Shown here one piece after another: positions 1-36,357 of a stretch of 36,357 nucleotides of DNA. Below the pieces are notes generated by a model. It made no database searches. It saw nothing but the letters and a program-made list of their open reading frames with translations, and was not told where the DNA came from. Every line of letters begins with the position of its first letter. Position 1 is the first letter of the stretch. Origin of the DNA: a virus; IMG/VR virus record IMGVR_UViG_3300005589_000064, positions 1-36,357 of that record; one strand, written 5' to 3'. The position numbers were made by a program, and so were the translations under genes.

Positions 1-1
1 T

Positions 2-172
2 CCCCTGGACAAAGCCAAGCACACTGACATCAATCCTCTATATATTGCCGTCCCCGGTATAGAAGATCTCATTTCAGCCCTCGGCCTCGCACAGAGAATG
101 GGGGACCCCGCCATGGGCAAAATAGTTCTCGGGCACATTAAAGACCAGATCGAGAAGTCTATCACCCCGTAA
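2..172 (+). CDS. 3' end of an unidentified gene (partial)
   Basis: An open frame runs in from the left edge and ends with TAA at 170-172, giving 56 residues that end in KDQIEKSITP. The C-terminal part (AMGKIVLGHIKDQIEK) looks helical and amphipathic. A strong terminator follows 25 bases later, so this is the last gene of its transcript. I do not recognise the family. It could be a phage gene or, if the left part is not phage, a host gene. Only the tail is visible, so no function is assigned. Confidence 0.6.
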   Translation, partial: PLDKAKHTDINPLYIAVPGIEDLISALGLAQRMGDPAMGKIVLGHIKDQIEKSITP

Positions 173-196
173 ATATTAAAGATTAAAGCCACACTT

Positions 197-231
197 AAAA
201 GGCCCTGCTGAATTTCAGCAGGGCCTTTTTT
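197..231 (+). terminator. Rho-independent terminator
   Basis: The arm GGCCCTGCTGAA (201-212) pairs with TTCAGCAGGGCC (214-225). A-rich sequence lies on the left and six T (226-231) on the right, so it could work in both directions. It closes the partial gene ending at 172 and insulates the lysis block that starts at 406. Confidence 0.92.
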
Positions 232-240
232 GTGCTTTAA

Positions 241-405
241 AATCAACATGTAATGACTTTATGCCAAATAAACATCATTTCAAAGTTGACTATATGTCAA
301 ACCTATGTCATCTTGAGGCTAAATCGAGGATGACATTCCCCCCGACACTCCCCCCTACTCACCCCAGCATCCCCCTCGATGGACTCTAATCAAGAGGCTC
401 ACGAC
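241..405 (+). promoter_or_regulatory. Leader of the lysis block with a palindromic operator candidate
   Basis: No gene is seen here. TTGAC (286-290) and GTCAA (296-300) form a palindrome around TATAT. The 18-mer AAAGTTGACTATATGTCA (282-299) recurs as its exact reverse complement at 8921-8938, upstream of the zinc-ribbon/antirepressor pair. Further half-site-like TGTCAT and ATGAC words lie nearby (around 253 and 306-311). A shared transcription factor site is the simplest reading. No well-spaced -35/-10 pair was found, so the promoter itself is unresolved. Confidence 0.5.
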
Positions 406-642
406 ATGCATAAAATTTACAAAATCACCTCGCTGGCTCCGCAAAACCTCAAATCTGCGCTCAGCAAAATGCCCATGCCTCACCAGATCGTAAATAACCT
501 CGGCTGCCCTGTGTTTATCAGCCCGGACAGCAACCACGCTGTGCTCTTAGAGTCTTGTCCCCGTCACCGTACCCATGTAGCAACCGGCTGCAAGTGCCCG
601 ACCTGCGCACAAGCAGCACTTATAAGGAGGCAAAAGTCATGA
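406..642 (+). CDS. Small hypothetical phage protein with Cys motif
   Basis: This encodes 78 residues starting MHKIYKITSLAP. I chose ATG 406 over the in-frame ATG at 379 because GAGG (394-397) lies 8 bases upstream of it. The C-terminal half carries CPRHRTH and then CKCPTC, which could bind a metal, though only one tight CxxC pair is present. The stop overlaps the next gene's ATG at 639, so the two are probably translationally coupled. Family not recognised; position suggests the first gene of the rightward lysis/accessory block. Confidence 0.6.
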   Translation: MHKIYKITSLAPQNLKSALSKMPMPHQIVNNLGCPVFISPDSNHAVLLESCPRHRTHVATGCKCPTCAQAALIRRQKS

Positions 643-878
643 CCGCAGCCACCGCATACAAGATGGAAAACACCATGGGCCATATCCCTTGTTCTACCTC
701 TCCTGTTGACGCCAAGATCTACACACTCTCTCCTCCCACCGCGAAACCCCGACCTACTCTGATGGATGATCTCAAGCACGCCGAAGCTCACTTTGGCCCC
801 CTTATCCCCCATAACGCGGAGCTGGATCCGCGCCCACTCAAGGAGGTGATTGCCACATCAAGACTCATGAACCTGTAA
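639..878 (+). CDS. Small hypothetical phage protein
   Basis: This encodes 79 residues. The start ATG at 639 has a strong AAGGAGG about 8 bases upstream and overlaps the previous stop by four bases. The protein is rich in Pro and Thr in the middle, with a more structured C-terminus around LMDDLKHAEAHFGP. There are no membrane segments and no recognisable motif. Two hairpins follow (891-922 and 955-982), so this gene may end a short transcript unit. Confidence 0.6.
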   Translation: MTAATAYKMENTMGHIPCSTSPVDAKIYTLSPPTAKPRPTLMDDLKHAEAHFGPLIPHNAELDPRPLKEVIATSRLMNL

Positions 879-890
879 ACGCGCACACAA

Positions 891-922
891 CTCCCAGGAT
901 CAGGAGCCCCTCCGTCTGGGAG
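891..922 (+). terminator. Hairpin after the 639-878 gene, weak terminator candidate
   Basis: CTCCCAG (891-897) pairs with CTGGGAG (916-922) and is followed only by CTTTGG, so there is no real T-run. It may be a partial terminator or an RNA-stabilising hairpin. Confidence 0.35.
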
Positions 923-954
923 CTTTGGAAAGCACCAAGTTGTCTTTGATGTTG

Positions 955-982
955 ACGGGCCGAGGGTAAGGGCTCGGCCCGT
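955..982 (+). repeat. GC-rich stem-loop just upstream of a ribosome binding site
   Basis: ACGGGCCGAG (955-964) pairs perfectly with CTCGGCCCGT (973-982) around an 8-base loop. It ends 8 bases before the GGAG of the next gene. There is no T-run, so an mRNA stability element, an attenuator or an RNA-processing site is more likely than a terminator. Similar GC hairpins sit at 8858-8884 and 9942-9965. Confidence 0.55.
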
Positions 983-1002
983 TAATAAAAGGAGTGAGAA
1001 CG

Positions 1003-1395
1003 ATGGCAAGCAGAATTGTCGAAAGGATTGAAGCCCCACTGAATCTCGCAGCCGTGCGAGAAGTTATTCCCGATGCCAAGACAGCGACCGAAGGCATCCA
1101 CCGAATGATGACGGAAAAAGGGTTTGCAGTGTGTACCGTTGTCCGAGTGGTCAAGGCCTACGGCGGCAAGCTCTACGAAAAGCAGGTCAAGCATTACCGC
1201 GCGCAGGCTGGCATCGCCAGGGTTAATAAAGAGGTGGTGCGGGATTACGAAAAGCTTTGCAGTTGCTGCGGGCTTCAGCCGCGCAAGGGCCGGTTGCTGT
1301 GCAGCCTGTGTTTCTCGAATGCCCCCACCGACGCACCGGGGCAGCAGGTCAGTATTGGACACGCTTTAACGGGACATGCGGCCTGGGCATCATGA
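1003..1395 (+). CDS. Hypothetical protein with C-terminal zinc-ribbon-like motif
   Basis: This encodes 130 residues. ATG 1003 is preferred over GTG 994 because GGAG at 991-994 is correctly spaced for it. The N-terminal part reads as a small helical/DNA-binding-like domain (TEGIHRMMTEKGFAVC, RVVKAYGGKLYEKQVKHY). CSCCGLQPRKGRLLCSLC near residues 83-100 gives two CxxC pairs, a compact zinc ribbon. A nucleic-acid-binding role is inferred, not shown. The stop overlaps the next ATG (ATGA). Confidence 0.65.
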   Translation: MASRIVERIEAPLNLAAVREVIPDAKTATEGIHRMMTEKGFAVCTVVRVVKAYGGKLYEKQVKHYRAQAGIARVNKEVVRDYEKLCSCCGLQPRKGRLLCSLCFSNAPTDAPGQQVSIGHALTGHAAWAS

Positions 1396-1682
1396 AAACC
1401 CCACAAGCTGCCCTCAAGGCCTTTAAGAACAGCGGCAAGCTGGCCGAGCGCATCGAGGCCGCCCACATGCTACAGGCACAGCGCTATAACGAGGCCGCCG
1501 AAACTGGCCGCCTGATTGATGCCAACGACCCTTATTGCTCGATCTGGGGAAATGATTGGCCGGTGTGTAAGGGGTGCCCACTCGGGCCGGGATGCGAACT
1601 GTTTTACCGGTGGTGCGGAGAGGGTCCAGAAATCAAGAGAGTGATTGCGATCCAGATTGCCGAGATCGCGTGTGAACAATAG
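1392..1682 (+). CDS. Hypothetical Cys-rich phage protein
   Basis: This encodes 96 residues starting at ATG 1392, which shares ATGA with the previous stop. It has a helical N-terminus (ALKAFKNSGKLAERIEAAHM). A central Cys cluster follows: YCSIWGNDWPVCKGCPLGPG, then CELF and RWC, giving at least five cysteines suited to metal binding. No family is recognised. Tight coupling to the upstream zinc-ribbon gene suggests co-expression. Confidence 0.62.
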   Translation: MKTPQAALKAFKNSGKLAERIEAAHMLQAQRYNEAAETGRLIDANDPYCSIWGNDWPVCKGCPLGPGCELFYRWCGEGPEIKRVIAIQIAEIACEQ

Positions 1683-1689
1683 GTGCCAG

Positions 1690-1854
1690 ATGGCTAAGAT
1701 TTACCAGTTTCCGAACCAAGAAGTTGATAGCGAAAAAAGAAAGATAGCCGCCGAAGAGACAAGGCGTGCGATCCGGCGGCTCTATAAGGAGGCTAAAGGT
1801 GCCTTCCGGCGAATAGACGAATGGCCGACAAGGTGGGAAGAAAAACAGCCCTAA
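1690..1854 (+). CDS. Small charged helical protein
   Basis: This encodes 54 residues starting MAKIYQFPNQEV. Most of the chain is predicted helix rich in Lys, Arg and Glu (EETRRAIRRLYKEAKGAF), so it may bind nucleic acid or form a coiled coil. The ribosome site is weak (TAGGTG just upstream). It sits seven bases after the previous stop and directly upstream of the endolysin. Function unknown. Confidence 0.5.
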   Translation: MAKIYQFPNQEVDSEKRKIAAEETRRAIRRLYKEAKGAFRRIDEWPTRWEEKQP

Positions 1855-1868
1855 CACATGGAGACATC

Positions 1869-2333
1869 ATGACTATCAGCAGTAACCAGCTCCGGCAACT
1901 CATCGCGGAAACGCTTAAGGATGCAGACCTTTACTCGGGCGACGCGGTTGAGCTCCTCATGGGCACCTCCGCCCAAGAGTCACATCTTGGCTCCTATATC
2001 CACCAAATCAATGGACCTGCTCTCGGTATATTTCAGATGGAGCCAGCTACAGAAGAAGATATTTGGAATAACTACCTCCGATACAAATCCAGCCTCTCGG
2101 CGGTAGTCAAAACAGTGATGACCGGCAACCCTAATGAGCTCGCATGGAACCTGAAGTACGCCATCCTTATGGCTCGAATCCACTACCTCAGAGTCAAGGC
2201 GGGCCTCCCTGACAGCGCTAACGTGCACGCCATGGCTCTTTACTGGAAGCAGTATTACAACACCCCCCTTGGCAGGGGCACCGCTAAAGAGTTTGCCAAG
2301 AACTACGCGAGGTATGCAGCCGATGAATCTTAA
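1869..2333 (+). CDS. Endolysin, lytic-transglycosylase (SLT/lysozyme-like) type
   Basis: This encodes 154 residues. Residues 35-59 hold the transglycosylase signature: QESHLG with the probable catalytic Glu37, then GPALGIFQMEP, the usual A-x-G-x-x-Q block. Enzymes of this fold cleave the MurNAc-GlcNAc bond of peptidoglycan. There is no signal peptide or membrane anchor, so it should depend on a holin to reach the wall; a holin candidate overlaps its 3' end. I chose ATG 1869 because an upstream ATG at 1821 would overlap the previous gene and lacks a ribosome site. The start is preceded by GGAG (1860-1863). Confidence 0.85.
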   Translation: MTISSNQLRQLIAETLKDADLYSGDAVELLMGTSAQESHLGSYIHQINGPALGIFQMEPATEEDIWNNYLRYKSSLSAVVKTVMTGNPNELAWNLKYAILMARIHYLRVKAGLPDSANVHAMALYWKQYYNTPLGRGTAKEFAKNYARYAADES

Positions 2334-2892
2334 ATCAATCATCACGAAAGTAGGCACCAGCCTGTTCCGCGAAGCCGTCCCGGGTGGTGGCTTGATCCTC
2401 GATACGGTCAACGCGTTTTTGCCCAAAGATAAAAAGCTGGGTGCCGACGCCACCGGCAAGGATATCGAGGACGCAGTGAACACACTCCCGCCAGAACAGC
2501 GTGCCATGGTTCTCACTAAAGAGTACGACGTGGAGATTGCCGACATTGAATCGTGGACCAGCATCCAGCAGTCCCACAGCGAGGCCGATCAGTCTGGGCA
2601 CTCAACCCGCCCCGAGATCGCCTTGGCCATGGCTCGGGTCGTCGCATTTGCCATTATCGCTGTGGTGTCCATTTGGACTGTCGCTGTCTACCGGGGCAAT
2701 GTCGAAACACTCAAGGTTCTCTCCGACTCCAGTATGTTGATTTTTACCATTCTCGCAACACCCACAGTGCTCCTGCGATCCTACTTCGGACTCAGAACCA
2801 GGGAGAAAACCGAACAAACCCGTGCTGGTGCGGGTGTCGTGCCGCCATCAAACCCAATCGCAGAGATGATTGGGGCCTGGCGGTCAAAATAA
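2323..2892 (+). CDS. Putative holin, two or three membrane segments
   Basis: This encodes 189 residues starting MNLKSIITKV. ATG 2323 has GAGG at 2309-2312; the in-frame ATG at 2314 is too close to it. The N-terminal ~95 residues are soluble and acidic. Two clear hydrophobic stretches follow at about residues 98-122 (VVAFAIIAVVSIWTVAVY) and 131-152 (SSMLIFTILATPTVLL), then a charged tail. The layout resembles the 3TM-type holin/GTA holin families. The 11-base overlap with the endolysin strongly supports a lysis role. The holin call is inferred from topology and position. Confidence 0.65.
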   Translation: MNLKSIITKVGTSLFREAVPGGGLILDTVNAFLPKDKKLGADATGKDIEDAVNTLPPEQRAMVLTKEYDVEIADIESWTSIQQSHSEADQSGHSTRPEIALAMARVVAFAIIAVVSIWTVAVYRGNVETLKVLSDSSMLIFTILATPTVLLRSYFGLRTREKTEQTRAGAGVVPPSNPIAEMIGAWRSK

Positions 2893-2927
2893 AACCGTAC
2901 CGTACCAACCAACCAAGGAGACCAAAA

Positions 2928-3131
2928 GTGCTTAAATTCGACAAAATCATGAAAGGCTTCACTAAGACAATCACGGCGTTAGACAACCTGGCTGAAAGTA
3001 AGCTCCACGAAATTAACGCGATAGACGAGCAGGCCGCCAGATTGAGCGAGATGAGGCGTGGCGCTAACGAAGAGGGCTCCGCGGCGTCCGCCACCGCCAA
3101 TAAGTTGCGCGAACTCATAGGCGCAGAATGA
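2928..3131 (+). CDS. Small coiled-coil protein of the lysis cluster
   Basis: This encodes 67 residues from a GTG start at 2928, preceded by AAGGAG at 2915-2920. Nearly the whole chain is heptad-like helix (KLHEINAIDEQAARLSEM...ATANKLRELIG). There is no signal peptide or membrane segment, so it is not an obvious spanin. Short coiled-coil proteins of this kind are often found next to phage holins; their role is not established. The stop overlaps the next ATG at 3128. Confidence 0.62.
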   Translation: MLKFDKIMKGFTKTITALDNLAESKLHEINAIDEQAARLSEMRRGANEEGSAASATANKLRELIGAE

Positions 3132-3223
3132 TCAAAGCAATCCTCGCCGCCCTCGCCATCTCCATGGCTGATGGCATCGTAACAGCCTTGGTGATACTGG
3201 CGGCGATTTATCAATGGGGGTGA
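3128..3223 (+). CDS. 31-residue single-pass membrane protein
   Basis: ATG 3128 overlaps the stop of the previous gene (ATGA) and the frame ends with TGA at 3221-3223. The product, MIKAILAALAISMADGIVTA followed by LVILAAIYQWG, is almost entirely hydrophobic. It would insert as one or two short membrane helices. Its place between holin/coiled-coil and MazG genes suggests a lysis accessory such as an antiholin or second holin. This is inferred from topology alone. Confidence 0.55.
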   Translation: MIKAILAALAISMADGIVTALVILAAIYQWG

Positions 3224-3226
3224 CCC

Positions 3227-3328
3227 ATGGAACAGCACAAGGTGGACATGAGTTATATCGGTTGGGCGGTGTGCATGGTTATCGGGATCATCATTTTCAT
3301 CATGAGTAACGGAGTCAAATTGTTATGA
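3227..3328 (+). CDS. 33-residue single-pass membrane protein
   Basis: ATG 3227 lies three bases after the previous stop. The product has a short polar N-terminus (MEQHKVDMSYIG) and one membrane helix (WAVCMVIGIIIFIM), with a short tail. The stop TGA at 3326-3328 overlaps ATG 3325 of the MazG-like gene (ATGA). No clear ribosome site was seen, so translation probably depends on coupling from upstream. Likely part of the lysis set, but unproven. Confidence 0.55.
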   Translation: MEQHKVDMSYIGWAVCMVIGIIIFIMSNGVKLL

Positions 3329-3825
3329 AGTTTATCGACTACCAATCAATCGCCGCAAGTACATGCCTGACCGAGAGCTACTGCCCTGAGTACCTGCGCC
3401 CCGAACTACTCTGCGAGGCGGGTGAAATCAACGGTCAGATCAGCAAGGTCGTCCGCAAGGATCACGACATAGACGTGGCCTGCCCTCTCATCGCCAAAGA
3501 GATTGGGGATGTGCTGTGGACCGCAAGCATGTGGGCACTGCTCAAGGGCATTAACGTCGAGGGCCTTGCCCTTGTTCGATACTCAGCCTACCCGCCCAAT
3601 ATCTCAATTTCGTACATGGAGGAGGTTGCCGCTGACATCATGATTGATGCCAGTATTTTTCGCATGACCCCGTCCCGGACTCAGCTTGAGGCCCTGCTCC
3701 GTCGCCTCGAAATCCTCGCCAACGCCATCGGCTACTCCATGCATCAAATCGCCTTGATGAATCAAGACAAGCTGTCTTGGCGCAAAGAGGAGGGGAAGAT
3801 CCAGGGGGCCGGTGATGTGCGCTGA
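3325..3825 (+). CDS. MazG-like nucleotide pyrophosphohydrolase
   Basis: This encodes 166 residues. The family layout is clear: a N-terminal helix starting MKFIDYQSIAAST, then CEAGEINGQISKVVRKD (first acidic metal-binding helix), EIGDVLWTASMWA (second, E-x-x-D) and a C-terminal NQDKLSWRKEEGKIQG, the usual ending N-x-x-KL-x-x-R. MazG-type enzymes hydrolyse NTPs or dNTPs to the monophosphate plus pyrophosphate using Mg2+. In phages they may clean nucleotide pools or affect (p)ppGpp levels. A ~45-residue stretch before the C-terminal motif (SYMEEVAADIMIDASIF and on) is longer than in minimal members. Confidence 0.75.
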   Translation: MKFIDYQSIAASTCLTESYCPEYLRPELLCEAGEINGQISKVVRKDHDIDVACPLIAKEIGDVLWTASMWALLKGINVEGLALVRYSAYPPNISISYMEEVAADIMIDASIFRMTPSRTQLEALLRRLEILANAIGYSMHQIALMNQDKLSWRKEEGKIQGAGDVR

Positions 3826-4027
3826 ATCGCTTTATTGCACGGGCTGTGGAATTCAAATCCTGGCCTACTTAGACCTTGGCGCCGTGATTGAGGTCACAGT
3901 CACCCGCCCTCACCTCGTTGGTGTCCCATCGGTGGGCTCGTCCTCAACCTACGCCGTTGAGCACCTTTGCCGGAACTGTGCCGATGAAGACGAGGTAGAC
4001 ATCATGGTTGATGATGGGGGGGGCTGA
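3815..4027 (+). CDS. Small zinc-finger-like protein
   Basis: This encodes 70 residues. The start is ATG 3815, with GTG 3812 as an alternative. AGGGGG lies about 8 bases upstream, inside the MazG-like gene. CTGCG near the N-terminus and CRNC near residue 55 give two CxxC pairs about 43 residues apart. The stretch between them is beta-like and the tail is acidic (DEDEVDIMVDDGGG). Zinc binding is inferred. The gene is coupled to the MazG-like gene and to the HNH gene that starts three bases after its stop. Confidence 0.6.
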   Translation: MCAESLYCTGCGIQILAYLDLGAVIEVTVTRPHLVGVPSVGSSSTYAVEHLCRNCADEDEVDIMVDDGGG

Positions 4028-4030
4028 CCG

Positions 4031-4351
4031 ATGAGCAAACCGTCTTACATGGAACTGTATCAGGCGCAAGGGGGAGACTGCTTTTACTGTGGCGCTCCCA
4101 TGGGGCCTGCCCGGAGTAATGCGCCACACCAGATGGGATGGACCACAGACCACTTTGTCCCCAAATGCAGGGGCGGTCAGTCACTCAACAATAACTTGGT
4201 CCTCTGCCACGCCATCTGCAACATGCGCAAGGGCGGCAGGTGGCCCACCAAGGCCGAGATTGCGAAGTTTCACAAGCTGTATACCCGCATGAAAAAACGT
4301 CGTGCCCGAATAGCACAGATGGAGCGCGAAGCAAGGAGGGAAGCGTCATGA
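4031..4351 (+). CDS. HNH endonuclease-like protein
   Basis: This encodes 106 residues. CFYCG (residues ~18-22) and the later LCHAICN give a CxxC...CxxxC zinc site around the core WTTDHFVPKCRGG with N-N-L between, the usual D-H...N...H/N nuclease fold. A Lys/Arg-rich tail (RMKKRRARIAQMEREARRE) would bind DNA. Phage HNH proteins act as homing nucleases or assist terminase in packaging. This one lies far from the terminase genes within the window. The last bases overlap the next ATG at 4348. Confidence 0.75.
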   Translation: MSKPSYMELYQAQGGDCFYCGAPMGPARSNAPHQMGWTTDHFVPKCRGGQSLNNNLVLCHAICNMRKGGRWPTKAEIAKFHKLYTRMKKRRARIAQMEREARREAS

Positions 4352-4653
4352 AGCCACTCGTAAATGTATCCGAAAATCAAGCCCCATGCGGCGTTTGTGA
4401 CGCATCCGACGATGAGCGCCACTATTACCATGTGACAAGCCCGGACGGGCGCATGCAGGCTGAGTGGGTGGTTTGTGAGGCGTGTCTGTATGAGATCTTG
4501 CTGCCTTGGTATCCGGATGTGGAGGAGGACGCAGCCAAGAATTCCCATTACGAATATGCAAAACGTGTCGTTAAGGGCTGGCCGGGCTGGAAGGGGGATA
4601 TTGCACTCGCCGCCTGGATCGCCGAAGAGCACAAAAAGGAGATTGCAGAGTGA
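4348..4653 (+). CDS. Hypothetical protein with two CxxC pairs
   Basis: This encodes 101 residues from ATG 4348 (ATGA overlap; GGAGGG upstream). CGVCD near residue 14 and CEACL near residue 46 could make a zinc ribbon around a beta-like segment (RHYYHVTSPDGRMQAEWVV). The C-terminal half is helical and ends WIAEEHKKEIAE. It is one of many Cys-pair proteins in this genome. Function unknown. Confidence 0.62.
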   Translation: MKPLVNVSENQAPCGVCDASDDERHYYHVTSPDGRMQAEWVVCEACLYEILLPWYPDVEEDAAKNSHYEYAKRVVKGWPGWKGDIALAAWIAEEHKKEIAE

Positions 4654-4721
4654 TGCAAAGCAAAGAAAACCCACCCGAGGAATCCGACCCCTGGGAGACG
4701 TGGGCCGAACTCTATCTGTAA
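4653..4721 (+). CDS. 22-residue micro-ORF
   Basis: ATG 4653 overlaps the previous stop (TGATG) and is preceded by AAGGAG at 4636-4640. The product is MQSKENPPEESDPWETWAEL plus two residues, acidic and unstructured. The next gene starts 9 bases after its stop and has its own strong ribosome site. It may be a real small protein or a coupling peptide. Confidence 0.4.
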   Translation: MQSKENPPEESDPWETWAELYL

Positions 4722-4730
4722 GGAGGCCCG

Positions 4731-4979
4731 ATGGCAACCAAGTCAAAACACGAAGCCGTCCCCAGGGGCATGCGTATCAAGATAACCCGTGCCATGCTCT
4801 GAGGGCTCACAGCAGAAGCCGCCGGGGAGCGGTACGAGTTATCAAAAAGCGGAGCCTTTTTTATTTTCCAACTAACAGTAGATAGCTTTTTCTTCGAGGA
4901 GGAAATGCCGGAGGACAAGTCCCTGGCGGGGTATCGAAAGGCGTGGAAAGATATCAACGGCCACTGCCTCAACCTCTGA
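4731..4979 (+). pseudogene. Reading frame interrupted by an in-frame TGA at 4800-4802
   Basis: ATG 4731 has a perfect AAGGAGG just upstream. The frame reads 23 residues (MATKSKHEAVPRGMRIKITR, AML), meets TGA at 4800-4802, then stays open for 58 more codons to TGA at 4977-4979. The downstream part looks like real protein (GLTAEAAGERYELSKSGAFF...FFFEEEMPEDKSLAGYRKAW). Either a nonsense mutation broke an ~82-aa gene or the TGA is recoded. A small hairpin GCCGC/GCGGT with a 6-base loop starts 15 bases after the TGA. The attP core implies that the host has tRNA-Sec. I call it a pseudogene by default. Confidence 0.55.
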
Positions 4980-5032
4980 ACAAGCGTCCAGTAAAAAACG
5001 GCTGAAAGGCCCTTGAATAGGGAAATCTTAGG

Positions 5033-5314
5033 ATGGGAAAATATACAACTCGCACACTTAAGCTTGAGCCGATCCCCGATGAACAGATCCCGGAGGCAAT
5101 TTGGAAACACAAGCCAGACCTCTATGGACTGCACGGCTACCGGGTTGCCCGGCTCGTGGGCACAGATATTTACCAATGGCAGTATGAGGATCTTGATGGC
5201 GAGTGGATTGATGAGGGAGAGGCCATTCAACTCCGCCCCATCAAAAAACAAAACCGCTGCTTTATCTGCAACGGCAACCACCTACCGGATGAGTGTCCGA
5301 AGAGGGGGAATTAA
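5033..5314 (+). CDS. Hypothetical protein with C-terminal zinc-knuckle-like motif
   Basis: This encodes 93 residues starting MGKYTTRTLKLEP. The middle is beta-like with many aromatic residues (YRVARLVGTDIYQWQYEDLD). The C-terminus carries CFICNGNHLPDEC, i.e. C-x2-C-x3-H-x4-C, one residue shorter than the classical CCHC knuckle, followed by KRGN. Such motifs usually contact single-stranded nucleic acid. The ribosome site is modest (TAGGG upstream). Family not recognised. Confidence 0.62.
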   Translation: MGKYTTRTLKLEPIPDEQIPEAIWKHKPDLYGLHGYRVARLVGTDIYQWQYEDLDGEWIDEGEAIQLRPIKKQNRCFICNGNHLPDECPKRGN

Positions 5315-5330
5315 GGAGGGAGATACCAAA

Positions 5331-5735
5331 ATGGATTGCTACAACCAAGTGAATGCACTGAGCAACGCTAAGAAGGCCGCCGACAAGATCCCTGAGATCA
5401 CTGATCAACTCCGCACAAGGATTCAGGTCTTGCGCTCAAAGCAGTCTGAAATCGAAAAGGAATTAAGCCAACTCGCACATGCAGTAGAGGCCCCTATGGA
5501 TGCCATACGCGCGGCGAAATTCATGGCAGAGTTTGCCCGGCTCAGAAGGGCGCGAAGGGCTCTGAAACAACAGGCTCTTGTGGCAAAAGTCGCCATCGCA
5601 AATGCAGAACAACCTTTCAACAAGTTCTGCCAGGAAGTCGCCCTGCAACATGACAGGAATAAGGGGATCTGTACGATGGCACAACTTGGCGCGGACAAGG
5701 TTTTTGCCAGGCTGTCAGGCAATGACCCGGGGTGA
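5331..5735 (+). CDS. Hypothetical coiled-coil protein
   Basis: This encodes 134 residues from ATG 5331, with AAGGAGGGAG just upstream. Residues ~15-60 are heptad-like (TDQLRTRIQVLRSKQSEIEK) and a basic helical stretch follows (ARLRRARRALKQQALVAKV), so it may oligomerise and bind nucleic acid. It is the last gene of the rightward block and is convergent with the leftward membrane gene ending at 5752; only 16 bases separate them and no clear terminator was seen. Confidence 0.65.
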   Translation: MDCYNQVNALSNAKKAADKIPEITDQLRTRIQVLRSKQSEIEKELSQLAHAVEAPMDAIRAAKFMAEFARLRRARRALKQQALVAKVAIANAEQPFNKFCQEVALQHDRNKGICTMAQLGADKVFARLSGNDPG

Positions 5736-5751
5736 AGCGGTTGATCCTGGG

Positions 5752-6237
5752 TTAATCTAAAGCCCTGGGCTGACTCTTCTCGTCTGTAGATCCGGGCGGC
5801 GGCGCCTGCATATAAACAACTTGTTTATCGCGCCCAACCAACAGGCCAATAACCAGGAAGACAGCGCCAAGAAAGAAGCCAACAAACCCCATGACCCCTG
5901 AAATAATGCCGCCACCAATTGCAGCGCCAGCGGCTTGCGCTCCAGCGTATTGCGCATCTGGGTCAACGTGAGTGGTCATGACACTCCCTGTGAAGATCAG
6001 GCCCGATAGCGGCAACAGCAATGAGAGTACAGCGCAAGAGATGAGTATTTTTCGCCACGCCTTTGGCGCGGACTCCGACCGAACGGCAATGACGATCCCC
6101 GCGACCCAGAAGGCAAGAAAGCTGATAGAGCCCCAAGAACTGCCTCTTTCTGGTGAAGCGGCAAAGGTTAGGGTCACAAGGACTGCGCCGATTATAGCGA
6201 GGATCAGGCCGCCGACGATACCTGCAAAAACTTTCAT
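5752..6237 (-). CDS. Four-helix membrane protein, lysogenic moron candidate
   Basis: This encodes 161 residues. Four hydrophobic segments are visible: about 4-27, 36-52, 63-86 and 105-135, the last very Gly-rich (AAIGGGIISGVMGFVGFFLG). A proline-rich polar C-terminus follows (APPPGSTDEKSQPRALD). It is the last gene downstream of the repressor on the minus strand, 14 bases after the secreted-protein gene, so it should be expressed in the lysogen. Inner-membrane proteins at this position often mediate superinfection exclusion or host-surface change. That role is inferred from position only. Confidence 0.65.
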   Translation of the reverse strand: MKVFAGIVGGLILAIIGAVLVTLTFAASPERGSSWGSISFLAFWVAGIVIAVRSESAPKAWRKILISCAVLSLLLPLSGLIFTGSVMTTHVDPDAQYAGAQAAGAAIGGGIISGVMGFVGFFLGAVFLVIGLLVGRDKQVVYMQAPPPGSTDEKSQPRALD

Positions 6238-6251
6238 TTGCTCGTCTCCAT

Positions 6252-6593
6252 TTAGGGTGGGTCCAAAGTTACGGCCTTACGCACCGTCCAGATTTCATGA
6301 ATAGAACCCGGTAGACGGATCTTGATTCGGCGATTCGATTTTTTAGGATAGGTCACGAAGACCTTCACACCGGCTTTAAGAATGAGGATCTTCTTACTAT
6401 CATAGAGCTTCTTTAGCGCCACATAGTCTTCTGAATCTTTGTAATTTATCGCCTGCTCGAGTATTGCCCTTGAGGGTGAGGCTATATAACCATTCTTTGT
6501 AACGCCCGGCAGCTCAACTGCGGCCACAAAGGAGGCTGAGCCAAGAGCAAAAAACAAAACAACAGCAACAGAAATAGCAAATTTCCTTAACAT
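6252..6593 (-). CDS. Secreted/periplasmic small protein, moron candidate
   Basis: This encodes 113 residues starting MLRKFAISVAVVLFFALGSA, a clear signal peptide probably cleaved near SFVAA-VE. The start is the ATG at 6593, which has GAGGTG 5 bases upstream; a GTG at 6608 is less likely. The mature part is helical, then has a basic beta-rich end (KVFVTYPKKSNRRIKIRLPG, IHEIWTV) that may be an SH3-like domain. It lies in the repressor operon, so lysogen expression is likely. No family is assigned. Confidence 0.65.
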   Translation of the reverse strand: MLRKFAISVAVVLFFALGSASFVAAVELPGVTKNGYIASPSRAILEQAINYKDSEDYVALKKLYDSKKILILKAGVKVFVTYPKKSNRRIKIRLPGSIHEIWTVRKAVTLDPP

Positions 6594-6680
6594 GCCATCA
6601 CCTCGCACTAAGTAAAATTGTAATATATTATCAACAGGATATCACATCAGCATGCCAACTGCGAATAAAAAACTGAGAGA

Positions 6681-6959
6681 TCAAGCACGGTACTTAATCG
6701 GCTTCGCAGAGATAATGATTTCGCGGTCATTAAGGGGGTGGATGATGAGGCGACGATGGACAACACCGCCGGGGATTTTAACATGGGCTTTAAGGGTGCG
6801 CTCTACCCCGTCACGGAGAACCAGCGTGATGGCATCGAGGAGAGAGATGAGGGCATGTTTCGAGACAATGATCTTTTCCAGGCGAGCGCCGACCATGCGG
6901 GGGGCCAGCGCGTTGGCTTGCCTCCAGGCGCGAAGGACCACCCCGTCTGCGCTGACCAC
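6681..6959 (-). CDS. Hypothetical protein downstream of the repressor
   Basis: This encodes 92 residues from GTG 6959 (VVSADGVVLRAWRQANALAP). The frame stays open upstream, overlapping the end of the repressor gene, but no ATG/GTG with a good ribosome site was found there, so the true start may lie further upstream at a rare codon. The protein is a mix of beta strands and helix (RMVGARLEKIIVSKHALISL). Same strand and operon as the repressor. Function unknown. Confidence 0.5.
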   Translation of the reverse strand: MVSADGVVLRAWRQANALAPRMVGARLEKIIVSKHALISLLDAITLVLRDGVERTLKAHVKIPGGVVHRRLIIHPLNDREIIISAKPIKYRA

Positions 6960-7024
6960 ATACGAGTTGTGCCATGCCCGCCCCTCTCGGATGCGTGCCA
7001 GGGATATAAGGAGGCCGGTTCGCG

Positions 7025-7492
7025 TTATTTGTCGTTCACCGCCTTCTTCCCAACCGCCAGGCCTTTTGGGTTTCTTTTATCGCTGGCTTCGACCAGTGTT
7101 TCTTTGACGCCCTTGATATACCCAATCGTCCTATTAAAGGTGGCTTCCGACACCATCTCAATCTCCAGCAAATCACAATTGCCGAGATATGCTTCTCTCT
7201 TGTTCTTGAATTGGGTGACCAGGTCGGCATGCCTTCTGGTGACCTCGTCCTTTATTTCAGCGCTACTTGCCTCGCCAAACAGGAAATAATCAACAGGCCG
7301 ACCAGTCGCCAAGGATACAGCTACGATGTATTCCAAGGAGGGTTTTTGCTTTGTCTTGCCATGGATATTCGTGACCACATTGGGTCTTACCCCAATTTTT
7401 TGTGCCCACTCAGAGGGCCGCAAGCCTTCTTTTTCATTATCTATTCGCTCTCTGATTTGATCGAAGTCAAGTTTTAATCCAATTCGTGACAT
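7025..7492 (-). CDS. XRE-family phage repressor without a peptidase domain
   Basis: This encodes 155 residues. Residues ~10-65 form a helix-turn-helix domain (RPSEWAQKIGVRPNVVTNIH, then KPSLEYIVAVSLATGRPVDYFLFG), typical of CI-like repressors. The remaining ~90 residues are helical and basic and lack the G-D-S-M/Lys dyad of S24 repressors, so RecA-stimulated self-cleavage is not expected. It is divergent from the Cro/Ner-like gene at 7583. Operator-like repeats lie in the 90-base gap, one covering its own start codon, which suggests autoregulation. Confidence 0.8.
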   Translation of the reverse strand: MSRIGLKLDFDQIRERIDNEKEGLRPSEWAQKIGVRPNVVTNIHGKTKQKPSLEYIVAVSLATGRPVDYFLFGEASSAEIKDEVTRRHADLVTQFKNKREAYLGNCDLLEIEMVSEATFNRTIGYIKGVKETLVEASDKRNPKGLAVGKKAVNDK

Positions 7493-7582
7493 GGTGGCTG
7501 TACTTTCCCTATTGACTTTTACACGGTGGCTGTAATAAATTTAAACAAGGTTACACATCAAGCCGAATAAATAAGGTGACAC
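7487..7582 (+). promoter_or_regulatory. Divergent control region with two operator repeats
   Basis: The words TGACATGGTGGCTGTACT (7487-7504) and TTACACGGTGGCTGTAAT (7519-7536) match at 15 of 18 positions and lie exactly 32 bases apart, about three helix turns. The second contains the inverted repeat TTACA-N7-TGTAA. The first covers the repressor start codon. TTGACT (7512-7517) with ATAAAT (7535-7540) at 17-base spacing is a plausible rightward promoter with the second site in its spacer. Half-site-like GTTACAC (7550) and GTGACAC (7575) follow. Confidence 0.6.
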
Positions 7583-7873
7583 ATGAAACGCCAAAGCCCT
7601 ATCCCGAAGAACTGGAAAGGCAACCGAATTCGCAAAGCCCTTTCCAAGGTGGGTATCACCCCCGCCGGAATTTCACGAGACCTATCGGTGACCCGCCAAC
7701 ACGTCCACCACGTAATTGATGGCAAGTCGGTAAGCGACCGAACCCGCCGACACATCGCCCGCTGTATCAATCGGGATGTTTCTGAGCTCTGGCCCCAAAC
7801 CTACCTATTAAAGAAGGACCCGACCAGGGTAGGTCGTCCCCGCACCAAGGGATTGTACCCTGATCGCACTTAA
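7583..7873 (+). CDS. Cro/Ner-like early regulator
   Basis: This encodes 96 residues. A helix-turn-helix spans about residues 14-55 (RIRKALSKVGITPAGISRDL, then RQHVHHVIDGKSVSDRTRRH). The pattern resembles Ner/Nlp or small Cro-type regulators. It is the first gene rightward of the divergent promoter region, where Cro-like proteins sit, and would shut off the repressor promoter during lytic growth. AAGGTG lies 5 bases upstream of ATG. The basic C-terminal tail (KKDPTRVGRPRTKG) may add non-specific DNA contact. Confidence 0.72.
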   Translation: MKRQSPIPKNWKGNRIRKALSKVGITPAGISRDLSVTRQHVHHVIDGKSVSDRTRRHIARCINRDVSELWPQTYLLKKDPTRVGRPRTKGLYPDRT

Positions 7874-7919
7874 CAATACAGCTTAAACTTTGAAGCTGTA
7901 TTTAACCAAGGAGGATACC

Positions 7920-8852
7920 ATGCGACAACAGGCCAACATGTACGACACCGCCCTTGTCATCACCGACGCAAACGGGAACCCGGCGACCACATCCTTGAAG
8001 GTGGCGGAGCGGTTTGAGAAGAACCACCACGCTGTGCTCCGCGACATCGAAGCCCTTGATTGTTCGAGGGATTTCACTGACACCAATTTTGGTGTCAGTG
8101 AATACAAGGACCCCACAGGCCGCAATCTCAAGCTCTACATCATGACCCGTGATGGGTTCACCTTCCTGGGTATGGGCTATCGGGGCAAGAGGGCTGCCAA
8201 GTTCAAGGAGGACTACATCGCCGCCTTTAACGCCATGGAGGAGGAACTCCGAGGCCGCCATGCCTCCGGCAGTTACGACCCCATGGAAATCATCGAGGCT
8301 GTCAAGGACGCCTGCAGATCCATCGACCTCGGCCCCTGCGCGTGCCAGGCCGTGGCGCGGGATTTCGGCGTGAGGATTGGCGCCCCCGCAGAGCTGCTTC
8401 CCCCTCGCCTTAAAAACACCAGCAACCGACCCTCACTCCCTGCACCTACCGTGGAAGAGCGGAGGGAGGCCATCGCCGGCGCTCTCAAAGCTCGTCGCCT
8501 CGAATTAGGACTCACCCCTGCCAAGCTCGCTGAAAAGATGCACCCGGACATAGCCCCCTGGAAGACCGGCCCCACAATCCTGAAAATGGAAGAAGGCAAA
8601 GAGCTGACCGAGGAAAACCTCGCCGCCGTCGTTGCTGTTCTTGGCGGGTACACCGCATACCTCACCACCCCCGGTGCCACTGTCAAATTTCTCCCGGTCC
8701 CTCTCTCTCTCCTCCGGCGCTTCCCCTCGATCCCCGACCTCCTGAAAGCCCAAGAGTCCCTTGACCACATCAACCAGCCGATCAGCGAGCGCGACCGGCT
8801 TGTACCTGCAAAGATTTTTGCCATCGACGTCCTTGAGGCGTGTGTGGGTTAA
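7920..8852 (+). CDS. rha: Rha-family regulatory protein fused to an XRE helix-turn-helix
   Basis: This encodes 310 residues. The N-terminal ~115 match the Rha (pRha) pattern: TSLKVAERFEKNHHAVLRDI, then NLKLYIMTRDGFTFLGMGYR and KAAKF-like AAKFKEDYIAAFNAME. From about residue 190 a second domain appears with helix-turn-helix features (REAIAGALKARRLELGLTPA, KLAEKM) and ends in a longer helical region. Rha of phi80-type phages interferes with growth when host IHF is absent; Rha domains commonly act as antirepressor/regulatory modules. ATG 7920 has AAGGAGG upstream; an ATG at 7890 is less favourable. Confidence 0.82.
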   Translation: MRQQANMYDTALVITDANGNPATTSLKVAERFEKNHHAVLRDIEALDCSRDFTDTNFGVSEYKDPTGRNLKLYIMTRDGFTFLGMGYRGKRAAKFKEDYIAAFNAMEEELRGRHASGSYDPMEIIEAVKDACRSIDLGPCACQAVARDFGVRIGAPAELLPPRLKNTSNRPSLPAPTVEERREAIAGALKARRLELGLTPAKLAEKMHPDIAPWKTGPTILKMEEGKELTEENLAAVVAVLGGYTAYLTTPGATVKFLPVPLSLLRRFPSIPDLLKAQESLDHINQPISERDRLVPAKIFAIDVLEACVG

Positions 8853-8857
8853 CCGCA

Positions 8858-8884
8858 GGCCCCGCCCCTTGTTCGGGCGGGGCC
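8858..8884 (+). terminator. GC-rich hairpin after rha
   Basis: GGCCCCGCCC (8858-8867) pairs perfectly with GGGCGGGGCC (8875-8884), loop CTTGTTC. It starts 5 bases after the rha stop. No T-run follows, so it is either a weak terminator or a 3'-end stabiliser. A near copy lies at 9942-9965 after the antirepressor gene. Confidence 0.5.
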
Positions 8885-8920
8885 AATAGGCTCTTCTCCT
8901 GAGTGCCTTCTGACAACCTG

Positions 8921-8938
8921 TGACATATAGTCAACTTT
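8921..8938 (+). promoter_or_regulatory. Operator candidate, inverted copy of the site at 282-299
   Basis: TGACATATAGTCAACTTT is the exact reverse complement of the 18-mer at 282-299. It lies 69 bases upstream of the zinc-ribbon gene. TTGACA at 8942-8947 follows closely and may be a -35 element or another half-site; no convincing -10 at standard spacing was found. Confidence 0.5.
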
Positions 8939-9006
8939 TATTTGACACAACAAGCATGGATCTGTAAGGTCAAGATACTATTAACCCATAATAATACAGG
9001 GGAAGC

Positions 9007-9177
9007 ATGAAAACGAAAACTGTACAAATTCAGGTCCATGAATGCTTGAGGTGCGGATACGAATGGGAGCCACGCGGTCAAAAAAAGCCAAAGGCCTGCC
9101 CGGCCTGCAAGTCGCGCCAGTGGACCATGCCGCGGAAGGAGGGCAGTGCAAAAAGGAGAGGGGGGCGCACGCCATGA
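9007..9177 (+). CDS. Small zinc-ribbon protein
   Basis: This encodes 56 residues from ATG 9007 (MKTKTVQIQVHECLRCGYEW). CLRCGYEWEPR and CPACKS form a classical two-knuckle zinc ribbon, followed by a basic tail (RQWTMPRKEGSAKRRGGRTP) suited to nucleic acid binding. Small proteins with this CxxCGYxWxPR start are common in phages of Desulfovibrio-type bacteria. The stop overlaps the antirepressor ATG at 9174, so it is coupled to that gene and may assist it. Confidence 0.75.
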   Translation: MKTKTVQIQVHECLRCGYEWEPRGQKKPKACPACKSRQWTMPRKEGSAKRRGGRTP

Positions 9178-9929
9178 ACGAGCTCATCAAAATCCACGGC
9201 GATGCCGACGAGAGGTTTCCGATTGATGCGAGGGAGCTTCATGGGTTCCTGGGGTCGAAGCAAGATTTTTCGACATGGGTCAAGGCCAAGGTCATCAATA
9301 ACCCGTATTTCGAAGAAGGCCAGGATTATGTTTTGCTCCACAATTCTGTGGAGCGGACAACGACGGGGGTTTCAGCAGGCGGCCATAACCGAATCGACTA
9401 CGCCCTCGCCGTTGACACCGCCAAAAAAGTCTCCATGGCCGAACAGACCAAGCGAGGCGAGGAGGCACGGGATTATTTCATCCGATGCGAAGAGCGACTG
9501 AAAGAGCTCGCCACCCAACCCCAAATCCCCCGGACATACGCAGAGACCCTTCGCCTCGCAGCAGACCAGGCAGAGCACATTGAGGCCCTTGAAACCCAGA
9601 AGAGAATTGACGCCCCCAGAGTCGAATTCGCCAAAACCGTGGAAGGCACGACGGAAAAAATCAGCATCGGCGCATACGCCAAGGTCACCGGGAAAATCGG
9701 GCGGAACACCCTGTTCAAAAGGATGCGAGAAAGCGGGATCCTGATGGCCAGCAATATCCCGTACCAGCGGTATATGGATCTCGGTTATTTCGAGGTATCT
9801 GAAATCGTCATCAAGCGAACCTCCAGGGACATGCTCAAGACGACCACATACCTCACCGGTAAGGGCCAGGTGTGGCTGGCAAAGAAAATTGATGAGTGGG
9901 TGGCTGAGTTCACGCCTGAGTGTGTGTAG
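9174..9929 (+). CDS. AntA/AntB-type antirepressor with KilAC-like C-terminus
   Basis: This encodes 251 residues. The N-terminal ~110 match AntA/AntB domains: VDARELHGFL-like IDARELHGFLGSKQDFSTWV, then FEEGQDYVLL and GGHNRIDYALAVDTAKKVSM. A helical linker follows, then a C-terminal KilAC-type domain (ISIGAYAKVTGKIGRNTLFK, MRESGILM, TTYLTGKGQVWLAKKI). Such proteins bind and inactivate phage repressors or alter host gene choice. With a non-cleavable repressor in this genome, this is the best candidate for the induction switch. ATG 9174 overlaps the preceding stop. Confidence 0.85.
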   Translation: MNELIKIHGDADERFPIDARELHGFLGSKQDFSTWVKAKVINNPYFEEGQDYVLLHNSVERTTTGVSAGGHNRIDYALAVDTAKKVSMAEQTKRGEEARDYFIRCEERLKELATQPQIPRTYAETLRLAADQAEHIEALETQKRIDAPRVEFAKTVEGTTEKISIGAYAKVTGKIGRNTLFKRMRESGILMASNIPYQRYMDLGYFEVSEIVIKRTSRDMLKTTTYLTGKGQVWLAKKIDEWVAEFTPECV

Positions 9930-9941
9930 GGGAACAACAAG

Positions 9942-9965
9942 GCCCCGCGCTTTGATGGGCGGGGC
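9942..9965 (+). repeat. GC-rich hairpin after the antirepressor gene
   Basis: GCCCCGC (9942-9948) pairs with GCGGGGC (9959-9965). Sequence and placement resemble the hairpin at 8858-8884. No T-run follows; the ribosome site of the next gene begins within 10 bases. Confidence 0.5.
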
Positions 9966-9985
9966 TGGTTAAAAGGAGAAAGCGG

Positions 9986-10399
9986 TTGCCTGACCAAATC
10001 AAAATCGAAGAACTGAAGCTGTTTGTGGGGACGGGGTTGAAAGTGCTTTACCGAGACAAGAAAGAGCATGAGCTAACCGGAATATCTGGCGGCCTGGCTG
10101 TACTTGGTAAGGGCGAGAATTGGTTTTACGCCGACCTAACAAATATCAAACCCATCTTCCGCCCCTGGTCCCACCTCAACAAGGAGATCGAGCACAACGG
10201 GGAGAAGTTTACGCCTTGGGTACGCAGGGCGTGTTGGGGAGCTTTGGAGCCTGAGTTTTTCGATGCCGATAAGGACGATTTGGGCTTCGAAGAAGCCTTG
10301 GAGCTTGCATCATGGCACTTCGACATTTTCAACTGGCTCAACCGCACCGGCCCCGATGGGGAACCGTTGGCGGTGGAGATGGAGTCTGACCATGGCTAA
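9986..10399 (+). CDS. Hypothetical phage protein, TTG start
   Basis: This encodes 137 residues from TTG 9986, supported by AAAGGAG at 9972-9977 with 8-base spacing; no in-frame ATG gives a better fit. The N-terminal half is beta-like (KLFVGTGLKVLYRDKKEHEL, TGISGGLAVLGKGENWFYAD). The C-terminal half is acidic and helical (EALELASWHFDIFNWL) with several Trp. No catalytic motif is seen. It opens the run of small genes leading to the integrase. Confidence 0.65.
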   Translation: MPDQIKIEELKLFVGTGLKVLYRDKKEHELTGISGGLAVLGKGENWFYADLTNIKPIFRPWSHLNKEIEHNGEKFTPWVRRACWGALEPEFFDADKDDLGFEEALELASWHFDIFNWLNRTGPDGEPLAVEMESDHG

Positions 10400-10562
10400 A
10401 ATCAAAATCAAAGAATTCCATTATTTTGAATGGGAATGCCCGACCTGCCACGCCGATAACACCGAATCAAGCATTGAGGGCTCAACTTATTGCGAGTCAT
10501 GCGGGGAAGCGTTCGAGGAAGAGGACTTTGACGACAGAATTGCAGATGGGATGGAGGGGTGA
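10392..10562 (+). CDS. Small zinc-ribbon protein
   Basis: This encodes 56 residues from ATG 10392, overlapping the previous gene by 8 bases. WECPTCHADN and YCESCGEAFEEEDFDD give two CxxC pairs spaced 17-20 residues apart, a zinc ribbon with an acidic tail. TGA overlaps the next ATG. Acidic zinc ribbons often bind proteins rather than DNA. Confidence 0.68.
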   Translation: MAKIKIKEFHYFEWECPTCHADNTESSIEGSTYCESCGEAFEEEDFDDRIADGMEG

Positions 10563-11143
10563 TGGCTGAGAAGATCTTAATCAATGACGACAGACTGACG
10601 GCTGACTTAGACCGCATCAGGTCAGGGAGTACGCAGGAGTTTTACAAGAAGGGGCTCAAGCGGGGAGATCTTGTGCTGGCCCTGGATCCACCCCGGAAAG
10701 AACTGTACGCCGAGCTGATTGACGGAAAATGGTATTGGGTGAACGGCTGCGCAGAGTGCAACGGCAAGCCAAGGGATTGGATGACATATATCGAGTGCGA
10801 AAAGCATAACGTCTGCCGCATATGTGGGGCCAAATATGCAGATCTGAAGGAGCCCCCATGGGGCGGCAAACACGGTTGGCAATGTGTCCCATGCGCAAAC
10901 AGAGAAAAAGAAGAACAGAAACGCACCGCGCTGAAGGCAGTGGCGGCCAAGGAATACGATGAGTGGGATTACCACGGGACAGATGATGTTGTTTGCCCTC
11001 ACTGCGGCTCGAGTTATGAGCCGGACTGCGAGATCCCGGAGGGTAAAGAAACCTGCGAGGTGTGCGGCGGTGAATACACAGTTGAACCAGAGTTCACGAC
11101 CACATACACAACGCAGGTTATCGGCGAGAGGATCACCGAATGA
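10562..11143 (+). CDS. Multi-zinc-ribbon protein
   Basis: This encodes 193 residues from ATG 10562, with GGAGG at 10553-10557. Three Cys clusters are visible: CAECNG (~64), CRICGAKY followed by CVPC (~83-107), and CPHCGSSY with CEVCGGEY (~140-165). An N-terminal domain (residues 1-55) precedes them, beta-like with GDLVLALDPPRKELYAELID. It is the largest member of the Cys-pair series here and could be a nucleic acid-binding scaffold. Function unknown. Confidence 0.65.
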   Translation: MAEKILINDDRLTADLDRIRSGSTQEFYKKGLKRGDLVLALDPPRKELYAELIDGKWYWVNGCAECNGKPRDWMTYIECEKHNVCRICGAKYADLKEPPWGGKHGWQCVPCANREKEEQKRTALKAVAAKEYDEWDYHGTDDVVCPHCGSSYEPDCEIPEGKETCEVCGGEYTVEPEFTTTYTTQVIGERITE

Positions 11144-11361
11144 TGGACACACGAGACCATACCCCACCCACAAAAGAAGAACTCGACCAAGCCGCCGAAG
11201 ACGAGAAGCGCATCGAGGCTCTTGAATCCGAGGGCCACCCCTCCCACTGCGCAGCCCGTCAGGTTTGGGGCGACGGCGAATGCGAATGTAACCTCTACAA
11301 GAAGGGGTATGACCCGTATGGGTGGATGAAGGAGAAAGCCAATGAACCAAGTCATCGATAA
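11140..11361 (+). CDS. Small hypothetical protein with Cys motif
   Basis: This encodes 73 residues. It starts at ATG 11140 (ATGA overlap with the previous stop); the next codon, ATG 11143, is an equally possible start. The N-terminal part is an acidic helix (KEELDQAAEDEKRIEALESE). C-terminal residues include HPSHC and GECECNLYKKGYDPYGWM, giving a possible small metal site. It overlaps the next gene by 20 bases in a different frame. Confidence 0.55.
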   Translation: MMDTRDHTPPTKEELDQAAEDEKRIEALESEGHPSHCAARQVWGDGECECNLYKKGYDPYGWMKEKANEPSHR

Positions 11362-11662
11362 AAGAATCCCGATGCCGGACTGCCTCACAAAGCAACCCTT
11401 GGTTTTCGGTAACCGGGAGCAGATATGGGCAATCGAGGATGTTGAAAGGATCGTTGCAGAGGCGAACGAAACCAACGCAGCCGGTGAAACAAAAAAACAA
11501 TACAGGGTGAGCGTTACCTTCGAGGCGACTGAATACGTCACGGTATGGGCACACTCTGAAAAAGAAGCTGAGGAGTTGGCGGTTGATGAGATTGACGATA
11601 GCCCCGATCTGGACGTAACAGCCTGGGCGAGTGAGGTGAAGGCAGATGCCAATAAAAACTGA
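11342..11662 (+). CDS. Hypothetical protein with a small alpha/beta domain
   Basis: This encodes 106 residues from ATG 11342, with AAGGAGAAAG upstream. The C-terminal half (YRVSVTFEATEYVTVWAHSE, KEAEELAVDEI) reads as a compact beta-strand/helix unit seen in many small phage proteins whose job is not known. The N-terminal half is helical. It has no Cys pairs, unlike its neighbours. Confidence 0.6.
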   Translation: MNQVIDKRIPMPDCLTKQPLVFGNREQIWAIEDVERIVAEANETNAAGETKKQYRVSVTFEATEYVTVWAHSEKEAEELAVDEIDDSPDLDVTAWASEVKADANKN

Positions 11663-11891
11663 AACCAAACGCCCCGAAAACTGGCTTTGCGGCATATGCG
11701 GAACTCGCTTTGCGCTCAAGGAGTCAGCGGAAAAATGCGAGGCCCGTCACCATGCCGACACGGAACAAGTCATATGGGCCGGTGAATGCGAAGAGGAAGG
11801 CTGCTTCAGCACCACCAGCGCCGAGCTCGACAAAGACGGAAACACCCTGGCTCTGTTTTGTGATGAGTGTGGGTGGAGGGAGGAGAGGTGA
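11646..11891 (+). CDS. Small zinc-finger protein
   Basis: This encodes 81 residues from ATG 11646. CGICGTRF, then CEARHH and later FCDECGWREER, gives two or three metal sites. The first resembles a C2H2-like arrangement (C-x2-C ... C-x3-H). It overlaps the previous gene by 17 bases and is joined to the next by GTGA. Probably nucleic acid-binding; no family assigned. Confidence 0.62.
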   Translation: MPIKTETKRPENWLCGICGTRFALKESAEKCEARHHADTEQVIWAGECEEEGCFSTTSAELDKDGNTLALFCDECGWREER

Positions 11892-12367
11892 GGAGGGTTG
11901 ACACAACAAGACTCAGAAAGATGTATCTCGGTGGCCTATCCGTCAGGAGCCCCCACGGAAAAGGGCGGAGCTATTCGCCGAAAATGCCGCGCGGAACCGC
12001 TTGCAAGAATTGTTGCATGCCGATGAGGGGTGATGACGGCAGGGCTACCGAGTGCATCTTCAACTCAAGGACAGTTAACGGAACGCTCGCACCCTACGGC
12101 CTTTGTATCCCTGTCTATGATGACTCATTTATGGCGGACCTTCATTGCGACTATGTTAGGGGGTGGGTTCTCGAAAACTTGATGGAACCTAAACAGGAAG
12201 AATTGAGGTGCAAATGCACGCGCTGCCGGAATACCCACGCCGAATCTGACCGAACATGGAGCCCCCCTGACAAGGATGGGGGCCGGCATGGCGAGTGCCC
12301 ACGATGCGGTGGGCGGACGTTTACACGGGTGAAGGATGACCAGCAACCCACCACCGAACACGAATAA
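11888..12367 (+). CDS. Cys-rich hypothetical protein, GTG start
   Basis: This encodes 159 residues. GTG 11888 shares GTGA with the previous stop and has GGAGGGAGGAG just upstream; GTG 11867 is open but lies inside the previous gene. Two Cys clusters are present: CKNCCMPM with a later C near residue 55, and CKCTRC with CPRCGGRTF at the C-terminus (zinc ribbon). It is the last of the Cys-pair gene series before the integrase. Confidence 0.6.
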   Translation: MRRVDTTRLRKMYLGGLSVRSPHGKGRSYSPKMPRGTACKNCCMPMRGDDGRATECIFNSRTVNGTLAPYGLCIPVYDDSFMADLHCDYVRGWVLENLMEPKQEELRCKCTRCRNTHAESDRTWSPPDKDGGRHGECPRCGGRTFTRVKDDQQPTTEHE

Positions 12368-12382
12368 ACCAAGGGAGCCGAT

Positions 12383-12451
12383 TTGACCAACACACCCCAA
12401 CATATGGTATCATACCTTCGCAACCCGTATAGGTTGCGAGGAGGTGAATAT
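12383..12451 (+). promoter_or_regulatory. Integrase leader: promoter candidate and RBS-proximal hairpin
   Basis: TTGACC (12383-12388) and TATCAT (12408-12413) could be promoter elements, but the spacing of 19 is long. GGTATCATACC (12406-12416) is a perfect palindrome. TCGCAACC (12418-12425) and GGTTGCGA (12432-12439) make an 8-bp hairpin directly abutting the GGAGGTG ribosome site (12440-12446). This could tune integrase translation. Confidence 0.45.
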
Positions 12452-13579
12452 ATGTCAGGGAGTGTGCACCAAGGCAAGGATGGCACCGTCTTTATCGGGT
12501 GGTATGACCCTATAGCTAAAAAGCAAACCAAGATCTACAGGGACCGCCGAGGCGAAAAATTTTACACCAAGAAACAGGCGAAGAAGGCTCTCGCCACCAT
12601 GCAGTCTGAAGTCGAAAGAGGGCAGTTTGATATCCGGCTTTACAAAAACCAGACGTCACCGGTCGTGGAGTACCTGTACCAGTGGTATGAGATTGAGGCA
12701 CCCAATTGGGCACCAGCCACAGCGAAGGGGTATCAATCATATATCAAAAATCACTTGGCCCCGTATTTCAGGCGGTCAAATTTGGCTCTACACGAAATCA
12801 GGCTCACTCATTTGAAAATGTTGCTGAACGGCCTGAATTCAATTGGCGGCGCGCCTTTATCCGGCAAGATGAAGTTTAACATCATGGCCTGCTTGCACAC
12901 CTGCCTGGATTATGCATGGAGGGATGGTGAGATTTCAGCGATCCCGCCATTCCCCAAGAAGCGGGAATACCAGATGCAGAAAAAGACCGTTGAGTGGTTA
13001 CCCGAAGACAGGCAAGCCAAGGTCTTTCTGCATATCCCCGAGGAGCATCAGCCAATCTTCCGGTGGATGCAGATGCATGCCAGGAGGCCAGCTGAAGCAA
13101 TGGCTTTGCGACGCGAAGACTACCAGAAAGGCGTGTTTTACGTGCGGCGCTCTATCTCCGCAAACCGGGTCGTCGAGGTCACAAAGACAGGGATGGAACA
13201 CGTCACCCCCATGGTGGATGCGTTTATCCCGTACCTCGACCAAGCTTTAAGGGCCCCCATCGTTTCACAGTTTCTGTTCACCCATGCCCGGTCACGGTCA
13301 GAGGGCAAGCGCTACACCCACGGCGTACTCAACAGGATCTGGAAGGAAGCATGCGAGGTGGTTGGTGAAGATATCGGCCTCTACTCCGGCACAAGACACA
13401 GCCGGGCATGCCAACTGCTCAACGAGCATGGACTATCTCTCACGGATGTCCGGACGGTCCTTGACCATGCCGATTTGCGGTCAACCGAGAAGTACGCCCA
13501 AACCACCGTGGCGAGAAAGAAAGAGTTGATGGAGGGGCGGGTAATTAGACTGCCGAACACAGGAACAGACAAAGCGTGA
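12452..13579 (+). CDS. int: Tyrosine integrase
   Basis: This encodes 375 residues. The start ATG 12452 follows a near-perfect GGAGGTG; TTG 12383 is a weaker alternative. An N-terminal arm/AP2-like domain (residues 1-60), a SAM-like core-binding domain (~66-160) and a catalytic domain are visible. Catalytic candidates are Arg212 (RRPAEAMAL), Lys245 (TKTGMEH), Arg315/His316 (SGTRHSRA), His339 (VLDHAD) and the nucleophile Tyr348 (STEKYAQ). The first His of the usual HxxR box is Ser312. It mediates attP x attB recombination; the attP lies immediately downstream. Confidence 0.92.
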   Translation: MSGSVHQGKDGTVFIGWYDPIAKKQTKIYRDRRGEKFYTKKQAKKALATMQSEVERGQFDIRLYKNQTSPVVEYLYQWYEIEAPNWAPATAKGYQSYIKNHLAPYFRRSNLALHEIRLTHLKMLLNGLNSIGGAPLSGKMKFNIMACLHTCLDYAWRDGEISAIPPFPKKREYQMQKKTVEWLPEDRQAKVFLHIPEEHQPIFRWMQMHARRPAEAMALRREDYQKGVFYVRRSISANRVVEVTKTGMEHVTPMVDAFIPYLDQALRAPIVSQFLFTHARSRSEGKRYTHGVLNRIWKEACEVVGEDIGLYSGTRHSRACQLLNEHGLSLTDVRTVLDHADLRSTEKYAQTTVARKKELMEGRVIRLPNTGTDKA

Positions 13580-13584
13580 GGGGT

Positions 13585-13810
13585 GGGTAAAAAGGTTACA
13601 CCAAACACAAAAAAGGCACCCCTTGAGGCACCTTTTTTGACATGTTTCTGACTTGTATTCCGAAAAATAACTGCCTGAAAACATTATGTATATGGCGGAA
13701 GTGCATGGGAATCGAAACCATGTTGCTTCTCGATTTACAATGTAAATTCAGATATATACGTCACTCAATTTTTCGTTTTGATATGTTTTTGACATGTAAC
13801 CTTTTTACCC
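13585..13810. other. attP: Phage attachment site attP with selC-like core
   Basis: A perfect 16-bp inverted repeat, GGGTAAAAAGGTTACA (13585-13600) and its complement (13795-13810), flanks the core; TTTTTGACATGT recurs at 13634-13645 and 13786-13797. These look like integrase arm sites. At the centre, 13693-13716, the minus strand reads as a tRNA 3' end: T-loop TTCGATT, CCCAT, GCACTTCC, G, CCA. An 8-bp acceptor plus 5-bp T-stem is the geometry of tRNA-Sec. CATGG (13704-13708) and CCATG (13718-13722) are core-type inverted repeats. TTTACA-A-TGTAAA (13734-13746) is a further palindrome. Confidence 0.7.
13609..13638 (+). terminator. Terminator after the integrase gene
   Basis: AAAAAAGG (13609-13616) pairs with CCTTTTTT (13631-13638), with an imperfect interior. 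The T-run ends the integrase transcript. The structure is A/T-symmetric and may act in both directions. It overlaps the first TTTTTGACATGT arm-site candidate. Confidence 0.7.
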
Positions 13811-13851
13811 ATGTGAATAACCCAGCCCGGCAAAGGCCCGGAGTAACTACG

Positions 13852-13920
13852 CTGGCCTGCCACGGGAATCGAACCCGCGTTTACAGGGCTGAGAGGTGCG
13901 TAAACACTGGCCCCGCCACG
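13852..13920 (-). other. tRNA-like T-arm remnant
   Basis: On the minus strand, GCGGG TTCGATT CCCGT makes a perfect T-arm, with CTCTCA upstream resembling a tRNA-Glu anticodon loop. GTTTAC and GTAAAC around it can pair. No matching acceptor 5' strand (needs GCCTGCC) was found in the expected 70-80 bases and the anticodon stem does not close, so this is not a functional tRNA gene. It is likely a decayed tRNA or captured tRNA fragment. Confidence 0.4.
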
Positions 13921-13959
13921 GGGGTTACACATGTTTTACACACAATTAAGGTGGACGAT

Positions 13960-14154
13960 ATGAAGAGATGGGCATCAGTCGCAAAGTGGCCCTACCCTGA
14001 CGTGAATTTAATGAACGGCGACAATTCATCGGTGGATTACCACGACACCAAAGAGCAGGCCCTCGCAGTGATAAGGAAGCTGAAAAAAGAAGGTTTTGGT
14101 GGTGGAGGGAGATTGTTCCCGATTGAGGTTTTTGTGCAGGAGGTGAAGCCATGA
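13960..14154 (+). CDS. Small hypothetical phage protein
   Basis: This encodes 64 residues from ATG 13960, with AAGGTGG upstream. The sequence shows WPYPDVNLMNGDNSSVDYHD, then a helix (TKEQALAVIRKLKKEGFGGG) and a beta end (FPIEVFVQEV). The layout matches small phage proteins of unknown role that often sit next to ASCH proteins. The stop overlaps the ASCH gene start at 14151 (ATGA). Confidence 0.6.
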   Translation: MKRWASVAKWPYPDVNLMNGDNSSVDYHDTKEQALAVIRKLKKEGFGGGGRLFPIEVFVQEVKP

Positions 14155-14468
14155 AAACACCACTCGACGAACTTGAGTCCGGAGTCTGGCCGAGCTTTAT
14201 TACCCATATCCAGGGTGCAGCGAAAGAAAGGCCGGCCCGCCACACCCTAAAGATCGAAACACAATATTACGGAGCCGTCCTGAGTGGCCTGAAAAAATTT
14301 GAGATCAGAAAGAACGATCGAGGCTTTCGGGTGGGCGATACGCTTGACCTGATCGAGATTGATGGCGGAGAGAAGACGGGGCGTGGGTTATTTAGGCTGA
14401 CCATCAGGTATATTTTCGAGGGAGGGCAATACGGGCTGATGCCCGGCTACTGTATTTTTTGTTGGTAA
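14151..14468 (+). CDS. ASCH/DUF3850 protein with a DsrA-like N-terminal segment
   Basis: This encodes 105 residues. Residues ~30-105 match the DUF3850/ASCH pattern: HTLKIETQYYGAVLSGLKKF, EIRKNDRGFRVGDTLDLIEI, then YIFEGGQYGLMPGYCIF. ASCH folds are PUA-related and usually bind RNA. Family members normally start at HTLKI; here an extra 29 residues precede it. TPLDELESGVWPSF then ITHIQGAAK resembles, from memory, the N-terminus of dissimilatory sulfite reductase DsrA (TP..D.LE.GPWPSFV..IK). No Dsr catalytic region follows. The match needs a profile search. Confidence 0.72.
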   Translation: MKTPLDELESGVWPSFITHIQGAAKERPARHTLKIETQYYGAVLSGLKKFEIRKNDRGFRVGDTLDLIEIDGGEKTGRGLFRLTIRYIFEGGQYGLMPGYCIFCW

Positions 14469-14517
14469 AAACAGGATCCGGGTTCGATGGAAAAACCGGG
14501 AATCGAATTGACAATCA

Positions 14518-14547
14518 AAAGGGGTGTCCGACCAAAGGCGCCCCTTT
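14518..14547 (+). terminator. Hairpin at the start of the UmuD'-like gene
   Basis: AAAGGGGTG (14518-14526) pairs with CGCCCCTTT (14539-14547), one G-U pair. It may end the ASCH transcript, though only three T lie in the 3' arm. It overlaps GTG 14524, so it could also hide that start. Just upstream, CCGGGTTCGAT (14478-14488) and CCGGGAATCGAA (14497-14508) look like tRNA T-arm fragments. Confidence 0.45.
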
Positions 14548-14910
14548 GATATTTCCCCCGCCATGCTCTATAACACCCTCATGGAAATCATCACCGACAC
14601 CATGGACCTAAACGAGTCCCTGATCAAGCACCCCGTCTCCGCCTTTTATTTAAGAGCCACCGGAGACTCAATGACAGGCGCCGGCATCTACCCCGGCGAC
14701 CTCCTCATCGTGGATCGTTCCCTGGAGGCCACAAACAAGACGGTCATCATCGCCGTTGTGGATGGCGAGATGACCGTTAAGAGATTGAGATTGAGGGGAG
14801 ACAGGGCCTTTTTAGAGGCCGAAAACGAAGGATACCCACCCATTGAGATCACCGGAAATATGGATGTTTCGGTGTGGGGTGTGGTGACGCATAGCATTCA
14901 TCAGGTTTGA
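14524..14910 (+). CDS. UmuD'-like S24 protein lacking the cleavage arm
   Basis: The frame opens at GTG 14524 (128 residues); ATG 14563 and ATG 14581 are possible starts and none has a good ribosome site. From DLNESLIKHP on it follows E. coli UmuD closely: FYLRATGDSM with Ser49, GDLLIVDRSLEAT, then VDGEMTVKRL with Lys86. The Ser-Lys spacing of 37 equals UmuD Ser60-Lys97. The N-terminal arm with the Cys-Gly cleavage site is absent, so the product resembles already processed UmuD'. UmuD' activates the UmuC polymerase for translesion synthesis. No umuC is adjacent. P1 HumD is a known phage analogue. Confidence 0.8.
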   Translation: MSDQRRPFDISPAMLYNTLMEIITDTMDLNESLIKHPVSAFYLRATGDSMTGAGIYPGDLLIVDRSLEATNKTVIIAVVDGEMTVKRLRLRGDRAFLEAENEGYPPIEITGNMDVSVWGVVTHSIHQV

Positions 14911-14939
14911 TCGACAGAAAGCTTAAGGAGGGTATACAA

Positions 14940-15359
14940 ATGAATGAAAACTCAAATAAGCGGCGAACGTCAGAATATCCAACCAACAACAAGTCATTGG
15001 ATCCGGAAAAGGTGGGCGTAGATTCACAATTTGCACTGCTATTCCATTATAGATTCGTTTACCCTGACACCTGCACAGAGAGCCCTGTCGCTGGCAACAA
15101 AACAATCAAGGCATGGTCCGAACAAGCGCTCGTTTTGGTTGTTTATGTGAATAATTCTGATTGGCCGCCATCACGCCATTATGAGCTCTTCTATGGATTA
15201 TCCCGTAGTCATTTTGGTTCCGGCTTAGAGCCGACCATTGAAGTCCAACGAAAATTATTGGACGCCGCCCTCCCCATTATCAGGGCAGATATTGAGCGTA
15301 TAGGGGCCACCGATTTACCAGATTCGCTGGCTAATACGAAATTCGTGGGGCCACTTTAA
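14940..15359 (+). CDS. Orphan hypothetical protein, moron candidate
   Basis: This encodes 139 residues from ATG 14940, with AAGGAGGG upstream. No membrane segment or Cys motif. Segments FALLFHYRFVYPDTCTE and ALVLVVYVNNSDWPPSRHYE look beta-rich; the end is helical (VQRKLLDAALPIIRADIERI). It lies between the intact UmuD'-like gene and a leftover UmuD-like C-terminus at 15428-15478, so it was probably inserted by recombination. Family not recognised. Confidence 0.6.
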   Translation: MNENSNKRRTSEYPTNNKSLDPEKVGVDSQFALLFHYRFVYPDTCTESPVAGNKTIKAWSEQALVLVVYVNNSDWPPSRHYELFYGLSRSHFGSGLEPTIEVQRKLLDAALPIIRADIERIGATDLPDSLANTKFVGPL

Positions 15360-15386
15360 TAACCCCGGGGTAACCTGACAACAAGG

Positions 15387-15467
15387 GTGGATGCTGCTCC
15401 TCCTTGAAATAGCCCCCCCCCCTCCTCGTGACTTTCAGTATCTGGGACGTGGTGGCACACAGCATCC
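15387..15467. repeat. Inverted repeat and poly-C tract at an island boundary
   Basis: GTGGATGCTG (15387-15396) is the reverse complement of CAGCATCCAC (15458-15467). A run of ten C lies at 15413-15422. The right arm falls within the UmuD-like remnant. It marks the junction between the rightward accessory island and the leftward late operon and may act as a convergent terminator region. Confidence 0.45.
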
Positions 15468-15478
15468 ACTCAGTCTGA
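15428..15478 (+). pseudogene. Remnant of a UmuD-like C-terminus
   Basis: This stretch reads VTFSIWDVVAHSIHSV and stop. It aligns without gaps to the end of the intact UmuD'-like protein (NMDVSVWGVVTHSIHQV and stop): W, V, V, H, S, I, H and V are shared. In-frame TAG lies at 15410-15412, so it is not a complete gene. The DNA differs clearly from the intact copy, which suggests a diverged second allele cut off by recombination rather than a recent duplication. Confidence 0.65.
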
Positions 15479-15829
15479 CTCACACCGCCGGGCCAACTCC
15501 TCATGCAACCAGCGCGGTACCGGGGCCTTAAAATAAGCCTCCACAACGGCATGCCCCACCTCGTGCTTGAACACCCTTACCCGACACCCCCTTGGGACCA
15601 CAATCAGATTCTCGACCGACGAATAAAACGCCGGGGCCCGTGTAGGCTTGCCGTAGATCCGGACATGCTCGGCCCTCACATCGGCGACGGTGGGCACGAT
15701 CAGGATTCGGTAGGTGGTTTTGGCGGGGTAGAGTTGCAGGCGGTTGGAGACCTCCCGCTCAATGGCCGATGGATCAACAGACCATGAGCAGGAGGTGAAG
15801 AGGATGGCTATGAGGGCGGCAAGTCTCAT
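15470..15829 (-). CDS. Lipoprotein with an HEVGH zinc-metalloprotease motif
   Basis: This encodes 119 residues. A lipobox is visible in MRLAALIAILFTSCSWS, with Cys14 as the lipidation site, so the protein should be exported and membrane-anchored. HEVGHAVVEAYF followed by WLHEELA gives HExxH plus a downstream Glu, the gluzincin-type zinc site. It is the last gene of the late (tail) operon and overlaps the upstream gene by 4 bases. Possible jobs are processing of a surface protein, help with lysis or superinfection exclusion. These are inferences; the motif is seen directly. Confidence 0.68.
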   Translation of the reverse strand: MRLAALIAILFTSCSWSVDPSAIEREVSNRLQLYPAKTTYRILIVPTVADVRAEHVRIYGKPTRAPAFYSSVENLIVVPRGCRVRVFKHEVGHAVVEAYFKAPVPRWLHEELARRCESD

Positions 15830-16239
15830 TCGGCTCGGAAATAGTCCCCTGCCGTTGCTGTTGAAACGATCTCCAGAGGATCAGCACCACGGGTGACGTA
15901 ATCATCCAGCACCTCAGACTGCCTAACACCCTCCTCGTCCGGTTCCCCATGGAAAACCGTCACACACAGCCGCGCAATACGGAGATGCCGCGCCATGAGG
16001 CCGGGGTTGTCGTCGGCCAGGTATTCGGCTGAGGCCCTGAGTCGGTCGGTGATCTCCTGGGTATCCGGGGTGTGCCTGATGATGTCGTGGTCGCCGTCCT
16101 TACCGAGGAGGATGGTGCGGGTTGCGGGGATCTGATACCAATCCTCCTGCACAGTGGTGTTATCCTGCTCGTCGGTGACAGGGATTTCGATCATGGCCAT
16201 TTTGTACATGCCGTCTATGAGCTGTGCTCTCAGTATCAT
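15826..16239 (-). CDS. Hypothetical protein of the tail-fibre module
   Basis: This encodes 137 residues (MILRAQLIDGMYKMAMIEIP). The N-terminal half is beta-like and the C-terminal half helical and acidic (EITDRLRASAEYLADDNPGL). It overlaps both neighbours by 4 bases, so it is translated in one coupled chain with the fibre-like protein upstream and the lipoprotein downstream. No recognisable family. It could be a fibre chaperone or a small baseplate part. Confidence 0.6.
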   Translation of the reverse strand: MILRAQLIDGMYKMAMIEIPVTDEQDNTTVQEDWYQIPATRTILLGKDGDHDIIRHTPDTQEITDRLRASAEYLADDNPGLMARHLRIARLCVTVFHGEPDEEGVRQSEVLDDYVTRGADPLEIVSTATAGDYFRAE

Positions 16240-17390
16240 GCTACCATCCTGTATTTAAGGGTTTTGTGTCGGCTGATATCTTCGCAACCGATACCCATTT
16301 TGATATTTTCGCCGGGGTCAAATGTGCCGCTGAATGTAACCTTTGAACCCGCCACACCATCAACCACCAGCCACATTTGAGAGCCATCAAAATGTAGCTC
16401 GATCTCGTGGAGTTGTTCGGGGGTGTAGGCCTGTGCGGATTGGGCTACGTTGCCAGCGCTGTCTACCGCCTCAAACAGCCCAGAGGTGGAGTTGATACGG
16501 ATGATATCGACGCCAACGCCTCTGTCTGCATCTCGACCTATGAGATTGATGTGGCCGACGGTTTGGAGTTGGGCCAATGAGGGGCGGAGGGCGTAGGTGT
16601 GGTAGAGGGTTCCGACGCCACCAGTGAGGAGTGTGTGGAGGCGACTGCCCACCGGACACGGCGCAGTCAACCCGTGCAGGTCGTCGACGATGGGGGAGGC
16701 TGCGGCGGTTTGGATGGAGGTGGGGGCGCCTTCCGAGCCTATAGTTACGGGGAATATGCTATACTCAAGACCCTCAATGGCTTCTGCGTGGCTGATATCT
16801 ACACTGAGGGCTGCTGAATCCCGGAAGTCAACAGCATAGAAATTTATATCTCCTGGCTCTGAGCCAGGAGGTGGCCGAAAGACTAACTCCCAATCAGCTG
16901 TCAGTGTCACAAGTGGGCCATATCCTGCTCTTCCGCATGTATGTACAGTTTTTCCCGCATCAGACGGTGACCCAGCTCTAACCCAGATGGATCGGCTGTC
17001 GCCCGAGGCTATGCATGCCCCGCAAGTTAGAGTTGCATCATAAACCCCCGGTGTGTCCTTAGTCACTTTATACGCTGCACGCCTGTTGACTGTTTCGCCA
17101 AGCAGCTCCACGCCTGTATTTGTTTGGGCCCATATTGGATTGAGAAAATCATCACTCCAAGACAATTTGTTGATAAGACTCCCATGCCCCCACAACTCCC
17201 CACCCACCACAGGCGGCTCGTTAGCGCCAAACACCCGCCCGTCAATTACACGATCTCCGGGGTAGAGGTAGCTGCATCCGGTGGGGATGCCGTTTTTGAT
17301 GAGGTAGGAGGTGTTGGAGCCGTTGTAGCCGAAGGGTCGCAACGTCACGGGCTTAAGCGACACAGGCCGCAATGATAATGGTTTAAGCAT
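16236..17390 (-). CDS. Tail fibre/receptor-binding protein with LamG-like C-terminus
   Basis: This encodes 384 residues from ATG 17390 (overlapping TGATG). The start shows a repeat, LKPLSLRPVSLKPVTLRP, with Pro every six residues. The middle (residues ~75-220) has a carbohydrate-binding-like beta pattern ending in EYSIFPVTIG and APTSIQT, a motif common in phage fibre proteins. The C-terminal ~150 residues look like a concanavalin/LamG fold (IELHFDGSQMWLVVDGVAGS). It probably contacts the host surface. Its distal place in the tail operon fits receptor binding. Confidence 0.7.
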   Translation of the reverse strand: MLKPLSLRPVSLKPVTLRPFGYNGSNTSYLIKNGIPTGCSYLYPGDRVIDGRVFGANEPPVVGGELWGHGSLINKLSWSDDFLNPIWAQTNTGVELLGETVNRRAAYKVTKDTPGVYDATLTCGACIASGDSRSIWVRAGSPSDAGKTVHTCGRAGYGPLVTLTADWELVFRPPPGSEPGDINFYAVDFRDSAALSVDISHAEAIEGLEYSIFPVTIGSEGAPTSIQTAAASPIVDDLHGLTAPCPVGSRLHTLLTGGVGTLYHTYALRPSLAQLQTVGHINLIGRDADRGVGVDIIRINSTSGLFEAVDSAGNVAQSAQAYTPEQLHEIELHFDGSQMWLVVDGVAGSKVTFSGTFDPGENIKMGIGCEDISRHKTLKYRMVA

Positions 17391-17713
17391 CACTCACCGC
17401 CTGAGCAAATGTAAGCGTCGTAGGTGCCCGTGATGCTGTCAGGGATCACCTCAACAAGATCAGAGAAGCCGCTCAGCAGGACAACACGGTTAGTCTCTGA
17501 AAGGTCAATGATGGTCTCAGCGCCATACTCATCCACGGGGGTGAACGTGACAGGACAGCCGGGGGTTCGGAGCTTGAACTTGATCGTGCCGGATGTGGCG
17601 TCGGTTACAATCTGAACCTGATGAAGAAGGGCACCGTCTCCGGTTCCAAGTTCGATTTGGGTGGGTCCGTCTGCTTGGGTTAAGCCTGTTTTCTTGTTTA
17701 GTTCGATTTGCAT
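17390..17713 (-). CDS. Small structural tail protein
   Basis: This encodes 107 residues (MQIELNKKTGLTQADGPTQI). The chain is beta-rich with few charges in the core (TSGTIKFKLRTPGCPVTFTP, then VVLLSGFSDLVEVIPDS). It has the look of a small beta-sandwich phage structural protein. It sits between a large distal-tail protein and the fibre-like protein, and is coupled to the latter. About 68 bases separate it from the upstream gene, and I see nothing particular in them. Confidence 0.6.
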   Translation of the reverse strand: MQIELNKKTGLTQADGPTQIELGTGDGALLHQVQIVTDATSGTIKFKLRTPGCPVTFTPVDEYGAETIIDLSETNRVVLLSGFSDLVEVIPDSITGTYDAYICSGGE

Positions 17714-17781
17714 TTGTTTGTCCTTTTGGGCTTTTCTTTTGTAAAATTAGATTCCTTCCATGGTTGCTATGAGCGGGCCCC

Positions 17782-19647
17782 TTAAACCTCATCCCATAGG
17801 TAAAATTCTGTTTCTATCGTTGGTGGGGTGGCCCCCTCTGAGAGAGCGCCCTGGACGAATTGAGACAAGGCGGGTGTCTCCGGCGCTCCGTTCGGGTCAT
17901 ATCCATCCACCTCAATGTCGTCCTTTAGCGCCTCAACTGATGCGATTGCCTCCAGCTTGTATGGTTCCCGGATTATGTCGTAGCTTCCAGGGTTGGTGTA
18001 GTTTGCGTAGGTTAGTCTTGTTATGAGGGCATAGATCTGGATAACCGTTTTTCTTGAGGTGTTGATAAGGCCACGCATGCTGCATACGTCCATTACGGGG
18101 TAGGACGTCCCAAACCGTGTCGCCCCCACCGACTTTGCCTTATCCAATTGGGTTGCCTCAGTATACGTTGATAGGTCGTGCAGGAAGTCATCCATCACCG
18201 GGTCGATGGGGGTTGTTAGCCTGTAAGTTATATCTTGCGCCCTGTCGCTATAAACGGGGTTATCAAGGTTATAGGGATCGGGGTCTTGAGGGTATGTAAT
18301 CTCATATAGCCGGTAAACGTTTGTCGCACGAACGCCATAGTAGAACCCCACAAATCCGGGCATAAACCCGGGGCAGCAAAAGGCCTTTGATGTAGCCATG
18401 CTTGTGTCCCAGTTGTATGTATCTATGGTGTCCCATTCGGGTAAATCTTCGACCGGGCGCGGTGCAGGGTAGCTGAGCAAGTACCCCTCTGCGTTCATGG
18501 AACTGTATGTCGGCCATGCTGTTGTGTACGGGAATCCCGACATCCAATCATCTGTCTGAACCTCGGTGTAATCGCCCTCCTCCCCTGCCCCGTAGTTGTT
18601 CGCAAGGGTCATAATGTTGCGATCCTGCACCGGGCGCATAGTCCCATCCACAAGGGCCGAAACGCCGTCACAATCCCCGGGGAACGTATTTGTCACATCA
18701 TACGAATCTACAGGGCTCACGGGCTTGCCTTGGGTTAAGTAGTTTTTCCCCCAATAATAATTGATGTTCCTGTTGGACGCTGCCAAATTATCCAGCCAAT
18801 GTTGAGCCGTCCCAAGAGGAGCTGGGAACGTAATAGGATCGCCATTAACGTCGGGAATATTCGTCGCAAAGGATTGCGTGCTCACGCGCCAGACAACCTC
18901 TTGATCGTCAACCCGAATATAAATAACCTCAGCGCATGATCTCGGATGGTCCTTAAACCCTATGATTTTCGGGGTGCTCCACTCGCGGCTAAATTGCACC
19001 ACCACCTCATCACCCACGACGAACGCGGCATCGTCACATGTCATGTAGAAAAAGGGGACGTCTGACAACTCGTCCCCCTGATTCAGGGAGAGGTTGTTCG
19101 CGTCAAGGGCGGTCGCCATCGCAACAGTGGCCTTGCTGTCTGTGATATCTGTGATGGTCCCATAGCGATACATGGGCTTGTGCTTTTGGATGCCCGGCAT
19201 GATGGCGCGGAGAAAAAAAGCCGATGCGGGCCCCATGTTCATGATCGGGTGGACCATGCCATCTCGCGCTAAATTGTATTTAGATTGGTCATGTCTCGGG
19301 CCGTCCGGTACGATATTCACGCCGCCGCCGGGGTCGTCTGGTATCTCCATTGTGCCCACTTCACCAGAAAGCCCGATAGATAGATCTGCGGCCCACACGG
19401 TCGCCCTGATCTTCTCAGGGATCTTTTTTAGGCCATCAATGTATTTTTCGATTGCCGCCAACTCTATCTTTAAGAGAGGGATTTCTGCGTGATCATCGGT
19501 GGCTAAGATTCTGTTGATCTCGGTCTGCACATCGGCTGCCATGGCCTCCAGCTTGGTAATGGTGGCCGTTATCCGGTCGATATTGCGCACAAGGTCAACC
19601 TCATACTCCCCGCCCTGGCCACCCGATATGATAATAGCTTTACCCAT
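17782..19647 (-). CDS. Large distal tail/baseplate protein
   Basis: This encodes 621 residues starting MGKAIIISGGQGGEYEVDLV. Residues ~20-85 form a coiled coil (RITATITKLEAMAADVQTEI, then LKIELAAIEKYIDGLKKIPEK). The rest is rich in Tyr, Trp, Asp and Pro and looks beta-structured. One segment, about 165-245, resembles a small OB- or beta-barrel domain (GDEVVVQFSREWSTPKIIGF). Family not recognised. The start overlaps the upstream stop by one base. Position and size fit a host-contact or hub component. Confidence 0.6.
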   Translation of the reverse strand: MGKAIIISGGQGGEYEVDLVRNIDRITATITKLEAMAADVQTEINRILATDDHAEIPLLKIELAAIEKYIDGLKKIPEKIRATVWAADLSIGLSGEVGTMEIPDDPGGGVNIVPDGPRHDQSKYNLARDGMVHPIMNMGPASAFFLRAIMPGIQKHKPMYRYGTITDITDSKATVAMATALDANNLSLNQGDELSDVPFFYMTCDDAAFVVGDEVVVQFSREWSTPKIIGFKDHPRSCAEVIYIRVDDQEVVWRVSTQSFATNIPDVNGDPITFPAPLGTAQHWLDNLAASNRNINYYWGKNYLTQGKPVSPVDSYDVTNTFPGDCDGVSALVDGTMRPVQDRNIMTLANNYGAGEEGDYTEVQTDDWMSGFPYTTAWPTYSSMNAEGYLLSYPAPRPVEDLPEWDTIDTYNWDTSMATSKAFCCPGFMPGFVGFYYGVRATNVYRLYEITYPQDPDPYNLDNPVYSDRAQDITYRLTTPIDPVMDDFLHDLSTYTEATQLDKAKSVGATRFGTSYPVMDVCSMRGLINTSRKTVIQIYALITRLTYANYTNPGSYDIIREPYKLEAIASVEALKDDIEVDGYDPNGAPETPALSQFVQGALSEGATPPTIETEFYLWDEV

Positions 19648-21908
19648 CAGACCTCCGAAACCTCCATGGCGCTCGTAACCCTACCGCCTGCGCTGACATT
19701 GACGGTTGTTGTGATCAGGTCGGCAATAAAAGACTTACCGCTGGCCGTGACGGTATCCCCAGGGGTGAGATTTAAATCTGGAACAGACATCCGGACACGC
19801 CTAACGCCTGAGACAAAAGAGCTGTATGTTACGTTGGAGAGGGGCACCACCTTACCCCCTGTGTATGTGACGTCACTCTCACCTGACAGCGTGATTGTAT
19901 GCCCTGACCCCGCCTTGAGGACGTCGATATCTTTGATGTGGGCGCGGGCAATCTCTTCAGAAGAAACGGTGTAGCCACCTACTTTGTACGCCATGGTGAT
20001 CACGATGCTACCCTTGGTCCGGGCAACCAGGTCGTCGCGTTGATCTATACCGGGGATTACAACCTGGAGCGATGAAGGGTTTCCAGTTCTACGCCGGGAC
20101 CGAAGAGAAAATATAGGAACCAGGATATCCGGGAGGCCGTTGGCGGACCCGGTTACAGTGCAATAGTAGAGCTTTTGTGCGCTTTCCTTCTGGATGTCGG
20201 TCAGTGCGAGCCAATCCTCGCCGACCACTGTCGATGCCTCAAGGTTCTGCACCGAGGCCCCCATCCATGGGCCATCCACGAAGAATGGAACAACCTCAAC
20301 TATCCGTCCTGGCTGACATGTGAGCTGCAACTGCAACCCAAAAGGAGCGGCAATAAGCTCTAAAGGGGGCGTTATCAGCGACAGCGTTTGCGGGTCTTCA
20401 ACATCTGCCGTGACGTGCTCTAAAAAGACCCCGTCAAATATCAAGAGCTGCCCCGGGATCAGGTCGCCGCAAATGATATCTTCCCGCTCCATGGGCCCCG
20501 TAATGAGCGTCGTGGGGGAAATGAATATTTTTACATCTTTCGCGCCGTGATCGGTTGTGCCTCCATTGTGACCGTTATTCACAATTATTTGATCAAACTC
20601 AACGGGGCGTGCGAACGAACACAGGATGCGGGTGTCATTGGCTCTTTCGCGTGTTAGCAGCCCTGTCTGGTAGTCGCCGCCTACCTTTGAGAGCGCTGTT
20701 ATAAAAACGTTTTCAGCGCCGTAATTATCCCGCCAGCTCGTAGCCTCACTATAGATGATATCCAAAGGTGTGACAGGGATCAGCTCGCCATTTCGATAAA
20801 AATCTATGCTCCGCAGGCCCATCTGGTAGAAGCCATAGTTTGTCGCTACATCTACGGCGATGGTGCTCGCAGTATATGGGGCTGATTCGTCTGGCTGCCG
20901 ATGGGGTAGCAACTTGAGCGGGTTAGGGTCTTCTGTGGAGGTGCCAGCGGTGTGCTCATTGAGAGCCCCGCTGAATATCAGGGCGCCGCCCCCTATACCC
21001 TGATTAAAACCTGCGTCGCTTGGATCCAATGCTGTCGGCAGGGCGTAAATACGGGTATCCTTTACGCCCGAGTGTCCCCAAAAATTCTCTATTCGAATTT
21101 CGTCAAATTCGATCTCATTGTTGAAGACGCAGGCGACACGCTGCTCGTCGGGGTCATACCACGGGCTTTGCCACGAATAAAAGCTTGCTACCCCGGTCTT
21201 TGGCAGTGTCGTATCAAATACATACTCCGCACCATAGGTCCCGTAATACGACCCGACGCCCGAATGGTACGCCGTGAAATCCGAAGATGTTAACGGTATC
21301 AGGACCCCGTCTTTATAAAAATCGACGGCGCGAATAGCCGAAAACTGAACATTGTCGTGGTTATTCAGAAAATCGAGGGTTACAGATTTGGCTGTATAGA
21401 TTGGTGCGGGGCCTATGTCTAATGACTCGGGCTGCAAAACATCGCTGTCGGTGTGTCTCGAAATAGGCCCGAGAAATATCCGGGTTGAACCGGTTACTGC
21501 TTGCCCGAAAACAATATCGCTGGGGCTTATGGCTGTCGGCAATGTAAAAATATTTACATCACGCACACCCGCATCCCCCCGGTGGTTCTCAACCACGACT
21601 TCGTCAAACTCGATCTCCACATTAAAAACACAGGCTATACGCTGAGACCGGTGGCAATCCCAATCGCTCTGCCAAGTTGTCCCCCCATAGGAGTCCCCGG
21701 TCTTTGAGAGGGATGTGTCGAACACATACGCTGGGTCATAGTCGTAGCTGGGCCGGACAGTTGTGCTGTAGGCAGTAAAATCTCCAGCCGTTAAAGGTAT
21801 CAGCGCGCCATCTTTATAAAAATCGATGGACCTGATTTGCATATAACCGTCATACCCATAGTTATTATACAGGTCTATAAATACAGATTTTGCCGTGTAG
21901 ACTGTCAT
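19647..21908 (-). CDS. Tail protein with three tandem discoidin-like repeats
   Basis: This encodes 753 residues from ATG 21908 (one-base overlap with the upstream stop). Three ~165-residue repeats fill residues ~1-500. Each starts with YTAKSV-like strand, N-N-Y/H, then IRSIDFYKDGALIPLT, a YVFDTSLSKTG segment, IACVFNVEIEFDEVVVEN, and closes near RHTDSDV or NEHTAGT. The layout resembles F5/8C (discoidin-type) sugar-binding folds. The C-terminal ~250 residues (YYCTVTGSANGLPDILVPIF, SRRRTG) match the C-terminus of the neighbouring protein. A role in surface recognition is likely. Confidence 0.65.
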   Translation of the reverse strand: MTVYTAKSVFIDLYNNYGYDGYMQIRSIDFYKDGALIPLTAGDFTAYSTTVRPSYDYDPAYVFDTSLSKTGDSYGGTTWQSDWDCHRSQRIACVFNVEIEFDEVVVENHRGDAGVRDVNIFTLPTAISPSDIVFGQAVTGSTRIFLGPISRHTDSDVLQPESLDIGPAPIYTAKSVTLDFLNNHDNVQFSAIRAVDFYKDGVLIPLTSSDFTAYHSGVGSYYGTYGAEYVFDTTLPKTGVASFYSWQSPWYDPDEQRVACVFNNEIEFDEIRIENFWGHSGVKDTRIYALPTALDPSDAGFNQGIGGGALIFSGALNEHTAGTSTEDPNPLKLLPHRQPDESAPYTASTIAVDVATNYGFYQMGLRSIDFYRNGELIPVTPLDIIYSEATSWRDNYGAENVFITALSKVGGDYQTGLLTRERANDTRILCSFARPVEFDQIIVNNGHNGGTTDHGAKDVKIFISPTTLITGPMEREDIICGDLIPGQLLIFDGVFLEHVTADVEDPQTLSLITPPLELIAAPFGLQLQLTCQPGRIVEVVPFFVDGPWMGASVQNLEASTVVGEDWLALTDIQKESAQKLYYCTVTGSANGLPDILVPIFSLRSRRRTGNPSSLQVVIPGIDQRDDLVARTKGSIVITMAYKVGGYTVSSEEIARAHIKDIDVLKAGSGHTITLSGESDVTYTGGKVVPLSNVTYSSFVSGVRRVRMSVPDLNLTPGDTVTASGKSFIADLITTTVNVSAGGRVTSAMEVSEV

Positions 21909-23107
21909 CAGGACTCTGAAACCTCCACAGAACACGCCACCCTGCCGCCCCCACTGATACTTACAGTCGTTGTTATCAAGTCAGCAGTAAAAGTCCCCCC
22001 ATCCACAATCACAGTATCCCCGGGGTTGAGATACAGATCAGGCACAGCCATTCGGGCCCGCCATTTGCCCGAAACGAAGGAGGATTGAACCACGTTAGAG
22101 AGGGCAACCGTTTTGCCGGATGAATATGTGGTTTGCTTGGCCCCTGACAGCGTGACTGATTGGCTTTTGCCTCCACCATAAAAATCTATACTGCCCATGT
22201 TTGCGCGTGCGATAACCTCTTGAAACATGGTGACGCCGTTTATCCGGTACGCCATGGAAATTAAAATGTCGCCATCAGGGCGTAAGGTTATGCCCTCATA
22301 ACAACCCACGCCAGCAACCACAGCTTGAAGGTATGAAGGTGTCCCAGACCTTCGCCGGGACTGAAAAGAAGATATAGGGACGGTGATATCGGGAAGGCCG
22401 TTTGCGGCACCGGTGATGGTGCAGAAGAATAGCTTTTGAGCAAAGGATCCCTGTGACCGGATAAATGCGAGCCATGCGTCGTTGTCCTGCACCGCCGCAA
22501 CCATCAGCGCCGTCATTATAAACGGTGTGGCATACTCGTTTTCGTTGGGGGCTGCAGACAGAGTCAGCGGCAACAAAAATACCGGAGTGCTAACGTTCGG
22601 GACGTAGGCCAGCAGCGTAGGTGCTTGGGGGTCCTCAACGTCCCCCACCACATGCTTATTGAGGGTCCCGTCGTGAATCAACACGCCACCGGGGATCGTG
22701 GACCCAAACCCCGATGCGTCCATGACTTGCGCGGTAATGGAGATCTTTATATCTTTTGCACCCGCATCAACATACCCGTTGCCATCATGGCTGTTATTGA
22801 TCACCATCTCATCAAACTCGATGGGCGTCGCAAAAACACAGAACAGCCTGATATTTGATGCCACACCCATGGTCCAGAACTCTGTGTCTTCGTGTGTGCC
22901 CGTCTTCGGCAATGCGGTGATAAAGGCGTTCTCCGGCCTGTACCTTGGGGATCGGTCTGAGGTCGTGTATGCGTAGGCAATATCGCCCTCTGCGATTGGT
23001 ATCAGCACGCCATTGCGGTAAAAGTCAACACTCCGCAAGGCCGCTGACGACCACCCGTAATTATTCGCGATATCGAGGACCACAGACTTTGCATGGTAAA
23101 CGTTCAC
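21908..23107 (-). CDS. Tail protein with one discoidin-like repeat, paralogue of the neighbour
   Basis: This encodes 399 residues from GTG 23107. Residues ~1-165 are one copy of the repeat found three times in the next gene (ALRSVDFYRNGVLIPIAEGD, FCVFATPIEFDEMVINNSHD). The C-terminal ~215 residues match the neighbour's C-terminus (FFCTITGAANGLPDITVPIS, FQSRRRSGTPSYLQAVV, then SVTLSGAKQTTYSSGKTVAL). The two genes are therefore tandem paralogues. Immediately upstream is the conserved small tail protein at 23116. Confidence 0.65.
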   Translation of the reverse strand: MNVYHAKSVVLDIANNYGWSSAALRSVDFYRNGVLIPIAEGDIAYAYTTSDRSPRYRPENAFITALPKTGTHEDTEFWTMGVASNIRLFCVFATPIEFDEMVINNSHDGNGYVDAGAKDIKISITAQVMDASGFGSTIPGGVLIHDGTLNKHVVGDVEDPQAPTLLAYVPNVSTPVFLLPLTLSAAPNENEYATPFIMTALMVAAVQDNDAWLAFIRSQGSFAQKLFFCTITGAANGLPDITVPISSFQSRRRSGTPSYLQAVVAGVGCYEGITLRPDGDILISMAYRINGVTMFQEVIARANMGSIDFYGGGKSQSVTLSGAKQTTYSSGKTVALSNVVQSSFVSGKWRARMAVPDLYLNPGDTVIVDGGTFTADLITTTVSISGGGRVACSVEVSES

Positions 23108-23115
23108 AGATACCC

Positions 23116-23553
23116 CTACAGGACGAGAGAAAGGGTTTTGAGGGTGAAGACCCCACCATCGGGGGGCTCGTAGCTTATGCCGAAGTCAACGCAGCCCAAC
23201 ACCGTCTTGTCTGCCGTGGTGTCATCGTAGATAACCGCCGCTCCGAAGGGGCCGAGGCTCCCGCCCACTGCGCTCCACTGGACATCATCCCAGGCCACAG
23301 ACGCCTGGTCGTTTGCATCGTCCTCCACGACCGAGGCGGTCTTAGTCAGCGTCGTGGTATCTTGCGTGTAACCGTTCCCGGTGCTCAATTGCTGGGACGT
23401 AACGTCAGCCAGAGTCGCATGGGTGTCAGGGTTAAAGGAGTAGCCTGTCGTCATTAGGATAACCTTGAAAACATCGCTATCCATGTCAATCGCCCCGGTG
23501 AGGAGCATGTATTTAAAATGGTTTGAAAGCGTCACTGTTACAGCCACGGGCAT
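23116..23553 (-). CDS. Conserved small tail/virion protein
   Basis: This encodes 145 residues. The order SNHFKYMLLTGAIDMDSDVF-KVILM, then THATLADV, TGNGYTQDTTTLT, ASVAWDDVQWSA, GGSLGPFGAAVIYDDTTADK and VLGCVDFG is a pattern found across many siphophage genomes near the fibre genes. It is predicted to be all-beta. The family is widespread but I do not know an assigned function; a virion-associated role is inferred from place. Confidence 0.7.
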   Translation of the reverse strand: MPVAVTVTLSNHFKYMLLTGAIDMDSDVFKVILMTTGYSFNPDTHATLADVTSQQLSTGNGYTQDTTTLTKTASVVEDDANDQASVAWDDVQWSAVGGSLGPFGAAVIYDDTTADKTVLGCVDFGISYEPPDGGVFTLKTLSLVL

Positions 23554-23564
23554 CCCCCTTGTGT

Positions 23565-23903
23565 CTATTCCGTTCCCACCAGAAACGTTAACTTGAGCAG
23601 GCCATTATCGAGCGAAATACCCTCAATAGCCCCGTAATAAAACCCCTTGCCGGTAGACATATGGACGATAGGGTTTTGCGCCCTCATCGCTTCCAACGCC
23701 TCGCCCTGAGCCTCTGTGACCTCTGCCTCAATCGTGATCGTCCGGTCTGACTCGGTGACGCCGGAATTAATAATAACGCTCTCTCCATCAAGAGTGGCAA
23801 CTCGGGAAACTCTTGAATTAAGATTCCCAAGGCTTGATGATGGCAATTCTTCCACGATAAATGGAGATGCGTTGCCAGAGTCTATTGGGGTGATGCTTAC
23901 CAT
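23565..23903 (-). CDS. Small tail component after the tape measure
   Basis: This encodes 112 residues (MVSITPIDSGNASPFIVEEL). The beta-rich pattern (GVTESDRTITIEAEVTEAQG, EALEAM, MSTGKGFYYGAIEGISL, LKLTFLVGTE) suits a distal-tail or minor tail protein with an OB-like or FN-like fold. It is placed directly after the tape measure gene, where the minor tail M-like or distal tail gene is expected. Identity by position, not by motif. Confidence 0.58.
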   Translation of the reverse strand: MVSITPIDSGNASPFIVEELPSSSLGNLNSRVSRVATLDGESVIINSGVTESDRTITIEAEVTEAQGEALEAMRAQNPIVHMSTGKGFYYGAIEGISLDNGLLKLTFLVGTE

Positions 23904-23906
23904 TGC

Positions 23907-26627
23907 CTATCCTCCAAGGATCACTTGCAAACCTTCCGCGTTTGCTTCAATCTGAGCTCTTTTCAGGACCTCATGGAATATCATTTCAAGGGCCGGGGTT
24001 AACCCCTCAGCCTGCACTGTCAGGGCAACGTCGCCGCTTTCCAGGGCCTTTGTCTTAGCCTCGTTGTATTCGATCTGAGAGTCCGTCAGCTTTTTCTGTA
24101 ATTCAAAGGACTTCTCTCTGAGCTTATTCTCCTTCTCGATCTGCCGCTCGATGTCCCATTTATCCATCAGAGATGACCCGCTCTCCATGCTTCCAAACAG
24201 GCTGCCAATAAGATCGCCGGTGCTCTCAATCCCAACGTTCACAGAATCAAACGCTGCCTCCATGATCTTTGCGTTGGCTTGCACCTCAGCGATATCAAGC
24301 TTGGCCTCCCACTCGATCTCTGTTTGAATCGTGTCGAACTCGCCCTTGATGATGGCCAGGCGCTCGTCGATATCACCCTGGAGTTGGATTTCGATTTGTT
24401 TTTCGGTGGGGATGGCTTCATCGATTTCTGCGATTTTTTCAGCGGCTCTTGATGCGTCTGCGTCTACGGGAATCATGATCGCTGAGCCGTCAGCCCGCGT
24501 GCCGACCTGTTCCATGACAACCTCAATCGCTTCAATGGCCTTTGTGGCCGCAGCCTCGTCAACCTCGGGAGACACAACCAGGACGCCCAGCCCATCCAAT
24601 TCTGCGGTAAGCCATTCAAGATCCTCTTGCGCCTGCGCGTCGAGCTCGGCTTGCACATCAATCGCCTTCTGGTCGGGCAACGCCCCCACTTGATCCCCGA
24701 GTTTCTTGATTGACTCCGCTGATCCCTCCGCGCCCCTGCCCGCGTCCTCGAAGCCAAGGGTTATTCCGGTCAAATCTTCCAAGGCAGATGCGGCGGTTTT
24801 CTTCATGGACTCAGTGGTCTCTCTGCTCCACTCCTCAATATCTTTCCGTGCCGCCGCGATATCATCGCCGAACTTGCCAAAGAGAAAGACGCTGTCAAAA
24901 AGCTCGGAGCCCTTCAGCAGCTCATCAATTACATTCGCAAAAACCAGCGTGATGCCCTTCCAGGCGGCAAGGGCCGTGTTGAATGTCCCTGTAATTGTGT
25001 TTACGACGGTTTTAAAGGCGCCCGCGAGCTTGTCTGCATCATTCCCAATCACGATAATTGCCGCAGCGATCTTTAGCCCTGCGTCTGCGACAACCTTTGC
25101 CGATGCCAATATGTTGCCGCTGCTTTTCTTGGTCTCCGTGTCCAGCTCGTTAAACCCGGACACCATACTCTTTATGCTATCCCAAACCGGGTTAAAGGCT
25201 TCCACCATGCCATCGGTCACCTCAACAAGGCTCGTTATCGTGTCAACCGCGCCCTGAATCGCCGCCTCAAGGTCTTCGGCATTGGTGAGATCCATGTCAC
25301 CAAACAGAGCGCCGATACTATCCCCGAGGCTCCCGAGCGCCTTGAGCAGGTCGTCAAAGTTTACGTTTTCGAATGCTTCCGGCATCTCTTTGGCGACGTC
25401 GCTGAGAAAGTCCCCGAGGTCATCCCCGAAATCGCTAAGAGCGTCGAAGACCGGGTCGAAGGTCCCGCCCTCCACTATCTTCTGCAATGCATTCTCAATC
25501 TCTGTGCCGCCGTTGATCGCACCAGTTGCAGCAACACGGAACTGCTCACCCACGGCGATGCCAAGGTTTTCGAATCCTGTTTTAAATCGATTAACGGCGA
25601 CTTCGGCGGTCAATAGTTTCTGCGCGACTTCAAGAGAGATAGACCCGGAGGATGCCAGCGCCCGATTTGTGATTTCCGTTGTTTTTGCAAGCCCGTCAAA
25701 TACAACAACCATTTTCGCGGCCTGCCGAATCCCCACCAGCTGAGTCGTCAGGAAAAGCTTTTCGTCCTCATCAGCGGTTTTAAAGGCCTCCGCAACATCC
25801 ATCATGATATCTCGGCCAGATCTGAGATTTCCGTTTGCGTCTTTCTGTGCGACACCAATAGAGGCCAAGGCGTCCCGCACCGGCTTGGCATCATCAATGA
25901 GTTTCAGTAAGCCCATCTTGAGGGCGGTGCTTGCCTCGTCGCCTGACCGGAAGATCTCGATAACAGGTGTCAGAATCCCAGCTGTTTCCTCAAAAGAAAA
26001 CCCCATTTGGTGGGCAATTGGTGCCAAGGTTGACATGCCGATACCAAGCTGGGTCACGCTCGTTGCGTATTCATTGGAAACTGTGTTGAGAATATCGGTG
26101 ACCCGAGCAGCTTCGGATGCCGGAGCCTGAAACCCCTTGAGGGTTGAGATGATGATCTCTGTGGATTCGGCGACGCCAAGCTCGGCTTCTGCCGCGCCGA
26201 TAACAAGCCCAATCCCCACCTCGGCGAGTTTAAGGGACTCTTGGACCTCAAACCCCGCCCTCTTAAAATCTGTGGTGGAATTCATGACAGACGTTGCGGC
26301 TTGGCCGTATTTATTTGAAAGCTCAAGGACCTCGGCCTCAACGAGACCAATCTGGTCTTTCTGGTCGCCTAAAATCTTAGACAGGTTGACGGATGCCGTT
26401 TCGAACTGCATTGATTTGGTATAGGCGTAAGCGAGGCCGCCCACGGCAAAGGCTGTCAACGCGGCATCCACCTTGAGGACCATGTCGGCTGCGTCGGCAA
26501 GAGGGGCCGCAATGCTATTCGCAACACTCCCGAAGGAGCCCAACTTTTTTTCCATCGAGCCTACGCTCGCGCTCAAGTTGTCCTCAGCGTTAAATAAAAC
26601 CGCCACTGTCTTGACTAAATCAGCCAT
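23907..26627 (-). CDS. Tape measure protein, TP901-type
   Basis: This encodes 906 residues. The N-terminal third matches the TP901 tape-measure core: DFKRAGFEVQESLKLAEVGI, TEIIISTLKGFQAPASEAAR, NEYATSVTQLGIGMSTLAPI, MGFSFEETAGILTPVIEIF. Long helical and hydrophobic stretches lie in the middle and a coiled coil at the C-terminus (EKENKLREKSFELQKKLTDS). It sets tail length and helps DNA entry. At roughly 0.15 nm per residue it predicts a tail near 135 nm, i.e. a siphovirus. ATG overlaps the GT stop (TAATG), as in other lambda-like phages. Confidence 0.88.
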   Translation of the reverse strand: MADLVKTVAVLFNAEDNLSASVGSMEKKLGSFGSVANSIAAPLADAADMVLKVDAALTAFAVGGLAYAYTKSMQFETASVNLSKILGDQKDQIGLVEAEVLELSNKYGQAATSVMNSTTDFKRAGFEVQESLKLAEVGIGLVIGAAEAELGVAESTEIIISTLKGFQAPASEAARVTDILNTVSNEYATSVTQLGIGMSTLAPIAHQMGFSFEETAGILTPVIEIFRSGDEASTALKMGLLKLIDDAKPVRDALASIGVAQKDANGNLRSGRDIMMDVAEAFKTADEDEKLFLTTQLVGIRQAAKMVVVFDGLAKTTEITNRALASSGSISLEVAQKLLTAEVAVNRFKTGFENLGIAVGEQFRVAATGAINGGTEIENALQKIVEGGTFDPVFDALSDFGDDLGDFLSDVAKEMPEAFENVNFDDLLKALGSLGDSIGALFGDMDLTNAEDLEAAIQGAVDTITSLVEVTDGMVEAFNPVWDSIKSMVSGFNELDTETKKSSGNILASAKVVADAGLKIAAAIIVIGNDADKLAGAFKTVVNTITGTFNTALAAWKGITLVFANVIDELLKGSELFDSVFLFGKFGDDIAAARKDIEEWSRETTESMKKTAASALEDLTGITLGFEDAGRGAEGSAESIKKLGDQVGALPDQKAIDVQAELDAQAQEDLEWLTAELDGLGVLVVSPEVDEAAATKAIEAIEVVMEQVGTRADGSAIMIPVDADASRAAEKIAEIDEAIPTEKQIEIQLQGDIDERLAIIKGEFDTIQTEIEWEAKLDIAEVQANAKIMEAAFDSVNVGIESTGDLIGSLFGSMESGSSLMDKWDIERQIEKENKLREKSFELQKKLTDSQIEYNEAKTKALESGDVALTVQAEGLTPALEMIFHEVLKRAQIEANAEGLQVILGG

Positions 26628-27213
26628 TATTTAAGCGTCCCATAATAGATGTTCCAAAGCTCCATCTCCGTGTCCGTCAACCACCCCTGCGGAAAAACGT
26701 CTGGCCGAGCCTCGTACAAAAATCGACCGTGAGCCTTGCATATCGCTAAGCTGGCTCTGACCCCGGGGTCTTGCCAGAGCCTTTGGGCTTTCCCGGCTCC
26801 ATGCCTTTCCCGGTCAGTGCGAGAATTTTGTTGGTGAGCTCGTAAAACATAACCGGGTAGCGCTCGCAGAGCAGCCGCGCGAGTTCGACATCGCACGTCG
26901 GCTCAACACTCCCGAGGATGAGCTGTTCAAATCTTTCTGCAATATTCTGAGGGATCTCATCGACGCCAAGGGCCTTCTTGAGCCCTTGGACCTTTTCGCT
27001 CTTCGCTGCAGCTTCCAGGGCCTCGACGACAGCGGAAAGATTCTTGTTCTTGGCCGCCGCCTCCTTGGTCTGCCCCACTTCTTGCCCGGTCAAACCCCTC
27101 ACCACCCACACGGGCGATTCTCCCTCTTCAAAGAATTCTGCAAGGTCGGCGACGGAAACCTCTTCGGTTCGGTTTTTGAATTTGGTCTTCTTGAATTTCT
27201 TTGTATCGAACAT
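26627..27213 (-). CDS. Tail assembly chaperone GT (-1 frameshift product)
   Basis: The G frame (from 27213) and the T frame (to 26627) overlap. A -1 shift on GGGAAAG at 26794-26788 joins 142 residues of G to 53 residues of T, giving 195 residues. The T part reads SLAICKAHGRFLYEARPD, ending ELWNIYYGTLK, similar in kind to other T domains. In lambda, gpGT with gpG loads tail tube subunits around the tape measure. Location directly before the tape measure gene matches. Confidence 0.75.
26746..27213 (-). CDS. Tail assembly chaperone G
   Basis: This encodes 155 residues starting MFDTKKFKKTKFKNRTEEVS. The middle is helical (AAAKNKNLSAVVEALEAAAK, IAERFEQLILGSVEP, ARLLCERYPVMFYELTNKIL). The C-terminal tail after the slip site is polar and unstructured (PGKPKGSGKTPGSEPA). 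This is the major, unshifted product. It follows the tail tube gene with a GAGGG ribosome site. Chaperones of this class are absent from the finished virion. Confidence 0.75.
   Translation of the reverse strand: MFDTKKFKKTKFKNRTEEVSVADLAEFFEEGESPVWVVRGLTGQEVGQTKEAAAKNKNLSAVVEALEAAAKSEKVQGLKKALGVDEIPQNIAERFEQLILGSVEPTCDVELARLLCERYPVMFYELTNKILALTGKGMEPGKPKGSGKTPGSEPA
26788..26794 (-). promoter_or_regulatory. Programmed -1 ribosomal frameshift site
   Basis: On the minus strand the heptamer GGGAAAG lies in frame as G GGA AAG. It is the same heptamer used for lambda G/GT. After slippage the T frame is open to 26627. A second GGGAAAG a few codons earlier is not in the right register. Confidence 0.78.
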
Positions 27214-27275
27214 AAGCCCTCCAGCTTGGGTCCAGCGGAAATGAAAGGGGGAAGGCAGGCGCTGGGTTCCTGCCG

Positions 27276-27300
27276 TTCAACTCCGGTTGCTGCCGGAGCC
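27276..27300 (-). terminator. Hairpin between tail tube and G genes
   Basis: CTCCGG (27281-27286) and CCGGAG (27293-27298) pair around a 6-base loop in the ~104-base gap. No T-run is seen, so it may lower read-through from the highly expressed tail tube gene or protect its mRNA end. Confidence 0.35.
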
Positions 27301-27317
27301 TATCCCCCTATGTTGGG

Positions 27318-28310
27318 TTAACTGGTTACCTCAACCGCAGTTTCGGTGGCTGAGACGGTACACGACGCCGTGATGTTATCGCCTGCAGGAAAGGACCGGG
27401 CCACGCCGAGTTTCCCCTGGCACAGAATGTAAGGGGTCTTCAAACGGTCCGGCTTGAACTTGAAGAAGATGTTCTCGTTCTTCTTGGACAACAGAGCATC
27501 GGAAATGCCGTCTTTGAGATACGCGGTGAAGGATCCCTGGCCCAGGGTGGAGGATGCGGCGCCCAGGGTCTTGCCGTAGATCTGGGTTGAGCTGGTGCTG
27601 TGGGTCGTTTCCGGAGGGGTGAAGTCGGACGAATCAGGAATTTCCGCAAAATCAGGCTCGAAATAGGAGGCGTAGACCTTTTTCGGGACACCGCCGGTAT
27701 GGATCGTCGGCAATGCTGCGGTGAACTCAACACCAGCCATGCCGATAACACCGCTGGTGACGTTCATCCGCTTTTCTTCCCACGTGGGGAAATCGAAACG
27801 CTCCTGATGGACGTTTACAATCTGCTTGATCTCGGAGGTGGTATAGACATCGGTATCCGCTGACGTGATGTGGATTTGGCCGACTTGGACATAGCCAACA
27901 GGAATTAAAGGAGGGCCACCCTCGGCGCCGTGCACATCGGAAACGGCTGAAGCCGACTCGGTGCCCTTGATAGCCTCAAGCGCCTGTGAATCATTGACCA
28001 CGATGGAGTATTTGACGTTTGCCAGTGTGGGCCGCGCCACATCCAGGGTCGCGTTTGCGGAGATGGTCCGAAGCGTGCCGCCCTGGTAGCAGGTCAGGCC
28101 TGCAACGGAAACCTGATCCGCAGCGCCGGGGGTGATCGCACCGCCGGAGACCACACCATCGGGTCTCACAACAGCTTCGGCACCGGACGCATTCGACCAA
28201 AGCTCGTCTGCTGATTCAAAAAATTTATGGTCGCCTGAATCCGTTAAGGCGGCCATGGCGACAGCCGTTTGGCTGGCCTCGTAAAAGATGACTGCGTTAT
28301 CACTCGCCAT
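27318..28310 (-). CDS. Major tail tube protein
   Basis: This encodes 330 residues (MASDNAVIFYEASQTAVAMA). The chain is beta-rich with few Cys. A C-terminal Ig-like part is possible (ITASCTVSATETAVEV). It sits between the tail-terminator gene and the G/GT chaperones, where the tube gene of lambda-like phages lies. It is long for this class, so an extra surface domain is likely. Identity is by gene order and fold impression; no catalytic motif applies. Confidence 0.72.
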   Translation of the reverse strand: MASDNAVIFYEASQTAVAMAALTDSGDHKFFESADELWSNASGAEAVVRPDGVVSGGAITPGAADQVSVAGLTCYQGGTLRTISANATLDVARPTLANVKYSIVVNDSQALEAIKGTESASAVSDVHGAEGGPPLIPVGYVQVGQIHITSADTDVYTTSEIKQIVNVHQERFDFPTWEEKRMNVTSGVIGMAGVEFTAALPTIHTGGVPKKVYASYFEPDFAEIPDSSDFTPPETTHSTSSTQIYGKTLGAASSTLGQGSFTAYLKDGISDALLSKKNENIFFKFKPDRLKTPYILCQGKLGVARSFPAGDNITASCTVSATETAVEVTS

Positions 28311-28319
28311 GATTTGTCC

Positions 28320-28775
28320 TTATTGTTCGTATGGGTTGCCGATTTTGTACGAATATTTGATTTCAAAAGTTGCCACTACTGCCGTGATTGATTCGCCTGC
28401 TTCCGGTTGTCCTGCCGGGCCGCCCTCCTTATAAAAGATGTCATCAGCAAGGGGGGTGACGGGGGCCGCCGGATCCGTTACGCACTTGATCAGGTCGCCG
28501 AGCATTTGCTCTTGGACCACAGACGGGTTTGCCGAACCAAACTCCATGTAGGTTTCGAGCTTGATTTGAGTGGTGCAGATGTTCTTTCCCGACCTGCGCT
28601 CTGCTTCTTCGGGTTGAGGCCACACAACAATTGCGGGGAGGTCGCCGGGCTCAAGGTTTTTCATCGCCCGCTCGACCCCCTCACCGCATTCGGTGTTGTA
28701 GCCATTTGCCACCCGGAGGGTTTCAGCCCGGGTGATGATTGCCTGTATTATCTGTTCCCTGATCGTGTCAGCCAT
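28320..28775 (-). CDS. Tail terminator/completion protein, gpU-like position
   Basis: This encodes 151 residues (MADTIREQIIQAIITRAETL). The pattern of an N-terminal helix, then LPAIVVWPQPEEAERRSG, a beta sheet (TTQIKLETYMEFGSA), a helix (LGDLIKCVTDPAAP) and a closing strand (VVATFEIKYSYKIGNPYEQ) is typical of phage tail-terminator proteins. It overlaps the gpZ-like gene by one base and precedes the tail tube gene. It should form a ring at the tail-to-head end. Confidence 0.68.
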   Translation of the reverse strand: MADTIREQIIQAIITRAETLRVANGYNTECGEGVERAMKNLEPGDLPAIVVWPQPEEAERRSGKNICTTQIKLETYMEFGSANPSVVQEQMLGDLIKCVTDPAAPVTPLADDIFYKEGGPAGQPEAGESITAVVATFEIKYSYKIGNPYEQ

Positions 28776-29368
28776 CAGCCAAACCTCCGGAGTACGTCAA
28801 GGATCCCTTTGTCAATGTTTCGGGCGAGAAGGTAGGCCGCCTGGGTCTGGATCGGGTGTTGGACTTTTTCAGAGGCGAAAATATCCTCGATCCTGGGGCC
28901 GTGGAGTGTTCTGAGTTGGTAGCGTGCCACCCTCTTCCCGTTCTTCATCTGACGCCAAAAGACATGCTTGTTTACATCGCTGGAATGTGCCTTCCCTCTC
29001 ATGCCCTTCGCGATAAAGGCATGTTTCAGCTTGGTCGCCCTTCTGTTGCGTAGGACCTTCACCGAAATACCCTTACCTCTTCCGCTTCCATATTTCTTGG
29101 CGCCAAAGCTGACCAAACCCACGGGCCGCCCTTTCGCGATGACAGCCCCCGAAAGATGCCCGAAGGAGGCCTTCTTGGTGATCAGGTCTTTGGATATTCT
29201 TGCCGCCTTGAGGTTCAACTCGTTGCCGATCCTCACGCGGGCCTGCGTTTTCATGGTTTTGACGGTGGTGTTAATGGCTTGAGTCAACACTCGCTCTGTG
29301 CCGTTTTTTATTCCGGACATTGCGGCCTTGAGCTCTGTCATGTCGCCTTGATCAATTGTGACTTTCAT
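28775..29368 (-). CDS. Minor tail protein Z-like (head-tail completion)
   Basis: This encodes 197 residues. The start (DQGDMTELKAAMSGIKNGTE, RVLTQAINTTVKTMKTQARV) and the basic middle (VLRNRRATKLKHAFIAKGMR) match the prophage minor tail protein Z family. gpZ completes lambda tails and affects DNA positioning before injection. It overlaps the preceding gene by 17 bases. Very basic composition is normal for the family. Confidence 0.75.
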   Translation of the reverse strand: MKVTIDQGDMTELKAAMSGIKNGTERVLTQAINTTVKTMKTQARVRIGNELNLKAARISKDLITKKASFGHLSGAVIAKGRPVGLVSFGAKKYGSGRGKGISVKVLRNRRATKLKHAFIAKGMRGKAHSSDVNKHVFWRQMKNGKRVARYQLRTLHGPRIEDIFASEKVQHPIQTQAAYLLARNIDKGILDVLRRFG

Positions 29369-29669
29369 TGACCACCACCTTTACAAATTGCCCGTCATTC
29401 TCCACGATCTTGGCGACCGTGAAGCTAACAAGCCCCATTTCAAAAACATCCCCGCGCTCCGGTTCGCCAACCACTGACACCATCGCCTCGACCGTGACGC
29501 CACGCTCAACCACTGTCGCCTCGTATGAGTCCGGCTGCAATTCAACGTTGCGTTCGACTTCGATCAGGCAGGGGACCGGTGTGCCATCAACAGGGCGAAA
29601 GATTGCTTCCGCCCCGGTAATAGCCCAAATATCAGCCGCCGCCTGATCGAGTATGTCGTCGAATCCCAC
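29352..29669 (-). CDS. Head-tail joining protein, FII-like position
   Basis: This encodes 105 residues (MGFDDILDQAAADIWAITGA). A helix at the start is followed by a beta-rich body (EAIFRPVDGTPVPCLIEVER, VVGEPERGDVFEMGLVSFTV). Size and position between the capsid gene and the gpZ-like gene fit lambda gpFII-type connector proteins, which attach the tail to the filled head. The identification depends mainly on position. Confidence 0.65.
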   Translation of the reverse strand: MGFDDILDQAAADIWAITGAEAIFRPVDGTPVPCLIEVERNVELQPDSYEATVVERGVTVEAMVSVVGEPERGDVFEMGLVSFTVAKIVENDGQFVKVVVNESHN

Positions 29670-29671
29670 GG

Positions 29672-30685
29672 TTACGCCACCGTCAGCTTGACGAGGATGC
29701 CGGGCCGCTTACACAGAGGCAGGGGGTTGCTCTGGGTATGCAGGTCGATTCCTCGGTTAAACTTCCGGGGCTCCTGCTTCGCGTAGAAAGGCAGGCCGAT
29801 GGTGTTGGCCGTCTCCACGAAGTCGGCAGGGGCGACGTAGGTCGAGAAGGTGTCCATGGTGCCAGTGGGATAGGCGTGTGCTTCGTTGTCGGCGATGAAT
29901 TTACGGGTATTACCCTCGGCGTCAGGAGCACTCGCGTTGTATTCCTCAAACACCAAGCCGCCAAACTTGAACCCTTCGCGGGGGTCGCCGCCGAGCCTGT
30001 CTGACGCCTCGCCGTGATTCTCGTAAGCCGCCTTGACATTCGGGTGCTCAATGAGTGCGTCAAAGAAGCCTTCAGAACAAAGGACATGGACGCCATTCTT
30101 GGTTTCGCCCATGAGATTCTTCTCAATGTGGCGGGAGACGGCCAAGCATTTGGTCCTGACCTTGGTGGCTGAGTTCCCGAGAGCAAAGGCTACGGTTTTC
30201 TGGTCAATGCCGAACTCGGTGTAGAGGTTGTAGAGCACATCTCCGTCGCCATCCAAGATCACGCCCTTAAGGGCGCCCATTCGGAGGTGCTCAAGAGTGA
30301 TCGCATGTTTGTTTTTCATGGATGTGAGCTTGTCGTTCATGATGGAGACATAGGGGGTCAATTCGTTCTCGGTCCCGAAGGCCCTGATGCCATCGTACTC
30401 AGCCGGGAGGAGGGTGTCATCAAGGGGCAGATGGGGCACCTTGAAAAGCCGGGACACCCTTTTTCCGGTCTTATTCTGCGCGCCGGGAGAGCCAAGGGGT
30501 TTAGAAGTGATAAGGTTGAGGATGCCGTTCTTCTCCTCGACCTCAATGGCACGAGTCGCCACGCCTTTGATAGGCATGAGGTTCATGGCGCCGATTTTCC
30601 CGTAGTTATTGGGGATGATATTGATGGCATCGGTCAGGGATGCCATGCTGAATGCATCATTTACCCAGGGGTTCAAGATAGGCAT
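29672..30685 (-). CDS. Major capsid protein, gpE family
   Basis: This encodes 337 residues. The start MPILNPWVNDAFSMASLTDA followed by INIIPNNYGKIGAMNLMPIK, and the later FYAKQEPRKFNRGIDLHTQS and NPLPLCKRPGILVKL, are the standard hallmarks of lambda gpE-like (phage major capsid protein E) proteins. It has the HK97 fold and assembles the icosahedral shell. The gene follows the decoration protein gene with no spacing, as in lambda D-E. Length is typical (lambda E is 341). Confidence 0.92.
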   Translation of the reverse strand: MPILNPWVNDAFSMASLTDAINIIPNNYGKIGAMNLMPIKGVATRAIEVEEKNGILNLITSKPLGSPGAQNKTGKRVSRLFKVPHLPLDDTLLPAEYDGIRAFGTENELTPYVSIMNDKLTSMKNKHAITLEHLRMGALKGVILDGDGDVLYNLYTEFGIDQKTVAFALGNSATKVRTKCLAVSRHIEKNLMGETKNGVHVLCSEGFFDALIEHPNVKAAYENHGEASDRLGGDPREGFKFGGLVFEEYNASAPDAEGNTRKFIADNEAHAYPTGTMDTFSTYVAPADFVETANTIGLPFYAKQEPRKFNRGIDLHTQSNPLPLCKRPGILVKLTVA

Positions 30686-31342
30686 TTATGATTCCTCTCT
30701 TACATCGATTCGGTTTTTCTTGAGGTCCGCGAGCCAGGAGGCCTTCTGGTCGTCGGTCGCACCGGCGGGCCACACGAGGTTTGAGGTGACAATGATGGCG
30801 TCCTGGGCGATGATCACACCCTCGACGTCTGCGGCAGAAGCGTCATAGCCAGCGATGGAGATACCGGCGGCAACCTGGGAGCCGTCCACAGCCGAGGCGT
30901 CCACCTCAACAAATTTCCCGGACCCGGCGGTGATCTCGATGGTGTAAATATCGCCGAGGTTGGAATCTTCCCCGGCATCGGTGAGGGTGAAATTGATCTG
31001 CTCGTTGACGTAAGCAGTCCCCACGGAAGCGTCGGCCAGGGCGAATCCATTGGGATCAGCAACGGCGAACGTTCCGGCCCCGGCAGCCTCGGCAATACAG
31101 GTCAGGGTGTAAGTCCCGATCTGAGCCTTAGCCCCGGCTGTCACACTGACGCATGTGCTCGCACCGGTGTTGCCGCCGTCTGCGGTCCCGGTGGCAGGGC
31201 AAGTAAGGGCGATCTTGCCGACCACTTCACCAAGGGAGATGGTTTCCCCGGAAAGGAACGTGACCTGCTCACGGCTTTTCTGTCTCTCGGCTTCCCAGAC
31301 AAGGACATCCTTGAGGTTGTTCGGTTCGGTAAAAGCAGCCAT
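30686..31342 (-). CDS. Head decoration protein, gpD-like, enlarged
   Basis: This encodes 218 residues. The ends fit the gpD/decoration family: LVWEAERQKSREQVTFLSGE at the N-terminus and AIIVTSNLVWPAGATDDQKA at the C-terminus. Lambda gpD is ~110 residues, so ~100 residues are inserted in the middle (ACC-poor, Gly/Ala/Thr-rich, for example TCIAEAAGAGTFAVADPNGF and TIEITAGSGKF). The insert reads like an extra beta domain displayed on the capsid. It should stabilise the expanded head as trimers. Confidence 0.78.
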   Translation of the reverse strand: MAAFTEPNNLKDVLVWEAERQKSREQVTFLSGETISLGEVVGKIALTCPATGTADGGNTGASTCVSVTAGAKAQIGTYTLTCIAEAAGAGTFAVADPNGFALADASVGTAYVNEQINFTLTDAGEDSNLGDIYTIEITAGSGKFVEVDASAVDGSQVAAGISIAGYDASAADVEGVIIAQDAIIVTSNLVWPAGATDDQKASWLADLKKNRIDVREES

Positions 31343-31345
31343 TTA

Positions 31346-31753
31346 TTAAGCCTCCGCTCTTTTTTTGGCATCAGCAACGAGCGGATTCTCGCCGCTGTCG
31401 CTCATGGGGTTGACGGTTGAAAAAACTCCAGCCGCATCGGATTTGTCGGCCTGGGCGTCAAGGATCTTTGCCCCGGCTTCTTTGGGGGAGAGGGCCAGCA
31501 TTTCAGCGATAAACGTGGCGCTGGTGACGCCTGCAAGCTGACACTTTTCCATGACCTGCTTGGTGTTTTCGAGCGCATCGGCCTTGCCCTGTTCTACGCC
31601 TGCCGCTGTTGCCTCTTCCTTGGTTTTTGCCACGTCGGCTTCACCGACACCCATTTCAGCTTTGGGGATGTACCCCATAGCCGCCAGGGCCGTTTTAACT
31701 TCGGTTTCATCCACACCGGCAACAAGTGCCTGCAACTTTGCGCCAAACCCCAT
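31346..31753 (-). CDS. Nested scaffold protein, Nu3-like internal start
   Basis: Inside the protease gene, in the same frame, GGAGG lies 4 bases upstream of an ATG at 31753 (GGAGG-ATTT-ATG). Translation from here gives 135 residues (MGFGAKLQALVAGVDETEVK) that are Glu/Lys/Ala-rich and helical, as expected for a scaffold. Lambda makes Nu3 from an internal start in C in the same way. The ribosome site is seen directly; use of this start is inferred. Confidence 0.68.
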   Translation of the reverse strand: MGFGAKLQALVAGVDETEVKTALAAMGYIPKAEMGVGEADVAKTKEEATAAGVEQGKADALENTKQVMEKCQLAGVTSATFIAEMLALSPKEAGAKILDAQADKSDAAGVFSTVNPMSDSGENPLVADAKKRAEA

Positions 31754-32542
31754 AAATCCTCCGTGCGTTGTTTTGTGTTTTTCCTGCAGTTCTTTTATTA
31801 AGCCCTCAAGGCTGCCAATACGGTCAGCCATGCCACTTTCAATCGCCTTTTGGGCGATCATCACCCCGCCTTGGCCAAAGTCACTTTTCACCTTGTCCGG
31901 GGTGGTGCCCCTGTACTTCGCAACTTGGGATACAAATATTTCCATCAGGGCATCAGCTCGAACCAATGTCGCCTCTCGCCCCTCTTCTGTGCCTGGGTCG
32001 AGTCGCTTATTCGGGCTGGCCGTTGATACGATTTCAATGGTCTTGCCATCTGTGGGTCGATACCCGAACACCACGCCGATGGACCCGAGCTCTGCCGTGG
32101 CATCCGCTACGATCTCATCAGTTGCCGATGCCAGCCAATACGCCGCCGATGCCGCCATGCCGCCGACGTAGGCCACCACGGGGGTTTTTATGTTCCGGAT
32201 GATCTCCGCGAGCTCATTGATTGCCGTGGCCTCACCGCCGGGGGAGTTGATATCCAGGATGATCGCTTTGACGTCAGGGTTTTGATCTGCCGCCGCGATA
32301 TCAACAGCAAGATCCTCTGTGGCCGTGCCGCCGGTGATGTAGTTGTAAAAGGAGTCGTATCGGGCAATGGTGCCTGTGATAGCGACAATCGCCACATTCT
32401 CCCGCAGGGTGGCGGTCCATGTTCGCTCAAGGCGCTGGGCCCTCTTCGCTGCAAGCATTTCGGGCGTCGGGATGACCTCAACCACGGATCGTAAAGCGCC
32501 TTCAGACAACAGCCATGGCCTGTCAAGTACGTTAATTTTCAT
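31346..32542 (-). CDS. Capsid maturation protease, S49 family
   Basis: This encodes 398 residues from ATG 32542 (GGGGAGCG upstream); longer starts overlap the portal gene further. Residues ~60-260 hold the S49/ClpP-like domain: IILDINSPGGEATAI, then TPVVAYVGGMAASAAYWLAS with the catalytic Ser in AASAAYW, and ATAELGSIGVVFGYRP. It corresponds to lambda gpC, which cuts scaffold and portal during head assembly. The C-terminal ~135 residues form a separate helical scaffold region with its own start (31753). Confidence 0.88.
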   Translation of the reverse strand: MKINVLDRPWLLSEGALRSVVEVIPTPEMLAAKRAQRLERTWTATLRENVAIVAITGTIARYDSFYNYITGGTATEDLAVDIAAADQNPDVKAIILDINSPGGEATAINELAEIIRNIKTPVVAYVGGMAASAAYWLASATDEIVADATAELGSIGVVFGYRPTDGKTIEIVSTASPNKRLDPGTEEGREATLVRADALMEIFVSQVAKYRGTTPDKVKSDFGQGGVMIAQKAIESGMADRIGSLEGLIKELQEKHKTTHGGFMGFGAKLQALVAGVDETEVKTALAAMGYIPKAEMGVGEADVAKTKEEATAAGVEQGKADALENTKQVMEKCQLAGVTSATFIAEMLALSPKEAGAKILDAQADKSDAAGVFSTVNPMSDSGENPLVADAKKRAEA

Positions 32543-34007
32543 CGCTCCCCTCTGTGTTAAGCTGGAAAATACCTTTCGCCGTTGTGTTTCTCGGGTCGGT
32601 ATCAAAGATCATTTTCAATCCGTCAATAAGCCCGTGCTCTTCCCCGCGCTCTGCGAAAAATGACTCTATATCTTGGCTGCGGTCTGCCAGGGATTGGGTG
32701 AAGTTCTTCAGACCGCCACGAATCTCTAAAATCTCAGCCAAGATATCTTTGTATGGATCAATCCACATCCAGGGGTCGGGCTGCCATGAAATGCCCCTGT
32801 AGTATCGGCGCCTCTTTTTGAGGTAGTCGGCGATAGTGACCCGCGATGACAGCACCGTTGTGTTGAGCCACCGGTTAATGACCGGGCGGCAAAACTGGAA
32901 AATGAGGGTCTTATTCTGCTTCATTGTCAGGGCCCTGCGGAATTCAAGGAGCCCGGCACGTATTGAGGAATAATTGACCTCCGTAAGGTCACCGGTAAGC
33001 TGGTCATAAGTGATCCCCCAACCTCGGGCCAGGTTCATCAATTCTTGCTTCATCCATGCGATATAGCTGCCGCTGACGTCGTGAGGTGTTGAAAAATTTA
33101 CCGTCTGCCCTGGGAGCAAGACGGGGAACGTACCAGGTTCAAGGCCGACGACATCGACCCCGTTGTCCGTGCCCTGGCTCAGTCCCAACGGATTTGGATC
33201 GCTCGAGTCGTAACCATCTATTTGGGTTATAAACCCACCAAACATGGCTGTGGTCTTTCGGCGGACAAGCTCAGCGTCAACACACTGATCGATTTCGTGG
33301 AGCTTGGTGAGGGTTGATGACATGGAGGGCAAGCCGCGCTGTTGCCCCGGCCTCGTCGGATCAAAGATGTGGCAAACATCCTTGGCGGGTACTCGGGTGC
33401 GCTCCCCCGAACTGTCATTCATGAAATACTCGCCGGGGTGATCTTTATGCAGCCAGTAAGCGGCACGTTGCCCGATCCGGTTGTATTCAATACCCATACG
33501 GATCTTGTTGCCGTTCGGCAGGGTCGTGCTATATGCAGCGTCAAGGTGGTCAGCCTCAAGGAGCTGCACCTGGAGGGGGACAGCCAAATCAGCGTAGGTA
33601 CTCCGAGGTCGGAAGATGGCCAGGCCTTCGCCATCAGAGAACAATGCGTTTGCAACAATCGACTGCATGCCATAAAAATCAGCGTTGCCGTCAAAGTCCA
33701 TCTCGGGCACGGAGTCGAGCCACAACTCCTGAACCTCTTTCTTCAGCTCCGGTTGGTCAGGAAAATTGAATCGTGGGGTGATCCCCTTCCCGACCATGTT
33801 GGCGGTGAAGGTTTCCTGTCCGCCCTTCGCAAGTGGATTGTTCCGGATCGCTTGCCGGGACCGACCCCGCAGAGTTGTCAAGGAATTGCCAATAGAAGCG
33901 TTCGGACCGATAGTGGGGGCCATAAAGGACGACATCCGAGGGGCTTGACTCGCACCCTCGAAGGCTCCGCTCATGGCGTATGGTTTCCCTGTTTGGTCAA
34001 GTATCAT
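32532..34007 (-). CDS. Portal protein, lambda gpB-type
   Basis: This encodes 491 residues from ATG 34007, overlapping the gpW stop (TGATG). Motifs of the lambda portal family are present: RSRQAIRNNPLAKGGQETFT, MQSIVANALFSDGEGLAIF, HIFDPTRPGQQRGLPSMSST, and LARGWGITYDQLTGDLTEVN with YSSIRAGLLEFRRAL. It forms the dodecameric ring for DNA entry and exit. It overlaps the protease start by 11 bases. Confidence 0.93.
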   Translation of the reverse strand: MILDQTGKPYAMSGAFEGASQAPRMSSFMAPTIGPNASIGNSLTTLRGRSRQAIRNNPLAKGGQETFTANMVGKGITPRFNFPDQPELKKEVQELWLDSVPEMDFDGNADFYGMQSIVANALFSDGEGLAIFRPRSTYADLAVPLQVQLLEADHLDAAYSTTLPNGNKIRMGIEYNRIGQRAAYWLHKDHPGEYFMNDSSGERTRVPAKDVCHIFDPTRPGQQRGLPSMSSTLTKLHEIDQCVDAELVRRKTTAMFGGFITQIDGYDSSDPNPLGLSQGTDNGVDVVGLEPGTFPVLLPGQTVNFSTPHDVSGSYIAWMKQELMNLARGWGITYDQLTGDLTEVNYSSIRAGLLEFRRALTMKQNKTLIFQFCRPVINRWLNTTVLSSRVTIADYLKKRRRYYRGISWQPDPWMWIDPYKDILAEILEIRGGLKNFTQSLADRSQDIESFFAERGEEHGLIDGLKMIFDTDPRNTTAKGIFQLNTEGSDEN

Positions 34008-34231
34008 CACAGCCCCTTGCTCGTTGTGGTCCGGAAGAACCGCCGCTTGCCTGCCGCCGAGTTGAGTTCTGACTGAATCTCTGATCGCAATTGCTTTAAG
34101 TCTTTCAGCCCCGCAGAATCGTATTCAATCATCTTGCCGCTGGAGAGCATGACTTTGACCACTCGCTTTCCGGTTGCCAAGGCGATAACTGCCGCCTGTA
34201 CCGCGCTCAAATCGTCTTGTGTATATGCCAT
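34007..34231 (-). CDS. Head-tail joining protein gpW
   Basis: This encodes 74 residues (MAYTQDDLSAVQAAVIALAT). The pattern of a helix, then GKRVVKVMLSSGKMIEYDSA and a second helix (LKDLKQLRSEIQSELN) with a basic tail (GKRRFFRTTTSKGL) is that of lambda gpW, a 68-residue protein that fits in the portal channel. ATG 34231 is preferred over GTG/ATG further upstream, which lie inside the terminase gene. Location between terminase and portal is canonical. Confidence 0.88.
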   Translation of the reverse strand: MAYTQDDLSAVQAAVIALATGKRVVKVMLSSGKMIEYDSAGLKDLKQLRSEIQSELNSAAGKRRFFRTTTSKGL

Positions 34232-34233
34232 GG

Positions 34234-36096
34234 TTAGCTCATCCATTTACTGCGGAGCACTTTTTGCTTCCGCTGTTTCGGTTGTTGTGGCTCCGACTTG
34301 GTGATCGTGCCTTGGAGTTGTTCTTTTAGTTTGTCGAAATCAAGCCTGTTAACCCCGGCTCGGAGTGCTGCGTGGTAGCAGTAGACCTCGCAGTCTGTGG
34401 CCTCGTTTCTCTCTCGGGTCTTGACCCACTCCTTTACCGGGAAACCCTTATTGAACTTAGTGATCAGCTTCTCAGCGGTGATCTGCTCGAAATATTCATC
34501 CGAGGTGCCTACCGGGAAGTGGTAGTAACCCGGCTGCGTCTCCCTCTCCGGGTCGATCTTGTTATTCAGTCGGCTATAGATGATGCCTTTCGCGGTGTCT
34601 GTCCCAACCGACCAAAGCTGGACCCCCTTCTCAATCTTTTTGCCTTTGTAGTCCACATCCTGGAGAGTCGGGGGATTCACAATCGGCTTGTTCTTGGTGC
34701 TGGAGCCCTTTATGGCAACCACACCCTGCGCCGCTCTTTTCCGGCAGTATCTTTTAACCGCCTCATCCCTGTGCCCCCCGGTGTCAATGGACATGGAGAC
34801 TATTTTGAGGTCCACACCGAACTCATGCCGAAAGTCATAAAAGAGGATTTCGTCAAGTTGATCCCATACTTCCGGCTGGTCTGGGTCTCCGTAGAGCTCG
34901 TTGTGGTAAACAAGCCAATTCTCTTCATCTTTCCCCCAGGCCCTCACCACAACTGCCAGGCGGTTATCCTGGGTATCAACCCCGGCGGTGAGTAGCATGC
35001 CGCCAGAGGGAACGGTCATGATCTTGTATGGCTCACACCTTGCCGCGAGGGCTGTCCATTCGGGGCGGTCGCCGGCTTCTTCCCATGTTTCCCCAAGAAC
35101 CGTATTCACGAACGTCTTGAGCAGTTCCGGGTCGCCCTTTACGTCAAGAAACTCTTTCGCGAGCTTCCCCCAGGTTGAATTGGGGCTGTAGGAGTACCCG
35201 GCCCAAATATGGAAACCTGCGTGCCCGTCAAATAGGGCGGTCGCTCTCCACTCCCCTTTTTCATCCATTTGCCGCTTCATGGAGTGGGGGATCAATTTTT
35301 CACAGAACTCGCACTTGTACTGTGCCTTTTCCGGTTCGCCCTTGGGCCACACAATCCCTTTCCACTTCAGTGTTTGAAACTCACCACAATAAGGGCAGGG
35401 CAAGAACCGGTATCGCTTGTCTGACTTGTCAAAGCTTGACTCTATACGGGAGGCGCCCTTGATGGTTGGCGTGCTCCCCAAAACGATCTTTCTATCCCAG
35501 AAGGTTTCAGACCGTTTACTTCCAAGCTTGATCTGGTCCCCTTCTTTCCCAGCGGTCGGCGGGTATCCATCGACCTCGTCGAATTTAACCCTCTTCACTG
35601 TGATCCGCCGGAATCCCCGTGGGCTGTTCGCCCCCGTCAAATGGAGGGCCCCGCCGGGGTAAGACTTTTTCAGGATCGTATTTGAACTATCCCGACTTTT
35701 TTCGTCTGACACCTTGCCCTGCAAACAAGGCGTGTCTCTCAACATCGGGGTGATCTCGTCTTTGGAGTATCCCCCGGCATCTTCCACGGTCGGCTGGACA
35801 ATCAACTGTGAGCATGGTTCCTGCTCGATGTGATAACCCGTGTCCCAGTTCACCATTTTGGTGTAGCCGATTCGGGCGGATTTCATGACCGTCAGGATCT
35901 CGATTGACGGATCGGTGAAGGCGTCGAGCATTCCGACTTGGTATGGATAAGACTTCCACCGCCCCACATCTGCGCTTGACTCTGCCGACAGGTGGGCTTT
36001 TTCGTTTGCCCATTCCGACAAAGACATCTTGGTGGGAGGCTTCCATGTATCGTTTACCTCCTGGAATACCTGTAGGACGCGCTCACTGTATTTCAC
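34234..36096 (-). CDS. Terminase large subunit, GpA type
   Basis: This encodes 620 residues. The ATPase part shows MKSARIGYTKMVNWDTGYHI (adenine/Walker A region), LTGANSPRGFRRITVKRVKF followed by DEVDGYP (Walker B and coupling), and SFDKSDKRYRFLPCPYCGEF with a later CEFC zinc pair. The nuclease part includes GVDTQDNRLAVVVRAWGKDE, SIDTGGHRDEAV and the C-terminal ATDCEVYCYHAALRAGVNRL. It packages DNA and, by analogy with lambda gpA, cuts cos ends. Its stop is 2 bases from the gpW start. Confidence 0.94.
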   Translation of the reverse strand: MKYSERVLQVFQEVNDTWKPPTKMSLSEWANEKAHLSAESSADVGRWKSYPYQVGMLDAFTDPSIEILTVMKSARIGYTKMVNWDTGYHIEQEPCSQLIVQPTVEDAGGYSKDEITPMLRDTPCLQGKVSDEKSRDSSNTILKKSYPGGALHLTGANSPRGFRRITVKRVKFDEVDGYPPTAGKEGDQIKLGSKRSETFWDRKIVLGSTPTIKGASRIESSFDKSDKRYRFLPCPYCGEFQTLKWKGIVWPKGEPEKAQYKCEFCEKLIPHSMKRQMDEKGEWRATALFDGHAGFHIWAGYSYSPNSTWGKLAKEFLDVKGDPELLKTFVNTVLGETWEEAGDRPEWTALAARCEPYKIMTVPSGGMLLTAGVDTQDNRLAVVVRAWGKDEENWLVYHNELYGDPDQPEVWDQLDEILFYDFRHEFGVDLKIVSMSIDTGGHRDEAVKRYCRKRAAQGVVAIKGSSTKNKPIVNPPTLQDVDYKGKKIEKGVQLWSVGTDTAKGIIYSRLNNKIDPERETQPGYYHFPVGTSDEYFEQITAEKLITKFNKGFPVKEWVKTRERNEATDCEVYCYHAALRAGVNRLDFDKLKEQLQGTITKSEPQQPKQRKQKVLRSKWMS

Positions 36097-36357
36097 CTCT
36101 TTGCAAGTCCTTTAGTACCTCAAATTCAATCTGCTCCACTTCAGCCATGAGTGTGTTGAAATTCGCGTTATCACCAATAAATTCTTTGAGTAGCGGGCCG
36201 ATCTTCCCTTTCAGGCTCAATATCTTTGACCGTGCCGCCGTTATGCTTTCCGACCAAATCTTTCTCACTTCATCCGCTGGCAACAATTCACGCTCTCGCT
36301 TTTCATAGTCCAGCTTCTTGAGGGCCGCCTTGTATTGCTCGTGTATTGTTTGCGCCT
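36083..36357 (-). CDS. Terminase small subunit, Nu1-like (5' end missing)
   Basis: The frame enters from the right edge; 90 residues are visible, ending VLKDLQRGEIQ. The visible part has the pattern KKLDYEKRERELLPADEVRK followed by IWSESITAARSKILSLKGKI and a helical end, which is the C-terminal half of Nu1-type DNA-packaging proteins. The N-terminal winged-helix domain that binds cos lies outside the window. It overlaps the large terminase gene by 14 bases. Confidence 0.78.
   Translation of the reverse strand, partial: AQTIHEQYKAALKKLDYEKRERELLPADEVRKIWSESITAARSKILSLKGKIGPLLKEFIGDNANFNTLMAEVEQIEFEVLKDLQRGEIQ

Follow-up and report, generated by a model that had tools for sequence, protein, structure and literature searches.

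A small phage DUF3850 protein opens with a segment resembling the N-terminus of the sulfite reductase subunit DsrA

The conserved N-terminal TP.LD.LE.G.WPSF segment of DsrA is present in a 105-aa phage protein whose body is a DUF3850 domain (Table 1). The gene lies in a virus record of IMG/VR, 36,357 bases long, which is hereafter called the window. Besides the window protein, at least four mutually unrelated phage ORFs carry the segment. As read from the sequences, this suggests that the segment may serve these phages to attach to the host machinery for sulfur respiration.

Table 1. Features of the window (positions in the window) and of the other phage ORFs that carry the segment
Feature	Position	Strand	Length	Basis or description
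Phage protein with DsrA-like N-terminal segment and DUF3850/ASCH domain	14151..14468	+	105 aa	ORF; DUF3850 E 1.2e-22; TIGR02064 E 0.0025
DsrA N-terminus-like segment, residues 3-25, TPLDELESGVWPSFITHIQGAAK	14157..14225	+		profile statistics, PDB matches, predicted helices
DUF3850 domain (ASCH/PUA-like fold), residues 31-104	14241..14462	+		E 1.2e-22; AlphaFold2 pLDDT 88-95; Foldseek 3iuw
Shine-Dalgarno AGGAGG	14138..14143	+		7 nt 5' of ATG, read from sequence
Upstream small protein	13960..14154	+	64 aa	ORF; stop overlaps DUF3850-gene start (ATGA)
Tyrosine integrase near DUF3850 gene	12383..13579	+		PF00589 E 8e-12
S24/LexA-UmuD-type peptidase, just 3' of DUF3850 gene	14524..14910	+		PF00717 E 1.6e-24
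L044			107 aa	segment internal, at residue 44, then Cys-rich tail
L046			77 aa	segment N-terminal, MSLLDELESGPWPTFIRDLK
L154			71 aa	segment N-terminal, MSKTPTLEELESGPWPTFMEALKK, then Cys-rich tail unlike that of L044
L152/L156 prophage ORF			143 aa	segment internal, LIEQLENGPWPTFVQQTKGARQER near residue 70

The product of the window gene opens MKTPLDELESGVWPSFITHIQGAAKERPARHTLKIE; its sequence runs MKTPLDELESGVWPSFITHIQGAAKERPAR, followed by HTLKIETQYYG. The ATG is well supported, since a perfect Shine-Dalgarno sequence ends 7 nt ahead of it and the start overlaps the stop of the upstream ORF. Judging from this overlap, the two genes are probably translationally coupled; the upstream product had no significant match in the family searches. 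The gene is located between those of a tyrosine integrase and an S24 peptidase, and the window phage also encodes a lambda-type portal, a GpA terminase, capsid E, Rha and AntA/KilAC. PADLOC gave no match, and neither an Rfam RNA nor a complete tRNA (ARAGORN) was found in the window. On the integrase side, the minus strand of two stretches, at 13690-13723 and 13853-13879, resembles the T-arm and 3' end of a tRNA gene (CATGGTTTCGATTCCCATGCACTTCCGCCA; CGCGGGTTCGATTCCCGTGGCAGGCCA). These are candidate attachment sites and could point to the host.

The body of the protein matched DUF3850 (PF12961) with 80.3 bits, compared with a gathering cut-off of 22.9. Foldseek assigned it an ASCH/PUA-like fold with 3iuw as top match (E 3e-8, TM 0.88 by target), while a match to YqfB, an ASCH ac4C amidohydrolase, was weak and at the level of the fold. 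The DsrA-like segment is absent from 36 of the 36 DUF3850 relatives found in IMG/VR, none of which is closely related to the window gene. These viral proteins bear out the view of the earlier note that a normal DUF3850/ASCH domain begins at HTLKI.

The resemblance of the N-terminus to DsrA was assessed in several ways. When residues 1-33 were compared with the 18,950 models of NCBIfam, the sole match was TIGR02064, the dsrA model (E 0.0011, profile positions 1-24); the whole protein scored 16.7 bits at positions 1-30 of 402. By itself, the match to this full-length model is modest (E 0.001-0.003). No Pfam model matched residues 1-33, and the search against all PDB chains returned DsrA sequences only (E 0.006-0.036). 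Among the PHROGs there was one match, phrog_24411. This family is annotated as being of unknown function, real DsrA matches it at E 8e-59, and it is evidently phage DsrA. A DsrA-only profile was built from 74 distinct DsrA N-termini of the fetched loci, leaving the window out. Against this profile the window protein scored 33.4 bits (E 2.7e-8, 22,754 ORFs), as compared to a top score of 10.9 bits among 200,000 composition-preserving shuffles of the same protein. The DsrA-like character that the earlier note ascribed to residues 3-25 is thus upheld by both the TIGR02064 match and the shuffle control, and the limits it gave for the segment are correct. The lack of a significant match to DsrA, which the note named as a refutation, was not what the search with residues 1-33 showed.

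Conservation of the N-terminus was scored over 28 DsrA, taken from hosts among the Bacillota and from viral contigs. T1, P2, D5, L7, E8, G10, W12, P13, S14 and F15 do not vary in these sequences, and L4 and K20 are nearly invariant. The window protein retains all eleven residues of this set from T1 to F15, L4 included. In the alignment, one residue is deleted between P and L, K20 is replaced by Q, and the P following G by V, in a column which is itself variable in DsrA (P/K/Q/R). At the sequence level, the likeness of residues 3-24 to the DsrA N-terminus can be regarded as confirmed.

The predicted structures agree with this likeness. In the AlphaFold2 models the helices span residues 4-9 and 14-25 in the window protein and 4-8 and 13-25 in DsrA, so that the segment is predicted to form, as in DsrA, two short helices with the GVWP turn between them. 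Block pLDDT values are 57-69 for the segment versus 88-95 for the ASCH body, and 67-71 over the first 20 residues of a DsrA monomer. From these models we infer that the segment is a separate, unpacked appendage which would need a partner. At the DNA level, the identity of the segment to the dsrA compared, all from outside the Desulfobacterota, does not exceed 63-70%, and roughly every second shared codon is different. The likeness is therefore found at the protein level, and recent capture of dsrA DNA is unsupported. Likewise, the prophage segment found in genome G349 (see below) differs from the dsrA start of its own host.

Both the N-terminal alignment and degenerate DNA patterns were used to scan IMG/VR, and the returns were mostly true viral dsrA. 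In addition, the scans gave the non-DsrA ORFs L044, L046, L154 and L152/L156 in phage contigs. The contig of L156 and G349:C74 are one and the same sequence of 35,366 bp, G349:C74 having been found independently by the Bacillota genome search. The scores with the DsrA-only profile are 51.6 bits for L044, 35.3 for L046, 28.6 for L154 and 28.3 for L152, and the top NCBIfam match of each of the four is TIGR02064, inside profile positions 1-31. Outside the segment, the carriers have no common family: they comprise the DUF3850 protein, two different Cys-rich proteins, and proteins of 77 and 143 aa. Because a pattern search favours the core of the segment, the carriers were rescored on the columns outside the DNA pattern. 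L044 and L046 gained +29.7 and +8.7 bits, L154 and L152 obtained -2.8 and -8.7 bits, and the random background had a mean of -45 (sd 9.4) and a maximum of about 0 among 100,000, so that all four stand far above the random mean. L044 comes very close to a perfect DsrA N-terminus; L152, L154 and especially L155 are weaker.

L155 (2938-3592), a 193-aa phage protein with VQLEQGPWPQFVRDVKIKK, is a possible diverged sixth carrier; at 22 bits, and -32 bits outside the pattern, it is indistinguishable from chance and was set aside, as was L195 (16.5 bits). L058, L083 and L190-L194 were judged chance look-alikes. In the contigs of L154/L198 and L046, as in the window, the segment-bearing gene and a tyrosine integrase gene are only a few genes apart, which suggests that such genes are integrase-proximal cargo.

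The occurrence of the segment was surveyed in bacterial genomes, phages and plasmids. Matches were found in 53 of 398 genomes in the Bacillota search and in 60 of 395 in the Bacteroidota search; in the class of G349 they were found in 76 of 113 genomes, and in two further classes in 43 of 83 and 13 of 22. The Bacillota and Bacteroidota samples, which overlap, total several hundred genomes from outside the Desulfobacterota, the main sulfate reducers, and all their matches are DsrA with the sole exception of the L152 prophage ORF. Many full-length host matches were called DsrA by ORF length only. The short ones that were inspected (G444:C12, G451, G410, G947, G963, G955 and G520) proved to be contig-end or broken dsrA. 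In G444:C12 (L165, 1488-1673), a 61-aa broken dsrA N-terminus, just 5' of a second dsrA with a different N-terminal type, is what is left of an additional dsrA in this genome. Two tandem dsrA-like genes are present in each of the viral contigs L067, L092 and L106. Among the 50,697 phage records of INPHARED there was one significant match, Lau218 rDsrA, plus one at E = 5, and the plasmid search gave nothing.

The only carrier host known is G349, the genome of the L152 prophage ORF, and it has a full-length dsrA (597.7 bits, above the cut-off). In G480, a homologue of the L152 protein aligns up to LIEQLEN/LLEVMES, diverges afterwards and is devoid of the segment; this genome has no dsrA above the cut-off, its best score being 41.5 bits. 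The earlier note had held that finding the segment in phages of bacteria lacking dsrA would speak against its proposal, and no such case turned up at the thresholds used among the isolate phages and the genomes searched, all outside the Desulfobacterota. In the best reading, the segment would be a portable docking element that mimics DsrA and is carried by phages of Dsr-bearing hosts. That the enzyme resembled is the host's own in the case of the window phage is itself something we infer.

These data can be accommodated by a two-part effector, in which an ordinary DUF3850 domain (ASCH/PUA-like, of RNA-binding type) would be joined to a protein-level copy of the DsrA N-terminal helix-turn-helix. 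The tag would bind the partner of DsrA's own N-terminal segment, the first candidates being DsrB or the assembling DsrAB. Once bound, it would park the phage domain on sulfite reductase or compete with DsrA. We favour this DUF3850 effector with a DsrA-mimicking tag, parked on or competing with the host sulfite reductase, tentatively and at slightly below an even chance. The docking idea is strengthened by the recurrence of the segment in unrelated phage proteins, at terminal as well as internal positions. On the other hand, a takeover of the DsrA transcript, which had also been proposed, becomes less likely, since the segment is internal in two of the proteins and the shared codons differ in about half of the cases. 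The segments would presumably have a common origin rather than having converged on one binding site. It is possible, if somewhat doubtful, that a portable DsrA-derived segment on unrelated small proteins steers them to the sulfite-reductase machinery of sulfate- or sulfite-reducing hosts, as a new way of taking over or inhibiting anaerobic energy metabolism.

Alternatively, the segment could bind a general host factor that DsrA also uses, such as a maturation chaperone, or it could result from convergence on one docking motif; in either case the mimicry would be real but its target would not be sulfite reductase. The chaperone NarJ, which binds the N-terminal peptide of NarG, provides a precedent. 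Furthermore, the segment is kept in reductive and oxidative DsrA alike, so its role does not seem to depend on the direction in which the pathway runs. However, DsrA is the only host protein found to contain the segment in the genomes searched (those outside the Desulfobacterota), Pfam, NCBIfam, PHROGs and PDB, and we consider this explanation unlikely.

Still less expected is that the segment is a captured 5' piece of dsrA whose sole contribution was a start codon with signals for translation, or a functionless, neutral relic of a fusion. Its position at the very N-terminus in the window protein, L046 and L154, the strong ribosome-binding site in the window and the recombination-prone nature of cargo genes near an integrase would all fit such an origin, but a captured translation start leaves the internal segments of L044 and L152 unexplained. 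Moreover, nearly all DsrA-invariant residues are retained at about two-thirds DNA identity to the dsrA compared, and the segment recurs independently in unrelated proteins. Finally, chance resemblance is very improbable. The segment has a short core, look-alikes (L190-L195) do arise with relaxed DNA patterns and L155 cannot be told from these outside the pattern columns, but the window was not found by pattern, its 33 bits exceed the 10.9 of the best of 200,000 shuffles and L044 is nearly perfect. Shuffles, outside-pattern residues and dsrA-less genomes lead us to reject chance for the window, L044 and L046, and for L154 and L152 they make it unlikely.

Anaerobic sulfur respiration is driven by DsrAB. 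The viral sulfur genes reported to date are enzymes (PMC8190135). Those known encode working enzymes supplementing the host pathway. If the mimicry reading is true, small proteins that borrow only the conserved N-terminal segment of DsrA would point to phages handling or blocking the enzyme itself. They would also offer a natural probe of why the DsrA N-terminus is conserved, which has had no explanation so far, and a possible source of peptide inhibitors against sulfate reducers. In the papers searched, we found no report that a phage segment copies an enzyme of sulfur respiration, nor any paper on this segment.

The window protein is a DUF3850 protein and not a DsrA. Its N-terminal ~22 residues are like those of DsrA (TIGR02064), phage rDsrA such as Lau218 included, with the alignment starting at profile position 1, and the predicted two-helix shape is the same. 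However, it has 105 residues as opposed to about 400-440, the catalytic body is absent, and its 16.7 bits are below the curated cut-off of 392.85 bits set for the full model. The earlier note rightly saw no sirohaem or Fe-S region, as the Cys motifs and cofactor residues are missing from the sequence. The viral dsrA genes known are complete or near-complete enzymes, or contig-end pieces thereof (PMC8190135). Residues 31-104, on the other hand, are similar in fold and sequence to DUF3850 (PF12961, structure 3iuw), a phage-enriched, PUA-like domain. Fusions of DUF3850 to ParB-CTPase folds are known in phages and prophages (PMC12704722), whereas the partner in the window protein is a segment of a metabolic enzyme. 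In viral molecular mimicry of host proteins, a short host-like segment is likewise carried on otherwise unrelated viral proteins.
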